Source of the DNA: Nitrospira tepida
GTDB lineage: Bacteria; Nitrospirota; Nitrospiria; Nitrospirales; Nitrospiraceae
Assembly: GCF_947241125.1 (NCBI RefSeq)
Contig: NZ_OX365700.1
Coordinates: forward strand, 2,946,001-3,010,000
Direction of reading: 5' to 3'
Length of the DNA: 64,000 nucleotides
In this document: one piece after another, positions 1-64,000 of the stretch
How the letters are laid out: the number at the start of each line of letters is the position of its first letter
Position numbering within the stretch: the stretch's first letter is position 1
Made by a program: the position numbers and the translations under genes
The notes under the pieces: generated by a model
Told to the model about the DNA's origin: nothing
Seen by the model: only the letters and a program-made list of their open reading frames with translations
Databases searched by the model: none

Positions 1-480
1 TTCAGCAAGCGCCGGGGACCCGTTGCGCTTTCCTACTGCAACGGGTCGTGACGGCCTTTGCTGTATGGCGGTCGATTGGTCGTGGTACATGAGGTACGCA
101 CGTTCGAAGATCGAGAAGAGGATCGTGAAGGCGATCAGCTCCTTCTTCTGCTGTTCTGCAGTGAGCGTTCCAGGAGTCTTATCGGGCACGTCGAATATGT
201 CCAGATCGGGATGCGCCAAGCACATGTTCTGAAACTCAAGGAACTTCTCATCCAACGCATTGTAGGTCCCGTACTCGCGGTCGATCTGCTCCTTCTTCAC
301 CGCCCGGAAGTACTGGATTAGACCAATCGGTACGCCAACCAGAACGATGAGGAAGGAGAGTTCCTCGAGGATGTCCTTCCAGTACCGATAGCTGTCTGGC
401 GCAAGTTTGCCGAACAGGCCTGTGGCCGCAAGGACGACCAGTGCACTGCCCACGCTGATCATGATTTGAGTTCGGTTCAT
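1..480 (-). CDS. Integron cassette protein with two membrane segments, hypothetical (3' end beyond window)
   Basis: An open frame starts with ATG at 480 and runs 160 codons to the left edge without a stop, so the C-terminus is missing. GAGGT lies about 8 bases before the ATG. Two hydrophobic stretches (residues about 7-24 and 39-57) predict a small inner-membrane protein; the rest is soluble, charged and rich in aromatic residues (around FSIFERAYLMYHD). It begins about 15 bases after the core site that ends the attC of the VOC cassette and reads in the same direction, so it is most likely the second cassette of the array. I do not recognise the family. A competing overlapping frame on the same strand (248-565) spans the attC and has cassette-unlike composition, so I prefer this one. 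Confidence 0.7.
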   Translation of the reverse strand, partial: MNRTQIMISVGSALVVLAATGLFGKLAPDSYRYWKDILEELSFLIVLVGVPIGLIQYFRAVKKEQIDREYGTYNALDEKFLEFQNMCLAHPDLDIFDVPDKTPGTLTAEQQKKELIAFTILFSIFERAYLMYHDQSTAIQQRPSRPVAVGKRNGSPALAE

Positions 481-495
481 TTTGGACCTCAAACG

Positions 496-555
496 GCCTA
501 ACGCCTGAGTTAAGCCGCGCCGCGAAGCGGCGTCGGCTTGAATGAATTGTTAGGC
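496..555 (-). other. attC recombination site (60 bp) of the VOC cassette
   Basis: The outer core sites are GCCTAAC (496-502) and GTTAGGC (549-555), exact inverted complements. Between them is a GC-rich imperfect palindrome centred on CCGCTTCGCGG. Read on the minus strand, the order and spacing match the classical 59/60-base element carried by aadA-type cassettes, as I remember it. The stop codon of the VOC gene lies inside the first core, which is normal for a compact cassette. The orientation shows that cassettes are read leftward, from the integrase side outward. Confidence 0.93.
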
Positions 556-924
556 CCCGTCCCACTGAGCCAGATGCAGTAGAACACCCGATGGATCCCA
601 GACGTAAGTGACCAGCGCACCATAAGGCTCTTGTTTAGGTGGAGCCACACGAGCCGAAGGAAAGCGCCCAGACTCTATGAGTCCCGTGATGTCAGCAAAA
701 CAACCAGCTGCGTCCTGAACGGATATATGAAGCATGCTGTTCTCCGCCCACTCTTTCACATAATAGCGCTGCAGGTAGAACCTTGATCCTGCGAGGCTGA
801 ACAGTGCCAGATTCTCGTCTGACCATTCCAGATCGCAACCCAATGCTGAGTAAAAATCCTTGGATAGTGCGAAATCCTGGGCTGGGACAAAGGTTCGAAG
901 ATCGCTTGCTTGAAGGTCAATCAC
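550..924 (-). CDS. VOC-family (glyoxalase/bleomycin-resistance-like) cassette protein
   Basis: A 124-residue protein with the length and pattern of a single VOC module: N-terminal DLRTFVPAQDFALSKDFYSA (first strand and helix), central aromatic strands, and C-terminal VWDPSGVLLHLAQ, which resembles the usual DPDGNLLEF-type end of the fold. The usual metal-ligand Glu in that last motif appears as His, so enzymatic activity is uncertain; many cassette VOC proteins act as binding proteins. The start is GTG at 924, supported by AGGAG seven bases upstream; a nearby ATG at 926 is followed at once by a stop. The gene fills the cassette bounded by core sites at 943-949 and 496-555. Drug binding or resistance is possible but not shown. 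Confidence 0.88.
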   Translation of the reverse strand: MIDLQASDLRTFVPAQDFALSKDFYSALGCDLEWSDENLALFSLAGSRFYLQRYYVKEWAENSMLHISVQDAAGCFADITGLIESGRFPSARVAPPKQEPYGALVTYVWDPSGVLLHLAQWDGA

Positions 925-956
925 ATTGATGCTCCTGTAGGGGCCTAACTATTGAG

Positions 957-974
957 TATACTGACCGGCATAGT
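957..974 (+). repeat. Direct repeat copy 1, att-like motif
   Basis: TATACTGACCGGCATAGT matches TATACAGACCGGCATAAT at 2447-2464 at 16 of 18 positions in the same orientation. The two copies flank the IS element and would be about 105 bp apart without it. They are not the IS ends, which are internal to both copies. Confidence 0.75.
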
Positions 975-1035
975 ACGCCGATACTGAGTGCCAACTCCCA
1001 CGCAATTCTTGTGTTGGTTCAAAGACTTCTCCACG

Positions 1036-1045
1036 CCATCCCCAG
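1036..1045. repeat. Left copy of IS target-site repeat
   Basis: CCATCCCCAG directly precedes the left IS end and is repeated exactly at 2421-2430 directly after the right end. IS256-family elements make 8-9 bp duplications, so one or two of the ten matching bases may be chance or may belong to the ends. Confidence 0.8.
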
Positions 1046-2420
1046 AGGTATAAACAGAAGGTGTGGAAATAGGAGAAAGGCGGTGGCAACCTTTCGGGTG
1101 ACCAAACCCACCGGGCTGACGCCCGGCCATGAAAGGAGGCACCGCCATGTCGGAGCAGAGCACAGGGACAGGAGTCGAGTCAAGGAATCTCTGGACCCAT
1201 CTGGAAGAGTTTGTGCGGGCCCACATCCAACAGTTCGTCCAACGGCTCTTAGTGGAAGAGGTCACCCTGCGACTCGGTCGGGCCAAGTCGGAGCGGCGGG
1301 CCGCGGTCGATGCGCCGGAAGGCTATCGCAACGGGTACGGCAAGCTCCGAAAGCTGGCGCTGACCTGTGGCACGATCACCCTGCGACGGCCGCGGGTGCG
1401 GGGCCTGGCGGAGCGGTTCGTCAGCCGCGTGCTCCCGCTGTTCAAGCGGCGGACCCAGGAAGTGGGCGAGCTGTTGCCCCGGTTATATCTGCACGGCTTG
1501 GCGCTCGGGGATTTCGAGCTCGCCTTACGGGGCTTGCTGGGCGACGGGGCGCCGTTGTCGGTGGCCTCGCTCCAGCGGCTCAAGGCGCAGTGGCAGGACG
1601 ACTATGAGACCTGGAAGCGGCGACGACTTGATGACCTGGAGGTCGTGTACGTGTGGGCGGATGGGCTGTATGTGAAGGCGGGGCTGGAGGAGAGCAAGGC
1701 GGCGCTGCTGGTCCTGATGGGAGCGCTGACAGATGGTCGCAAGGTTGTCTTGGCCGTGGAGAGCGGGCAACGCGAATCGAAGGAGTCGTGGGGCGCGGTG
1801 TTGCGGGATCTCCGGACGCGAGGGCTGAAGCCCTGGCGCTGCACCATCGCCGATGGCCATCTCGGCATCTGGGCGGCGCTCGCCGAGCAGCAGCCCGTGG
1901 CGGCCGAACAGCGGTGCTGGAACCATCGGCTTGTCAATGTGCTGGATGCCATCCCGAAGGCCCACCAGGCTGAGGCGAGTGCCTGGCTCAAGACCCTGCC
2001 GTATGCGGAGACCCGCGGGGAGTGCGAACGGCGCCGGGACCAGTTCAGCCGCCGGTATCGCGCGCTGGCCCCGAAGGCGGTCGAACGGCTCCATCATGAT
2101 TGGGAGCGGCTCCTCACCTTTTATCAGTTCCCGAAGGAGCACTGGCGCCATCTGCGCACGACGAACGTGGTCGAGTCCCCGTTTGCCGCCGTGCGGCTCC
2201 GGACGCCGGACGGCAAGCGGTTCAAACGGGTGGAGAGCGCCACCGCGTTGATCTGGAAGCTCCTCCAAGTGGCGGAGTCGCACTTCCGGTGCCTGAATGC
2301 GCCGGAGCTGCTACCAGCCGTGTATGCCGGCACCGGCTATGTCGATGGAGTGAAGCAGGCCACTGTCGCCCACGAGGAGGTCGCCGCCTGATTCCATTTA
2401 CACACCTCTTGACAAGACCT
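1046..2420 (+). mobile_element. IS256-family insertion sequence, about 1375 bp, apparently complete
   Basis: The element carries one intact mutator-type transposase gene and is bounded by a 10-bp direct repeat. Its ends are imperfect inverted repeats: the left end reads AGGTATAAACAGAAGGTGTG and the right end, read inward, AGGTCTTGTCAAGAGGTGTG; both continue into a related AAAT..GG stretch. Length and transposase class agree with IS256 elements. It lies between the integron integrase and the first cassette, so it may separate cassettes from their attachment site or from a promoter. The intact frame and matching flanks suggest a fairly recent insertion. Confidence 0.85.
1147..2391 (+). CDS. IS256-family (mutator-type) transposase
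   Basis: A 414-residue DDE transposase. The catalytic carboxylates expected in the family are visible as Asp172 (VWADGLYV), Asp236 (TIADGHLG) and Glu343 (RTTNVVESPF); the CWNHR motif near 257-261 is also typical. The N-terminal region (about 1-110) is the DNA-binding part. The ATG at 1147 is preferred over an in-frame ATG at 1129 because AAGGAGG lies just upstream of the second. Full length, with no frameshift or internal stop, so it is probably functional. It catalyses cut-and-paste or circle-based movement of its own element. Confidence 0.93.
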   Translation: MSEQSTGTGVESRNLWTHLEEFVRAHIQQFVQRLLVEEVTLRLGRAKSERRAAVDAPEGYRNGYGKLRKLALTCGTITLRRPRVRGLAERFVSRVLPLFKRRTQEVGELLPRLYLHGLALGDFELALRGLLGDGAPLSVASLQRLKAQWQDDYETWKRRRLDDLEVVYVWADGLYVKAGLEESKAALLVLMGALTDGRKVVLAVESGQRESKESWGAVLRDLRTRGLKPWRCTIADGHLGIWAALAEQQPVAAEQRCWNHRLVNVLDAIPKAHQAEASAWLKTLPYAETRGECERRRDQFSRRYRALAPKAVERLHHDWERLLTFYQFPKEHWRHLRTTNVVESPFAAVRLRTPDGKRFKRVESATALIWKLLQVAESHFRCLNAPELLPAVYAGTGYVDGVKQATVAHEEVAA

Positions 2421-2430
2421 CCATCCCCAG
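2421..2430. repeat. Right copy of IS target-site repeat
   Basis: CCATCCCCAG abuts the right IS end and is identical to 1036-1045. Together the two copies support insertion by transposition. Confidence 0.8.
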
Positions 2431-2446
2431 CGCCGCGTTGGCGTGT

Positions 2447-2464
2447 TATACAGACCGGCATAAT
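2447..2464 (+). repeat. Direct repeat copy 2, att-like motif beside the integrase stop
   Basis: TATACAGACCGGCATAAT ends five bases before the integrase stop codon. It is preceded by GCGTTGGCGTGT, so a GTTATAC core-like heptamer sits at its left edge. Its partner is at 957-974. Confidence 0.7.
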
Positions 2465-2468
2465 TCCG

Positions 2469-3737
2469 TTATAGCTGCGAAGGACTCAACCCTTGGACCA
2501 GCGCATCGGCTGGACTCCGCACCCCTTTGCCGCCCCGATTCAAGACGTGTGTATAGATCATGGTTGTCCTGACGTCAGTGTGGCCCAACAGCTCCTGCAC
2601 TGTGCGGATGTCGTAGCCATCTTCCAGCAGATGGGTGGCGAACGAGTGCCGGAGCGTGTGGCAGCTCGCCGGTTTGGCAATCCCGGCTTTGAGCCGGGCC
2701 TCCTTCATCGCCTTTTGCATGACGGACTCGTGGAGATGGTGCCGGCGTCGTTCCCCCGTCCCCCGCTCACTGTAATGACTCGATGCCGGAAACACCCACT
2801 GCCAGCCCCACTCTGTGTTGGCGTGGGGATACTTGCGTTCCAGCGCGTGGGGCAGGATCACCCGGCCAAGCCCTTGTCGGAGATCGTCCTCGTGCTGCGA
2901 TTTCACGGATTGGAGATGGTGCAGGAGGGGCTCTTTTGCGGCTGCCGGAAGCGTCGTATAGCGATCTTTGTCGCCTTTGCCGCCCCGGACAAGGATTTGG
3001 TTGCGGGAGAGATCGAGATCCTTCACGCGCAGACGGCAACATTCCATCAGGCGCAGTCCGCCACCGTATAATAGCATCGCCATCAGCCAGGGCGTGCCGC
3101 TCAAACAACCGAGCAGTCGTCTGACTTCCTCCTTCGTCAGCACGACAGGCAGCCGTTTCCCTCGCTTCGCTCGAACGACACCCTGAATGAGGCCGATCTC
3201 TTTCTCTAGGACTTCGTGATAGAGAAACAGGAGGGCATGGAGCGCTTGGTTTTGCGTCGAGGCGCTCACCTGTGACGCCGTCGCCAAGCTGGACAAGAAC
3301 CGACCGATTTCCGGCTCGCCCATGTCGGCGACGGGCCGTAACTCATGAAAGCTCATGAAACGCTTGATCCAGTGACAGTAGGCCTGCTCGGTGTGGTGGC
3401 TGAGGTGCCGGGCACGGGCGGCAAGGTGTATCCGATCGAAGAGCGGATGGTCTCCCGGAACAGTGGGACGAACCACCGGGATACTCGCCGAAGCTTCACA
3501 GTGAGTGCCATTCACTGGACGCAGCAGAGGGTCGATCTCGACTGGCTCTCCTGGAAAGAGGGCCAACACCTGAGCGATGATGTGATCTGTGTGAGGAACG
3601 GTCCAGTGTTTTTCTTGCTGGTGCCAGCGGCGGCCGGCGACGGTCTTGATCTTGGCGACACGGTCGGCAGAATAAGGCACATACACGATCAGCTTTCCTT
3701 CCGCCCCTGGCCTTATCCGAATCGGCGCTGGCGGCAT
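2469..3737 (-). CDS. intI: Integron integrase IntI (tyrosine recombinase) with N-terminal extension
   Basis: A 422-residue tyrosine recombinase that inserts and excises cassettes at attI/attC. Catalytic residues are visible: Arg229 (GGGLRLME), Lys254, His360 and Arg363 ([12 protein letters not shown]), His386 (LLGHTD) and Tyr395 (TTMIYTHV). The integron-specific insert ([20 protein letters not shown], about 298-317) and the C-terminal GVRSPADAL identify it as IntI rather than XerC/D. About 90 residues before the SAM-like domain are extra compared with the usual 320-340; they hold a compact [21 protein letters not shown] module. ATG 3737 is chosen because GAAGGA lies six bases before it; the frame stays open to 3878. 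The gene points the same way as the cassettes, unlike class 1 integrons. Confidence 0.95.
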
Positions 3738-4627
3738 GTTCAATCCTTCACCGCCACTGGGCCCCGCATTTCTCTTTGCTCTCGCCAGCTCTTCCATCTG
3801 TCCACACCTCTGATGGGAAACGCCTGAACCAGCGCGGCAGATTCTCCGCCGATTCGCCCAGTCCGTCAAGTGCCACATAGATGATCGGCCTACGAAATAC
3901 TCCTATTTTTTGGCCGCGCACTCTGAGAGTGAAGGCCCTATAGCTCACCGCTATGTCATCGTTTCCCAGCAGAGGCGGACGTGACCGAACAAAAGAGTCA
4001 TTTTCTGGCTGTCAAGTTCTGTTCGCGCCCGGCGGAGATTCCTCAGGCATCAGTGCTCTTTACTGAGATGCCTATTCGAGGAGGTAGTTTGCTGATTGGC
4101 TGATGTGTGATGACTCCGGCGCAAGTCATGATTGTCGCGGTTGGGTGGGGGCGGCCATCACGCCGTTTGGCTTCTGCGTTTTTCGCGCTGTCCTTATCCA
4201 GGTCCTCTCTCCGCGCTCTCACGCCCGCTGCTTCTTAGTCCAGCTCCGCGAGTGGATGATCTCTTTGCCTACCTACCTATTGACTCTTCAGAGTACAGGA
4301 TTCAAGAGCGTCCGACCTGACTACGGATCAGAGACGGCTCGAACCGGTGAACCTACGTGAACAGGTGAGTGACAATCTTCGGAACCTGCGCACGGTCCCG
4401 CCCTCACTCCTCAGCCTCAACCACACGTAACCATCGTTCACGCCGCTTGCTGTTTGCCCGTTTCTGTGTGGAAAGGCTTGTACCTATTGAGGTCACGGCC
4501 AATAGTCTCATGCCGATTCGTCCGGCAACCGTTTGCGCCAGTGTGGACCCAATGGCACCCCCTTTGCTCCTTCCCCGGGCAGAAGCAACACACCGAAAGG
4601 CTCAGGTTTCACACAAGGAGTGTCACA
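3738..4627. other. 890-bp stretch without a convincing gene between integrase and lipoprotein
   Basis: Short frames occur here (for example 3748-3948 minus and 4103-4360 plus) but none has recognisable content, good start signals or convincing codon use. A small hairpin lies at 4045-4073 (AGGCATC...GATGCCT). No LexA-type operator was recognised upstream of the integrase. The stretch probably marks the boundary between accessory and core DNA; I see no direct repeat or tRNA fragment that would define a junction. Confidence 0.5.
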
Positions 4628-5071
4628 ATGACCAAACTAATCGTGGGGGCTCTCGCAGGACTCTTGCTGGCTGGTTGCACCACGTCCGACCGGGGCCGGA
4701 ATCCCAGCATCGGGGTGGGGGTCGCCATCGGTGGCGCACCGGCGCCGGCACCCGCTCCGCAAGGTGGTCCGCCTCCCTGGGCGCCGGCTCACGGACGTCG
4801 GGCCAAGGAAGCGAGCTACCGGTACTATTACTATCCCGCCGCCGGCGTCTACTATAACGTCAGCACCAGGAGTTATTTCTATCTCAACGGAGGGAACTGG
4901 CAGGTGGCGATGAGCCTTCCCTCAAGCGTCGTCATCGACACCGGCGACTATGTCAGCCTTGAATTGGACACGGATCGGCCCTACCTCTTCTACGAAGAGC
5001 ATAGGGTGAAGTTCAAAGGGAACAACGGACGGGGCAAAGCGAAACTGAAAGGCCATGGAAGACCGTTCTAG
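4628..5071 (+). CDS. Small lipoprotein with Tyr-rich beta domain, function unknown
   Basis: A 147-residue protein. The lipobox LLLAGC ends at Cys16, so the mature protein should be lipid-anchored in the envelope. A Pro/Ala-rich linker (about residues 36-50) leads to a domain with YYYYPAAGVYYN, FYLNGGNWQVAMSLP and a basic C-terminal tail (KGNNGRGKAKLKGHGRPF). AAGGAG lies about seven to nine bases before the ATG at 4628; longer in-frame extensions upstream lack such a signal and would bury the signal peptide. The same kind of Tyr-rich small lipoprotein is familiar to me from Nitrospira- and Geobacter-like genomes, but no function is known to me. A perfect hairpin follows the stop, so it is probably monocistronic. 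Confidence 0.82.
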   Translation: MTKLIVGALAGLLLAGCTTSDRGRNPSIGVGVAIGGAPAPAPAPQGGPPPWAPAHGRRAKEASYRYYYYPAAGVYYNVSTRSYFYLNGGNWQVAMSLPSSVVIDTGDYVSLELDTDRPYLFYEEHRVKFKGNNGRGKAKLKGHGRPF

Positions 5072-5088
5072 CTATATCTCATTCATCT

Positions 5089-5119
5089 GAGGCTCGAGCC
5101 AGCATCCGACTCGAGCCTC
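5089..5119 (+). terminator. Probable terminator after the lipoprotein gene
   Basis: A perfect 10-bp inverted repeat, GAGGCTCGAG and CTCGAGCCTC, with an 11-base loop begins 18 bases after the stop. It is followed by a C/T-rich run rather than a pure T tract, so it is a weak intrinsic terminator or a stabilising hairpin. Confidence 0.5.
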
Positions 5120-5400
5120 CCCCTCTCACCCCTTCCCCCTTCTCCTCTCTTGGTGCATCCGGTCACTCCACGCTCACTCCCCAGCGCGATGGCGAAGCCC
5201 TGAACCGTCACACCACGAGACGGTCGATCAGCCGAGGTCCCTCACGCCAGGATGGCTCATCGGAGATCCACCCAAAGAGCGAAATTCCTTGTTGAATCCC
5301 AGGGTCTGCACTATGAGAAGGGGAGCGGTCCTGCCACGTCACCTCCTGACGAGTTCGACCGAAAGGAATGCCTTAGGCAGACGTAACCGCGCCTCTCATC
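5120..5400. other. Leader region before the efflux operon
   Basis: No gene is seen. A weak promoter-like pair (TTGTTG, 17 bases, TATGAG) lies at about 5292-5320 and could serve the RND operon. There is no clear ribosome binding site just before the ATG at 5401. Confidence 0.3.
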
Positions 5401-8400
5401 ATGATCAAGGGGGCCCTGAATAATCCCTATGCCGTCGTGGCGATCAGCTTGATCGTTATGATCCTGGGCATGGTCTCCTATCAGAACATGGTGGTGGACA
5501 TCTTCCCCGAGATCAACCTGCCGGTCGTCGCCGTCGCCACGTTTTATAAAGGCATGGGCCCGTCCGAGATCGAAGGCGCGATCACGCTCCGGCTGGAGCA
5601 GATCTTTCTGCAAGCCTCCTATGTCGAACATATCGAGTCGCGTTCGCTGCCCGGCGTCAGCCTCATCAAGGTGTATTTCCAGCCGTCCTACGACGTGAAT
5701 GCGGCGATCGCCGAGATCACGAGCCTGACCTATTCGGCGCTCCGGTACCTCCCCCAAGGAGTGTTCCCGCCGATCATCGTCAAGTTCGGCGCGGCGAGCA
5801 TGCCCATCGGCCTGCTCACGGTAAGCAGCGAGACGTTGGGGGAAAAGGAAGTCCGAGATCTGGCCTATTTCGGCGTCCGTCCACAATTGGCGAACGTCCC
5901 CGGCGTCTTCGTGGCGCCGAGCTTCGGCGGGACTGTGCGGCAAATCAGCGTGTTCCTTGACCGGGAACGCATGGTGGCCCGGGGCATCTCCACGCAGGAG
6001 ATCGTCGGCGCGGTCAATGCGCAAAGCCTCCTGCTTCCGGCGGGCAACGTCAAGATCGGGCAGTTCGATTACAACGTCTATACCAATAGCATGATCAAAC
6101 TGATCCAGGACATGAACGAGATTCCCGTCAAGGTGGTGAACGGCGTGCCGGTCAGCTTGAAGGATGTCGGCGCCGCGGTGGACTCGACCATGGTCCAATC
6201 GAACGTCGTGCGGATCAACGGGCGGCGGGCGGTGTACCTGCCGATCATGAAGCAGGCCGGCGCCAATACGATTCAGGTCATCGACGGGATTCAGGCGGCG
6301 TTGCCCAAATTGATCGGCCTGCCCAAGGACCTCTCGGTCAAACTGATCTTCGACCAATCGCTCTATATCCGGCAATCGATCCGGACGCTGGAGCATGAAG
6401 GGCTCCTCGGAGGAGGGCTCGCTTGCCTGATGGTGTTTCTCTTTCTCGGCAGTCTCGGCTACACCTTCATCGTGGCCCTGGCCATTCCGATTTCGATTCT
6501 GGCCGCCTTCGTCCTGCTGTACTTCTCCGGCCATACGGTCAACTTGATGACGCTGGGCGGCTTGGCCCTCGTCATCGGCACCCTGTTGGACGACAACATC
6601 GTGGTCCTGGAGAACGTGCACCGGCATCTCGAAATGGGCAAATCCGCCTGGCAGGCGGCGCTTGACGGAGCCGGCGAAGTCGCGCTGCCCATGCTCGTCG
6701 CCATGACGAGCACGCTCATCGTGTACCTGCCCATCTTCTTCTTTACCGGCATCGTGAAATTTCTGTTTGTGCCGTTGGCCGTCGCGGTGGCCTTTACGAT
6801 GGTCGCCGCCTATGTCGCCTCCATGACGGTGGCGCCGGTGGCCATGGCCACTTCTTTGAAACCTCACCAGCCCCACGAGGGACAGGCCCCATCGGGCCGG
6901 CTCTTCGACCGGTTGTTCGACCGGCTCACCCGCGCCTATGAAACGCTGCTGCGGGCTTGTCTGCGCCGCAAGCTCGGGCTGGTGCTCGCCGTCACCTTTC
7001 TGTTAATTGGCTCGCTGCTCCTAACGCCTCGACTTGCGACGGAATTCTTCCCGAAAGTCGATGCCGGCCAGTTCGTGCTCTCGATCGCCGCGCCAGAGGG
7101 CACCAGGGTCGAAAACACCGAAGCCCTGGTGGCCCGGGTGGAGCAGATCATCAAAGACATCGTCCCGCCGAACGAATTGGATCAAGTCGTCGCGAACATC
7201 GGACTCCCTCAAGGCTGGATGGTCCTGTTCACCCCGGTCATCGGCCCACACCAAGCCTTCCTTGTCGTCAGCCTCGCGCGCGGGCATGGGACGAGGACCG
7301 AGGAGATCGTCGTGCGGCTCCGCGAACGGCTGAATCGGGAACTGCCGGGCCTCAAGGTGGCCTTTCAGACGGGCGGCATCATTAGTGACGTGATCAACTT
7401 CGGCCTGCCGGCCCCGATCGACATCAAGGTCAGCGGACTGAATCTCCAGCAGGTCGCTCAAGCCGCCACCGCCATCCGAAACGCCGTGAGCGGGGTCCCT
7501 GGCACTGCCGACGTGCAGGTACGGCAGGGCATGGACTATCCGGAATTGCGCCTGGAGATCGACCGCCAAAAGGCGGCCTATGTGGGCCTCACCGAGCGCC
7601 AAGTCGTGACGGATCTCTCGACGGCGCTCAGTTCGAACCTCCAATTGAGTCCCGGCTACTGGATTGATCCGAAGTCCAACAACGCCTACTTCGTCGTGGC
7701 CCAGTATCCCGAGCAGACCCTGACCCGGTTCGAGGACTTTCTGGACACGCCGCTGATCGGTGCCAAGATCGACCGCCCCGCCGCCGTCAGCACGGTCGCC
7801 CGTCTCGATCGCGGCAGCGCCCTGTCTCTCCAGCAAACGGCCTTCGCCCAGGTCCCCGCCGTTCTGCAACCATCCCACACCGACGCCGCCCCCGTTCTGC
7901 TCAGGGACCTGGTCACAGTGAAGCGTCAAACGGGCCCGGAGACTGTGGATCACTACAACCTGCAACGCAGCATGGATGTCCTCGTCAGCGTCCTGGGGAA
8001 TGACTTGGGGCGAACCGCCAGACTGGTTGAGCACGCCCTCGCGGGCGTCTCCCTGCCGGGCGACGTATTGACCAGCCTTAAAGGCGAGGTCGATGCGATG
8101 CGCGCGGCCTTGACCGGATTCGGGGGAGTGCTGCCGCTCGCCATCGTGCTCATCTATCTCGTGATGGTCGGGCTCTTCCGCTCCTATCTCGACCCACTGG
8201 TCATCATGCTCGCCGTGCCGCTCGGCTTCATCGGCGTCATCGGCATGCTGTTGGCGACCCACACGTCGGTCAATGTGGAGTCCCTGATCGGCGCCTTGAT
8301 GATGATCGGCATCGTCGTCTCCAACAGCGTGCTGTTGGTGGATTTCGCCAACCGCCAGATGCGAGCGGGCATCCCCCTCGAAGAAGCGGTCGTGCTGGCA

Positions 8401-8634
8401 GGCAGGCTCCGCATGCGGCCGATCCTCATGACCTCGCTCGCCACGATTCTGGGATTGGCCCCCATGGCGCTTGGGTTGGGGGAGGGGAGCGAGGCCAATG
8501 TGCCGCTCGCCCGGGCCGTCATCGGGGGATTGCTCGTCTCGACCGTGATGACCCTGTTCTTCATCCCGGTCATGCATGCGATCGTCAGGCGCAAGGGCGC
8601 GAACGGGCCGCAACCGCAGGGGGAGCAGACCTGA
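5401..8634 (+). CDS. RND-family efflux permease (inner membrane)
   Basis: A 1077-residue resistance-nodulation-division transporter, the proton-driven inner-membrane pump of a tripartite efflux system. The first membrane helix is at about residues 11-30, followed by a periplasmic loop starting DIFPEINLPVVAV. A helical block at about 335-490 includes GTLLDDNIVVLENVHRHLEM, with the paired Asp residues that carry proton relay in this superfamily. A second periplasmic loop follows, then a second helical block from about 900 to the end. Length and duplicated architecture are complete. Its stop overlaps the start of the membrane-fusion gene by one base. Sequence style is closer to hydrophobe/multidrug than to metal pumps, but substrate cannot be read. 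No outer-membrane channel gene is adjacent. Confidence 0.93.
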   Translation: MIKGALNNPYAVVAISLIVMILGMVSYQNMVVDIFPEINLPVVAVATFYKGMGPSEIEGAITLRLEQIFLQASYVEHIESRSLPGVSLIKVYFQPSYDVNAAIAEITSLTYSALRYLPQGVFPPIIVKFGAASMPIGLLTVSSETLGEKEVRDLAYFGVRPQLANVPGVFVAPSFGGTVRQISVFLDRERMVARGISTQEIVGAVNAQSLLLPAGNVKIGQFDYNVYTNSMIKLIQDMNEIPVKVVNGVPVSLKDVGAAVDSTMVQSNVVRINGRRAVYLPIMKQAGANTIQVIDGIQAALPKLIGLPKDLSVKLIFDQSLYIRQSIRTLEHEGLLGGGLACLMVFLFLGSLGYTFIVALAIPISILAAFVLLYFSGHTVNLMTLGGLALVIGTLLDDNIVVLENVHRHLEMGKSAWQAALDGAGEVALPMLVAMTSTLIVYLPIFFFTGIVKFLFVPLAVAVAFTMVAAYVASMTVAPVAMATSLKPHQPHEGQAPSGRLFDRLFDRLTRAYETLLRACLRRKLGLVLAVTFLLIGSLLLTPRLATEFFPKVDAGQFVLSIAAPEGTRVENTEALVARVEQIIKDIVPPNELDQVVANIGLPQGWMVLFTPVIGPHQAFLVVSLARGHGTRTEEIVVRLRERLNRELPGLKVAFQTGGIISDVINFGLPAPIDIKVSGLNLQQVAQAATAIRNAVSGVPGTADVQVRQGMDYPELRLEIDRQKAAYVGLTERQVVTDLSTALSSNLQLSPGYWIDPKSNNAYFVVAQYPEQTLTRFEDFLDTPLIGAKIDRPAAVSTVARLDRGSALSLQQTAFAQVPAVLQPSHTDAAPVLLRDLVTVKRQTGPETVDHYNLQRSMDVLVSVLGNDLGRTARLVEHALAGVSLPGDVLTSLKGEVDAMRAALTGFGGVLPLAIVLIYLVMVGLFRSYLDPLVIMLAVPLGFIGVIGMLLATHTSVNVESLIGALMMIGIVVSNSVLLVDFANRQMRAGIPLEEAVVLAGRLRMRPILMTSLATILGLAPMALGLGEGSEANVPLARAVIGGLLVSTVMTLFFIPVMHAIVRRKGANGPQPQGEQT

Positions 8635-9848
8635 TGTCGAATCTGCCGCCCGAGCGCACTCCGGAACCCGACGAGCCGCGCCGCGCAACGGCGCGACGCC
8701 TCCACCGGCTCATGGGCGGGGCGGTGGTCGCGGCAGCCATCGTCATCATCGGCGTACTCGCGTTACATGGGTTGTACCCTTCCGACTCACCGATCGCCGG
8801 CCCGTCGGCGGGGGCCACGGCATCCGTTCCGGAACCGCAGGCCCTCGCGGTCCAAGTCGTCACGCCACAACGGCGGGACATTCGGCGACAGCTCACGGTA
8901 TCGGCCAACATTTCCCCTTGGTACCAGGCCACGCTCTACGCCAAGGTGCCCGGCTACCTCAAGGAGGTCACGGCTGACAAAGGCGATACAGTTCGGAAAG
9001 GCCAGTTGCTCGCCACCATCGACGCGCCAGAAGTCGAACAGCTCTACCGCCAGGCGGAAGCGGACTTTCAGATGAAACGACTGACCGCGCGGCGATTACA
9101 CAATGTCTGGACAGAGAATCCCGATGTCATCGCGAAACAGGATGTCGATGTGGCGGCAGGAGCGGCGGAAGAGGCCCGGCATTTGCGTGACAGCCGCCGG
9201 ACCATGGTCGCCTATACGAAGGTGACGGCGCCGTTTGACGGAACCATTACCGCGCGCTTCGCCGACCCGGGAGCCCTCATTCAGTCGGCGACAGGGTCGG
9301 CCACGCAGGCGGCCCCGCTCTACACAATCATGGATCTCAGCCGGGTCCGCATCTACGCCAATCTTCCCCAGGAAGTGTCCGCCCTCGCCAAGCCCGGCGT
9401 TTCCGTGCGGCTCCAGGTGAAGGAGCAGCCCGACCGGGAATGGCACGGCACCATCACGAGAACGACGGGCGTGCTCGATCCGGCGACTCGGACGCTACTC
9501 GTGGAAGTTGATTTGCCCAATGACGATCGACGCTTGCAGCCGGGGATGTACCTGACGGCGACGTTCGACCTGGAAACCCATCAGAACGTGCTGGCGATTC
9601 CACCGGCGGCGATCCTGTCCGGATCGGCCAGCAAGGAGATGGCCGCCTTTACCGTCGTGAACGGTCAGGCGCGTCGGGTCCCGATCACGGTCGGACTGGA
9701 CGACGGGCTGTGGGTGGAGGTCACACAGGGCCTGGCCGGCCACGAGGACGTCATTGTGGTGGGGAAAGGCAGCCTGGCGGAAGGACAGGCGGTCCGTCCC
9801 ACCCCATACAATTTGCCGGTGGGGAAGCCGTCACGGCAGAAGCTCTAA
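8634..9848 (+). CDS. RND efflux membrane-fusion (periplasmic adaptor) protein
   Basis: A 404-residue adaptor linking the RND pump to an outer-membrane channel. An uncleaved membrane anchor is likely at about residues 24-46. The lipoyl half-motif ATLYAKVPGYLKEVTADKGD (about 100-119), the helical hairpin, the second lipoyl half (KVTAPFDGTITARFADPGAL) and the beta-barrel region (TRTLLVEVDLPNDDRRLQPG) occur in the family order. The start overlaps the permease stop (TGATG), which indicates translational coupling. It belongs to the HlyD/AcrA superfamily. The outer-membrane partner must be encoded elsewhere. Confidence 0.92.
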   Translation: MSNLPPERTPEPDEPRRATARRLHRLMGGAVVAAAIVIIGVLALHGLYPSDSPIAGPSAGATASVPEPQALAVQVVTPQRRDIRRQLTVSANISPWYQATLYAKVPGYLKEVTADKGDTVRKGQLLATIDAPEVEQLYRQAEADFQMKRLTARRLHNVWTENPDVIAKQDVDVAAGAAEEARHLRDSRRTMVAYTKVTAPFDGTITARFADPGALIQSATGSATQAAPLYTIMDLSRVRIYANLPQEVSALAKPGVSVRLQVKEQPDREWHGTITRTTGVLDPATRTLLVEVDLPNDDRRLQPGMYLTATFDLETHQNVLAIPPAAILSGSASKEMAAFTVVNGQARRVPITVGLDDGLWVEVTQGLAGHEDVIVVGKGSLAEGQAVRPTPYNLPVGKPSRQKL

Positions 9849-9971
9849 CCGTAACCGAGGAGCGTCCCATTCCATGGCCGGCGCTTGGTATGATGAAGAA
9901 TCTGGGAGGCAGCGGATCTTTCCGAGGGTCTCGACTCAGTCCGTGGCACTCACGGTCCCGGAGGCCACGCC

Positions 9972-10610
9972 ATGGCCTATGGTCAGCGGGGGGAGTGTCT
10001 CGTTCTCATCGCATCGGCGATTGGTCTTGCACTACTGCCAGCCTGCATCGCCTCCGGTCCCGGCCCACCTCCACCCCTTGCGGTGGAAGCCAGCCACAAC
10101 CCAACCCAAATTCCTGCGTCCGTCGAACGGCTCGCCATTATCTATCCCCGTTCGGCTGATCCAACGCTCGCCGCGATCTATGCGCACCTCGAAGCCAGGA
10201 CCTTTCTCCTCAAGCTCTCCCGGCCCTCATTACAGATCATCGATCGGACTCATCTGACAAGTGTCCTGGAGGAGCAGCGGTTCCAAGTCTCGGGCCTGGT
10301 TTCCGACGACAGCATGGCGCGCATCGGCCATCTGCTCGGAGCCGACAGCATTCTGTCATACCGCGTGGAACGTCCCACGCTGCACGACCAGTTCCGGGCT
10401 CGTTTCTCCGGACAGGTGCCGCCGGTGCGGGTATTCAGCAAAGTGACCCTGGTCGAGAGCGGAGAGGTCGTCTTTCATCACGTCGTGACGGTGCAGCCGC
10501 CGACACCGTCGGAGGAGGCGCCATTCACCGACGCTGAACCGCTGGTCCAGGAAGCCGTGAAGACCGGCGTGGGACAGACCCTGCTGGCTCTGCAACGCGC
10601 GTTTCAGTAG
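9972..10610 (+). CDS. CsgG-like lipoprotein
   Basis: A 212-residue lipoprotein: the signal sequence ends in ALLPAC (Cys25). The mature part contains IIDRTHLTSVLEEQRFQVSG and ARIGHLLGADSILSYRV, the hallmark strand-helix elements of the CsgG/LpoB-type fold. Known relatives form curli secretion channels (CsgG) or activate penicillin-binding proteins (LpoB); this sequence cannot say which, and it lacks an obvious channel insertion. The start is supported by GGAGG seven bases before the ATG. It lies 123 bases after the membrane-fusion gene on the same strand and may be co-transcribed, but a link to efflux is inference only. Confidence 0.8.
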   Translation: MAYGQRGECLVLIASAIGLALLPACIASGPGPPPPLAVEASHNPTQIPASVERLAIIYPRSADPTLAAIYAHLEARTFLLKLSRPSLQIIDRTHLTSVLEEQRFQVSGLVSDDSMARIGHLLGADSILSYRVERPTLHDQFRARFSGQVPPVRVFSKVTLVESGEVVFHHVVTVQPPTPSEEAPFTDAEPLVQEAVKTGVGQTLLALQRAFQ

Positions 10611-10820
10611 CAGACGCTCGCCACCCTGAAGGCGCGCGAGCAGAAACAACGCGAGTCGAGCAACAAGCAATTGGAGCCTCCAATCTATTCACATTTGTAG
10701 GACGCTGGAGTAGAGTAGGCGGCCCTGCCGATTGCATTAGCGTGAGAGTCGGCGCCCTGACTCAGCCGAGAAACCACTCACCACACGATCACCGTCCACC
10801 ACCAGAGAGGAGGGTCCTGT

Positions 10821-12260
10821 ATGACGCGCCGTTCGCCCACGATGTGGGGTGTGCTCGCCGGTTCGCTGGTGTTCCTCCTCGGGCTCACGTCATCGCCGGC
10901 GGGCGCCCCGCTCGCGATCCCCAAGCCCACAGACCCGTTGCTCCCTCCTCCGCCTCCTCCGGCCATCGAGCCGTCGGTCGTCAACCTGGCCGTGAGCGCC
11001 TCGCTGCAGCACGTGGCGCAGGCGGTGCAAGCCTCCTTTCCCATCCACCACCAGCATGAGGAGGAATGGCTGCCGGGCAAACGGCTCCTGGAGGGAGCCC
11101 CTTTCGAGTACCGGTATTACCTGTGGCGGGGGCCGGCGCAATTCACGCTGACCGGGAATCAGCTTGTCACGGAATTTCCCGACGTGCGATACCGTGTTGC
11201 CGCACGCATGGCACAGGCCGATGGCCAACCCCGCATCGGCACCTGCGGATACGGTGACCAATGGCCGCGACGCTTACGTCTTACGGCCACTTCTCTCTTA
11301 ACATGGACCGAATCCTGGCGGCTCCATACCACCACGACCTTCAGACCCCCGGCGCTGGCAGACGACTGCCGCCTCACCCCGTTGATTGCGGACGTGGGTC
11401 CGCTGCTGGCCGCCGGATTGAATGAACGATTACCGCCGTTCGCGGCGGCGATTGATCGAACCGTGGCGGAGCAGGCCGAGGCCAAGCAGCGCGCCGAAAT
11501 GATCTGGCAACGGCTCCAAGACCCGGTCGAACTCAAGCGGGGGATGTGGCTCGCGTATCGGCCGACTCTGGCGCGAGCCGGACCGATTGCGGCCGACGGC
11601 GAGGCGACCCTGCGGTCGATCGTGAGCCTGGCGTTCCATCCCCTCGTCACGCTCGGGGCCAAACCGGTCCTCTCCCCCACGCCCTTGCCGCCGCTGCAAC
11701 TCGGCCAGCCGGCGGCAGCCGAAGGCTTCCACCTCGGCATCCCCATGCTGGTGTCCTATGAGGAACTGAACCGGCGACTGGCTCCGCAGGTGATGGGAGA
11801 AGAAATCCGGCCGCCCGTCGGCGCCCCAATCAAGGTGACCGGCTTGCAGGTGTACGGCAGCGGTGATCGGCTGATTGCGGCCGTCACCGTGACCGGCGGC
11901 GTGAACGGCACGCTCTATCTAGCCGGCCGCCCCTCACTCGCCCCGGTTACACAGGCCCTGGAGTTTCGTGGATTCGACTTTACGATGGAGACGAGAAATG
12001 TGCTGGCGAAGGCGACCGACCGCATGATGCACGATGCCATCTTGGAGAAGGTGCTCCCGGAGACCACGATCGACCTGCGCGATCGATTCGAGGACCTGCG
12101 CAACCGGATCGAGCGGCAATTCACGCGGGAACTCGTCCCGGACACCTGGCTGGAAGGCTCGGTGACGCAACTGGTTTCCCGTGGCATTTACCCCACAGAG
12201 CAGGGCCTCGAGATTCACCTCGTGGTTGACGGGAATCTCAAGCTCACAGTGGTGAAATGA
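10821..12260 (+). CDS. DUF4403 family exported protein
   Basis: A 479-residue protein with an N-terminal signal (residues about 8-29, SSPAGA cleavage region), a Pro-rich linker (PPPPPPPA) and a long body with repeated amphipathic beta segments. The whole-length match by eye is to DUF4403, a Gram-negative envelope family of unknown function whose members have two similar lipid-binding-like halves (here about 60-280 and 300-479). AGGAGGGT before the ATG is a strong ribosome binding site. It converges on the first BON gene with a strong hairpin between them. Exported or periplasmic location is inferred from the signal. Confidence 0.78.
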   Translation: MTRRSPTMWGVLAGSLVFLLGLTSSPAGAPLAIPKPTDPLLPPPPPPAIEPSVVNLAVSASLQHVAQAVQASFPIHHQHEEEWLPGKRLLEGAPFEYRYYLWRGPAQFTLTGNQLVTEFPDVRYRVAARMAQADGQPRIGTCGYGDQWPRRLRLTATSLLTWTESWRLHTTTTFRPPALADDCRLTPLIADVGPLLAAGLNERLPPFAAAIDRTVAEQAEAKQRAEMIWQRLQDPVELKRGMWLAYRPTLARAGPIAADGEATLRSIVSLAFHPLVTLGAKPVLSPTPLPPLQLGQPAAAEGFHLGIPMLVSYEELNRRLAPQVMGEEIRPPVGAPIKVTGLQVYGSGDRLIAAVTVTGGVNGTLYLAGRPSLAPVTQALEFRGFDFTMETRNVLAKATDRMMHDAILEKVLPETTIDLRDRFEDLRNRIERQFTRELVPDTWLEGSVTQLVSRGIYPTEQGLEIHLVVDGNLKLTVVK

Positions 12261-12314
12261 TCGGGGACGGACGCGCGAGCCGCGCCGACGACTGGTGATA
12301 GGGAAGGTGCGAGC

Positions 12315-12347
12315 GGGTCCGCGGCGGCGCGGGGCCGCCACGGACCC
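12315..12347. terminator. Bidirectional hairpin between convergent DUF4403 and BON genes
   Basis: GGGTCCGCGGCGGC (12315-12328) pairs with GCCGCCACGGACCC (12334-12347), a 14-bp stem with one mismatch and a 5-base loop. It lies between two converging stops. No T tract is seen on either strand. Confidence 0.5.
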
Positions 12348-12359
12348 GTGTCTACCTGC

Positions 12360-13142
12360 CTATGGACTCAGATAGCCGGTCAGATCGTCCTGGACCGACC
12401 GAACTTCTTCCACGCTCTTCGCCAATTCGACAGCCTTCTCCGCTTCACGTTGCGCTTCGACGTTGCCCGTGAGGAAGACGCGCCCTTCAAGCGTGTTGAC
12501 GGTGATCTTGCGCTGGCTCAGCACCGAATCGGCGGCCAGGGCATTTTTTACCTTCTCTGTGGCGGCCTTGTCGCCGGCCGTGCCGAAGGCCAGGGGCGGG
12601 AGGTACCCGAGCAAATCGTTCTGAACGGACTGCACTTCTTCCACATGCTTGGCCAACTCGACGGCTCGGTCGGCCTCCCGCTGCGTCGGGACCGTGCCCA
12701 GCAACTGCACGCGTCTCTTGTAGGTGGTCACCTTGATGTCTCGTTCGCGCAGCGTGGGATCCGACGCCAGGGCGGCCTTCACCTGATCGGTAATCTCCTT
12801 ATCGCGAGCCGTGGTGTCGGTCACATGAGGGAGATACCCGACAAGATTGTTTTGTACCGAGCGGACCCCGTCCACGCTGTTGGACAGCGCCACGGCCTTG
12901 TCCGCCTCCCGCTCATGGAGCACCTCGCCCTGCAGCAACACCCGGCCTTTGTAACTGGAGACCGTGATCCCTCGCTGGCCGAGCACGGGATCGGCCGCGA
13001 TCGCGCTCTTGACCTTGTCCGCGATCTCCTTGTCCGTCGCGGCGACGGCGACGGAACCCGCCCCAAACACACAGACCAGCCCGATCGCGAGGATCAGGCC
13101 GGTGCCATGCCCATGCACCCCTGTTCGCATTGCCTTCTGCAT
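12360..13142 (-). CDS. Exported protein with three BON domains (paralogue A)
   Basis: A 260-residue protein: a signal sequence (about 1-35) and three consecutive BON repeats of about 75 residues, each with the pattern DKEI-VK-AL-DP-L-I-V-GRV-L-G-V--READKAVELA, V-SVQN-L. BON domains occur in envelope stress proteins such as OsmY and are thought to bind phospholipid membranes. AAGGAGG lies upstream of the ATG at 13142. A near twin lies immediately upstream (13565-14350). The two share domain order, leader length and promoter arrangement, so they arose by tandem duplication. Periplasmic localisation and a stress role are inferred from the family. Confidence 0.88.
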   Translation of the reverse strand: MQKAMRTGVHGHGTGLILAIGLVCVFGAGSVAVAATDKEIADKVKSAIAADPVLGQRGITVSSYKGRVLLQGEVLHEREADKAVALSNSVDGVRSVQNNLVGYLPHVTDTTARDKEITDQVKAALASDPTLRERDIKVTTYKRRVQLLGTVPTQREADRAVELAKHVEEVQSVQNDLLGYLPPLAFGTAGDKAATEKVKNALAADSVLSQRKITVNTLEGRVFLTGNVEAQREAEKAVELAKSVEEVRSVQDDLTGYLSP

Positions 13143-13266
13143 GGTTTCGTCCCTCCTTGTGAGATGGTGGTCAGCCGACGCTGGTTCCCTGCCATATCAG
13201 TGAAGAAGACGAAAGAAGAGGACGGATCAGGACGGAGCATGGAAGCCCCCGAGGAGAGATGCGGGA

Positions 13267-13295
13267 ATGCTACCATGCGCTCGACGCAAATCCAA
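13267..13295 (-). promoter_or_regulatory. Promoter of BON paralogue A
   Basis: Read on the minus strand, TTGGAT (13290-13295), a 17-base spacer and TAGCAT (13267-13272) lie about 125 bases before the start codon. The same arrangement precedes paralogue B. The remainder of the 422-bp gap 13143-13564 holds only this promoter, the untranslated leader and the hairpin at 13520-13547. Confidence 0.6.
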
Positions 13296-13519
13296 GAGAG
13301 GCCGGCCAGAGCCGGCGCATCCCGCCATCCCTTCCTGCGAGCGACAACCCCTCATCAGTTCGACCCTGTTTCGGCTCCTGACCCGGCCCTCGACACCCTT
13401 GCCCGACGCAGGCGGGTAGGGCCATGCCCCATCGACAACCCTTGGTAGGCAGATGAATACCGGCCTTGACCGGTACAGGGAAGCGCTCGGGCTTACAAGA
13501 GGAAGGGGAAGAGAAGACT

Positions 13520-13547
13520 CCGCGGCGACCCGATTGGGTCGCCGCGG
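13520..13547 (-). terminator. Hairpin terminator after BON paralogue B
   Basis: CCGCGGCGACCC and GGGTCGCCGCGG form a perfect 12-bp stem with a 4-base loop, starting about 18 bases past the stop of paralogue B. On the minus strand a T/C-rich stretch follows. It should separate the two BON genes transcriptionally. Confidence 0.65.
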
Positions 13548-13564
13548 AATGAGATCGAGAGAGA

Positions 13565-14350
13565 CTATTGACGAATAATATAGCCGGTCAGGTCGTTTTG
13601 CACCGACCGGACTTCTTCTACACTTTTCGCCAGTTCGACCGCCTTCTCCGCTTCGCGCTGAGCCTGCACCTGGCCCGTCAGATAAACCCGACCCTGGATC
13701 GTGTTGACCTTGATCGGCCGCTGACTCAGGGTGGAATCGGCGGCAAGGGCCTGTTTGACCTTCTCCGTCGCGTCCTTATCCCCCGTTGTGGTGAAGACGA
13801 CGGGCGGGAGGTAGCCCACGAGGTCGTTTTGCACGGCCCGCGTCTCTTCGACGTTCTTTGCCAATTCCACCGCCCGGTCGGCTTCTCGCTGATTCTCTAC
13901 CTTCCCTTTGAGCTGCACACGACCGTTGTAGGCGGACACCGTGATGCCTCGCTGGCTGAGGGTCTGATCCGAGGCCAGCGCCTGCTTGACCTTGTCGACG
14001 ATCTCCTTGTCCTTTGCCGTGTTGCGAGGGGCCTGCATCAGATAGCCGACGAGGTCATTCTGGACGGAGCGTACCTCTTCCACGCTGTTGGCCAAGTCGA
14101 TCGCTTTGTCGGCCTCCCGCTCGTAGGGAACCTGCCCTTTCAGCAACACGCGGCCCTTATAGGTCGAGACGCTGATCCCCCGCTGGCTGAGCACCGGATC
14201 AGAGGCCAGCGCGCTCTTGACCTTGTCCGTAATCTCTTGATCTGTTGCGGCCAGGACCGTCGTGGCGCTCAATACTAGCGCCACTCCGCCCGCAAGCGAC
14301 CAGCCGATCCACCGCCCGCCGCCCGTCGCACTCATGACGTTCTGCATCAT
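13565..14350 (-). CDS. Exported protein with three BON domains (paralogue B)
   Basis: A 261-residue protein closely similar to paralogue A along its whole length: signal sequence (about 1-34), then three BON repeats. Conserved pieces include ATDQEITDKVKSALASDPVL, YKGRVLLKGQVPYEREADKA and the C-terminal AQREAEKAVELAKSVEEVRS. The ATG at 14350 is preceded by AAGGAGG; a second ATG follows directly. Likely periplasmic and membrane-associating, as for OsmY-type proteins. Having its own promoter and terminator suggests independent transcription from its twin. Confidence 0.88.
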   Translation of the reverse strand: MMQNVMSATGGGRWIGWSLAGGVALVLSATTVLAATDQEITDKVKSALASDPVLSQRGISVSTYKGRVLLKGQVPYEREADKAIDLANSVEEVRSVQNDLVGYLMQAPRNTAKDKEIVDKVKQALASDQTLSQRGITVSAYNGRVQLKGKVENQREADRAVELAKNVEETRAVQNDLVGYLPPVVFTTTGDKDATEKVKQALAADSTLSQRPIKVNTIQGRVYLTGQVQAQREAEKAVELAKSVEEVRSVQNDLTGYIIRQ

Positions 14351-14459
14351 CTCGTCCCTCCTTGTGAATGGTGGTCAACACACCGCCGTTGTCTGCCGTA
14401 CCAACCAAGAAGACGAACCAGGAAGACCTGTCGGCCTCTCCCTGATGCGAAGGAGCCGG

Positions 14460-14488
14460 ATGCTAGCATGCGGTTGAGACAAAGCCAA
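14460..14488 (-). promoter_or_regulatory. Promoter of BON paralogue B
   Basis: TTGGCT (14483-14488), 17 bases and TAGCAT (14460-14465) on the minus strand, about 110 bases before the ATG. The spacer shares its downstream half with the paralogue A promoter (CCGCATGC versus GCGCATGG). The 422-bp gap 14351-14772 otherwise holds only the purH promoter. Confidence 0.6.
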
Positions 14489-14678
14489 GCCATACGAGCG
14501 GGCGACACGATCTTTCCAACGCCGAGCCTTCATGATCGACGATGGCGGAATCGAATCACGCCGGATTCAGGACTCTGATGCGCCGGCACGAAACCGGCCT
14601 TCTCGAGGACACGGATCGAAGCCGCCAGGTCTGGCAGGGTCTCCGCCAGTACGCAGGCCACCCGCCCGCTTCCTCGCC

Positions 14679-14708
14679 TTGCAGTCGCCCGAATTCATCT
14701 GCTATTCT
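14679..14708 (+). promoter_or_regulatory. Possible purH promoter
   Basis: TTGCAG (14679-14684), an 18-base spacer and TATTCT (14703-14708) lie about 65 bases before the purH ATG. No purine riboswitch or operator was recognised. Confidence 0.4.
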
Positions 14709-14772
14709 TCGTGCTTCTTTCACCACGACACGGTCGTCTCTATCCTGACACATCGATTCCAAGGAGTGGCAT

Positions 14773-16326
14773 ATGGCCGGCATGCAGCGGGCGCTGATCA
14801 GCGTGTCTGACAAGACAGGCATTGTCGAACTCGCCAGGGGGCTGGAGGCCCTCGACACGGAAATCCTTTCGACCGGCGGCACGGCCAAAACGCTCCGCGA
14901 GGCGGGCGTGACGGTGGTCGATGTCGCAGCCTACACCGGATCGCCGGAGATTCTCGACGGCCGCGTGAAAACGCTCCATCCCAAGATTCACGGCGGCCTC
15001 CTCGGCCGGCGCAGCCTGCCGGCGCATGTCGAGCAGATGCGGCAGCACCAGATTGGCCCTATCGACGTGCTCGTGGTGAACCTCTATCCGTTCGAGGCCA
15101 CGATCGCCAAGCCCGACTGCCCGTTCGAGGAGGCCATCGAACAGATCGACATCGGCGGCCCCTCAATGCTGCGGTCGGCAGCCAAGAACCACGAGGACGT
15201 GCTGGTGGTGGTCGATCCCGCGGACTATCCGCGCGTGTTGGAGGCGGTGAAAAGCGGATCGGTGCCGTCCTCCCTCCGGCGCGAACTCGCGTTGAAAGTC
15301 TTTCAACACACCGCCCGGTACGACAGCCTGATTGCCGGCTATCTGGAACGGCAGGTGCAGGGCACGGAGACGAAGTTTCCATCCGTCCTGTCGTTGCAGT
15401 TTGAGCGGGTGGAAACGCTCCGCTATGGCGAGAATCCGCATCAACAAGGCGCGTTCTATCGTGACCTCCAGGCCACGGAACCGTCCGTGTCGCGCGGGAA
15501 GATCCTGCACGGCAAGGCGATGTCCTACAACAATTTCCTCGACGCGAACGCTGCGCTGGAACTGGTCAAAGAGTTCGATCAGACCGCGGTCTCGATCATC
15601 AAGCATAACAATCCCTGCGGCGCCGCCTTGGGCGCCACGCCCGTCGAGGCCTACGTGAAAGCCCGCGAGACCGACCCGGTCTCGGCGTTCGGCGGCGTGA
15701 TTGCATTCAACCGACCGGTCGACCTGGCCGCCGCGAAGGAGATCACCGCCACCTTCGTCGAGGTCGTCATCGCGCCGAGCTTCGCGGAGGATGCCCTGGC
15801 CGAGTTGAAGCGCAAGAAGGATATTCGGCTGTTGGAAGTCGGCCCGCTCCGCAAGGCCGGCCCCGAGGGCTACGATCTCAAAAAACTGGTCGGCGGTCTG
15901 ATCGTCCAGGACCGCGACCTGGGCGTCCTCTCCGACCTCAAGGCCCTGTCCGTGCCGACGGTGCGCAAGCCCACGGAGGAGGAATATCGGGCGGCCGGCT
16001 TCGCCTGGATCGTGTGCAAGCATGTGAAGTCCAACGCCATCGTCTATGCGAGGCCGGGACAAACGGTCGGCATCGGCGCGGGGCAGATGAGCCGCGTAGA
16101 TTCGGTCAAGCTCGCCGGCATGAAGGCGCAATTGCCCGTGAAGGGCTGCGTGATGGCCTCGGACGCCTTCTTCCCGTTCCGCGACGGACTGGACGCGGCG
16201 GCCCAGGCCGGCATCACCTGCGTGATCCAACCAGGCGGGTCGATCCGCGATAGCGAGGTCATCAAGGCGGCGGACGACCATGGGATGGCGATGATTCTGA
16301 CGGGCATGCGCCATTTCCGCCACTGA
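14773..16326 (+). CDS. purH: Bifunctional AICAR formyltransferase / IMP cyclohydrolase
   Basis: A 517-residue enzyme for the last two steps of IMP synthesis: formylation of AICAR with 10-formyl-tetrahydrofolate, then ring closure. The N-terminal MGS-like cyclohydrolase domain (about 1-130) shows ISVSDKTGIVELA, LSTGGTAKTL and DGRVKTLHPKIHGGLL. The transformylase domain (about 135-517) shows RYGENPHQQGAFY, IIKHNNPCGAALG and GAGQMSRVDSV. Length is typical. AAGGAG precedes the ATG at 14773. purD follows 160 bases later on the same strand, so the two form a purine pair. Confidence 0.97.
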   Translation: MAGMQRALISVSDKTGIVELARGLEALDTEILSTGGTAKTLREAGVTVVDVAAYTGSPEILDGRVKTLHPKIHGGLLGRRSLPAHVEQMRQHQIGPIDVLVVNLYPFEATIAKPDCPFEEAIEQIDIGGPSMLRSAAKNHEDVLVVVDPADYPRVLEAVKSGSVPSSLRRELALKVFQHTARYDSLIAGYLERQVQGTETKFPSVLSLQFERVETLRYGENPHQQGAFYRDLQATEPSVSRGKILHGKAMSYNNFLDANAALELVKEFDQTAVSIIKHNNPCGAALGATPVEAYVKARETDPVSAFGGVIAFNRPVDLAAAKEITATFVEVVIAPSFAEDALAELKRKKDIRLLEVGPLRKAGPEGYDLKKLVGGLIVQDRDLGVLSDLKALSVPTVRKPTEEEYRAAGFAWIVCKHVKSNAIVYARPGQTVGIGAGQMSRVDSVKLAGMKAQLPVKGCVMASDAFFPFRDGLDAAAQAGITCVIQPGGSIRDSEVIKAADDHGMAMILTGMRHFRH

Positions 16327-16486
16327 CGGATGCTGAAACCGGTCCCCAACGTCGTTCTCAGTTGCTCGTGCCCTTCGACAGACAGAGACAGAGTACGCCT
16401 CAGAGCCCTCGCGCCTTGCGGCCTTGTTGGAGAACCGGTTTGAGCATCCGTCTCACCTCCAAGACCAATCGAGCAACGGCGTTCTG

Positions 16487-17773
16487 ATGAACATCCTGGT
16501 CATCGGGAGCGGCGGGCGCGAACATGCGATGGTGTGGAGGCTCGCGCAGAGTCCGCGGCTGACCCGCCTCTACTGCGCCCCCGGCAACGGCGGGATCGCG
16601 CAACAGGCCACCTGCGTCCCGATCGCCGCGGAGGATGTGGCCGGCCTCAAGGCCTTTGTCCAGCGCGAGGGCATCGATCTCACCGTGGTCGGTCCCGAAG
16701 CCCCGTTGGCCGCCGGGATCGCGGATGAGTTCCGCAAAGCCAAGCTGAAGATCTTCGGGCCGACCGCGCTTGCCGCCCAAGTCGAATCCAGCAAGATCTT
16801 CACCAAGGAGCTGCTGACCAGCCATCAGATTCCGACCGCGCGCGCCCAATCGTTCGATCAGGTGGAGCCCGCCTTAGCCTATTTGCGCGACCAACCGCTC
16901 CCGATCGTGATCAAGGCCGATGGGTTGGCGCAGGGCAAGGGTGTGGTGGTCGCCACGACCGCCGCCCAAGCCGAGGATGCCGTGCGCGACAGTTTGGAAC
17001 GGCACCTGTTCGGGGCTGCCGGCCGGCGGGTGCTGATTGAACAATTTCTCGACGGCGAGGAGCTCACCGTCATGGCCGTGACCGACGGCAAGACCGTGAT
17101 TCCGATGCTGCCGGCGCAGGACCACAAGCGGGTGGGGGACGGCGACACAGGACCCAACACCGGCGGCATGGGCGCCTACGCCCCGGCGCCGCTCGGGAGC
17201 GCGGCGTTGATCGAGCGGGTGCAGCGCACGGTCCTGCAACCGACCGTGGACGCGCTCTCGCGCATGGGCCGTCCGTTTCAGGGCGTGCTCTACGCGGGAT
17301 TGATGATCGTGAAGGGTGAGCCCTACGTGCTGGAGTTCAATGCCCGCCTGGGGGACCCGGAAACCCAGGCGGTGCTCCCCCTGTTGAAGACCGATCTCGT
17401 GGATGTCATCGAAGCCGTGGTCGAACATCGGCTGGATCAATGCCGTATTGAGTGGCATCCGTTGACCGCGGTCTGTGTCGTGCTGACCTCGGGCGGCTAC
17501 CCCGGTTCTTATCGCCACGGCTGTCCGATCAGCGGTCTCGCGGCCGCGCGGCAGGATGACGGACACCATACCATCGTCTTTCATGCCGGCACAGCGGTCA
17601 CGGACGGCTCGCTCGTCACCGCCGGAGGCCGGGTCTTAGGGGTGACGGGATTGGGGTCGACGCTGCTGGAGGCTCGGGAGCGGGCCTATGCCGCCGTCCG
17701 GCCGATTCAGTTCGACGGGCGGCATTTCCGCACCGACATCGCCATGCGCGCGCTGCGCCAGTCCCGCGCGTAA
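16487..17773 (+). CDS. purD: Phosphoribosylamine--glycine ligase
   Basis: A 428-residue ATP-grasp enzyme joining glycine to phosphoribosylamine in purine synthesis. Start motif MNILVIGSGGREHA is the classic N-terminus and fixes the start at 16487 rather than the in-frame ATG at 16424. Also visible are PGNGGIAQ, IKADGLAQGKGVV, the HKRVGDGDTGPNTGGMGAY loop and the metal/ATP site EFNARLGDPETQ. The C-terminal domain is complete. It shares a strand and likely a transcript with purH and the Sua5-family gene, which starts 25 bases after its stop. Confidence 0.97.
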   Translation: MNILVIGSGGREHAMVWRLAQSPRLTRLYCAPGNGGIAQQATCVPIAAEDVAGLKAFVQREGIDLTVVGPEAPLAAGIADEFRKAKLKIFGPTALAAQVESSKIFTKELLTSHQIPTARAQSFDQVEPALAYLRDQPLPIVIKADGLAQGKGVVVATTAAQAEDAVRDSLERHLFGAAGRRVLIEQFLDGEELTVMAVTDGKTVIPMLPAQDHKRVGDGDTGPNTGGMGAYAPAPLGSAALIERVQRTVLQPTVDALSRMGRPFQGVLYAGLMIVKGEPYVLEFNARLGDPETQAVLPLLKTDLVDVIEAVVEHRLDQCRIEWHPLTAVCVVLTSGGYPGSYRHGCPISGLAAARQDDGHHTIVFHAGTAVTDGSLVTAGGRVLGVTGLGSTLLEARERAYAAVRPIQFDGRHFRTDIAMRALRQSRA

Positions 17774-17798
17774 ACCAGGATGCCTCCGCCGACTCATC

Positions 17799-18467
17799 GT
17801 GTCACTCATCGATTGTGTTGACGGCTTCTCGCCCGCGCTGCTGACGGAGTTGCGCTCCATCATCCGGCACGACGGCATCCTGGCTGCGGCGACCGAAAGT
17901 TCCTATGCCCTCTGCGGCTCGCCCTGGAGCGAACCCGCGGTCGCGCGGATCAACCGGCTCAAGGGGAGGCCGCCGGACAAGCCGTTGCTGGTGCTCATCC
18001 ATCGTCCTGAGGAGCTGGTACGTCTGACGCGGGACATTCCGGAGCCGGCTCGAGTCCTCATGCGGCATTGCTGGCCTGGTCCGCTCACCATCGTGCTGCC
18101 GGCCCATCCATCGTTGCCACCGGGGCTCACCGCCGGCACGCAGACCGTCGGCATTCGCTGGCCCGACTACCGGCCGCTGGTTCCGCTCTTGGAGGCCGTC
18201 GGGCCGTTGACCGGCACCAGCGCCAACCGATCGGGGCACGAACCGCTGACCGACGCGCAGTCCGTGCAGAAGGAATTCGGCTCCGACCTCGATGTCGTGC
18301 TGGATATGGGCCCGACACCGGGCGGCGCACCCTCGACCGTCGTGCACATCGAGGCCCACGCCGTGCGACTGCTCCGGGCCGGACCGGTCGCCGCGCCCGA
18401 GCTCCGGACATTGCTGGCGCCACTTGGTATCGCGCTGATTGAGCCGGCAGCCGGTGACCTCGCCTGA
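17799..18467 (+). CDS. Sua5/YciO/YrdC family, probable L-threonylcarbamoyladenylate synthase
   Basis: A 222-residue YrdC-fold protein. In this family, Thr, bicarbonate and ATP give threonylcarbamoyl-AMP for the t6A37 modification of tRNA. Visible motifs: GILAAATESSYALCG (usual TDTVYGLG region), INRLKGRPPDKPLLVLI, HCWPGPLTIVLPA, VGIRWPDY and PLTGTSANRSG. The TSANxSG and KxRxxxKP signatures support nucleotide binding. The TD of the usual TDTVYGL is TE here, so a paralogue of YciO type cannot be excluded. GTG 17799 is the best start; upstream in-frame codons overlap purD. Confidence 0.87.
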   Translation: MSLIDCVDGFSPALLTELRSIIRHDGILAAATESSYALCGSPWSEPAVARINRLKGRPPDKPLLVLIHRPEELVRLTRDIPEPARVLMRHCWPGPLTIVLPAHPSLPPGLTAGTQTVGIRWPDYRPLVPLLEAVGPLTGTSANRSGHEPLTDAQSVQKEFGSDLDVVLDMGPTPGGAPSTVVHIEAHAVRLLRAGPVAAPELRTLLAPLGIALIEPAAGDLA

Positions 18468-18523
18468 CGCGGACCGGCTGGCACAGTCGTACTCACCTCA
18501 CACCAAACAGGAGAGAAGGAGAA

Positions 18524-18958
18524 ATGAGAACATTGTCCCGCTGTGGTTGGACCTGGTCGCGGACCATCGCCCCGGTTGGTCTCGGCATCTTGTTGCTTGC
18601 GATGACGGGCTGTGACTGGTGGCCGCCGGCGCTGCAATCGCAGATCGAGCAGCTCAAGACCGATCTGCAGACCTTGACCGCGGAACGCACCAGGCTCGAA
18701 CAGCAGGTCTCGGCCCTCACCCGCGCGCGGGAAGATCTTCAGGTCCGGGTGGATCAATTGGCGCAGGTCAATAAAGAGCGAGGGGCGATGATCGCCGACC
18801 TGGAGCGGTCGCTGAAGGCCGCCCGCCAGCAGAAGGCGGCCCCGGCGAAATCGAGCACTGTCAAGGCCAAAACAGGTCACCCGACCAAGGCGAAGACCAC
18901 TGTGCAGAAGACGACGAAGAAGAAGCCGACAGCAACCAAACCGAAGGCGCGTCCCTGA
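18524..18958 (+). CDS. Coiled-coil lipoprotein with Lys-rich tail
   Basis: A 144-residue protein. The signal sequence ends with LLAMTGC (Cys30), indicating a lipoprotein. Residues about 37-102 form heptad-rich coiled coil (QIEQLKTDLQTLTAERTRLE and onward). The C-terminal 40 residues are almost only Lys, Thr, Ala and Pro, resembling peptidoglycan- or polyanion-binding tails. AGGAG lies upstream. The gene follows the Sua5-family gene by 56 bases on the same strand. No family name is recognised; an envelope spacer role is inference. Confidence 0.75.
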   Translation: MRTLSRCGWTWSRTIAPVGLGILLLAMTGCDWWPPALQSQIEQLKTDLQTLTAERTRLEQQVSALTRAREDLQVRVDQLAQVNKERGAMIADLERSLKAARQQKAAPAKSSTVKAKTGHPTKAKTTVQKTTKKKPTATKPKARP

Positions 18959-19000
18959 CGAGCCCCCGATAGTCGGTCATGGAATCGGAAGGAACGGCCG

Positions 19001-19384
19001 CTAGCTGGAGGAAGAAGACGAACTGCCACCGCTGGACGCCGACGTTCCGCTGGACCCGGACGAGGCCGGGGCGGCGGTCGAGGCCGATGAGGCTGACGAG
19101 GGGGCGCCACCGCCGCCCGAGGGACCAGTGGCTGCGGTGCCTGTGCCTGCCTTGGCCGGAGCCGCGGCATTGCTGTCGCCCTTGCCGTTCTCGGAGGGCT
19201 TCAGCTTGTTGGAATAGTCCGTAATGTACCACCCGCTGCCTTTGAACATGATCGCTGGCGAGGAAATCACTTTGTTCACGGCGTGGCCGCACCGTTCGCA
19301 AGTGGCAATCGGCGGGTCGCTCACCCGCTGTTTCACCTCGAATCGGTAGTCACAACCCTGGCAGACATACTCGTAAATCGGCAC
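19001..19384 (-). CDS. FmdB-family zinc-ribbon protein with Ser/Gly/Ala tail
   Basis: A 127-residue protein. The first 60 residues are the FmdB/CxxC regulatory domain: MPIYEYVCQGC (Cys8, Cys11) and ATCERCG (Cys29, Cys32) make a zinc ribbon, followed by FKGSGWYITDY, the usual end of this domain. The remaining 65 residues are low complexity, nearly all Ser, Gly, Ala, Thr and Pro, ending in a run of serines. FmdB proteins are small putative transcription regulators of unclear function. The tail is a linker or disordered region; its length is unusual relative to the roughly 60-110 residues common for the family. Confidence 0.85.
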   Translation of the reverse strand: MPIYEYVCQGCDYRFEVKQRVSDPPIATCERCGHAVNKVISSPAIMFKGSGWYITDYSNKLKPSENGKGDSNAAAPAKAGTGTAATGPSGGGGAPSSASSASTAAPASSGSSGTSASSGGSSSSSSS

Positions 19385-19516
19385 GGATGGCCTCCCTTCT
19401 CACGCGACACAACTTCAACCAAGATAACGCTGGATGGCCTGAAATCAAGCCCCGGCCTCACTCGAACTGCTGCCAGGTGGGGGCGAGGCAACCAGTGGAC
19501 GGAACGGCGGCCGCGA

Positions 19517-20713
19517 CTACCGGCTCAGGTTCCGGAGAGCCGTCTCCATGCGATCCATCCCGCGGGTGATCGCATCAAGCCCGGTGGCATAGGACAATCG
19601 GATGTGATCCTGGCTCCCAAACGGCTCACCCGGCACCACCGCAATTTGAGCCGTCTTCAAGAGATACTGCGCCACCTCGCTCGGCGTCCGAAGCGCGGTG
19701 TCATCCGCACGGGCGCCCAGCACGCCGGCAAGATTGGGAAAGGCATAGAAGGCCCCCGTCGGCATCCGGCAATGGACTCCGGGCATCTTGTTGAGCCGTT
19801 CGACCATGACCCGGCGCCGCCGCTCGAATTCTGTCACCATTTCCGTGACGAACCGAACCCCCATCTTCAGCGCCGCCACTGCCGCCTTCTGCGAAATCGA
19901 GCAGGGGTTCGAGGTGCTTTGGCTCTGAATGTTGGCCATCGCCGTGAGCAGATCTTTCGGGCCGGCCGCGTACCCGATGCGCCAGCCGGTCATGGCAAAC
20001 GACTTGCTCACACCGTTGATGACGACGGTGCGGGCGGCGACTTCCGGGCTCAGGCTGGCGATGCTGAGGTGGCGGACCCCGTCGTAGATGATCTTTTCAT
20101 AGATCTCGTCGGAAATGATGAGCAGATCATGGCGGCAGGCTACCTCCGCGATCACGTCGAGCGTCCGCCGGTCGTACGTGGCGCCTGTGGGGTTGCACGG
20201 GGTGTTCACGACGATGGCCTTGGTCCGCGGCGTGACCAACGTTTCGAGTTGCTGCCGATCGATCGCATAGCCGTCCTCTTCGCGGGTCTTCAGCCACACC
20301 GGCGTCCCGTCGTTCAGCAGCACCTGGTCTTGATAGGACACCCAGAACGGCGTGGGAATAATCACCTCGTCGCCGGCTTCGATCAGCGCCTCGAAGAGAT
20401 TGTACAGGGAGTGTTTCGCCCCGCAGGACACAAGCACCTGCGTCCGCTCGTAGGACAGCCCCTGCTCGGCGCGCAGCTTGTCCACGATCGCCCCGCGTAA
20501 GTCGTCGATGCCGGAGGAGGGCGTATATTTCGTAAAGCCGGCGTCGATGGCGGCCTGCGCCGCCTCCTTGACCGGCTGCGGCGTATCGAAATCCGGCTCT
20601 CCGGAGGCGAAATCGATCACGTCGACGCCCTGCGCGGCCATAGACTTGGCCAGGGCGGTAATCGCCAAGGTCGGGGAGGGGACCACCCGAGCGGCCCGAG
20701 CAGCCAGTTTCAT
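19517..20713 (-). CDS. aspC: Pyridoxal-phosphate aspartate aminotransferase (class I)
   Basis: A 398-residue fold-type I aminotransferase interconverting aspartate/2-oxoglutarate and oxaloacetate/glutamate. Visible are the N-terminal FASGEPDFDTP, NTPCNPTGATYDR, ISDEIYEKIIYDG and the Schiff-base lysine in VSKSFAMTGWRIGY. The C-terminal PGEPFGSQDHIRLSYA carries the substrate-binding Arg. This is the Iγ/aatA-type subgroup; some members also accept prephenate. The ATG overlaps the coaD stop by four bases, and rsmD precedes coaD with another overlap, so rsmD-coaD-aspC form one leftward operon. Confidence 0.93.
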   Translation of the reverse strand: MKLAARAARVVPSPTLAITALAKSMAAQGVDVIDFASGEPDFDTPQPVKEAAQAAIDAGFTKYTPSSGIDDLRGAIVDKLRAEQGLSYERTQVLVSCGAKHSLYNLFEALIEAGDEVIIPTPFWVSYQDQVLLNDGTPVWLKTREEDGYAIDRQQLETLVTPRTKAIVVNTPCNPTGATYDRRTLDVIAEVACRHDLLIISDEIYEKIIYDGVRHLSIASLSPEVAARTVVINGVSKSFAMTGWRIGYAAGPKDLLTAMANIQSQSTSNPCSISQKAAVAALKMGVRFVTEMVTEFERRRRVMVERLNKMPGVHCRMPTGAFYAFPNLAGVLGARADDTALRTPSEVAQYLLKTAQIAVVPGEPFGSQDHIRLSYATGLDAITRGMDRMETALRNLSR

Positions 20714-21198
20714 GACGATCCGCTCCGTAATCGTGCCTGGAGTCGCCGGGCGACGTCCGGATGGAGAAACTTGTTAAGGTCGCCCCCGTGGCGGCCGACG
20801 TCCTTGATGAGACTTGAGGTCAAATAGGAATACTCTTCGCGCGGCATGAAAAATACCGTCTCGATCGAACTGTCCAACTTGCGGTTGACGAGCGCCATTT
20901 GAAACTCATATTCGAAATCCGAAATCGCGCGCAGCCCTCGGATCACGGCGCGCGCCCCCATGCGGCGGACAAATTCCACGAGCAGGCCCTCGAAACTCGT
21001 CACCTGCACCCCGGGCAACTCCTTCGTCACCACCCGCACCATCTCGATCCGTTCTTCCAGCGTAAATAACGGCCGTTTGGCGGGATTGGGCGCCACGGCG
21101 ACCATGACCTGGTCGAACACGGAGAGGCTCCGGGTGATGATATCAGTGTGCCCATGCGTAATGGGATCGAAGGTGCCTGCGTAGATGCCGAGTTTCAT
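20710..21198 (-). CDS. coaD: Phosphopantetheine adenylyltransferase
   Basis: A 162-residue nucleotidyltransferase, the penultimate step of coenzyme A synthesis (4'-phosphopantetheine plus ATP to dephospho-CoA). Hallmarks: YAGTFDPITHGHTDII with the HxGH motif, PAKRPLFTLEERIEM, RGLRAISDFEYEFQMA and SSLIKDVGRHGGD. Length matches E. coli CoaD. It overlaps rsmD upstream and aspC downstream by four bases each, indicating coupled translation. Confidence 0.97.
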   Translation of the reverse strand: MKLGIYAGTFDPITHGHTDIITRSLSVFDQVMVAVAPNPAKRPLFTLEERIEMVRVVTKELPGVQVTSFEGLLVEFVRRMGARAVIRGLRAISDFEYEFQMALVNRKLDSSIETVFFMPREEYSYLTSSLIKDVGRHGGDLNKFLHPDVARRLQARLRSGSS

Positions 21199-21812
21199 GC
21201 GGACTCCGCCGATGCAACCATTGAGCAGGCCTCCTGACGATACAGCGTGACCGCCGAGTCCCCGTACCGATACGTCCGCGCCCTGGCCAACGGGCCAAAG
21301 CCCGGCGGCGGGACGAAGTCCGCGTCATGCTCGACCGCCACGATCGCGCGCGGTTCCAGCAGGCGCGGAGGAAATCGGGCCGCGAGCCGGGTCACCTCCT
21401 CCGTCGCGCGATAGGGCGGATCGGCCAGCACAAGGCGGAACGGCGGCAGGGTATCGGCCACACGCGACAAAAAGGTTTCCACCCGACGCACGTGGACCTC
21501 CACACTGTCCGTCAACCCACAGGCTTGAAGATTCTCTCGGATGAGGCGGATTGAGAGAGGATCGGCTTCGACAAACGTAACGTGGGTTGCCCCTCGGCTG
21601 AGCGCCTCAATGCCCAACGCCCCGCTGCCGGCATAGAGGTCAAGGACCCGTGCGCCTTCCACCTCGCTGCCGAGGATGGAAAAGAGGGCTTCCTTGACCC
21701 GATCGGTGGTCGGCCGAATCGTCAGCCCGCGGGGAGTCTTGAGCCGGCGCCCTTTTCGCTTGCCCGCAATAACCCGCACGCCAGAACCACTTGTATCCGC
21801 GGACTCTAACAC
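21195..21812 (-). CDS. rsmD: 16S rRNA (guanine-N2)-methyltransferase RsmD
   Basis: A 205-residue SAM-dependent methyltransferase for m2G966 of 16S rRNA. Visible: RVIAGKRKGRRLKTP (N-terminal RNA-contact segment), RPTTDRVKEALFSIL, the SAM loop DLYAGSGALGIEALSRGA and the catalytic LADPPY. The start used is GTG at 21812; a shorter start inside the first 12 residues is possible because the conserved part begins at about residue 13. First gene of the rsmD-coaD-aspC operon; rsmD-coaD is a common pair in bacteria. Confidence 0.94.
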   Translation of the reverse strand: MLESADTSGSGVRVIAGKRKGRRLKTPRGLTIRPTTDRVKEALFSILGSEVEGARVLDLYAGSGALGIEALSRGATHVTFVEADPLSIRLIRENLQACGLTDSVEVHVRRVETFLSRVADTLPPFRLVLADPPYRATEEVTRLAARFPPRLLEPRAIVAVEHDADFVPPPGFGPLARARTYRYGDSAVTLYRQEACSMVASAESA

Positions 21813-21897
21813 AGGGATTTTCAGAGGGTCAAGGCAACGACCAGGCGGACTGGCACCCTGGCGACAGGGCAGCCTCGGCGTCGGTCGAGGCTGTGTT

Positions 21898-21927
21898 TTG
21901 ACGGACTTTACGGGGATTGTCTATAAT
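21898..21927 (+). promoter_or_regulatory. Strong orphan sigma70-like promoter facing right
   Basis: TTGACG (21898-21903), 18 bases and a perfect TATAAT (21922-21927). It points away from rsmD and toward the minus-strand zinc-ribbon gene, so a transcript would be antisense to that gene or a long leader for radC about 470 bases on. No convincing coding region follows directly. Confidence 0.5.
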
Positions 21928-22032
21928 CAGCCCGCGCACCGGCCGGAGCTCAGCCGTCACCGTGAACGACTGCGGGTCGATCATCGGCCTGCTGAGCGGC
22001 AGCCGGCGCGCGAGGGTGAAGAGGCGGGCGAG

Positions 22033-22206
22033 TCAGCGGGTCGCGGCGGGCTGCACTTCTCGCAGCGTCAGGCTCTTTTTCCGATTCGCCGCGATCGTGC
22101 GATCGATGATGGCGCCGCAATTGATGCACTTCCAGGCATAGAAGATCAGGAAGAAGTCGGAGAACCGTTCGAGCATCATGAGCCCTTTGCACTTCGGACA
22201 TTCCAT
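22033..22206 (-). CDS. Small zinc-ribbon protein, hypothetical
   Basis: A 57-residue protein: MECPKCKG and WKCINCGAIID supply two CxxC pairs for a zinc ribbon, separated by a hydrophobic, aromatic segment (RFSDFFLIFYAW), and followed by a basic tail. ATG 22206 is chosen because GAGGAGG lies five bases upstream; in-frame codons farther upstream add only an Arg-rich stretch. Its function is unknown; treble-clef-like mini proteins of this form are often conserved in Nitrospirota by my recollection. It sits alone between rsmD and radC. Confidence 0.72.
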   Translation of the reverse strand: MECPKCKGLMMLERFSDFFLIFYAWKCINCGAIIDRTIAANRKKSLTLREVQPAATR

Positions 22207-22392
22207 GGGAGCCTCCTCAGCTCGGTGCGTTGCGCGATGGACGCGCCATGGAAGCAAGTCACGAACCAGCATGAATGATCAAGACTTATCAATGGCTTAT
22301 CGTTTTCACGTCGGTCAGAAATGGCGCGAAGTGCTCAACTTTATCCAGGGCCGCTGTACAAAAACGTTCACGGAGAGGGGAACCTGACTTCG

Positions 22393-23121
22393 GTGCCGCG
22401 AGGATCACACCCTAAGTCCGCCGTCATCCGGATCTGCGACTGGCCCGAACGGGAGCGACCACGGGAACGGCTGCTGCGCGACGGAGCCGAGAGTCTCTCC
22501 GATGCGCAACTGTTGGCCATCGTCTTGCGCGTCGGCCGGCCGGAGGCCTCAGCCGTCCAGGTGGCGATGGATCTCCTGTCCCGAACCAATGGGCTCCAGG
22601 GGATTGCCCGGATAGGGACGGACGCCCTTTGTCGGGTGCCCGGCATCGGGCCGGCCAAGGCGGCGCAATTGAAAGCCGCCGTCGAGATCGGCAAGCGCGC
22701 TCTGGCTCAACCGCTGTCGACCGGACAGCCGATCCGCTCCAGCGGGGACGTGTTCCAGGCCTACGCGCCCCAGCTTCGGGATCTTCGCCATGAAACCTTC
22801 CGGTTGCTGCTGTTGGATGCCAAGCATGCGCTGATCCGGGAAACCACCATTTCCGAAGGCACCCTGACCGCGAGTCTCGTGCATCCCCGGGAAGTCTTTT
22901 CTCTGGCCGTCCGGGAATCCGCGGCCGCCGTCATTTGCGTGCACAATCATCCCAGCGGGGACCCGACCCCCAGTCCCGAGGACCGGGCCCTCACCCGCCG
23001 CCTCCAGGACGCCGGCGAGCTGCTGGGGATCCCGGTGCTGGACCATGTCGTGATCGGGGACGGGCGTTACGTCAGCTTTGCCGATCGGGGATGGATGGAG
23101 GAGCGAACCGTGGCCATGTAA
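22393..23121 (+). CDS. radC: RadC family (JAB/MPN) protein
   Basis: About 242 residues. An N-terminal helix-hairpin-helix region (LCRVPGIGPAKAAQLKAAVE) precedes a JAB domain with the metal motif CVHNHPSGDPTPSPED and final DHVVIGDGRYVSF. RadC proteins were named for DNA repair but their biochemical role is unsettled; many occur near mobile DNA. The start is uncertain: GTG 22393 has a G-rich stretch (GGAGAGGGG) about 12 bases upstream, while an in-frame ATG at 22321 would add 24 residues not typical of the family. It is followed after 31 bases by the EF-G paralogue. Confidence 0.9.
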   Translation: MPRGSHPKSAVIRICDWPERERPRERLLRDGAESLSDAQLLAIVLRVGRPEASAVQVAMDLLSRTNGLQGIARIGTDALCRVPGIGPAKAAQLKAAVEIGKRALAQPLSTGQPIRSSGDVFQAYAPQLRDLRHETFRLLLLDAKHALIRETTISEGTLTASLVHPREVFSLAVRESAAAVICVHNHPSGDPTPSPEDRALTRRLQDAGELLGIPVLDHVVIGDGRYVSFADRGWMEERTVAM

Positions 23122-23152
23122 CCGTCGTGAGATGGAACGAAAGGAGGACCGC

Positions 23153-25249
23153 ATGAGCGCAGGACCAGGAGCTGTCATCAGAAATGTCGCGCTCGTTTCC
23201 TACACCGGAGCCGGGAAAACCTCCCTGGCTGAAGCCCTTGCCTTCGGCGCCGGCGCGATTCCCGCGCCGGGATCGGTCTCCCTCGGCACGACCCTGTCGG
23301 ATTTCGAACCCGAAGAGCAGCATCGCCAGCATTCCTTTAGCACCGCTCTCCTGCAATTTTCCTATCAGCACCATACGCTATCCATTCTCGATACCCCGGG
23401 CGAGCGTAATTTTCAGGGGGAAACGCTGGCGGCCCTGCGGGCAGTGGATGCCGTGATCGTCGTGGTCAACGCGGCCATGGGCATCCGGCCGCAACTCACC
23501 CGTCTTTGGGAGCATGTCCGTCTGCTCAAACTCCCCGGCCTCTTGTTTGTGACCGACGTGGAACAGGCCCAGGGGCCGCTCGACTCGCTGATCCGCGACT
23601 GTGCCGAAGCCCTCGATACGGTGGCGTTGCCGTTGGTCCTGCCCGTCGGCCAAGGGGAACAGTTCGACGCCGTCGCCGACGTCTTGGCCGGTTCGATGCT
23701 GAAATCAGGGCCGGAGTCGAACCGGGTGCAGACCCTCCCGCTGCCGGAGGCCTGCGCCGCCTCCGTGGCAGAGGCCAAACGGCAATTGATCGAAGCGGCG
23801 GCCGTGACGGACGATGCCCTGCTCGAGGCCTACCTGGGCGGCGGGGAGCTGTCGATGGACCAGATTCATCGCGGGCTGGCGGCCGCGGTGCAGAGCGGGC
23901 GGATGCTGCCGGTGTTGTGCGGATCCGCCGTTCGGCAGATCGGCATCCAGAGCCTCTTGGACGCGATCGTGCGGTTTCTTCCCGCCCCGACCGAGCGGCA
24001 GGCAGAGCCGTTCGCCCAAGCCGCCCATTCCAACGGCTCCGCTCCTGTGTCCAGACAAGGGCTCCCCGACGAGAAGTTCGCCGCGCTCGCCTTCAAGACG
24101 ATCATCGATCCCTTCATGGGGCGCATGACGTATGTCCGCGTGTACTCCGGTTCCCTCCAAGCCGACACCCCGATCTTCAACGCCAGCCGGCAAGTCCGGG
24201 AGCGGGGCGGGCACCTCTTCACGGTCATCGGGAAAAAGTATCAGTCGGTTCCGACCCTCACCGCAGGCCAGATCGGCGCCATCGGGAAGCTCAAGGACAC
24301 GCAGACCGGGGATACGCTCTGCGATGAAACCGAGCCGGTCCTGTTTCCGGCCCTGTCGTTGCCGCGCCCGGTGCTGTCGTACGCCTTGGAGCCAAAGTCG
24401 AAAGCCGACATTGAAAAGGTCAGCCTCGGCCTGCACAAATTAGTTGAGGAGGACCCCACGCTGGCCCTGTTGCGCAACGATGAAACGAAGGAACTCGTGT
24501 TGAGCGGCCTCGGCCAGGTCCATATCGACGTGGCCGTGGAGCGGCTGCGCCGCAAGTACGGCGTGGAAGTGGAGCTGCACACTCCGCGCGTGCCGTACAA
24601 AGAGACCATCCGATCCGCGGCCTCGGCGCAGGGCAAGTATAAGAAACAGACCGGGGGCCACGGCCAATACGGCGATTGCTGGCTGCAGCTCACCCCGCTG
24701 GAACGCGGCGCCGGCTTCAAGTTCGAAAACAAGATCGTCGGCGGCGCGATCCCCCGCAATTTCATTCCGGCGGTGGAAAAGGGCGTCGTCGAAGCCATGC
24801 ATGAGGGCGTGCTGGCAGGCTTTCCCGTGGTCGATCTTCAGGTCACGGTCTATGACGGGTCGTATCATGTCGTCGATTCGTCGGAACTGGCCTTCAAAAT
24901 CGCGGCGTCGATGGGGTTCAAGAAGGCGATGGAGGCGGCGCACCCGATTCTCTTGGAGCCCTTGATGCACGTCGAGGTGAGCTGTCCCGACGAATTCGTC
25001 GGCGCGGTGATCGGCGACTTGAACGGGCGGCGCGGCCGCATCATCACCGTCACGGCCAAGGGCCATACGGAATCCATCGAAGCGATCGTGCCGCTCGCCG
25101 AGATGCTCCGCTACGCCTCGAGCCTCAACGGCCTGACCGGCGGGCGCGCGGATTATGCGATGGAACTCGCCGGGTACGAAGAGGTGCCGCGCGACCAGGC
25201 CGCCAAGGTGATCGAGGAAGCCAAGGCCTCACGGCATGCGGTGGCCTGA
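23153..25249 (+). CDS. EF-G-like translation GTPase paralogue with degenerate G motifs
   Basis: A 698-residue protein with the full EF-G domain order: G domain (1-290), domain II (about 300-395), III, IV (QTGGHGQYGDCWLQL, about 500-515) and V (LLEPLMHVEVSCPDEFVGAV). P-loop SYTGAGKT (16-23) is intact. The DTPGH motif reads DTPGE, so the catalytic His is Glu84. The NKMD base-specificity motif reads TDVE (134-137). The switch I end RGITI reads RQHSF. EF-G2-type paralogues show similar drift. It may bind a ribosome without normal GTP turnover. AAGGAGG before ATG 23153 is a strong start signal. A canonical fusA must lie elsewhere. Confidence 0.9.
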   Translation: MSAGPGAVIRNVALVSYTGAGKTSLAEALAFGAGAIPAPGSVSLGTTLSDFEPEEQHRQHSFSTALLQFSYQHHTLSILDTPGERNFQGETLAALRAVDAVIVVVNAAMGIRPQLTRLWEHVRLLKLPGLLFVTDVEQAQGPLDSLIRDCAEALDTVALPLVLPVGQGEQFDAVADVLAGSMLKSGPESNRVQTLPLPEACAASVAEAKRQLIEAAAVTDDALLEAYLGGGELSMDQIHRGLAAAVQSGRMLPVLCGSAVRQIGIQSLLDAIVRFLPAPTERQAEPFAQAAHSNGSAPVSRQGLPDEKFAALAFKTIIDPFMGRMTYVRVYSGSLQADTPIFNASRQVRERGGHLFTVIGKKYQSVPTLTAGQIGAIGKLKDTQTGDTLCDETEPVLFPALSLPRPVLSYALEPKSKADIEKVSLGLHKLVEEDPTLALLRNDETKELVLSGLGQVHIDVAVERLRRKYGVEVELHTPRVPYKETIRSAASAQGKYKKQTGGHGQYGDCWLQLTPLERGAGFKFENKIVGGAIPRNFIPAVEKGVVEAMHEGVLAGFPVVDLQVTVYDGSYHVVDSSELAFKIAASMGFKKAMEAAHPILLEPLMHVEVSCPDEFVGAVIGDLNGRRGRIITVTAKGHTESIEAIVPLAEMLRYASSLNGLTGGRADYAMELAGYEEVPRDQAAKVIEEAKASRHAVA

Positions 25250-25283
25250 CCGGTGAGGAGGGGAGCAGGTCCGGCGAGGGCGA

Positions 25284-26723
25284 TCAGCCGGTCTTGAGGA
25301 CGACGTAGAAGGCCCGGCTCTCTCGGATCACGCGCAAGAGGAGGGATTCGCCGCGGCGGGCGCGTGCCACCGCGGCCGTGAACTCGCCCACTGAGTTCAC
25401 TTCCGTCCGATTGACCTCCTTGATCAGATCGCCCTCCCGCAGGCCCTCCGCATGGGCCAGGGTGCCGCGATCGACCTTGGACACCAGGACGCCGTGCGTC
25501 TCTTTCAGCTTGAACTTCTCCGCGAGCGCGGCCGTCAGATCCTGGACATCCAGCCCGAGCTTGCCATCGGCATGCACCTGCGGCACGGAGGCCAGCACGG
25601 CCCCGTCGCGCCGCTCGGACAGCGCCACCTCGATCTCCCGCCGATGCCCGTCCCGAATGATCTCCACCTTCGCGGTACTGCCGGGGTCCAGCGTCGCCAC
25701 GACGCGCGAGAGGCGGTTCGGCGAATCGATCGCGGTCCGGTTGATCTTGGTGATCACATCCCCGGGATGAATCCCCGAGGCGGCCGCCGGATCGCCGTCG
25801 AAGACCTCGTTCACGAGCACGCCGTCCGTTTCGGTGACGCCGAACTTCTTGGCCAATTCGGCCGTGAGGGGTTGAATCCCAACGCCCAGCCAAGCCCGCA
25901 CCACGCGTCCCCGCGTCAGCAGTTGCTGCACGACCTGCTTGGCCATGTTCGACGGAATCGCAAACCCGATCCCCTGGGCAAAATTGATGATCGCCGTGTT
26001 GATCCCAATGACTTCGCCGCGCAGATTGAACAGCGGCCCTCCCGAATTGCCGGGATTGATCGAGGCGTCGGTCTGAATGAAATTCTCGTATCGCGAGAGA
26101 TTGATGTTCTCGCGCCCCACGCCGCTGACCACGCCGAGCGTCACCGTCCGCTCGAGCCCGAACGGATTCCCCACCGCCAGCACCCATTGGCCCACGCGCA
26201 CCGTGGACGAGTCGCCGAAGTTGGCGTAGGGCAGGTCCCGCGGGACCGCCAACTTCAACACGGCGAGGTCGGTATCCTGGTCCCGTCCGACCACCTGGGC
26301 AATGGCCTTGGTGCGATCGGAAAACCGGACCTCGACCTCGGCTGCGTCGCCGACCACGTGGTTGTTGGTGACGATATGGCCCTGGCGGTCGATGATCACG
26401 CCCGCGCCCGATCCCGTCCCGCCCGGCTGGCGCTCGCGTCCCTGATCCAACGTCCCGGAGGCTTGCACCGGGAAGATGTTCACGACTGCCGGCCCGGCGC
26501 GCTCGGCCAAATCCGTGATCACGTCCTGGATCTGTTCCAGCAGCTTGAGTCCGGAGGACACATCGTGCGTCGGCCCCCCTGGTGTTGCGGCCGGAGCCGC
26601 GGCAAGGAGCGGGGCGGGCAGCACGCCCAGGCCTAGCAGGGCCACGGCGACAGGGAGATGTCGCCGACATCGGGCGTCCCATGACGAGGATTGGTGACGA
26701 TCTCCCGTGTCCGTCAGTCCCAT
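25284..26723 (-). CDS. htrA: DegP/HtrA-type periplasmic serine protease
   Basis: A 479-residue protease-chaperone. A signal sequence (about 20-43) leads to a trypsin-like domain with the complete triad His122 (VTNNHVVG), Asp152 (DQDTDLAVLK) and Ser227 (NPGNSGGPLF). Two PDZ domains follow (about 285-375 and 390-475), with carboxylate-binding-like loops near AWLGVGIQPL and KLGLDVQDLT. It degrades or refolds damaged envelope proteins. It follows the RCK_C gene by 17 bases on the same strand, and may be the last gene of a leftward transcript. Confidence 0.95.
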   Translation of the reverse strand: MGLTDTGDRHQSSSWDARCRRHLPVAVALLGLGVLPAPLLAAAPAATPGGPTHDVSSGLKLLEQIQDVITDLAERAGPAVVNIFPVQASGTLDQGRERQPGGTGSGAGVIIDRQGHIVTNNHVVGDAAEVEVRFSDRTKAIAQVVGRDQDTDLAVLKLAVPRDLPYANFGDSSTVRVGQWVLAVGNPFGLERTVTLGVVSGVGRENINLSRYENFIQTDASINPGNSGGPLFNLRGEVIGINTAIINFAQGIGFAIPSNMAKQVVQQLLTRGRVVRAWLGVGIQPLTAELAKKFGVTETDGVLVNEVFDGDPAAASGIHPGDVITKINRTAIDSPNRLSRVVATLDPGSTAKVEIIRDGHRREIEVALSERRDGAVLASVPQVHADGKLGLDVQDLTAALAEKFKLKETHGVLVSKVDRGTLAHAEGLREGDLIKEVNRTEVNSVGEFTAAVARARRGESLLLRVIRESRAFYVVLKTG

Positions 26724-26740
26724 GACCCCATCGACTTCCC

Positions 26741-27382
26741 TTATGCGAGACGTTCCAGAGATCGGCTGGCCGTGAGGTGGGCCACACAGGGCGTCAGAGC
26801 CGATTCAGGCCCGACCAGCGCCACCAGATCCCCAGCCCGAAGCATCGACCGTTCCGCCGGATTAAGCAAGACGGCCCCACGGACGATCATCAGCACCCGC
26901 ACCCCATACCGCGAGGCCAGGACCTCGAACGACAGCCCGATGCAGGACGATCCTCTGGCCACCGGCACATAGGCAAAGGTTTCACCCCGGATCTGGATAT
27001 CACGATAGTACCGCACCAGATCGTCGTGAACAAATTCCGACCGCAGGACGCCGACCTGGCCATTGATCCGCTCCAACTGTTCTTTATAGGACTGGACCTG
27101 GGGGAGGGAGTGACGCAGGAGGTCCTCTGCGGCGGAGGGCGACAGGCGACCCTCATTCGGAGATGAGAAGCCGGTCTCGATGGCCTCGCGACTGACGGCT
27201 TCGCCCAGGTGACGGTGGACTCGCGACAGCGCCGCCTGCACCTGTGACGCTTGCCAATGGAGCCGCATCAGTTGCACCTTGCGATTGACCCGTTCGGCCA
27301 CCGCAAGCGTGCCTTCTTCGATGGTCGCCAGGGTAAACCGGAGTTCCTGGCGGAGACGGGTCAGCAAATCGAGATGGACCAT
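26741..27382 (-). CDS. Stand-alone TrkA-C (RCK_C) domain protein with helical N-terminus
   Basis: A 213-residue protein. Residues about 1-130 are helical and charged. Residues about 132-200 (FAYVPVARGSSCIGLSFEVL through ERSMLRAGDLVALVGPE) match the TrkA-C ligand-binding module of potassium channels and transporters. There is no RCK_N/NAD domain or membrane segment, so it is likely a soluble regulatory protein that binds a nucleotide or ion. An AT-rich promoter lies just upstream. It is probably co-transcribed with htrA. Confidence 0.8.
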   Translation of the reverse strand: MVHLDLLTRLRQELRFTLATIEEGTLAVAERVNRKVQLMRLHWQASQVQAALSRVHRHLGEAVSREAIETGFSSPNEGRLSPSAAEDLLRHSLPQVQSYKEQLERINGQVGVLRSEFVHDDLVRYYRDIQIRGETFAYVPVARGSSCIGLSFEVLASRYGVRVLMIVRGAVLLNPAERSMLRAGDLVALVGPESALTPCVAHLTASRSLERLA

Positions 27383-27415
27383 GGCCGGATCAAGTTAATA
27401 TGTCGTATAAGATCT

Positions 27416-27445
27416 ATTATGTAAACTTATATCGAAATTCTTCAA
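27416..27445 (-). promoter_or_regulatory. Probable promoter of the RCK_C-htrA pair
   Basis: On the minus strand, TTGAAG (27440-27445), 18 bases and CATAAT (27416-27421). The 72-bp gap is markedly AT-rich compared with its surroundings. The exact -10 is ambiguous because other TATA-like hexamers overlap. Confidence 0.45.
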
Positions 27446-27454
27446 GACCAAATC

Positions 27455-28081
27455 CTACGCTCTCGAGGCCGACTCTGCGTGACTCGGCCCGCTCCCTTCC
27501 CTCTTTCCAATCTTGGGCTCCGTACCATGCCAGAGACGGCGCATATTCTCCCGGTGCCGGAGAAGAATCAACCCACTCACGACGCACGCAAACACCACCA
27601 GCAGGCCATCGCCTCGCACCAGCGCCAACAGCGGAAACACGGCAAAGGCCGCAATCGCGGCACCCGATGAATAACGCCAGAGCGCCGCCGTGCCCAGCCA
27701 GACGGCAAGCAGGATCCCTCCCAAAACCGGCTCGACGCCCAAGACCGCACCCAGGGCCGTCGCCACGCCCTTGCCCCCTCGAAACCGCATAAACAGGGAG
27801 AACAGGTGCCCCACCACCGAAGCGAGCGCAACCGCCAGCACCATCCAGGTTTCGCCGAAGACCTGCCCCGCGCCCCAGCCGGCCACCCACCCCTTGCCCA
27901 TATCGCCCAGGAGCGTCAAAAGCCCCGCGTCCTTGCCCGCCACCCGGAGGACGTTCGTGAAGCCGATATTCCGGCTTCCCGTCGTTCGCGGATCGGGCCG
28001 ACCCAGCGCGCGGCACACCACCACCCCGAAGGGAACGGCTCCCAAGAGATAGCCACCCAGCAGCCACAACGGAAACAGCAT
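27455..28081 (-). CDS. plsY: Acyl-phosphate:glycerol-3-phosphate acyltransferase
   Basis: A 208-residue inner-membrane enzyme that makes lysophosphatidic acid from acyl-phosphate and glycerol-3-phosphate, the first phospholipid step. It has about five membrane helices. The three family motifs are clear: TTGSRNIGFTNVLRVAGK, GHLFSLFMRFRGGKGVATALG and the later RHRENMRRL. The C-terminal 20 residues are a charged extension. It lies 54 bases after pgsA, another phospholipid gene. Confidence 0.95.
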   Translation of the reverse strand: MLFPLWLLGGYLLGAVPFGVVVCRALGRPDPRTTGSRNIGFTNVLRVAGKDAGLLTLLGDMGKGWVAGWGAGQVFGETWMVLAVALASVVGHLFSLFMRFRGGKGVATALGAVLGVEPVLGGILLAVWLGTAALWRYSSGAAIAAFAVFPLLALVRGDGLLVVFACVVSGLILLRHRENMRRLWHGTEPKIGKREGSGPSHAESASRA

Positions 28082-28135
28082 CGCGCCGTCTGCTTTCTGC
28101 GGATCGAGGTCCGGACCAGGCCGGCGAGCCGGTCG

Positions 28136-28738
28136 CTACCAGCCCCGGATCGTGATCTGGCGCCAGAAGTTGGCCAGGTAATACCCACCTGAGACCAACG
28201 CCATCGCCAAGGAGATATAGAGCAGGATCGTGCCCACCTGATGCAGGTCCAGGAGGAACAGCGAGATCCCGCTGCCTTCCAGAATCAAGAATACGATCGC
28301 GACCACCTGGAAGACCATTTTGTATTTGCCCAGAGTTTCGGCGGGCAGAATGATCCCCTGGGCCGCCGCCACCGCCCGGACGCCGGTCACCGCCACTTCG
28401 CGGGCGAGGATCAAGATCGCAATCACCGCCGGCACCCGATCGAATTGGACCAAGAGAATCAAGCCCGACAGCACGAGGAGTTTATCGGCGATCGGATCCA
28501 GCAGCTTGCCGAGCCGCGTGACCTGACCGCGCCGGCGGGCGAGATAGCCATCGAGCAGATCCGTGACCGAGGCCACGACGAAGACGCTGGCCGCCGCGAC
28601 GGCCCGCGCCGGCGTCGGATCGGCAAACAGGATCACGAAAATCGGAATCAGCAGGATGCGGCCGAGCGTGAGCAGGTTGGGGAGGTTCGTGCATTCCACC
28701 ACCCACCCGCGCGGTTCGATGGATTCCAGCCGTTTCAT
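28136..28738 (-). CDS. pgsA: CDP-diacylglycerol--glycerol-3-phosphate 3-phosphatidyltransferase
   Basis: A 200-residue CDP-alcohol phosphatidyltransferase with several membrane helices. The catalytic motif D-G-x2-A-R-x8-G-x3-D-x3-D is visible as DLLDGYLARRRGQVTRLGKL followed by LDPIADK. The product is phosphatidylglycerophosphate for PG and cardiolipin. The first 15 residues before the hydrophobic core are longer than usual; an ATG-started form fits directly next to the kdsD stop (no gap), so the genes are co-transcribed. Confidence 0.94.
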   Translation of the reverse strand: MKRLESIEPRGWVVECTNLPNLLTLGRILLIPIFVILFADPTPARAVAAASVFVVASVTDLLDGYLARRRGQVTRLGKLLDPIADKLLVLSGLILLVQFDRVPAVIAILILAREVAVTGVRAVAAAQGIILPAETLGKYKMVFQVVAIVFLILEGSGISLFLLDLHQVGTILLYISLAMALVSGGYYLANFWRQITIRGW

Positions 28739-29698
28739 TTAGGCCAACCCGTTTTTCAACAGATCGTGCAGATGCACCACGCCGGCCAGACGCTCCCCCT
28801 CGTCCAGGACCACCAAGGACGTGATCGAGAACCGCTCCATCATCTCCAGCGCGCTCGTGGCGAGGGCATCAGGCCCGATGGATTTGGGACGCTTGCTCCC
28901 CAAGTCGCCGGCCTTGATGCGCCGGAGGTCCAGTCCCTTTTCAAAGGCCCGCCGCAGGTCGCCGTCCGTCACCACCCCGACCAAACGTCCCCGGGCATTG
29001 ACGACCGTCGTCATGCCGAGCTTCTTGCCGGTCATTTCCATGATCGCATCCCGCGCCGACGCATCGGCCCGCACCAGCGGAATCGCCTCGCCCTGGTGCA
29101 TGAGATCGCGCACCTTGAGGAGCAGCCGCCGCCCCAGCGTCCCGGCCGGATGGACCAGCGCAAAGTCCTCTTCCTTGAAGCCGCGCTGTTCGAGCAGCGC
29201 GATCGCGAGCGCGTCCCCCATGGCCAGCGCCGCCGTCGTGCTGGCCGTCGGCGCCAGGCCCAACGGACAGGCCTCTTCGGCGACCGACACGTCCAGCACC
29301 GAATCGCTGTGCTTGGCCAAGGTCGAGTGGATTTTCCCCGTGATCGCCACGACCGGAATGTTCAGCCGCTTCATGAAGGGCAGCAGCTTGACGATCTCTT
29401 CCGTTTCCCCGCTGTTGGAGAGCGCCACCAATACATCGTGGCGGCTCACCATGCCGAGGTCGCCGTGCAGTCCCGCCGCCGGGTCCAGGTAAAACGCCGG
29501 GGTGCCGGTGCTGGCCAAGGTCGCCGCGATCTTCTGCGCGATGATGCCGGATTTTCCCATCCCCGACACCACCACCTTGCCTGCGCACCCGTAGAGCAGC
29601 TCGACCGCCCGGTCGAACTGCCGGTCCAATCGCCCGATCAAGCCGGTGATCGCCCGGGCCTCGATCTCCAAGACTCGCTTGCCGCTCTGGATGCTCAC
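28739..29698 (-). CDS. kdsD: Arabinose-5-phosphate isomerase (KdsD/KpsF type)
   Basis: A 319-residue isomerase turning ribulose-5-phosphate into arabinose-5-phosphate, the precursor of Kdo. The N-terminal SIS domain carries [20 protein letters not shown] and [29 protein letters not shown] links to two CBS domains (about 205-319), which may sense nucleotide. GTG 29698 overlaps the kdsA stop (GTGA), supporting coupled translation; the frame extends to 29734 but into kdsA. It sits with kdsA and kdsB in one Kdo cluster. Confidence 0.95.
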
Positions 29699-30531
29699 AG
29701 GACAAACTCCGGTCCCTTGCCCGACGCGTCGCACAGGCGCTTCACCCGCTCCAGCAACCGTTTGAGCTCTGACAAAGGGACCATATTGGGCCCGTCCGAC
29801 AGGGCTTCATCCGGCCGCGGGTGCACTTCCATGAAAAATCCGTCGCAGCCGGCGCCCGCCGCGGCGGACGCCAAGGGGGCGATAAATTCCCGTTGCCCGC
29901 TCGAGGTCGTGCCGCCCCCGCCCGGCAACTGCACGCTGTGCGTCGCATCAAAGATGACCGGATACCCCAGGCCTCGCATGACCGGCAACGCCCGCATGTC
30001 CACGACCAAATTGTTGTAACCGAACGTGGCGCCCCGCTCGGTCAGCAGGATGCGGCGCGTCCCGCTCTCTTCCAGCTTCTTCACCACGTTCGCCATGTCC
30101 CAAGGGGAGAGAAACTGTCCCTTCTTCACGTTCACCACCCGACCGGTTTTCGCGGCCGCCACGAGCAGATCCGTCTGGCGGCAGAGAAAGGCCGGAATCT
30201 GGAGCACGTCCACCACCTCGCCGGCCGTCCGCGCCTCTTCGACGGAATGGACATCGGTCAACAAAGGGGCGCCGACCCGCTCCTTGACCTTGCGCAGGAT
30301 CCCCAGTCCTTCCTGGATGCCCAACCCGCGAAACGACGTGATCGAACTCCGGTTCGCCTTGTCATATGACGATTTGAAAATGTAGGGCATCCCCACGGCT
30401 TGCGCGATCTCGGCAATCCGGTGCGCCGTCTCCAGCGCCAGCGTTTCGCTTTCAATGACGCAGGGACCGGCAATGAGTACATGGCGGTGCGCCCCCCCGA
30501 CCTTGATGGCGCCGATCTCGACGACGTGCAT
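29695..30531 (-). CDS. kdsA: 3-deoxy-8-phosphooctulonate synthase
   Basis: A 278-residue class I aldolase-type enzyme condensing phosphoenolpyruvate with arabinose-5-phosphate to Kdo-8-phosphate. Motifs: [57 protein letters not shown] and the C-terminal [17 protein letters not shown]. The metal-dependent type has a Cys in an early motif; here GPCVIES and [10 protein letters not shown] contain Cys residues, but the class cannot be settled by eye. It lies downstream of pyrG. Confidence 0.96.
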
Positions 30532-30580
30532 GGGTGTTATCCTTCGTATCCCGCGTGGATGGCGGAACGGACCGGCCCGG

Positions 30581-32967
<2,387 letters not shown>

Positions 32968-32975
<8 letters not shown>

Positions 32976-34050
32976 GTTCCAGCGAGGCGCCCAGTTGCTT
33001 GCCCGTGACCGTCGCCGTCCCGACCATGCCGACGACGAGGCCTGCGGCTTGATTGGCCAACAGCGCGCTGTCCCGCAGATTGGCTCCGGTTGCGAGGGCC
33101 AGGGCCAAGGTCCCGACCACCGTATCGCCGGCGCCGGTCACATCATAGACCTGCCGCGCCCTGGTGGGAATGTGCCATTGCACGCCATCCCCTTCGAATA
33201 GGCTCATGCCCTTTTCGCCTCGCGTGACCAAGACCGCCTGGCAGCCCAGCCGCTGCCGGATCACCGTGCCGGCTTCCACGATCGCCTGGTCGTCGTCGCC
33301 GCGGACCCCCGCGGCCTGCGTCGCTTCCAGATGATTCGGCGTCACCACGGTCACGCCCTTGTAGAAACTGAAATGCTCCACCTTCGGATCGACCAGGATC
33401 GGCACGCCCCGTTCCGCGGCCAGCCGCGTCAACTCGGCCATCAACGGCCCCGTCACCACGCCCTTGGCATAGTCCGACACGACCAGACAGGACAGGTGCC
33501 GCAGCCGCGATTCGACATACCGGATGATGCGCCGCTGATAGAGCGCGGTGAGTTCATGCCGCCGTTCCACATCGAACCGGACGACTTGCTGGTTGTGGGC
33601 GACCACGCGCGTCTTCCGCGTGGTCGGGCGTTCGGGGTCGATGATCACCCCGCCCCGCCCCTTCCGCTTCAGACCCAATTCACGCAAGAGGCAGCGGCCC
33701 GCGTCGTCCGACCCGACGACGCCGCAGATATCCGCCTGCCCGCCCAGCGCATGGATGTTGTTGAAGACGTTTGCCGCCCCGCCGAGCTTGTATTCCTCTG
33801 ATTCGACATGCACGACCGGCACGGGGGCTTCGGGCGAGATGCGCGTGACGCGCCCCCAGACATAATGGTCCAGAATCAGGTCGCCCAGGACCAACACCGA
33901 CGCCTGCGGAAACCGCTCGATGTACTGCCGCAACTCGCGCGCGCGGCCGTCCACATCCAGCGCGGCCTGGACCTCGCCGGACGGCCGGCGCCCGACGTTT
34001 CCCGTGCGTGCTAGCGGATGGCCTTTCCGAGCCGTTCCCATCGGACCCAT
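32968..34050 (-). CDS. rfaE1: D-glycero-beta-D-manno-heptose-7-phosphate kinase (PfkB family)
   Basis: A 360-residue carbohydrate kinase that phosphorylates heptose-7-phosphate at C1 on the route to ADP-heptose for LPS core. Motifs: LGDLILDHYVWGRVTRISPE, KLGGAANVFNNIHALGG, VSDYAKGVVT and the PfkB signature DVTGAGDTVVGTLALAL. The C-terminal adenylyltransferase domain of fused HldE is absent, so a separate RfaE2 is expected elsewhere. ATG 34050 has GGAG upstream but overlaps lepB by 40 bases; a start at 34041 is also possible, and about 40 N-terminal residues precede the conserved core. Confidence 0.92.
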
Positions 34051-34775
34051 TCGCTCCAACTCCCCTGCCCGCTCCAGGACCAATAGACGCGAAACGCCTT
34101 GCCCCGGATCTTCTCCGCGCGCACAAATCCCCAGAAGCGACTGTCCAAACTTTGATCCCGATTGTCGCCCATCACGAAATACGAATCCTCCGGCACCGTC
34201 ACCGGTCCGAAGTTATCCCGCGGATTGATGTGGCCGTCGATGATGCCCGGATCCACCCGTTGCGTAAAGGCATGGTCGTCCAACGGCTGGCCGTTGACGA
34301 GGATCGTCTTGTTCCGAATGTGAATCGTGTCGCCCGGAAGCCCGATGATCCGCTTGATGAAATCCTTCTCTTCATCCTCCGGGTACCGGAAGACGATCAC
34401 GTCGCCGCGTTGCGGCGCCCCGAACGACACCACCGTCACCGACGAATAACAACTGATCGGCGGCAGATTCATCTGAAACTTGCAGTTCGTGGGCCATTGA
34501 ATCCCGTAGGCCAGCTTGCTGACCAGGATGTGGTCGCCGATCAACAGGGTCGGGATCATGGACCCGGAGGGAATCTTAAAGGCCTGGACGACGAACACGC
34601 GAATGGCGAACGCCAGGAGCATCGCCACGACGATCGCCTCGACATATTCCCGCAGAACCGACTTGCCGGACGGCGCCGCCTCCCGCGTCACGGTCGCCTC
34701 TGCGGCGGCCGGCGGGCTGCCCTGATCAAGCGGAGTTCGCTGCGGATCGCTGGTCGTGGGGCGGTTGGAATCCAT
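34011..34775 (-). CDS. lepB: Signal peptidase I
   Basis: A 254-residue inner-membrane protease that removes Sec/Tat signal peptides. One membrane helix (about 44-66) is followed by box B with the nucleophile Ser (FKIPSGSMIPTLLIGD), box D with the catalytic Lys (FIKRIIGLPGD) and box E (MGDNRDQSLDSRFWGFV). The N-terminal 40 residues are disordered and Thr/Ala/Pro-rich. It lies 25 bases after lepA, the classical lepA-lepB order. Confidence 0.97.
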   Translation of the reverse strand: MDSNRPTTSDPQRTPLDQGSPPAAAEATVTREAAPSGKSVLREYVEAIVVAMLLAFAIRVFVVQAFKIPSGSMIPTLLIGDHILVSKLAYGIQWPTNCKFQMNLPPISCYSSVTVVSFGAPQRGDVIVFRYPEDEEKDFIKRIIGLPGDTIHIRNKTILVNGQPLDDHAFTQRVDPGIIDGHINPRDNFGPVTVPEDSYFVMGDNRDQSLDSRFWGFVRAEKIRGKAFRVYWSWSGQGSWSEWVRWERLGKAIR

Positions 34776-34800
34776 GGGAGTTGTCCGCGGCGTCCCGCGC

Positions 34801-36600
34801 CTATTCGTCCTGCACCCGCAGCAAAGCCAGAAACGCTTCTTGGGGCACTTCGACCCGGCCGACCTGCTTCATGCGTTTCTTGCCTTCCTTCTGCTTCTCC
34901 CACAGTTTGCGCTTGCGCGAGATGTCGCCCCCGTAACATTTCGCCGTCACGTTTTTGCGCATGGCCCCGACCGTCTCCCGCGCGATGACCTTGCTGCCGA
35001 TCGCGGCCTGAATGGCGATCTCGAACATCTGCTTCGGGATGGACTCTTTGAGCTTTTCCGCGAGTTGCCGGCCCCGCATCTGGGCCCGCTCGCGATGGGT
35101 GATGAACGACAGGGCATCGACCGCCTCGCCGTTGAGCAGCATGTCGAGCTTCACCAAATCGGACTCGCGGTAGCCGAGGAATTCATAGTCCAGCGATGCA
35201 TAGCCCTGGGTTTTGGACTTGAGCCGGTCGTAGAAATCCAGGATCACCTCGTTCAACGGCAGCTCGTACACCAGCATCACGCGGGTCGGGTCGAGGTAGT
35301 GCATGCCTTTTTGAATGCCGCGACGGTCCTGGCACAACTGCAACAGGTTGCCGACAAACCGCTCCGGCGTGATGATCGTCGCCTGGATGAACGGCTCTTC
35401 CCAGCTTTCGATCGCGGAGGGCGGCGGCAGCTTGGCCGGGTTGTCGATTTCGAGCACCTCGCCCTTGGTCGTCAACACGCGATAGACGACCGTCGGCGCC
35501 GTGGTGATCAACGACAACTGATACTCGCGCTCCAATCGCTCCTGGATGATCTCCATGTGGAGCAATCCCAAAAACCCGCAGCGGAATCCGAACCCCAGGG
35601 CCAGCGAGGTTTCCGGCTCGAACACGAACGACGAATCGTTCAGGCGCAGCTTCTTCAAGGCCTCGCGGAGGTCCTCGAACTTCGCCGTGTCCGTCGGGTA
35701 CAACCCGCAGAACACCAGCGGCTTGACTTCTTTGTATCCCGGGAACGGAGACTCCGTCGGCTGGGAGGCATCGGTGATGGTGTCGCCGATCTTCGTCTCG
35801 CCGAGATCGCGCGTCCCGGTCGCGACATAGCCGACCTCGCCGGCTTGCAGCGACGCCAACTTCTCCCGTTTGGGCGTAAACTTCCCGACCTCCAGGATGT
35901 CGAAGGGGCGCTTGGTGGACATGGTCACGACCTTCTGGCCCGGCCGAATCGCCCCGTCCACCACCCGCACGAGCACGATCACCCCCTGATAGTTGTCGAA
36001 CCAGGAATCAAACACCAGCGCCTTGAGCGGCTTCGCCGGATCGCCGGACGGCGCCGGAATCCGCTGGATGATCGCCTCCAACACATCCTGCACGCCGATC
36101 CCCGTCTTGGCGCTGACCAGCAGCGCATCGGACGCATCCAGGGCGAGCACTTCCTCGATCTGATGCTTGGTCCCTTCGACGTCGGCGCTCGGAAGGTCGA
36201 TTTTGTTGATCACCGGCACGATCGTCAGGCGGTTGGCCATGGCCAGATTGGCGTTGGCGATGGTCTGCGCTTCAACCCCCTGGCTGGCATCGGCCAGCAA
36301 CAGCGCGCCTTCGCAGGCGGCCAGGCTTCGAGACACCTCGTAGGTGAAATCGACGTGGCCGGGCGTATCGATCACGTGCAGCACGTAGGTCTGCCCATCC
36401 TTGGCCTGGTATTTCAACGCCACGGAATGGGCCTTGATCGTAATCCCGCGCTCGCGTTCCAAGTCCATCGCGTCGAGAATCTGCTCGCGAGATTCTCGGG
36501 ACGTGATGGCCCCGGTCAGCTCCAAGATGCGGTCGGCTAGCGTGGACTTGCCGTGATCGATGTGGGCGATAATAGAGAAGTTTCGGATGAAGCTTTGCAC
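34801..36600 (-). CDS. lepA: Elongation factor 4 (LepA), back-translocating GTPase
   Basis: A 599-residue translational GTPase that acts on stalled ribosomes. All G motifs are canonical: [32 protein letters not shown]; domain II, EF-G-like III and V, and the LepA-specific C-terminal domain ([20 protein letters not shown] region, reading [16 protein letters not shown]) follow. First gene of the leftward cluster, starting about 23 bases after a predicted transcription start from a consensus promoter at 36630-36658. Confidence 0.98.
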
Positions 36601-36629
36601 ATCCCAGCTCGTCCTCGGAGAGACAGGTC

Positions 36630-36680
36630 ATTATAGTAACTGCCCTTCGCGTTGTCAAAGCGAAGCCCGGTCACTATAAT
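36630..36680. promoter_or_regulatory. Overlapping divergent promoters for lepA (left) and bioA (right)
   Basis: Leftward: TTGACA (minus strand, 36653-36658), 17 bases, TATAAT (36630-36635), a perfect sigma70 consensus. Rightward: TTGTCA (36652-36657), 17 bases, TATAAT (36675-36680). The -35 hexamers overlap by five bases, and the half-sites form an inverted repeat matching at about 20 of 26 positions per arm. RNA polymerase could probably occupy only one direction at a time. Predicted leaders are about 23 bases for lepA and 52 for bioA. Confidence 0.85.
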
Positions 36681-36738
36681 CGCGGCGCGCACGACGAGAT
36701 GCGCCATCCCGCAGGTCCCGATCATCGCGCCTCTGTCC

Positions 36739-38115
36739 ATGACCAGTCACCGCACGCCCACGCCCGCTCAGCTTCAACGGTGGGATCGCCGCTACGTCTG
36801 GCATCCGTTCACCCAGATGGAGGAATGGGAGCAGGACCCGCCGCTCGTCATTCAATCGGGAAAGGGCGCCTATCTGTACGACACCGACGGGCGGCGCTAC
36901 CTCGACGGCGTGTCTTCCATCTGGCTCACGGTCCACGGACATCGGCATCCGGATCTGAATCGGGCGCTCCGTCGGCAGTTGGATCGGATCGCCCACAGCA
37001 CCTTGCTCGGGCTTACGAGCCCGCCGGCCGTCCTGCTCGCCCGCGATCTCGTGCGGATTGCGCCGCCGGGTCTCACCAAGGTGTTCTATTCGGATGACGG
37101 CTCGACCGCCATGGAGGTGGCGCTCAAGATGGCTCTCCAATATTGGGAGCAGCGCCGGCCGAGGATCCAACCCAAGAATCGGTTCCTGCACTTCACGCTC
37201 TCGTATCACGGCGACACGGCCGGCGCCATGAGCATCGGCGGCATCGATCTGTTCCACAAGCGGTACCGCGCCCTGCGGGTCCCGACATTCACGGCCGAGC
37301 CGCCCTATTGTTATCGGTGCCCGTTGTCCCTGTCCTATCCAACTTGCCACCTCCGCTGCCTTGACCCGGTGGCGAAACTGCTCAAGACGCGGCACCGCGA
37401 GATCGCCGCGGTCGTGATTGAACCGCTCGTGCAGGCTGCGGCAGGCATGATCACCGCGCCCCCCGGCTACCTGTCGAAAATCAGGGAACTCTGCACACGC
37501 TACCACGTCCTCCTGATCGCGGATGAAGTGGCCACGGGCTTCGGACGAACCGGCCGGCTCTTCGCCTGCGAGCATGAGCGCGTCACGCCCGACTTGATGG
37601 CGGTCAGCAAGGGCCTGACCGGCGGCTATCTTCCCCTGGCCGCCACGCTCTCGACCGACGAGATCTACCGTGCGTTCCTCGGCCGTTATGATGAATTCAA
37701 GACGTTCTTTCACGGCCACAGCTACACCGGCAACGCCCTCGGGTGCGCCGTCGCCTTGGCCAACCTGGAAGTCTTTCGGAAGGAACACACGTTGCGCAGG
37801 CTCCAGCCCAAGATCCGGGCCTTGAGCCGGTTGCTCGACCCGTTGAACACCTGGCCGCACGTCGGCGAGATCCGCCAGCGGGGCTTCATGGTGGGGATCG
37901 AACTGGTTCAGGACCGGGCCACCAAAACGCCCTATCCGCTGGCAGACCGGATCGGCCACAGGGTGGCGCAGGAAGCCCGCAAGCGGGGGCTGTTGCTGCG
38001 TCCGCTGGGCAACGTCATCGTGCTGATGCCGCCGCTGTCCATCACCCTGCCTCAATTGACCAGGCTCGTCCGGATCGTCTCCGCCAGCATTCGGACCGTC
38101 ACCGCCGCAGCCTGA
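36739..38115 (+). CDS. bioA: Adenosylmethionine--8-amino-7-oxononanoate aminotransferase
   Basis: A 458-residue class III pyridoxal-phosphate aminotransferase making 7,8-diaminononanoate in biotin synthesis with SAM as amino donor. Motifs: WDRRYVWHPFTQMEEWEQDP (typical BioA N-terminus), FYSDDGSTAMEVALKMALQY, SYHGDTAGAMS, LIADEVATGFGRTG and the PLP lysine in AVSKGLTGGYLPLA. ATG 36739 is chosen because the BioA-like sequence begins shortly after and the promoter -10 lies at 36675-36680, so earlier in-frame starts would fall in or before the promoter. No other bio gene lies nearby. Confidence 0.94.
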   Translation: MTSHRTPTPAQLQRWDRRYVWHPFTQMEEWEQDPPLVIQSGKGAYLYDTDGRRYLDGVSSIWLTVHGHRHPDLNRALRRQLDRIAHSTLLGLTSPPAVLLARDLVRIAPPGLTKVFYSDDGSTAMEVALKMALQYWEQRRPRIQPKNRFLHFTLSYHGDTAGAMSIGGIDLFHKRYRALRVPTFTAEPPYCYRCPLSLSYPTCHLRCLDPVAKLLKTRHREIAAVVIEPLVQAAAGMITAPPGYLSKIRELCTRYHVLLIADEVATGFGRTGRLFACEHERVTPDLMAVSKGLTGGYLPLAATLSTDEIYRAFLGRYDEFKTFFHGHSYTGNALGCAVALANLEVFRKEHTLRRLQPKIRALSRLLDPLNTWPHVGEIRQRGFMVGIELVQDRATKTPYPLADRIGHRVAQEARKRGLLLRPLGNVIVLMPPLSITLPQLTRLVRIVSASIRTVTAAA

Positions 38116-38391
38116 CGTCTCGCCCTCCGCCGACCGTCACGGCACGGCCGTGTTCCATCCGCCACAGCCGCTGTACGAATTTCTCCAGCTCCAGCGCCGG
38201 CTTGAACCTGCCGGACTCCCGAATCCACGATCATTTTCGTCCCTTCCTGGGCTCTACCAGCCTCACGGGACTCGATCCCTGAGAATTGCCAACAGGTTCT
38301 CTGGGCGACATTTTGTCGTCACGTGGCAGAGGCACGGAAACCGGACGGCCGCCATTCAACCGGGGAATCAGGTGCACATCTTGCTGAGACC

Positions 38392-39648
38392 ATGCCCGCT
38401 AGAATGGCTCCCACGGCCGATCCAGAGGATGTTGCGGCGCAACGGATACGGCTGTTCTGTCTCCTGGCGCTCCTGGGCGCCCTTCTGACTCCCTCGCAGG
38501 CTCGGGCGTTCGGTCCCTCAAGTCACTTGTCGAGCCTGGCTCCCCGCACCTTATCTCCCACGATCGAACGTGGCGCCACCGCGCCATCGAGTTGGTTCTC
38601 CGATCTGGTGAACCACACCACGATCACCACCACCTCCGTCACGCTCGTCAGTCCGTTTTTCCGGTTGAAGGATCTGCGTCCCGATTCCGAAATGCCCGGC
38701 AGCAACGGACTCCGTTCCTCCTCGCTCCTGCTCAGTGGCAAGTTTGTCGCGGAGAGCGAACTCTCCAGAAATCTCCCCGGCAGCGCCGCGTCGATCCGCG
38801 GCGAGACGTCGGACCAGCGCATGATGCGCTTCGCGCTGATGAGCGCCGCCGGGTCAATCCGGTACGGCCTCGCCTATCGTCTGGCCGGCAAAGAGTTCGT
38901 GAGTGCGCCCGATCAGCAGGTCAAGGAACTCTGGGGAGAATGGAGCCACGGGCATGCCAGATTGCGCACATCGGTCGGGGAGTTCTCCAACAATGTCGAC
39001 GCCGACCCCGCGCGTCCTCGCACGATTCAGACCCAAGGCGCGCTGATGCTGACCTATGCCCGTCCGTCCTGGCCGGAATTCAGCCTCAGCTATGCCAGAA
39101 GCCTGATCGAAGGATCGGGAACGGTCACCGGTCTGGTCCCGCAGAAGAGCCTGGCGGACCGCCTCGAAGGCGCGGTGTCCATCGCGCGTCCCAACTGGAA
39201 CGCCCGCCTGTCCTCCAGCTACGTGGTGACCAACGACCAACTGGCATCGGGAGCCGATACGGTGTCCTACGTTCAGATGCTCTCGGGCACGTTCCGGCCT
39301 CTTGCCCCCGTCACCCTCACGTCGGTCCTGATGTATCGGAGCGATGTCCAAGAATGGACCGGGGTGCGGATCCATCAGCCGATGGCCTCGCTCTCGCTCA
39401 ACTATGACTGCACCGCACGGGTCCGACTCAGCGCGCTCGGCGGCTACGGCAGCACCCGCTCCAGCGACGGCCTCATCGAGCACGAAACCCTGAACAGCAA
39501 AGGCATCCTGACCTGGCATCCGCTCGACACAAGGATCGCGCAGGTGTCGTTCGAAACCGGCTACAGCCGCACGACCGTCAACGGAACGGTTCCAATGATC
39601 ACGGAAGACCTGTCGGGGTTGCTGAAGCTGAAACTGACGACGTTTTAG
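38392..39648 (+). CDS. Exported protein, likely outer-membrane beta-barrel, unknown function
   Basis: A 418-residue protein with a signal sequence (about residues 13-38, ending SQARA). From residue about 60 on there are alternating polar/hydrophobic strands with frequent aromatic girdle residues, e.g. VTLTSVLMYRS, ASLSLNYDC, VRLSALGGYG, and a C-terminal strand ending in Phe (LLKLKLTTF), the usual barrel assembly signal. No periplasmic domain or named family is recognised. ATG 38392 or 38404 are both possible. It follows bioA by 276 bases in which no gene is seen. Confidence 0.68.
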   Translation: MPARMAPTADPEDVAAQRIRLFCLLALLGALLTPSQARAFGPSSHLSSLAPRTLSPTIERGATAPSSWFSDLVNHTTITTTSVTLVSPFFRLKDLRPDSEMPGSNGLRSSSLLLSGKFVAESELSRNLPGSAASIRGETSDQRMMRFALMSAAGSIRYGLAYRLAGKEFVSAPDQQVKELWGEWSHGHARLRTSVGEFSNNVDADPARPRTIQTQGALMLTYARPSWPEFSLSYARSLIEGSGTVTGLVPQKSLADRLEGAVSIARPNWNARLSSSYVVTNDQLASGADTVSYVQMLSGTFRPLAPVTLTSVLMYRSDVQEWTGVRIHQPMASLSLNYDCTARVRLSALGGYGSTRSSDGLIEHETLNSKGILTWHPLDTRIAQVSFETGYSRTTVNGTVPMITEDLSGLLKLKLTTF

Positions 39649-39708
39649 CGGTACCGCGGGTTCGCGGCCGATTGGCGTGGCCGGGCGGTCACTGAGCAGA
39701 CGAACGGA

Positions 39709-40515
39709 TCACGACACCTCGATCGGGTCGCCGACCGCGACGTTCAGCGCCTTGGCCGCGCTGCCTTCCTTGAGAAAAATCTCGACTTGACCGTTGCTGT
39801 TGATGAGCGCATGGGGGACGTCGGCCTCGCCGTCCTGATAATTCGCGGCCAGCCCCCTGGTCGTCATCGTCCCCAGACAAATGCGCAGGTCCTCGACCGC
39901 GGTCTTGGTCACGCCGGAAATTTCCCGCAAGTGATAGCGCGTCAGATTGGAAATCACGTTCCCGAACCGGTCGATGTACAGGATACGGCCGCGCAAGACT
40001 CCGCCCCGAATCTCCGGCTGGCTGAGGGGCAGCTTGACATAGTCCTGGACGAGCCGGCCGTAGGAGCCGGGCTGCTGTCCCCGCGTCAGCCACCCCGCCG
40101 AGGGCGCAAACAGATCGCGCCCGTCGAACGTCGCGCCTTCGGAGTCCAATCGATACTGTTTGTTCTCGATCTGCCGGACCTCGACTCCGACCTCGTCGTT
40201 CAAGACATAGGTCAGCAAGCCATTGTCGGGCGCAAGAAAATGATAGCGGGAACTCGTCGCCAGCAACGGGCGCCGTGTCGTGCCGACCCCGGGATCAACG
40301 ACCGCCACATGCACGGTGCCCTCCGGGAAGTAGTGGTAGGCCGATTTGAGCAGATAGGCGGCTTCCTCGATGTTGTGGGGCGTGACCTGGTGGGAAAGGT
40401 CCACGATCCGGGCCTGCGGGTTCACGCCCAGGATCACCCCTTTCATGCTGGCCACGAAATAATCCCGGTCTCCGAAATCCGTCAGCAGCGTCACGACCGA
40501 GATGGCCTGGGGCAT
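39709..40515 (-). CDS. SAM hydroxide adenosyltransferase (DUF62 family)
   Basis: A 268-residue member of the family that hydrolyses S-adenosylmethionine to adenosine and methionine, related to fluorinases/chlorinases. Motifs: TLLTDFGDRDYFVASMKGVI, VDLSHQVTPHNI, VAVVDPGVGTTRRP and APDNGLLTY. The halogenase-specific insert is not apparent, so hydrolase activity is expected. It starts two bases after the greA stop and is the last gene of the long pyrimidine-led transcript. Confidence 0.92.
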   Translation of the reverse strand: MPQAISVVTLLTDFGDRDYFVASMKGVILGVNPQARIVDLSHQVTPHNIEEAAYLLKSAYHYFPEGTVHVAVVDPGVGTTRRPLLATSSRYHFLAPDNGLLTYVLNDEVGVEVRQIENKQYRLDSEGATFDGRDLFAPSAGWLTRGQQPGSYGRLVQDYVKLPLSQPEIRGGVLRGRILYIDRFGNVISNLTRYHLREISGVTKTAVEDLRICLGTMTTRGLAANYQDGEADVPHALINSNGQVEIFLKEGSAAKALNVAVGDPIEVS

Positions 40516-40516
40516 C

Positions 40517-40993
40517 TCACGTTTCCTCGAACCGGATCTCGAGCACTTCGTATTCGACGATCCGCGCGGGGGTCGTCACCTCCACCAATTCCCCGACCCG
40601 CTTCCCGATCAACGCGCGCCCGACCGGCGATTGCACCGAGATCTTGCCGTCTTTCAGATCGGCCTCATCCTGCCCGACCAGCATGTACTGTTTTTTCTGC
40701 TGCGATTCCTGCTCGACCACGACCACCGTCGCGCCGAACACGATCGTGTCGCTCGTGCGACCCGAGATCTCTACAATGCGCGCATCGGCCAGTTTGCGCT
40801 CCAGCTCCGCGATCCGCGCCTCGATGAAGCCCTGCCGCTCTTTTGCGGCGTCATATTCCGCGTTTTCGCTCAGGTCTCCATGCGCGCGGGCCTCGGCGAT
40901 GGCTTCGATGACCTTCGGCCGCTCGACTTTCCGCAACCGGTCCAGTTCCGCCTTGAGCGCTTCGTAGCCTTTCTTCGTGATCGGTGTCGGCAT
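40517..40993 (-). CDS. greA: Transcription elongation factor GreA
   Basis: A 158-residue factor that rescues backtracked RNA polymerase by stimulating transcript cleavage. The N-terminal coiled coil carries GDLSENAEYDAAKERQGFIE with the acidic tip residues (Asp/Glu of DLSENAEY). The C-terminal FKBP-like domain ends SVQSPVGRALIGKRVGELVE. The start MPTPITKKGYE is canonical; upstream in-frame codons are excluded because they run into carB. It lies 14 bases after the carB stop. Confidence 0.97.
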   Translation of the reverse strand: MPTPITKKGYEALKAELDRLRKVERPKVIEAIAEARAHGDLSENAEYDAAKERQGFIEARIAELERKLADARIVEISGRTSDTIVFGATVVVVEQESQQKKQYMLVGQDEADLKDGKISVQSPVGRALIGKRVGELVEVTTPARIVEYEVLEIRFEET

Positions 40994-41007
40994 AACGTCC
41001 TGCGTCC

Positions 41008-44319
<3,312 letters not shown>

Positions 44320-44340
44320 GGGGTCTCCTGGTCAAACGGT

Positions 44341-45279
44341 TCATCCCAGCATGGGCGGCGAATTGATGATCGGGGGCAGTTGGATCGGCTCGGACGGAAC
44401 CGGCGGGCTCCCGTCCGGCCGGTAGTGACGGAGCGCATCCGGCAACCAGGCTTCGATCTGATTCATGCGGGTGACATCCGAGGGATGCGTGGACAAGAAC
44501 TCCGGGATGGCCGCCGCCGATCGAAAGCAGAGTTTGCCGATCATGTTCCGGGGGCATCCGCTCATCCGCTCCCAAAAGGGAAGGGCCTCGCGCGGATCGT
44601 ACCCCGCCTGCGCCATCAATCTCAGTCCGATATAGTCCGCCTCGGATTCCTGCTTCCGGTTAAAGGGCAGGGACACCCCCACGCCATAGGCACTCTGGAG
44701 CCCGATCATGGCGCCCGGAGGGACCGCCCCCGTGGCCGCGGCAGCGATGGTGCCGAGCGCCGCGATCTGCTCCAACACGCCCCTGCTCATCCGTTCGGCT
44801 CCATGCCGTTGCAGCGCATGGGCCACCTCGTGGCCCATGACGGTTGCGAGGCCCGCTTCGTTCTGGGTGTATTTGAGCAGTCCGGTGAACACCGCCACCT
44901 TGCCTCCGGGCAGAGCGAAGGCATTCACGATCCGGTCCTCTTGAATCACCGCAAATTCCCAATGGTATTCCGGCTTGTTCGCGGCCTTGGCAATACGCTC
45001 CCCCACCCGATGGATCAGCTCATTTTTCTCGACGCTGGGGCTGAGCGGCGCGCCCCGCAGCACGTCACGGAACGCCGCCGTTCCCATCGCAATTTCTTTC
45101 TCTTCGGAGATGAAGATGAACTGATCGCGGGCCGTGCCCGGCGCTTTATAACAGCTCTGAAGGCCGCCGAGCGCGAAGCCGGCGGCGCACACCACCCCTG
45201 CTCTCCCGAGCAGCGCGAGCAGGGCGCGCCGGTCGAGCGGAGTCGCCAACCATGTATCCAGCCTGTTCCCGGTTTCCAT
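44341..45279 (-). CDS. M48-family zinc metallopeptidase, envelope-associated
   Basis: A 312-residue protease. The zinc motif HEVAH (His150, Glu151, His154) and the third ligand in ESEADYIGL are present, as in BepA/LoiP-type M48 peptidases that police outer-membrane proteins. The N-terminal hydrophobic stretch (about 19-42) ends at Cys43 (GGLQSC); the lipobox is imperfect because of Gln at -2, so a lipoprotein or simple export are both possible. A Twin-Arg pair (DRRALLALLG) precedes it. It sits between carB and sppA, 21 bases before carB. Confidence 0.9.
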   Translation of the reverse strand: METGNRLDTWLATPLDRRALLALLGRAGVVCAAGFALGGLQSCYKAPGTARDQFIFISEEKEIAMGTAAFRDVLRGAPLSPSVEKNELIHRVGERIAKAANKPEYHWEFAVIQEDRIVNAFALPGGKVAVFTGLLKYTQNEAGLATVMGHEVAHALQRHGAERMSRGVLEQIAALGTIAAAATGAVPPGAMIGLQSAYGVGVSLPFNRKQESEADYIGLRLMAQAGYDPREALPFWERMSGCPRNMIGKLCFRSAAAIPEFLSTHPSDVTRMNQIEAWLPDALRHYRPDGSPPVPSEPIQLPPIINSPPMLG

Positions 45280-45408
45280 CGCTCCACTGCCGTCTCTCGG
45301 GGTCCCACCGCTGCGCCGAACGGCCCTCTCGCCTCCCAGACTTCTCGCTCCCGCCCCTGCTCGATTTCTCCCAGCAATTCTATCTTCAGCCGTTGAGGCG
45401 CAACAGCC

Positions 45409-46380
45409 TCACGGCATCCAGAGATACATGAACTGCGGCGTCCCGCCCCGCACCAACGAGAAGAGGTCCAGGGAGGGCAGCGCCGAAAGCGCGTTCGGTT
45501 GACCGGCCAATCGAGAATAAATATTGTTTCGGTAGTCCCCGGGCCGGCGATAGGTGACCACCCGGGCGTTCGAGACCTTCCCCCGCTTTTTGGCCAACTC
45601 CACCGCGTCATCAAGATAACCGATCGCATCGATCAACCCGGCCTCTTTCGCCTGTTCACCGGTGTAAATCCGGCCGTCCGCCAGCTTGCGGATCTGCTCC
45701 GGCGAAAGATTCGGCCGGCCTTCATGAATCACCGTGAGAAATCGCCGGTAGAGCTGATCGATCACGCCTTGAAAAATCTCCCGCTCCTCCGGGCTCATGG
45801 CGCGGAACGGCGAGCCCATATCCTTGCGGGGCCCCGACGTGACCGCGTTGGCTTCCACCCCAACCTTTTCCAGCAGGCCGCGGGCGTTAACTGTCAACAT
45901 GATGACGCCCAAGCTCCCGGTGACCGACGAGGGATGCGCCATGATGGCATCGGCGGCTGCCGCCACGTAATAGCCGCCGGAGGCGCCGACATCCACGATC
46001 GAGGCCACGACCGGTACTTTTTTTTGCCGCTTATACGAGAGAATCTCGTGATAGAGGATATCCGACGCGGTGACCGTGCCGCCCGGGCTGTTAATGCGCA
46101 GGAGCAAGCCTTTGATCCGATCGTCTTTGGCCGCCAACTCCAGTTGCTCCTTCAGATCCGAGAGCATGCTCGGCTGGCTGATGAACCCGTCCTTTTCCTG
46201 GGAGCTAATCACGCCGGAGAGATCCACCAGGAGGATCTTGTCGCCACCGGTCCCGCTCAAGACTTCTTCCTTCAGAGGACCGGGACCGGGCGGCAGATTG
46301 ATCGTCACGCAGCCCGGAATCACCGCCAGCACGGCCGCCAACATGATCGGCACGATCAGGCCCGATCCGATTCTATCCAT
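45409..46380 (-). CDS. sppA: Signal peptide peptidase SppA, short form, with lipobox
   Basis: A 323-residue S49 serine protease degrading leftover signal peptides. The nucleophile Ser134 ([10 protein letters not shown]) and the general-base Lys186 ([10 protein letters not shown]) form the Ser-Lys dyad; [13 protein letters not shown] is also typical. It is the single-domain form. An unusual point: the N-terminal segment ends AVIPGC (Cys24), a good lipobox, so it may be a lipoprotein rather than a simple membrane-anchored enzyme. The start overlaps carA by eight bases. Confidence 0.93.
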
Positions 46381-47572
46381 GACGCTTCTCCATCATCTGC
46401 GTGAACTCACGAAACAGGTAGGCTGAGTCATGCGGCCCCGGCGAGGCTTCCGGATGGTACTGAACCGAGAAGACCGGCTGATCCAGCCCGACTAATCCTT
46501 CAACGGAGTCGTCGTTCAAACTGAGGTGGCTGATCTGCACCCGTCCCATCGCCGTGTCCACGACCCGAGGCGGCTGCTGGGCTGTGACCGTCCCCGGCAC
46601 CTGCACCGCAAAATTATGGTTTTGAGAGGTGATCTCGACCGTGCGGGCCCGCAGGTCCATGACCGGATGGTTGGCCCCGTGATGGCCGAACTTCAACTTG
46701 TAGGTCTTCAATCCCAGGGCCAACCCGACCAGTTGATGGCCCAGGCAGATGCCCATGACCGGCCGTCGCCCGATCAATTCCTTCACCGCCGCGCTGGCGT
46801 AAGGAACCCCTTCCGGATCGCCGGGCCCATTGGAGAGGAGCACCCCGTCCGGATTCAATCGCAGCACCTCCTCAGCCGGCGTCGCCGCCGGCACCACCGT
46901 CACGGCACAGCCGACATCCACCAGCCGACGCAAGATATTCTGCTTCACCCCGAAATCATAGACCACGACCCGATACCGGCCCGGTCCGTCCGGCTTCTTG
47001 CGCGGGGCCTGGGACCTCGCTCCCCCTTCAGACTCATCCGGCAGCCAGGGATCGGACCCGGCCGTCCAGTCATAGGGACGATCGCACGTGACGTCCTTGA
47101 CCAGATCGCGTCCGACGATGCTCGGCGCGGAGACGGCCTTCCGGATCAACCGATCTGGCTCCAGATCGAGGTGCGAGATCACCCCCTGCTGGGCCCCATG
47201 TTCGCGCAAGTGCCTCGTCAAGGCCCGCGTATCGATCCCCTGAATGCCGACGACGCGAGCCTCGCACAAATACGCATCCAGCGACTGATGACTGCGCCAG
47301 TTGCTCGGTCGCCGGCTGCCTTCCGTCACGACGAAGCCCTCGGCCCAGATCCGGCGGGATTCAACGTCGTCCTTGGCGATCCCGTAGTTCCCGATGTGCG
47401 GACAGGTCATCGTGACGATCTGTCCCTTATAGGAGGGATCCGTCAGGATCTCCTGATACCCGGTCATGGCCGTATTGAACACGACTTCGCCGACGGTCTC
47501 CCCTTCATGGCCCAGCGCCCGCCCGCGAAAGACCGTTCCGTCCGCCAACGCTAAAATGGCCGGCTTCATCAT
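46373..47572 (-). CDS. carA: Carbamoyl-phosphate synthase small (glutaminase) subunit
   Basis: A 399-residue glutamine amidotransferase delivering ammonia to CarB. The N-terminal CPSase domain has [20 protein letters not shown] and [14 protein letters not shown]. The class I glutaminase has the nucleophile Cys in [16 protein letters not shown] and the His/Glu pair in [12 protein letters not shown]. The start ATGATG overlaps the DUF4149 stop by four bases. A 20-residue Arg/Lys/Pro insert (around [19 protein letters not shown]) lies between the domains. Confidence 0.97.
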
Positions 47573-48144
47573 GCCACCGTCACCGATGGGAGCCGGCCCG
47601 TGGGCGGCACCGCCGACAACCAGGTCCGAACCTTGAGGACCATCAACGCCATCCCCGCCGCCAGATTCACCATGTAGACGGGGCGCGCGACCGTGTGGCT
47701 CATGAAAAAGAACGAATCCCAGGCTGACTTCCGTGCGGCCTCGTCTTTCGCCGTAAAGGCCAGCTCCTGGAGCGTCACCGCCGTAGGATGGAGCCACAAG
47801 CCAATGAAGAGCGCGATGACCATGATGCCGATCGTCAAGACCACCTCCGTTTTTCTCGGAGCCATTGACAGGCCCCCCGCCGTTCGATTGATTCGAGCCC
47901 GCCCAGCCGTCGCCAATCCAAGTGAGACCAGGCACACGAACGTGGCCCCATTGTACCCGCTGAAGACCCTCGTCAGAAATCGCCCGCCCGGTTCCGTGCC
48001 TCCGAACGAATTAAACACCGCGGGTATCACATCCGCAATGATAATGATGAGTCCGCCGGTCCACACGGCGAGCGAGAGCATTTCGACCGTCGCGCAGAGC
48101 ACCAGCAGGCGCCATCGCGGCCTTGTCCAGCCCTCCGCGCTCAT
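47569..48144 (-). CDS. DUF4149 family membrane protein
   Basis: A 191-residue integral membrane protein with four hydrophobic helices (about 10-33, 56-78, 96-117 and 160-178). The segment [20 protein letters not shown] and the following [14 protein letters not shown] pattern match DUF4149/TMEM205-like proteins, of unknown function. The ATG overlaps the pyrC stop by one base and its own stop overlaps carA, so it is firmly within the pyrimidine operon. A role there is not obvious. Confidence 0.83.
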
Positions 48145-49439
48145 CAGGCGGTCCACACCACGCGGCCGCCGACGATCGTCGCCCGAACCCGTCCCTTGAC
48201 CTTCCAACCGGCAAACGGCGTGTTTCGGCTTTTGGAATAGGATCGCCCCGAGTCCACCTCCCAGGCTTCGTTCGGATCCACGATCGTCAGGTCCGCATCG
48301 GCGCCGGGCGCCAGGGTGCCCTTTCGCAGTCCGAACACCCGCGCCGGCTCGACGGTCAGCTTGGCAATGGCCTGTTCCAACGACAGCACCCCCTCCTCCA
48401 CCAAGGCCATCGTGAGCGGAAAGGCCGTCTCCAAGCCGATGATGCCGAAGGGCGCATCCACAAACTCAAGTTGTTTCTCATGGGCCGCATGCGGCGCATG
48501 GTCGGTCGCGATAATGTCGATGGTGCCGTCCTTGAGCCCGCCCTTGATCGCCTGCACATCGTTCCAGGTGCGCAGGGGTGGATTCATCTTGGCGTGGGTG
48601 TCGTACCCGCGCACAGCCTCTTCCGTCAGCGTGAAGTGATGCGGACAGGCCTCGGCCGTGACCGCGATCCCGCGCTGCTTGGCCTCGCGGACCAGCCGCA
48701 CCGATCCCTCCGTGCTCACGTGGGGAAGATGCAACCGTGCGCCGGTCAGCTCGGCCAACATGATATTGCGCGCCACCATGACCTCCTCGGCCGCATCCGG
48801 GATGCCCGGCAATCCGAGTTCGGTCGAGACCACGCCTTCGTTCATGCAGCCGCCGTCGACCAGCGCCGTGTCTTCGCAGTGGTCCACGACCGGGCAGTCA
48901 AAGGCCCGCGCATATTCCATGGCCCGCCGCATCACGGCGCTGTTGGTCACGGGTTTCCCATCATCCGAGATCGCCACGCAGCCGGCCGCGCGAAGTTCGC
49001 CGATTTCGGCCAACTCCACTCCCTCCGAGCCCTTGGTGATCGCGCCGATCGGATAGACATTCGCCATGCCCGCCGCCCGCGCCCGATCCAGGATGAATTC
49101 CGTCACGGATTGACTGTCGTTCACCGGCTTCGTGTTCGGCATGCAGCAGACCGTCGTGAAGCCCCCCGCCACCGCGGCCGTGGCGCCGCTCTCGATGGTT
49201 TCCTTGTATTCGAACCCCGGCTCGCGGAAATGGACATGCAGGTCGACGAAGCCCGGTAGGACCAGCTTGCCCGTGGCTTCCAGCACGACCAATTCGCCGG
49301 ACGCTGGAGAGGGCTGCCGGCGGGCCTGTCCCTCCATTCGAATGACGGCGGCGATCAGGCCGTTCTCGATCAGGACATCGGCCCGCCCGTGAAACCGCCC
49401 CGGATCGAGCACGGTTCCTCCCTTGATCAACAATGCCAT
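48144..49439 (-). CDS. pyrC: Dihydroorotase (class I)
   Basis: A 431-residue amidohydrolase closing N-carbamoyl-aspartate to dihydroorotate. The metal motif DLHVHFREPGFEYKETIESG, the HCED segment (VVDHCEDTALVDGG) and the late TDHAPHAAHEK are present. Length and motifs fit the catalytically active class I form (pyrC in Bacillus-like operons) rather than the inactive pyrC' type. It lies 46 bases after pyrB. Confidence 0.96.
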   Translation of the reverse strand: MALLIKGGTVLDPGRFHGRADVLIENGLIAAVIRMEGQARRQPSPASGELVVLEATGKLVLPGFVDLHVHFREPGFEYKETIESGATAAVAGGFTTVCCMPNTKPVNDSQSVTEFILDRARAAGMANVYPIGAITKGSEGVELAEIGELRAAGCVAISDDGKPVTNSAVMRRAMEYARAFDCPVVDHCEDTALVDGGCMNEGVVSTELGLPGIPDAAEEVMVARNIMLAELTGARLHLPHVSTEGSVRLVREAKQRGIAVTAEACPHHFTLTEEAVRGYDTHAKMNPPLRTWNDVQAIKGGLKDGTIDIIATDHAPHAAHEKQLEFVDAPFGIIGLETAFPLTMALVEEGVLSLEQAIAKLTVEPARVFGLRKGTLAPGADADLTIVDPNEAWEVDSGRSYSKSRNTPFAGWKVKGRVRATIVGGRVVWTA

Positions 49440-49485
49440 AGCGCGCTCGCTTTCTCCTCGTTGCCCAATTTATTATTCGCTCGTG

Positions 49486-50406
49486 CTATTCGCCGCCGGA
49501 CAGCAGATAGAGAATGGCCATCCGCACCGCCACCCCGTTCGACACCTGATCCAGGATCACGGACGAGAGGCTGTCGGCCACGTCCGAGGCGATCTCCACC
49601 CCGCGGTTGATCGGGCCCGGATGCATGACGACGACATCGGGGGCCGCGAGCTTCAGACGCTCCGCGGTCAAGCCGTACAGCCTCGAATATTCGCGGATCG
49701 TCGGAAACAGCCCCCGCCCCTGCCGTTCCAGTTGAAGCCGCAACATCATCACGACATGGACGTCCTGGAGCGCCTCGTCGAAGCGGTAATACACCGTCGG
49801 GCCGAGCCGCTCGATTCCCAGCGGAATCATCGTCGGCGGACCGACCACTCGCACCTCCGCCCCCAGTTTGATCAGCGCGTGGATGTTCGAACGGGCCACC
49901 CGGCTATGGGTGATGTCGCCGACCACCGCCACCTTGAGCCCTTTGAAGTCCAGCTTGCGCTCGCGCATCGTGTAGAGATCCAGCAACGCCTGCGTGGGAT
50001 GTTCGTGCCATCCGTCGCCGGCATTGATCACGGACGACTTCACCCCGCTCGCGAGCCGCTCCGCCGCCCCGGCCGACGGGTGCCGCAACACGATGATATC
50101 CGCCTGCATGGCCTCGATGTTGCGGGCCGTGTCGAGCAGAGTTTCGCCCTTCACGACGCTGCTCGAGGAGGGCGAGAAGTTGATCACGTCCGCGCTCAGC
50201 CGCTTCGCGGCCAGCTCGAATGAGGTGCGCGTTCTGGTGCTGGGCTCGAAGAACAGGTTGACGACCGTCTTCCCGCGCAGCGCCGGCACCTTCTTGATGT
50301 CGCGCCCGCTGACCTCCTTGAAGGAATCCGCCGTGTCGAGAATGCGCAGGATCTCATCAGCCGAGAGGGGCGCCAAGCTGACCAGATCCTTCTGTTTCAG
50401 GCTCAT
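49486..50406 (-). CDS. pyrB: Aspartate carbamoyltransferase catalytic subunit
   Basis: A 306-residue enzyme joining carbamoyl phosphate and aspartate, the committed pyrimidine step. The carbamoyl-phosphate loop [15 protein letters not shown], the [11 protein letters not shown] segment and [12 protein letters not shown] are clear. No pyrI regulatory gene follows, so it is probably feedback-insensitive or controlled at transcription by the PyrR attenuator. The ATG overlaps the pyrR stop by four bases. Confidence 0.97.
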
Positions 50407-50990
50407 GGGGCGCCTCCGCGCGACGGCTTGCGAAGTACCACCCGGTCGTCTTCCCCCTCTTCCTCCAGAAAGACCTGCACCTCTTCGTCCTGCGCCGTCG
50501 GAATGTTCTTGCCGATGTAGTTGGCCCGAATCGGCAGTTGGCGGTGCCCACGGTCGACCAGCACCGCGAGTTGAATTTCCTCCGGCCGCCCGAGGTCGAT
50601 CAGCCCATCCATCGCCGCCCGAATCGTCCGTCCGGTGAACAGGACATCGTCCACCAATACGACTCGCATGTCGGTGATGTTGAACGGGATCGAGGTCTTC
50701 CGGATCGTCGGCGTGCCCTTGCGCAGCCCGAGGTCGTCCCGATAAAGCGTGATATCCAGCTCTCCGCTCGGCACCTGCGCCTGCTCGATCTCGTGAATGC
50801 GCTTCACCAGCCGGTGGGCCAGATACACGCCGCGAGTCCGGATGCCGACCAGCGCGAGGCGCTCGGTCCCCTTATTGCGTTCCAAAATTTCGTGCGCAAC
50901 GCGGCTCAGGGCCCTGGCGATTTCGCTGTGATCCATCACCAGCTTCTCGTCGCGCCGGTGGTTCGGCTTGACCTGGCTTGTTTCAGGCAT
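50403..50990 (-). CDS. pyrR: PyrR bifunctional pyrimidine attenuation regulator / uracil phosphoribosyltransferase
   Basis: A 195-residue member of the PyrR family. The PRPP-binding loop [28 protein letters not shown] and [19 protein letters not shown] are classic. With UMP bound, PyrR binds a conserved RNA loop and promotes termination. The start ATG 50990 directly abuts the T run of a terminator hairpin; the GGAAGG that could serve as ribosome binding site lies inside the hairpin's 3' arm, so the hairpin could also hide the translation start. The C-terminal 20 residues are an acidic then basic extension ([13 protein letters not shown]). It heads the operon. Confidence 0.97.
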
Positions 50991-51029
50991 AAAAAAACCT
51001 TCCCACCCTGCGATGCCGGGCAAGAAGGT
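50991..51029 (-). terminator. Attenuator terminator directly before pyrR
   Basis: On the minus strand ACCTTCTTGCCC (51018-51029), a 9-base loop and GGGTGGGAAGGT (50997-51008) make a 12-bp stem with three wobble pairs, followed by a run of seven Ts ending at the pyrR ATG. This is a textbook intrinsic terminator placed in the leader rather than after a gene. Confidence 0.9.
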
Positions 51030-51119
51030 CTCCACTGGTCGCGTGGCGCATCCCCGCGCCACTCTGTCCGATCACGATCGACCAACTCCTTGCCCACCTC
51101 ACAGGATGGGCATTAAAGG
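50991..51119 (-). promoter_or_regulatory. PyrR-type RNA attenuator leader
   Basis: The predicted 129-base leader contains a PyrR binding loop at 51092-51111: GCCCATCCTGTGAGGTGGGC on the minus strand, which fits the known loop core UCCNGNGAGGY and is closed by GCCCA/TGGGC. Just downstream, GGGCAAGGAG (51086-51095) can pair with CTTCTTGCCC (51018-51027), the 5' arm of the terminator, giving an antiterminator. Loop and antiterminator share 51092-51095 and so exclude each other. This is the same logic as the Bacillus pyr operon, seen here in what appears to be a Gram-negative organism. Confidence 0.88.
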
Positions 51120-51126
51120 TTGCCTC

Positions 51127-51155
51127 ACCTTACCGAGTCCGCCCGGTCCTGTCAA
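51127..51155 (-). promoter_or_regulatory. Promoter of the pyrimidine operon
   Basis: Minus strand TTGACA (51150-51155), 17 bases, TAAGGT (51127-51132). The predicted start, near 51119, places the PyrR binding loop within the first 30 bases of the transcript. Confidence 0.7.
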
Positions 51156-51253
51156 GCTTGGCGGAAGTCACGCCTTGATTGACCTGTCTCCTTCTCTTCT
51201 CCTGAATCTCCGTGATGATTCTTCAAGCGATAGGTGAATGGTTTCCCGTGGCC

Positions 51254-53035
51254 TCAGCCCTTGGCCAGCAGCGCCAAGGTCAGCCCGGTCTTGATCCTCG
51301 CCTTGGCCAGGATGGTCTGGTGCATGCGGAAGGGAGGCAGCTCCGCCACCGGCCATTGCCCGGCCACGCGCAGCCCCGCCTCCCGATGGCTCTCCTCCGG
51401 CATCCGGGGTCCGAAGAGAAACCCCAGTCCTCTCGGAGCCAGCGCCGCAGCGAATCGAGACAGGGATCGCACGAGTTCGCCGGGCTGGTCATGCTGGGCA
51501 AAGGGCACTCCATCGTAAATCAGGTCATAGCGCCCCTGGTAGGCCCGGTCGAGGTGGGGCTCGGCCTGGTACAGGCGAACGGAAGTAAGATCTGTCGTGC
51601 GCCCTTCCCTGGTCCAATTGGTCCAGAGAGATTGGGCCTGTCGTTGAATGTGCGCGGGATGGCGGAAGAGCACGAGAGCGCTATTGGCCCGCCCCAGGGA
51701 CAGCAGCGAGGTCAGGCCCGCATCTATATTATGGATCAGGACGGTTTTCGCCCGGTCGATCATCATGCGCAAGGAGGCTTCCTGCTCCAGCAGATCGGTC
51801 AGATAGTCCACCACAAAAGCCTGGGTGCCCAGTTCGTCGATCTCCCGCTCATCCTCCGGATAGAGCAACACGGCCCCAAAGGCCTCAGCCGGCGGGACCG
51901 GCGGCACACCCTCGGCAAACAGGTCCCGCCAACTCGGCCCAACCACAGACATCAATGAGACCGTGGAATTCTTGACCGCCCCCCAGGAGCTTGGCCAGGC
52001 CAGCCTCGTCTCATGATCCCCGTCCTTGAGGACCAACTCACCCTGCTCCACCAGCAGCCCGCGGCCCCCCGGTGCGAAGCCCTTGGCGTCCGGCGCCATG
52101 TAGGAGAGTCCTGCGGGATCGTCGGCCACGGTCGCCTTGACCGCCTGTTCCCCTCGGACGGTGACACAGAGGCGGCGGGGTTGGTCGCAGTAGCGGCGCA
52201 ACGGCGTCGTATGCGGAACCCAGGTCACTTCGTGTGAGCGCGGCGGGTCCATGAAGAGTTCAAAAGGATCGGGCCCCTGCGGCCCTCGCGCGGTAAAGAA
52301 CCCGCCGAACAGTTTATAGGCGGCCTCCGACGGATAGGTGGGAATCCCCCGATAGCGGAGCAACCGGTCGCCGGCCGGACATTGGTCGTCATACAGCTCG
52401 CGGATCAGCTCCAGCACGGCCGAGCCGGTGCCGGGCACGAGCGACTGAAACAGCTCGACGACCGGGAGAAAATCGATCCGGTCCCAATGCATCGCCCCCA
52501 TGCAGGCCATGAAGCGGGCCCCGTCGAACCGGCCTTGATCAAGCAGGTAGAAGGCATCCTTCCGGTGCCGGATCGTGGCAAGGCCTCGCTCGTCGATGCG
52601 CAGATCGTCATCCGTATAGAAGAACTGGATTTCACTCAGCGGCACGCGAAGGGCCTGGGCGGCCATGTGCCGGAGGTCATCGGGACGAATGTGCTGCCAG
52701 CCCGGTTTGCGGGACAGATCCAACGTAGTGCTGGTGACAAGCCCGCTCGGACGGATCCCGACCCACTGACCCCAGTCGAGCCAGACCCGCGCCCGCCGCA
52801 GCCGTATCGCGCCGCCCTCAGCCGGCTCCCAGTCGCATTCGTGCAGAGGCTGGCCGTCCGGATCGGCATAGAGAATCCTCCGGCCGTGTCCGCCGTAGAG
52901 CACGAGATGTCCGGCGGGCTGGCGCAGCGCCCGCCCGCCGGCCTCTGCCAGATCGGTGGCGTAGGGAAGATTGGAAGGGAAAACAAACGTGCCGGGCCTG
53001 CCGAGAAGAGCCTGAATGCGGGCGTCGAGAGCCAT
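51254..53035 (-). CDS. Large hypothetical protein, possible methyltransferase-like C-terminus
   Basis: A 593-residue soluble protein, no signal or membrane segment. I do not recognise the family. The N-terminal half has mixed alpha/beta content with long charged stretches (e.g. IQFFYTDDDLRIDERGLATI). Residues about 420-560 (MMIDRAKTVLIHNIDAGLTS; GRYDLIYDGVPFAQ; LAPRGLGFLFGPR) resemble a Rossmann-like methyltransferase tail in pattern, but the usual glycine-rich SAM loop is not evident. It starts immediately after the proA stop, so the two are likely co-transcribed. Its stop lies about 100 bases before the pyr promoter. Confidence 0.72.
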   Translation of the reverse strand: MALDARIQALLGRPGTFVFPSNLPYATDLAEAGGRALRQPAGHLVLYGGHGRRILYADPDGQPLHECDWEPAEGGAIRLRRARVWLDWGQWVGIRPSGLVTSTTLDLSRKPGWQHIRPDDLRHMAAQALRVPLSEIQFFYTDDDLRIDERGLATIRHRKDAFYLLDQGRFDGARFMACMGAMHWDRIDFLPVVELFQSLVPGTGSAVLELIRELYDDQCPAGDRLLRYRGIPTYPSEAAYKLFGGFFTARGPQGPDPFELFMDPPRSHEVTWVPHTTPLRRYCDQPRRLCVTVRGEQAVKATVADDPAGLSYMAPDAKGFAPGGRGLLVEQGELVLKDGDHETRLAWPSSWGAVKNSTVSLMSVVGPSWRDLFAEGVPPVPPAEAFGAVLLYPEDEREIDELGTQAFVVDYLTDLLEQEASLRMMIDRAKTVLIHNIDAGLTSLLSLGRANSALVLFRHPAHIQRQAQSLWTNWTREGRTTDLTSVRLYQAEPHLDRAYQGRYDLIYDGVPFAQHDQPGELVRSLSRFAAALAPRGLGFLFGPRMPEESHREAGLRVAGQWPVAELPPFRMHQTILAKARIKTGLTLALLAKG

Positions 53036-54397
53036 CTATTCGCGAATCTGCCCGCTCCCCATCACAATGAATTTGGAACAGGTGAGTTCTTCGAGCCCCA
53101 TGGGACCCCGCGCATGGATGCGGGAGGTGCTGATCCCGATCTCCGCCCCCAACCCGAACTGATAGCCGTCGTTCAAGCGGGTCGAGGCGTTGACCATCAC
53201 CGCGCTCGCATCAACCTCGCGGAGAAACCGCATGGCCCGCGCATAGTCGTTCGTGACGATCGCTTCCGTGTGGCGCGACCCGTATTTGGCGATATGGTCC
53301 AACGCCTCGTCGAGGTGTTTGACGATGCGGACGGCCAAAATGCGCGACAGGAACTCCTTGCCGAAATCGTCCTCGGCGGCGGGTTTCACATCGGGGCACA
53401 ATTGCAACGTCTTCGGACAGCCGCGGACCTCCACCCCGGCCTCATGCAGCTTGTTGACCAGGGCCGGCAGAAACGTGCGCGCCACCACCTGGTTCACGAG
53501 CAGCCCCTCCATGGCATTGCAGGTCGAGGGCCGCTGCACCTTGGCGTTCAGACAAATGGTTTCCGCCATCGCCAGATCGGCGTCCTGATCCACATAGACA
53601 TGGCAGACGCCTTCGTCATGTTTGAGGACCGGGATCGTGGCATGCTCGGCCACCGTCTTCATCAAGGACGGACCGCCGCGCGGAATGATGAGATCCACGT
53701 CGCGATCCTGCTTGAGCAACTCCTCCACGACCTCCCGATCCGGCCGATCGACGAACGAAATCGCTCCCGGCGGGATGCCCTGCGCATCGGCGGTGTCCGA
53801 CAGGATCTTCGCCAGCATGCGATTGGTCTGGATCGCGTCGGAGCCGCCCCGCAGCACACAGACGTTCCCGGATTTTAGACAGAGAACGGCCGAGTCCACG
53901 GTGACGTTCGGGCGCGATTCGTAGATGATGCCGATGACCCCGATCGGAACCCGCACCCGCCCGACCTGCATGCCGTTGGGCCTGGTCCACATCTTCGGCA
54001 TCGATCCGAGCGGATCGGGCAGGTTCGCCACCGCTCGGACGCCGCGCGCCATCTCCGCGATCCGCTCCGGTGTCAGTTTCAGCCGGTCGGCCGAGGCCTG
54101 TTTCTCCGGGTTCTCCCCGTAGGCCGCCAGATCCTTCTCGTTCTCCGCCAAGATGTCCTCGACCTTCGCCTCAAGCGCCTCGGCCATGGCCAGGAGCGCC
54201 TGGTTCTTGACGTGGCTGGACAGGGAGGCCAATTTTGATGAGGCCGATCGGGCGCGGGTGACGAGGGTCCGCACATACTCGGGGACCGACAGCTCCGGTT
54301 CCTGCTGCGCCTCGCCTTGAGGGGTTTCAACGCTGACCGTCGAAGTTTGCGACGTGGTCCGTTCCAGATCGTTTTGCTGATCCTGCTGCTCCGGCAT
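53036..54397 (-). CDS. proA: Glutamate-5-semialdehyde dehydrogenase (gamma-glutamyl phosphate reductase)
   Basis: A 453-residue NADPH-dependent enzyme of proline synthesis. Motifs: GVIGIIYESRPNVTVDSAVL, KSGNVCVLRGGSDAIQTN, the catalytic Cys in VQRPSTCNAMEGLL, and GPMGLEELTCSKFIV near the end. The first 38 residues (Gln/Glu/Thr-rich) are an extension over E. coli ProA (417 residues). A promoter-like sequence lies 50-80 bases upstream. The partner kinase proB is not in the window. Confidence 0.95.
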   Translation of the reverse strand: MPEQQDQQNDLERTTSQTSTVSVETPQGEAQQEPELSVPEYVRTLVTRARSASSKLASLSSHVKNQALLAMAEALEAKVEDILAENEKDLAAYGENPEKQASADRLKLTPERIAEMARGVRAVANLPDPLGSMPKMWTRPNGMQVGRVRVPIGVIGIIYESRPNVTVDSAVLCLKSGNVCVLRGGSDAIQTNRMLAKILSDTADAQGIPPGAISFVDRPDREVVEELLKQDRDVDLIIPRGGPSLMKTVAEHATIPVLKHDEGVCHVYVDQDADLAMAETICLNAKVQRPSTCNAMEGLLVNQVVARTFLPALVNKLHEAGVEVRGCPKTLQLCPDVKPAAEDDFGKEFLSRILAVRIVKHLDEALDHIAKYGSRHTEAIVTNDYARAMRFLREVDASAVMVNASTRLNDGYQFGLGAEIGISTSRIHARGPMGLEELTCSKFIVMGSGQIRE

Positions 54398-54449
54398 GGG
54401 GTCAGGGCTCCTCTCACAAGACGGCGTCGTTCAAACAATCAAGTGCAGC

Positions 54450-54479
54450 AGAATACCGTGGCCTTTGAAAAAGGGTCAA
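54450..54479 (-). promoter_or_regulatory. Promoter of proA
   Basis: Minus strand TTGACC (54474-54479), 18 bases, TATTCT (54450-54455), about 50 bases before the proA start. Confidence 0.55.
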
Positions 54480-54577
54480 GAGCGGCGACGCAGGCCAACG
54501 AAGGGCGGAGGCCGGCGATCCTGACAGGATCAGCGCGAAGGAATTGGCGAGAGAATCACGGACTAACGGATCACGGA

Positions 54578-55324
54578 CTACTCAGCCGGACCGGAGCCGC
54601 CGGTCTCGGACGGCACGGCGGAAGATGATCCGGTCGGCTGATCTCCCGGTTGAGAGGGCACGGTCCCGTCCTCCGGCTGGTCGATGGAACCGGATGAAAA
54701 CCCTCCGAAGGCGCCGGCCCCCGCTTGCCCCGTGGCGAACGGGCTGGCTCCCGGCGAGACGGCGCCAGGCCGAGGTCCCGCCTGCGGCCCGGCGGCCGGC
54801 GGCATCGTGCCGGTCGGGACCATGCCCAACGGATTCAAGAGATTCACGCTGGACTGATTGGGATGTTGAAAGACCCAATCCCGGTACCGTTTCAGCCCAT
54901 CAAAATGCCGGACGGCCGGCGGGAACTCATGTTGCTTGAGCGGTTTCTTCGTGCTCCGGCTCCGCACCCCCATGATGCCGCCGGTCGGCGATCGGATCAG
55001 CTCCCAGTCTCGCGCCGTGATCGGATCGCGATAGACCTTCCGCAGAAACGGCCGGGGCAGCCTGGTGAGATCCTCCAGCGAGGCCGGATAGATCTCGCCC
55101 GGCATCACTCGCCCGCCCTTTCTCGATGCGGAGTAGGCGGCCAGCGCCTGCTGAATTTCGATCCCGCGCGCCAGCAGATCGGCCTCCTGCGCGCGCCGGA
55201 TCACCGTCTTCCAGGGCTCGGCGGCCGTGACGACCGCCACCCCGATCAACAGGATCGAGAACATCAGGGTGAGGTAGGTGAACCCCTGCTGCGAGGCGAT
55301 CAGGCGGTTCCTGGGTGGTCCCAT
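54578..55324 (-). CDS. Atypical pseudopilin with Pro/Gly-rich C-terminus
   Basis: A 248-residue protein. The N-terminus QQGFTYLTLMFSILLIGV resembles the prepilin cleavage site and hydrophobic helix, but the Glu at +5 is missing, as in GspK-type minor pseudopilins. The middle (about 50-150) includes YPASLEDLTRLPRPFLRKVY and DPITARDWELI, similar to GspG-like proteins that process assembly of T2SS pseudopili. The last 90 residues are Pro, Gly, Ser and Ala-rich, possibly disordered. It is the last gene of the secretion operon, three bases after the PilP-like gene. Confidence 0.8.
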   Translation of the reverse strand: MGPPRNRLIASQQGFTYLTLMFSILLIGVAVVTAAEPWKTVIRRAQEADLLARGIEIQQALAAYSASRKGGRVMPGEIYPASLEDLTRLPRPFLRKVYRDPITARDWELIRSPTGGIMGVRSRSTKKPLKQHEFPPAVRHFDGLKRYRDWVFQHPNQSSVNLLNPLGMVPTGTMPPAAGPQAGPRPGAVSPGASPFATGQAGAGAFGGFSSGSIDQPEDGTVPSQPGDQPTGSSSAVPSETGGSGPAE

Positions 55325-55327
55325 GGC

Positions 55328-55939
55328 CTATTCCGTCGGAACGACATCCACCAGCGGAAGGGTCCGTTCGACCCGGGCCGGCACCTCCAACAGCGTGACA
55401 TGGTCCGGCTCGATCGCCTTCACGATGAGATGGTCGTCCAAGCGACCGCCGGAAGCCGCGATGTGCAGGTCGTCTTCAAGGGCCAGCACGGCCAGAGGTT
55501 TGTCGGGGTTGGCAGCCCCCATCACGACATAGCCCAGGTAGCGCCAGGAAGACCCGCGGGAGGCAGGATGATTCACGGGATCGATTGGCGGAACCGGCTC
55601 GGCCACTTCGGCTGGGTCCTCGTCGGCGGTCATGGGAGTCGCGGCGGCCGCTCCTCCTCCAACCGGAGAGGTCGGAGGAGCGAAGATATTCTTCGGCGGC
55701 GCAAACCCTCCTTCGCGTTGACTGCGGGTCGCTTCAAATTGCGCCAGGTTGACGTGAAGCCCGCGCTGCGCGGCGGAATTTCGCTCCCCGCTCTGGCCAG
55801 CCGGACCGGCAGCCGGTCCGGAAACATTGACCAGGGGCACGCGCGACGGCTCATCGGAAAAGCCAAAGACCCCCCAGGCCACCACCACCCAGAGGCCCAA
55901 CAGGGCGCCCAGCGCGCGCATGCTCGTCCGTCGACTCAT
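55328..55939 (-). CDS. GspC/PilP-like periplasmic protein
   Basis: A 203-residue protein with one N-terminal membrane segment (about 9-28) and a long linker. The C-terminal domain (about 130-203) has WRYLGYVVMG, LALEDDLHIAASGGRLDDHL and VTLLEVPARVERTLPL, the small-beta pattern of GspC/PilP domains that dock on the secretin N0 region. Sequence identity cannot be judged by eye. The start overlaps the PilO-like stop by four bases. Proposed role: link from inner-membrane platform to the secretin. Confidence 0.65.
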   Translation of the reverse strand: MSRRTSMRALGALLGLWVVVAWGVFGFSDEPSRVPLVNVSGPAAGPAGQSGERNSAAQRGLHVNLAQFEATRSQREGGFAPPKNIFAPPTSPVGGGAAAATPMTADEDPAEVAEPVPPIDPVNHPASRGSSWRYLGYVVMGAANPDKPLAVLALEDDLHIAASGGRLDDHLIVKAIEPDHVTLLEVPARVERTLPLVDVVPTE

Positions 55940-56523
55940 GAGGGAGCCCCGACAGAGGGCCGGTTCTGCTCCCGGTCCGTCCGGAGAAACGTGACGATCC
56001 GCATATTGAAGGTCACCGATTGATCCTGGACCCTTGTCCCCGCGACCTGGAGATCCTCGATCAGCAGGAGTTCCTGCGCTGTTTCGAGATTGTAAATAAA
56101 CCGGCGCAAATCCTCGTATCGTCCGCTGACCGCTCCCTGCAGGACCGCCTTCCTCACCAGCGCAATCTCGGTTTTCTCCACCTGATAGGACAGGCCCGGC
56201 ACCCGGACATGTTGCGCGCGAGCCTGCTCGGTCAGCCCAAGCGCCAAGGGGGCAAAGTCGCGCTGGTCAGGCAGGCGGGCCAGCACCCGCGCCATGTCCT
56301 TGCGCGCCTGCTTCGCATCGACGTGGCGGTTGAGCTGTTGCCGCGCCGATGTCCGTTCCTGCTCCAGCGCCGACCGCTCATCCCGCAGCCGCTCCAGCAG
56401 GCCCAGATGGAGTCCGGACCAGATGCCAAGCAGGACACCGACCAACCCAACCCAGGGCACCAGCAGCGCATAGGGGTGGTAAAAGAGCCTGGTCCAGAGA
56501 TCAGGTGGCGCGGTCTTTGGCAT
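55936..56523 (-). CDS. pilO: PilO/GspM-like inner-membrane assembly protein
   Basis: A 195-residue bitopic protein: short cytoplasmic end, one helix (about 18-38), then a coiled coil (RLRDERSALEQERTSARQQL) and a ferredoxin-like periplasmic domain (KAVLQGAVSGRYEDLRRFIY, LLIEDLQVAG). This matches PilO, which pairs with PilN to form the alignment platform of type IV pili. ATG 56523 is preferred over an in-frame ATG at 56565, giving a 23-base overlap with the PilN-like gene. Confidence 0.8.
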   Translation of the reverse strand: MPKTAPPDLWTRLFYHPYALLVPWVGLVGVLLGIWSGLHLGLLERLRDERSALEQERTSARQQLNRHVDAKQARKDMARVLARLPDQRDFAPLALGLTEQARAQHVRVPGLSYQVEKTEIALVRKAVLQGAVSGRYEDLRRFIYNLETAQELLLIEDLQVAGTRVQDQSVTFNMRIVTFLRTDREQNRPSVGAPS

Positions 56524-57127
56524 GGCCTCGATAGTGGATTTGCACGTGAAACTCCACCAACCCATCCTCCCGATTCTGGTGCTGAATCAGCACCGGATCG
56601 CGAAAATGGGGATGGTCCTGCAGGGTCGTGAGAAAACTCGTGGCGTCTTCGAACGTCACGGCCGAACCGGAAAGTCGGATGACGGCGCTCGACGGGTCCA
56701 ACCGAATCGACAAAATCCCGACCCGCGCGGGCACGGCCTTCTCCAGCTCGCTCAAGAAGGAGGTCCACGAGAACTCGCGCTGCTCGACCAGGCGATTGAC
56801 GAACGCCACTTCGGCGGGGAGCCGTTGGAGAGCCGAGTCGGTCAGATCGATGCCCTCGTGTTGGGCTGCCGCCGACAATTGCCGGTCCTGTTCCTGCAAC
56901 CGGGCGACCGACGCGCGCAGCTCGGCGATCTCCCCGTAGAGATGATAGCCGTCTAAGAGATCCCACGCGATGAAGGCCGCCAAGAGACAGGCGGCCCCCA
57001 TCAAGCCCCAGCGGATCGGAAACACCGCCGGGTGTGAATAGGAACTCAGGTTGATCCGGAACGACAGCGGCGCCGCCAGCAAATCCTGGATGGCATTCCT
57101 GAGACTGATCAGATTCCGTATCTTCAT
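56501..57127 (-). CDS. pilN: PilN-like inner-membrane assembly protein
   Basis: A 208-residue protein with the PilN layout: short N-terminal segment (INLSSYSHPAVFPIRW, the PilM-binding motif region normally INLLP), one membrane helix (about 45-63), coiled coil and a C-terminal ferredoxin-like domain (VGILSIRLDPSSAVIRLSGS; SFLTTLQDHPHFRDP). The start MKIRNLI at 57127 is chosen over an upstream Met at 57220 because the latter would overlap PilM extensively. It lies directly downstream of the PilM-like gene. Confidence 0.83.
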   Translation of the reverse strand: MKIRNLISLRNAIQDLLAAPLSFRINLSSYSHPAVFPIRWGLMGAACLLAAFIAWDLLDGYHLYGEIAELRASVARLQEQDRQLSAAAQHEGIDLTDSALQRLPAEVAFVNRLVEQREFSWTSFLSELEKAVPARVGILSIRLDPSSAVIRLSGSAVTFEDATSFLTTLQDHPHFRDPVLIQHQNREDGLVEFHVQIHYRGHAKDRAT

Positions 57128-57132
57128 CTTGC

Positions 57133-58140
57133 TCAACAGACGCTGGCGATCGCAGCCATCGCGCTGGCCGGCAGGTCCTTCCCCCTGATCCGCCATCGCA
57201 TCGGCTCGCAGACCGTCCAATCAAAAGACACCACCTCAAGGGACAACCGTTCCTGGAGGCCGGCCTGCAAGGTCTCAGACCCTTCGTCCGCCACGACCAC
57301 AAGCCGGGAGGGCTGGCCCGGGACTCCCTGCTCCTCGTACAGGCGCAGCGACGCTTCGCACTCGCTTGCGATCCATTCGAGCTGTTCGGCGTCCAGGCGG
57401 CGATCGGGTCCGGCTGCGCCGGTTGGTCCCAGCAGCTTGGACCGGGTGAAGACGGGTTGCCCCCGGTGAAATGCACAGAGAGTGAACGTCCGATCCAGCA
57501 GGCTCAGCCAGAGGAAATCGGCGACCGGCCGCGCCGGCGTCGCCTGGTCCTGCGAGGCCAGCCAGACGTTGCAAAGTTGAAAACTCGGCGTGGTGACGTC
57601 GATCGGCACCAACCCGACAGCCTGACAGAGGCCTTCGTACTGCCGGCGCACCGCATCCTGAATCGCGACGGCCAAGACGGTCGCGCCCTGTCCTTTCGAC
57701 CGAGGATCGAGGGAGGGCAATAGTTGATGACAGACCGTGGCGCCGTTGAGCGGGAAGAGATGGTCCTGGCCGAATCGCCAGCGGATCAGCGCGTCACGCT
57801 CGCTCCGCTTCGCCGGGATACGGTCCAGACGGAACACCACGGTACGGACGCAGAGGTCCGGCAGGAGCAAGGTGATGGGGCGAGGCACCCGCGAGAATCG
57901 GTCGCCACGCAGGACCCGCATGAACCGCGGGGGCGCGATCAATTCCCGGACGGCGGTTTCGACGGCGGACTCGTCAATCAGGTTCGGCTCCATCGGCGAG
58001 AGGCGGATCTGCCCCGGCGCCAAGGGGCGCACCGAACAACGGTGGGGACGCCGGCGCCCCCAGCGGCTCCGCGCATGGACCCAGACCAGTTCCTCGGCTC
58101 CGATCTTCAGACAACGTTGCGGGCGCGCCCCCCACCACAT
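57133..58140 (-). CDS. pilM: PilM/GspL-like actin-fold cytoplasmic protein
   Basis: A 335-residue protein with an actin-like (PilM/GspL) fold inferred from the order of beta segments. Pieces such as ITLLLPDLCVRTVVFRLDRI, RWRFGQDHLFPL and SRLVVVADEGSETLQAGLQE resemble PilM in pattern. The usual N-terminal DIGSSSVK phosphate loop is changed (here LKIGAEELVWVHA), so nucleotide binding is doubtful, similar to GspL. It precedes the PilN-like gene and follows the GspE-type ATPase by nine bases. Confidence 0.78.
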   Translation of the reverse strand: MWWGARPQRCLKIGAEELVWVHARSRWGRRRPHRCSVRPLAPGQIRLSPMEPNLIDESAVETAVRELIAPPRFMRVLRGDRFSRVPRPITLLLPDLCVRTVVFRLDRIPAKRSERDALIRWRFGQDHLFPLNGATVCHQLLPSLDPRSKGQGATVLAVAIQDAVRRQYEGLCQAVGLVPIDVTTPSFQLCNVWLASQDQATPARPVADFLWLSLLDRTFTLCAFHRGQPVFTRSKLLGPTGAAGPDRRLDAEQLEWIASECEASLRLYEEQGVPGQPSRLVVVADEGSETLQAGLQERLSLEVVSFDWTVCEPMRWRIRGKDLPASAMAAIASVC

Positions 58141-58149
58141 AGTGGCCCC

Positions 58150-59883
58150 TCACGAACGTTCGGCGAACGTCACCCGATTGATTTCCCTCAACGTCGTCTC
58201 GCCCCGCAGGACCTTGATCAAGGCCGATTGACGCAACGTGGTCATGCCGTCGGTCATGGCCCGGTAGCGAATCTCCGAGACCGGCCGCCTGGCCAGCAGC
58301 ATCTCCTTGATCTCATCCGTCAGGTTCAAGAGTTCCGTGAGACACTTGCGCCCGCGATAGCCCGTCCCATGGCATTCCCGGCAGCCGCGGCCCTGGAAGA
58401 GAATCGCATCGCGGTAGCGGTCGAAATCCAACCCGGACTCCTCGGCCAATTCATGGTCCAGCTTGACCGGCTCGCGGCAGGTGGGGCAGATGGTCCGCAC
58501 CAGCCGCTGGGCCAGCACGCAGTTCAAGGCGGAAATGAAGTTATAGGGGTCGATGCCCATGCTCACGAACCGGCCCATCACGTCAAACACGTGGTTCGCG
58601 TGGACGGTCGTGAACACCAAATGGCCGGTCAGGGCGGATTGGATGGCGATCTGCGCCGTGTCGGCATCACGGATCTCGCCGACCATGATCTTGTCCGGGT
58701 CATGCCGCAGGATCGACCGCAGGCCCCGGGCGAACGTCAGGCCTTTCTTCTCGTTGACCGGAATCTGCACGACCCCAGGCAACTGATACTCGACCGGGTC
58801 TTCGATCGTGATCAGCTTGTCCTCCTGGGTATGCAGCTCCGCGATCGCCGCATAGAGCGTGGTTGTTTTCCCGCTTCCCGTCGGACCGGTCACGAGCACC
58901 ATGCCGTGCGGCGCCAGGATCGCGCGCCGGAACCGCTTGAGGTCTTCGGGATTGAACCCGAGCCGGTCCAGCTTGAGCGACGCCAGCCCGGCCGTGATGG
59001 AGTCGCGGTCGAGAATCCGGATGACTACGGACTCGCCGAACACGCTCGGGAGAATGGACACGCGGAAATCCACCGTGCGGCGGTCGATGCGCATGCGGAA
59101 CCGACCGTCCTGCGGCACGCGGCGCTCCGCAATGTCCAGATCCGACATGACCTTGAGACGCGAGACCAGCGGGGCATGGACCTTGAGATCGAGCTGATCC
59201 ATCGCCGGGAGCAGAATGCCGTCGATCCGGAACTTCACCAAGGTCGCCTGGTCCGTGGCTTCGATATGGATGTCGCTCGCGCGCCGTTGCAACGCGCTGT
59301 GGAGGATCGTGTCCATCAGCTTGACCGCGGGGCTCTGGTCCTCCACCACCTGGTCCGCAGTCAGGATTTCTTCGCCCCGTTCATCCTCCTTGACCAGGAC
59401 GGACCGGTACTCGGCTTCCAACTCCCGCAACGCATGGCTGGCCCCCTCTCCCCGCCCCAGCGCGCCTTGAATGGCCGGACGAGGGCTGACCACCAAACGC
59501 AATGAACGGTTCAACAGGAGTTCCAGCTCATCCAGGGCCAGGAGATTGGCCGGATCGGCCACCGCGATCGTCAACACGCCGTCCTGCTCCGCGATCGGGA
59601 CAAACGGGTACCGTTGCATGAGCTTGACCGGAATGCTCTGATAGAACTTGGGATCGACCTCGACATTGGAGAGCGAGTCGTAGGGCAGCCCATATTGCTC
59701 GGCCGTCGCCTGCGCCAACTGTTCGTCGGTGATGAGGCCGGCCGACACGAGCAGCGGGCCGATCTCGCCCGCTTCATTGCCTCGTGTGCTGATCGCCTCA
59801 TGGGCGGCACTGTCGGTCACGGCCTGCTGCCGCACGAGCACCTCGATCAATGACGGACGGTCGAATTTCGTCTGCATGGACAA
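58150..59883 (-). CDS. gspE: GspE/PilB-type secretion ATPase
   Basis: A 577-residue hexameric AAA ATPase powering assembly. The N-terminal MshEN/GspE-N domain (about 1-150) is followed by the ATPase core: Walker A GPTGSGKTTTLYAAI, Asp box, Walker B IMVGEIRDADTAQIAIQSAL and His box LVFTTVHANHVFD. A C-terminal tetracysteine zinc site (ICPTCREP and CRECHGTGYRG) is typical of PilB/GspE. It precedes the PilM-like gene by nine bases and follows gspF by about 70. Confidence 0.97.
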   Translation of the reverse strand: MSMQTKFDRPSLIEVLVRQQAVTDSAAHEAISTRGNEAGEIGPLLVSAGLITDEQLAQATAEQYGLPYDSLSNVEVDPKFYQSIPVKLMQRYPFVPIAEQDGVLTIAVADPANLLALDELELLLNRSLRLVVSPRPAIQGALGRGEGASHALRELEAEYRSVLVKEDERGEEILTADQVVEDQSPAVKLMDTILHSALQRRASDIHIEATDQATLVKFRIDGILLPAMDQLDLKVHAPLVSRLKVMSDLDIAERRVPQDGRFRMRIDRRTVDFRVSILPSVFGESVVIRILDRDSITAGLASLKLDRLGFNPEDLKRFRRAILAPHGMVLVTGPTGSGKTTTLYAAIAELHTQEDKLITIEDPVEYQLPGVVQIPVNEKKGLTFARGLRSILRHDPDKIMVGEIRDADTAQIAIQSALTGHLVFTTVHANHVFDVMGRFVSMGIDPYNFISALNCVLAQRLVRTICPTCREPVKLDHELAEESGLDFDRYRDAILFQGRGCRECHGTGYRGRKCLTELLNLTDEIKEMLLARRPVSEIRYRAMTDGMTTLRQSALIKVLRGETTLREINRVTFAERS

Positions 59884-59954
59884 GTGCGCTCAGCTCCCGC
59901 CGGTCTGCCGGAAGCCAGGGTGAGCGGGGTCGGATAGATGCGCGCGCCTCACCC

Positions 59955-61190
59955 TCATTGCACGCTCCCCGCCATCTGAAACACCGGCAGATACATGATG
60001 ATGACGATGCCCCCGACCAGGACGCCCATCAGCAGCAAGAGGGCGGGCTCGATCCAGGTCGTCAACTGGGTCAGCCGAATATCCAACTCCGCCTCGTAGA
60101 ACTCTGCCACGTCCTTGAGCATCGTTTCGAGCGATCCGGTTTCCTCGCCGACGGCCAGCATCTCCACGGCCAGCGAGGGAATGACCGGCGGATGCCGCAG
60201 GGCCGCCGTCAGACTGGAGCCTTCGCGGACCTGCTCGACGGTGCGCGCAAGGCCCTCGCCGACGGCCCGGTTCGAGACGGCGCTGCGGGAAATCTGCAGG
60301 GCCTCGACGAGCGGCGTGCCTCCGCCGAGGACCGTGGCGAGCGTGCGGGTCAACTGGACCGTGTAATGCCGCCACAGCACCGCCCCCAGCAGGGGTACTC
60401 GCAAGAGCACGCGATCGGTCGCCAGACGCCCGGCCTCCGTCCGATACCAGGACCGCGCCGCGACGGCCGCCGCGAGGAAGCTCCCCGCGAACAATGGGAA
60501 GTTCGCGCGCAACGTGTGAATGGCGCCGAGCAGCCATTGTGTTGCCGCGGGCAAGGTGCGGGCTTGCTCGCCATAGGCCGCGATGAAGGTCGGCATCACA
60601 TAGGTCAACAGAAACCCGACGACACAGATCCCCACCACCACGAGGAAGAGCGGATAGGTGAGCGCCTTCCACACCTTTTGGCGAAGGCCGATCATCAACT
60701 TCAGATAGGCGACATAGCGCTGGAGCACCTCCGGCACGTTGCCCGCCTGCTCTCCAGCCTTCAATGTGGCGACGTAGAGATCCGAAAAATAGAGCGGATG
60801 TTGCGCCAACGCATCGGAGGCGGATGCGCCCCCGCGAATCTCCTGGCGCACCGCGCGAAGTGTCTCCCGAAATCCGGCATGTGGCGCGCGCTCGATCAAC
60901 AGGTCCCACACCTTCAAGACCGGCAGGCCGGACCGGATCAACGCCAGGAGCTCCTGGTTGAAGATCAAGAACTGCTGCGGCGGCAGCTTGGTCCATCGTC
61001 CCGACAATCCGATGGTGCCGATCGATCCGACAGAAGGGCCGACCGACCAAGCCCCCTGCCGGCGGACGCGGAACACCAGGAAACCCTGCCCTTCGAGCTT
61101 GGTGCGAACGGCCATTTCATTGTCGTCTTCGATCTCGCCGACGAACGTCGTGCCGTCGGCGCGCGCCACCTTGTAAGCGAACAGCGGCAT
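59955..61190 (-). CDS. gspF: GspF/PilC-type inner-membrane platform protein
   Basis: A 411-residue polytopic protein with the N-terminal PLFAYKVARADGTTFVGEIE typical of GspF, two repeated cytoplasmic GspF domains (about 75-195 and 275-395) and three membrane helices (about 175-195, 220-245 and 385-405). Motifs VGEETGSLETMLKDVAEFYE and LLIERAPHAGFRETLRAVRQ agree. It forms the base on which pseudopilins are assembled. Start MPLFAYK is canonical. Confidence 0.95.
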   Translation of the reverse strand: MPLFAYKVARADGTTFVGEIEDDNEMAVRTKLEGQGFLVFRVRRQGAWSVGPSVGSIGTIGLSGRWTKLPPQQFLIFNQELLALIRSGLPVLKVWDLLIERAPHAGFRETLRAVRQEIRGGASASDALAQHPLYFSDLYVATLKAGEQAGNVPEVLQRYVAYLKLMIGLRQKVWKALTYPLFLVVVGICVVGFLLTYVMPTFIAAYGEQARTLPAATQWLLGAIHTLRANFPLFAGSFLAAAVAARSWYRTEAGRLATDRVLLRVPLLGAVLWRHYTVQLTRTLATVLGGGTPLVEALQISRSAVSNRAVGEGLARTVEQVREGSSLTAALRHPPVIPSLAVEMLAVGEETGSLETMLKDVAEFYEAELDIRLTQLTTWIEPALLLLMGVLVGGIVIIMYLPVFQMAGSVQ

Positions 61191-61217
61191 CGGGATGGCC
61201 AGAGCCCTTTCTACGGA

Positions 61218-62060
61218 TCAACGGATCCCGGTGTCAGGAATCATCAGCGCCTGTCCTACCTGGATCAGATCGCCCGACAGGCCGTTCAGAGCGCGGAGCG
61301 CCTCGACGTCCACCCCGTACCGCCTCGCCAGCCGCCAGAGGGTATCGCCGGCCTGAACGGCAATGCGTCGCACGAAGGACTCGGCCGTGCCTCCAGATTC
61401 CCGGCGGAACGAAACGGGCGACCCACCTCCGTCCGGTTGCAGGACCGGCGCAGTTGGTTCAGGCATCGGGTCCGTCGATGGAGACTGGTCCGGCAAGACA
61501 GCAGCAGGCGGAGGGGGCTCCGGAACCTGAGGAACCGGAGACGCCACCGGGGGGACTGGGGGACTGGGCATGGCTTGCCCGATGGAAGGAGGGACCGGCT
61601 GGGCCTGTCGCTTGGACCGAAGCTTGGTCCGAGGAGCCGGCGGGGCCTCAAGTTTGGAGGACCGCTCCCGTTCCACCCTGATGCCGGCCAGTTCTTCCCG
61701 CTGGAGTTCGATGATGTGGCGCGCATCCGCAAGGCGCCGTTCGACTTCGCGCAGCCGGCCTTCCAACTGCGCCCGGGCGATCAGCGCCGAACTCAACTCC
61801 TGCCGTTGGCTGTCCAGTTCCAACCGCAGATCGGCCAGGTTCCGCTCGGCCTCCCGGGCCGCGGCCCGCATCGTATCGATGGTGAGGTGGTAATCCGCCA
61901 CGTCCGGATCTTCCATCGGTTCGAGATCCGCGCAGCCGCTCATCAGAAGGATCAAGCCCCCGACCAACAGCCGCACCAGGCATGAGAAGGAGCCGGCCCC
62001 TCGATCGGGCGGCGCGACCGGTGGCGAGGACGAGCGTGATGGCCGGGGATCATGCGACAT
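61218..62060 (-). CDS. Coiled-coil lipoprotein with C-terminal LysM domain
   Basis: A 280-residue protein. The signal helix (about 25-42) ends LLMSGC, indicating a lipoprotein after a 20-residue cytoplasmic Ser/Arg/Pro stretch. A coiled coil follows (about 60-120; AAREAERNLADLRLELDSQR), then a Pro-rich spacer and a LysM peptidoglycan-binding module (AVQAGDTLWRLARRYGVDVE, ALNGLSGDLIQVGQALMIPD). It could anchor the secretion machine to peptidoglycan, a role like FimV or TsaP. ATG 62060 is used; an in-frame Met at 62300 would cross the pseudopilin gene. Confidence 0.78.
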   Translation of the reverse strand: MSHDPRPSRSSSPPVAPPDRGAGSFSCLVRLLVGGLILLMSGCADLEPMEDPDVADYHLTIDTMRAAAREAERNLADLRLELDSQRQELSSALIARAQLEGRLREVERRLADARHIIELQREELAGIRVERERSSKLEAPPAPRTKLRSKRQAQPVPPSIGQAMPSPPVPPVASPVPQVPEPPPPAAVLPDQSPSTDPMPEPTAPVLQPDGGGSPVSFRRESGGTAESFVRRIAVQAGDTLWRLARRYGVDVEALRALNGLSGDLIQVGQALMIPDTGIR

Positions 62061-62082
62061 GGAGGTGGATAACCTCGGCGGT

Positions 62083-62499
62083 TCACCAACGGTTGTACGG
62101 CACGCCGTTGCTGCCGATAAGATCCGATCCTGAATACACATCGAAGACGCCTCCCTCGACCGGCTCGAGAATTTGCTGCCAGGTGGACGAGGATTGCGTG
62201 AACGGATCGACGGGAACCGCTCGCAGGTATCCGGCTCGGACCAGCTCATCCAATGATCCCGGATATTTGCCTTGGTCCGCTCGATGTTGGTCCAGCACAT
62301 CCCGCATCGTAAACAGATCCTGCCGCAACGCCGCTTCCTTCGCCTTGACGGAAGCCGCTTGATAGGAGGGGGCCGCGAGCGTCGCCAAGATCCCCACGAC
62401 CGACAAGACCGTCATGAGCTCGATCAGGGTGAAGCCACGCTCCGCGCGCCGCCGTGGATCACCGGCCCCGGCGTCACCAATCTTTATACTTGGTGCCAT
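62083..62499 (-). CDS. GspG-like pseudopilin
   Basis: A 138-residue prepilin. The leader ends RRAERG, cleavage is expected before FTLIELMTVLSVVGILATLA, with Glu at +5. The C-terminal half (LRAVPVDPFTQSSSTWQQI) matches the GspG-style globular domain with the PVDPFTG-type loop. Calcium-binding residues near the end are only partly visible (DVYSGSDLIGSNG). The Met at 62499 gives a leader of about 22 residues. It overlaps the next prepilin gene upstream by 26 bases. Confidence 0.85.
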   Translation of the reverse strand: MAPSIKIGDAGAGDPRRRAERGFTLIELMTVLSVVGILATLAAPSYQAASVKAKEAALRQDLFTMRDVLDQHRADQGKYPGSLDELVRAGYLRAVPVDPFTQSSSTWQQILEPVEGGVFDVYSGSDLIGSNGVPYNRW

Positions 62500-62980
62500 C
62501 CAGCGCCACTTCTTCGCTCTTCGTGGAGACGTCATAGATGTCCGTGCCGCACCACGAATCGGCCGTGGGAGGGTCCTGGTAGCAACGGAGCCGCCATTCG
62601 TTCTTGCCCGTCAACGGATCGACCGGAATGGCCCGCAAGTACCGCCGCACCGCCACCCCCTTCACGGTCGCCTCCTGGCTCGTCAACTCGACCCCGAGCA
62701 AGGCGCGCAGGGATTTCGGATACCCATAGGGGCCGCTCACGTCCCGGCAGGTCAGCTTGTTCTTGATGCATTGCACCCCGAGCAAGGTGTCGCCCTCGCG
62801 GTTCCATTCGGTCTTGAAGAGATCAATCGCCGCGCGCATGACGCGCAAGTGCTGCCGGAGCTCCAGTTCCTTGCCGCGCTTCACGGAGACCCGATGCAGC
62901 GGCACCGCCACCGACGCCAGCACGGAGAGGATCGTCACCGTCACCAGCAATTCCAGCAATGTGACGCCGGAATCCTTCAT
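62474..62980 (-). CDS. Pseudopilin, second GspG/PulG-like protein
   Basis: A 168-residue prepilin with a very short leader: MKDSG then VTLLELLVTVTILSVLASVA, with Glu at +5 after cleavage. The body includes ALLGVELTSQEATVKGVAVR, AIPVDPLTGKNEWRLRCYQD and Cys residues that may form disulfides (CIKNKLTC). The PVDPLTG motif links it to GspG-type proteins. ATG 62980 overlaps the secretin stop by four bases. Confidence 0.85.
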   Translation of the reverse strand: MKDSGVTLLELLVTVTILSVLASVAVPLHRVSVKRGKELELRQHLRVMRAAIDLFKTEWNREGDTLLGVQCIKNKLTCRDVSGPYGYPKSLRALLGVELTSQEATVKGVAVRRYLRAIPVDPLTGKNEWRLRCYQDPPTADSWCGTDIYDVSTKSEEVALDGTKYKDW

Positions 62981-64000
62981 CGCACCCGGACGATGGCCAT
63001 GCGTTCGGCGGCCCCCGCCGACGGCCATTCGACCTGCACCGAGGACACGCCCGCGGCCTTGGCCGCGAACGTCAACAGCGCGACCTCGCCCGCGGCCGTT
63101 CCGGCCTTGGACGGCGGCAAGACTTTGACCGCCACCATCCCGGCTTCTCCGGGCGACGAATCATCCAGCAAGACCGAGCCTCCCCGGTTCTTGAACGCCT
63201 GCGACTCCTGAATGAGCCGCAAGGTCAGGATGGCCGGGTCGAAGAGGATCTTGACCGATTCCGACGCCGCCGCCTTGACGTCCTGTCCCACCAGACTCAA
63301 CCGAATATCCTCGCCCACGCGCGCCGTCACATCCTTCACCCTGATTCCGGTCCGCGACGGCTCCTGCGCCGCCGTCCCGGTGGACGGCGGCGCGACGCTC
63401 GGCCGCGCCCCCTCCTCGAGCGGGACCGCCGGCCGCGTGGGGTCGCCCGGCAGATCCATCCGCAGGGAGGTCCTGCGGGCCGCCGAAGAAAACATCGGTT
63501 TGGTCGTGTAGATGCTGTCGGTGCCGGACCAGAACACCTGGTTGTGCAGGCCCGGCACGTGCGCCGGATCGAGAATGCGCGGGGTGATCGTGAGAATCAC
63601 CTCCGTGGTCACGCGCTCGGTTTGGAAGGAACTGAAGAAGTTGCCGATGACCGGCAGGTCCCCCAGCCAGGGAACGGTCACGCGCACCTTTCGGTCTTCC
63701 TCCTGAATCAGCCCGGCCAGCACGATCGTTTCGCCGTCCTTCATGCTCAAGGTCGTCTCGGCGCTTCGATTGCCGAACCGAAACTGCTCGATCGGCGGCG
63801 AGGCCTGGAGCAACACCTTGTCGCCGATCCGGATGACCTCGATCTTCATCTTCAAGGAGAGGTCGTGCGAGAGCCGGATCGACGGCTCGACGGTCAGCTT
63901 GACGCCGGTATCGCGGAATTCCACCGAGGTGACGGTCGAGGTCGTCGGCACCGCGCCGGTCGTGGCCTGGCCGGGCAGCACGTTCGTCGTGGACAGGAGA
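62977..64000 (-). CDS. gspD: Secretin (GspD/PilQ family) C-terminal part with cohesin-like tail, 5' end beyond window
   Basis: 341 codons are visible; the frame stays open through the right edge, so the N0/N1 domains are missing. The secretin core is clear: VKLTVEPSIRLSHDLSLKMK, VLAGLIQEEDR, VPWLGDLPVIGNFFSSFQTE and VILTITPRIL. After the barrel a 200-residue extension follows; its last 110 residues (from about GIRVKDVTARVGEDIRLSLV to VSSVQVEWPSAG) have the strand order of a cohesin domain, fused to secretins in some Nitrospirota and Deltaproteobacteria in my recollection. It forms the outer-membrane pore of the machine encoded to its left. Confidence 0.9.
   Translation of the reverse strand, partial: LLSTTNVLPGQATTGAVPTTSTVTSVEFRDTGVKLTVEPSIRLSHDLSLKMKIEVIRIGDKVLLQASPPIEQFRFGNRSAETTLSMKDGETIVLAGLIQEEDRKVRVTVPWLGDLPVIGNFFSSFQTERVTTEVILTITPRILDPAHVPGLHNQVFWSGTDSIYTTKPMFSSAARRTSLRMDLPGDPTRPAVPLEEGARPSVAPPSTGTAAQEPSRTGIRVKDVTARVGEDIRLSLVGQDVKAAASESVKILFDPAILTLRLIQESQAFKNRGGSVLLDDSSPGEAGMVAVKVLPPSKAGTAAGEVALLTFAAKAAGVSSVQVEWPSAGAAERMAIVRVR

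Follow-up and report, generated by a model that had tools for sequence, protein, structure and literature searches.

Introduction

The textbook account of PyrR attenuation, drawn from Bacillus, is a contest between two RNA folds. A sequence-only reading of 64,000 nucleotides of Nitrospira tepida (contig NZ_OX365700.1, positions 2,946,001 to 3,010,000; hereafter the window) proposed a complete attenuator of this kind before the pyr operon of a presumed Gram-negative bacterium. The locus raises two questions: whether PyrR controls the operon, and what keeps the terminator from forming when the operon is to be expressed.

Promoter, predicted PyrR-binding hairpin and operon

All features described lie on the minus strand, and the promoter, the PyrR hairpin, the antiterminator arms and the terminator were located where the sequence-only reading had placed them. 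The promoter comprised the -35 hexamer TTGACA (51150..51155) and, after a 17-nt spacer, the -10-like hexamer TAAGGT (51127..51132); TTGAC and a -10-like hexamer were present upstream of the PyrR loop in 65/65 family leaders. A generic promoter and terminator scan of the leader gave no match, since TAAGGT has only three positions of TATAAT and the scan settings do not cover a terminator loop of 9 nt.

The predicted PyrR-binding hairpin CCUUUAAUGCCCAUCCUGUGAGGUGGGCAAGG (51088..51119) was delimited by alignment to RF00515, folding (-14.6 kcal/mol) and covariation. It consisted of a CCUU/AAGG lower stem, an internal loop, a 7-bp upper stem and a UCCUGUGAGG loop; the loop element originally described, 51111-51092, corresponds to the upper stem. 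The covariance search and the RNA folding suggested with the original proposal bore it out: RF00515 was matched over the whole model (positions 1-115/115) at 50990-51123 with 46.1 bits and E 4.2e-5, and the whole leader folded at z = -5.8 in comparison with shuffles. The gathering score of RF00515, 54 bits, is not reached, which is why a default Rfam scan of the window leader was blank. The UCCNGNGAGG loop was closed by a covarying stem: across Nitrospirota, 96% of the cells of the upper stem were paired, and two-sided changes occurred in 56 cells vs 20 in shuffles.

The element sits between the conserved promoter and the genes pyrR-pyrB-pyrC-carA-carB. As had been claimed, pyrR (regulator/uracil phosphoribosyltransferase, 50403..50990; NF003549, 244 bits, cut-off 138) directly follows the attenuator, its ATG at 50990 lying at the U-run and, in this genome, leading into pyrR by an open frame. 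Next come pyrB (aspartate carbamoyltransferase, 49486..50406; NF002032, 415 bits), pyrC (dihydroorotase, 48144..49439; TIGR00857, 442 bits), carA (carbamoyl-phosphate synthase small subunit, 46373..47575, start approximate; TIGR01368, 484 bits) and carB (large subunit, 41008..44319; NF003671, 1675 bits). In alignments, the PyrR of the window keeps the equivalents of B. subtilis R19, H22, T41, H140, R141, R146 and K152, with T18S and K40R, residues which we take to be RNA-binding; the genome thus encodes a PyrR with a conserved RNA-binding face.

Genes for three further proteins are interspersed with carA in the pyrC-carB interval (44341-48207): a DUF4149 protein, an S49 (SppA-like) peptidase and an M48 peptidase. 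A 593-aa ORF (51254-53035) that follows proA and lies just ahead of the pyr promoter gave no Pfam or NCBIfam match at E 0.001.

Terminator and RNA antiterminator

The intrinsic terminator (50991..51029; -20.7 kcal/mol, z -4.2) has a 12-bp stem, the hairpin extending from 51029 to 50997 and the U7 run from 50997 to 50991. The GGGAAGG in its 3' arm also fits as a Shine-Dalgarno sequence of pyrR. The RNA antiterminator hairpin (51018..51095) folded at -37.5 kcal/mol (z -3.0), with a helix of 10-11 bp in which 51095-51086 pairs with 51027-51018, extended by GGUCG/CGACC. The 3' arm of the PyrR loop thus pairs with the 5' arm of the terminator, as in the Bacillus type. The contiguous helix of 11 bp was the longest of 65 family leaders, and the minimum-energy fold of the window leader was the antiterminated form. 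The spacer, which includes a GC-rich hairpin (51043..51062) within the leader ORF described below, is longer than usual, with the U-run 94 nt past AAGG vs mostly 72-86 nt in relatives.

Antiterminators were compared by the free energy gained when the 5' arm of the terminator can pair upstream. The median gain was -3.7 kcal/mol for family leaders, -4.0 for those of other Nitrospirota and -4.6 for those of Deinococcota, in all three cases the level of shuffled spacers, and -8.3 in Bacilli and -8.1 in Clostridia; the gain in Nitrospirota and Deinococcota was weaker than in Firmicutes (p 3e-9, for sequences that are not independent). A helix of at least 8 bp between the loop arm and the terminator arm was found in only 11/65 family leaders. 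The RNA antiterminator of the sequence-only reading is real in this genome, but its pairing is not conserved among relatives, being at chance level in the family and the phylum.

An attenuator of pure Bacillus type, in which the antiterminator 51095-51086/51027-51018 competes with the loop and the terminator, translation of the leader plays no part and pyrR is started from ATG 50990 via GGGAAGG, would agree with the exceptional helix, the antiterminated minimum-energy fold and the in-frame ATG at the U-run of this genome. It is at odds with the chance-level pairing elsewhere and with a leader start codon that is universal in the family, and we regard it as a possible but doubtful account.

Leader open reading frame

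The hexamer AAGGAG (51086..51091), which supplies the 3' arm of the PyrR loop and contributes to the antiterminator arm, is also the predicted Shine-Dalgarno sequence of a leader ORF. This ORF was overlooked when the locus was interpreted, correctly, as a PyrR-type attenuator before the pyr operon of a Gram-negative bacterium. The candidate leader ORF (50983..51075, 30 codons), whose position and openness are conserved in relatives, would start with a GTG located 10 nt past AAGGAG. It crosses the terminator and ends inside pyrR, with an overlap of 8 nt. A leader ORF with its ribosome site in the PyrR loop, open across the terminator, as in the Thermus type, is thus present in the sequence. The ORF of the window uses a minority reading frame; with its GTG at 10 nt and the longest antiterminator, it may be vestigial in this genome.

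An ATG or GTG 2-11 nt past AAGGAG was present in 65/65 family leaders (26 expected), as it was in the narrower window of 3-10 nt (14.7 expected); these shuffle-based expectations vary with the start-codon window chosen, and all counts given here overstate independence, as the leaders compared are related. Of the leaders from other Nitrospirota, 53/59 likewise had a start codon after AAGG (19 expected), as did 29/29 from Deinococcota, Meiothermus rufus included (9 expected); for Bacilli (14/32; 12 expected) and for Clostridia (6/17; 6 expected) the counts stayed at chance level. Single Firmicutes leaders with an ORF across the terminator, in Streptococcus parasanguinis (L201) and Calidifontibacillus (L194), may be due to chance. 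Chloroflexota were mixed, with a start codon in 12/19 leaders (8 expected); in a small sample, their antiterminators were weaker with a leader ORF than without (median -3.8 vs -10.1, p 0.04). Both kinds of leader, with RNA antiterminator and with ORF, occur within this phylum (L352, L364-L392), which offers a place to study the transition.

From its start codon the leader ORF ran without a stop across the terminator and the U-run in 63/65 leaders of the family (54 expected), in 34/53 of those from other Nitrospirota (22 expected) and in 26/29 of those from Deinococcota (19 expected). Leader ORFs of the sister family f2 mostly end inside or upstream of the terminator. The leader stop overlapped a pyrR start as ATGA or GTGA in 35/65 family leaders vs 30/133 other TGA triplets, and this overlap persisted despite insertions of about 100 nt (L045, L050, L061, L091). 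A conserved leader peptide was considered and rejected, substitutions being even over the codon positions (19/19/20 at positions 1/2/3, in 12 independent pairs). Because the peptide is not conserved, it is the translation or openness of the leader, not a peptide product, that appears from these comparisons to be under selection.

The sequence TTTTTTTATG, directly past the terminator (50997-50988), was kept in 54/65 family leaders (L035-L098). The ATG after the U-run was rejected as a universal pyrR start, as it was out of frame or closed in 33/58 leaders with an ATG or GTG at this place; the start codon at the TTTTTTTATG site may be a relic or may begin a second mini-ORF.

In Actinomycetota, 93/96 loci have AAGGAG ahead of a full-length gene, which is mostly pyrR; this supports reading the hexamer as a ribosome site masked by PyrR. 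The direct use of AAGGAG for the first gene in that phylum, and the location of both AAGGAG and the pyrR ribosome site in hairpin arms, would also suit a mainly translational control of Mycobacterium type, with ribosome sites masked by PyrR and the terminator hairpin and premature termination being minor; such control is improbable for leaders of which 65/65 in the family have kept a strong terminator with its U-run.

Distribution of the PyrR element

RF00515 was found in 158/198 Nitrospirota genomes (E <= 0.1) and exceeded the cut-off of 54 bits in only 32/198, so that most Nitrospirota leaders are hidden by the Rfam cut-off. Loss of the loop in relatives keeping pyrR, named beforehand as an outcome that would speak against the attenuator, was not observed: the loop was present in 29/29 relatives collected by the PyrR protein alone, with the RNA unused for selection. 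The mechanism is indeed best known from Gram-positive bacteria, as had been remarked, but the element occurs phylum-wide in both Nitrospirota and Deinococcota. That the loop is a product of chance or a relic not bound by this PyrR, as the RF00515 score below the gathering cut-off could suggest, is hardly credible given its phylum-wide conservation and covariation and its position exactly at the pyrR promoter in the family. On these comparisons, there is good support for PyrR attenuation of the pyr operon in a Gram-negative lineage.

Two weak matches in this genome (L002, L003; 23.7 and 20.3 bits) were rejected as second PyrR sites and treated as chance, having neither the UCCNGNGAGG loop motif nor a pyrR gene. 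No wider PyrR regulon was seen in other Nitrospirota: the genes next to L345, L346 and L348 are unrelated, and L349 corresponds to a second pyrR. Two pyrR genes, with a loop for each, apparently occur in some Nitrospirota genomes (L089 and L090 in G161; L349 in G016). The contig of a MAG labelled Armatimonadetes (L253) has a leader identical to that of the Nitrospirota genome G206 and is probably misbinned. A survey of RNA motif regulons (PMC3766115) rates the distribution of PyrR as moderate and makes no mention of Nitrospira. A literature search with partial access returned no relevant paper on PyrR in Nitrospira or on PyrR with leader peptides.

Proposed mechanism

The leader is probably an attenuator of transcription by which PyrR controls the pyr operon and which operates through the leader ORF, with a possible contribution of the RNA antiterminator in this genome (probability about 0.68). 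From the elements found in the leader we infer PyrR binding, its dependence on UMP, the translation of the ORF and the relative weight of the two antitermination routes in this genome, as follows. Transcription would begin just upstream of the PyrR loop. With ample UMP, PyrR-UMP would bind and stabilise the hairpin 51119-51088, hiding AAGGAG (51091-51086), the ribosome site of the leader ORF, and removing the 5' antiterminator arm; the terminator 51029-50991 would then form and transcription would stop before pyrR. When UMP is scarce and PyrR is off, a ribosome would load at AAGGAG, trail RNA polymerase and block the terminator, to be handed over to the overlapping pyrR start. In this genome the 10-11 bp RNA antiterminator could do the same job, also freeing the pyrR ribosome site in the 3' arm of the terminator.

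In Nitrospirota it is probably a ribosome reading the leader, more than a second RNA fold, that keeps the switch open, as judged from the leaders compared. For the window itself, the longest antiterminator helix, the longer spacer, the GTG at 10 nt and the in-frame ATG at the U-run make the Bacillus-like route a live rival, and both routes of antitermination may act. The wider generalisation stands, in our estimate, at even odds: that the ribosome acts as antiterminator in Nitrospirota and Deinococcota, where the RNA antiterminator of Bacillus is not the rule, that Chloroflexota have both kinds, and that the lineage of the window is a hybrid in which AAGGAG serves as loop arm, ribosome site and antiterminator arm.

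Comparison with known systems and significance

For Thermus strain ZO5, Van de Casteele et al. (J Bacteriol) reportedly proposed in 1997 that a translating ribosome, and not an RNA antiterminator, stops the terminator. The leader of the window resembles that system in its PyrR loop, in the terminator before pyrR and in the ribosome-based model of antitermination, and all 29 leaders of the Deinococcota set have the same leader start. It differs in belonging to another phylum, in adding a strong RNA antiterminator and in its gene order, pyrR-pyrB-pyrC being followed by DUF4149, carA, the S49 and M48 peptidases and carB. With the pyr attenuators of Bacillus subtilis it has in common the PyrR loop, the terminator and the bases common to the loop and the antiterminator arm, whereas Bacilli and Clostridia show stronger antiterminators without enrichment of leader starts. 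Translational control by PyrR of the Mycobacterium type, which Fields and Switzer are said to have described in 2007, likewise has a ribosome site, AAGGAG, in the loop arm, but there the site serves pyrR itself without a terminator, while here it would serve a leader ORF crossing the terminator. In E. coli pyrBI, attenuation by a leader peptide takes place without PyrR, the coupling being set by UTP-sensitive pausing of the polymerase; in both systems a ribosome on a terminator-spanning leader ORF would couple translation to readthrough, but here PyrR would gate translation of the leader.

Because the proposal for Thermus ZO5 exists and the Deinococcota set fits it, the leaders of Nitrospirota represent a new and widespread case of a mechanism that is known but little tested. 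In two phyla outside Firmicutes the leader ORF is the conserved element, which gives broad comparative support to the model drawn from a Thermus strain, and ribosome-based PyrR attenuation becomes testable in many lineages.
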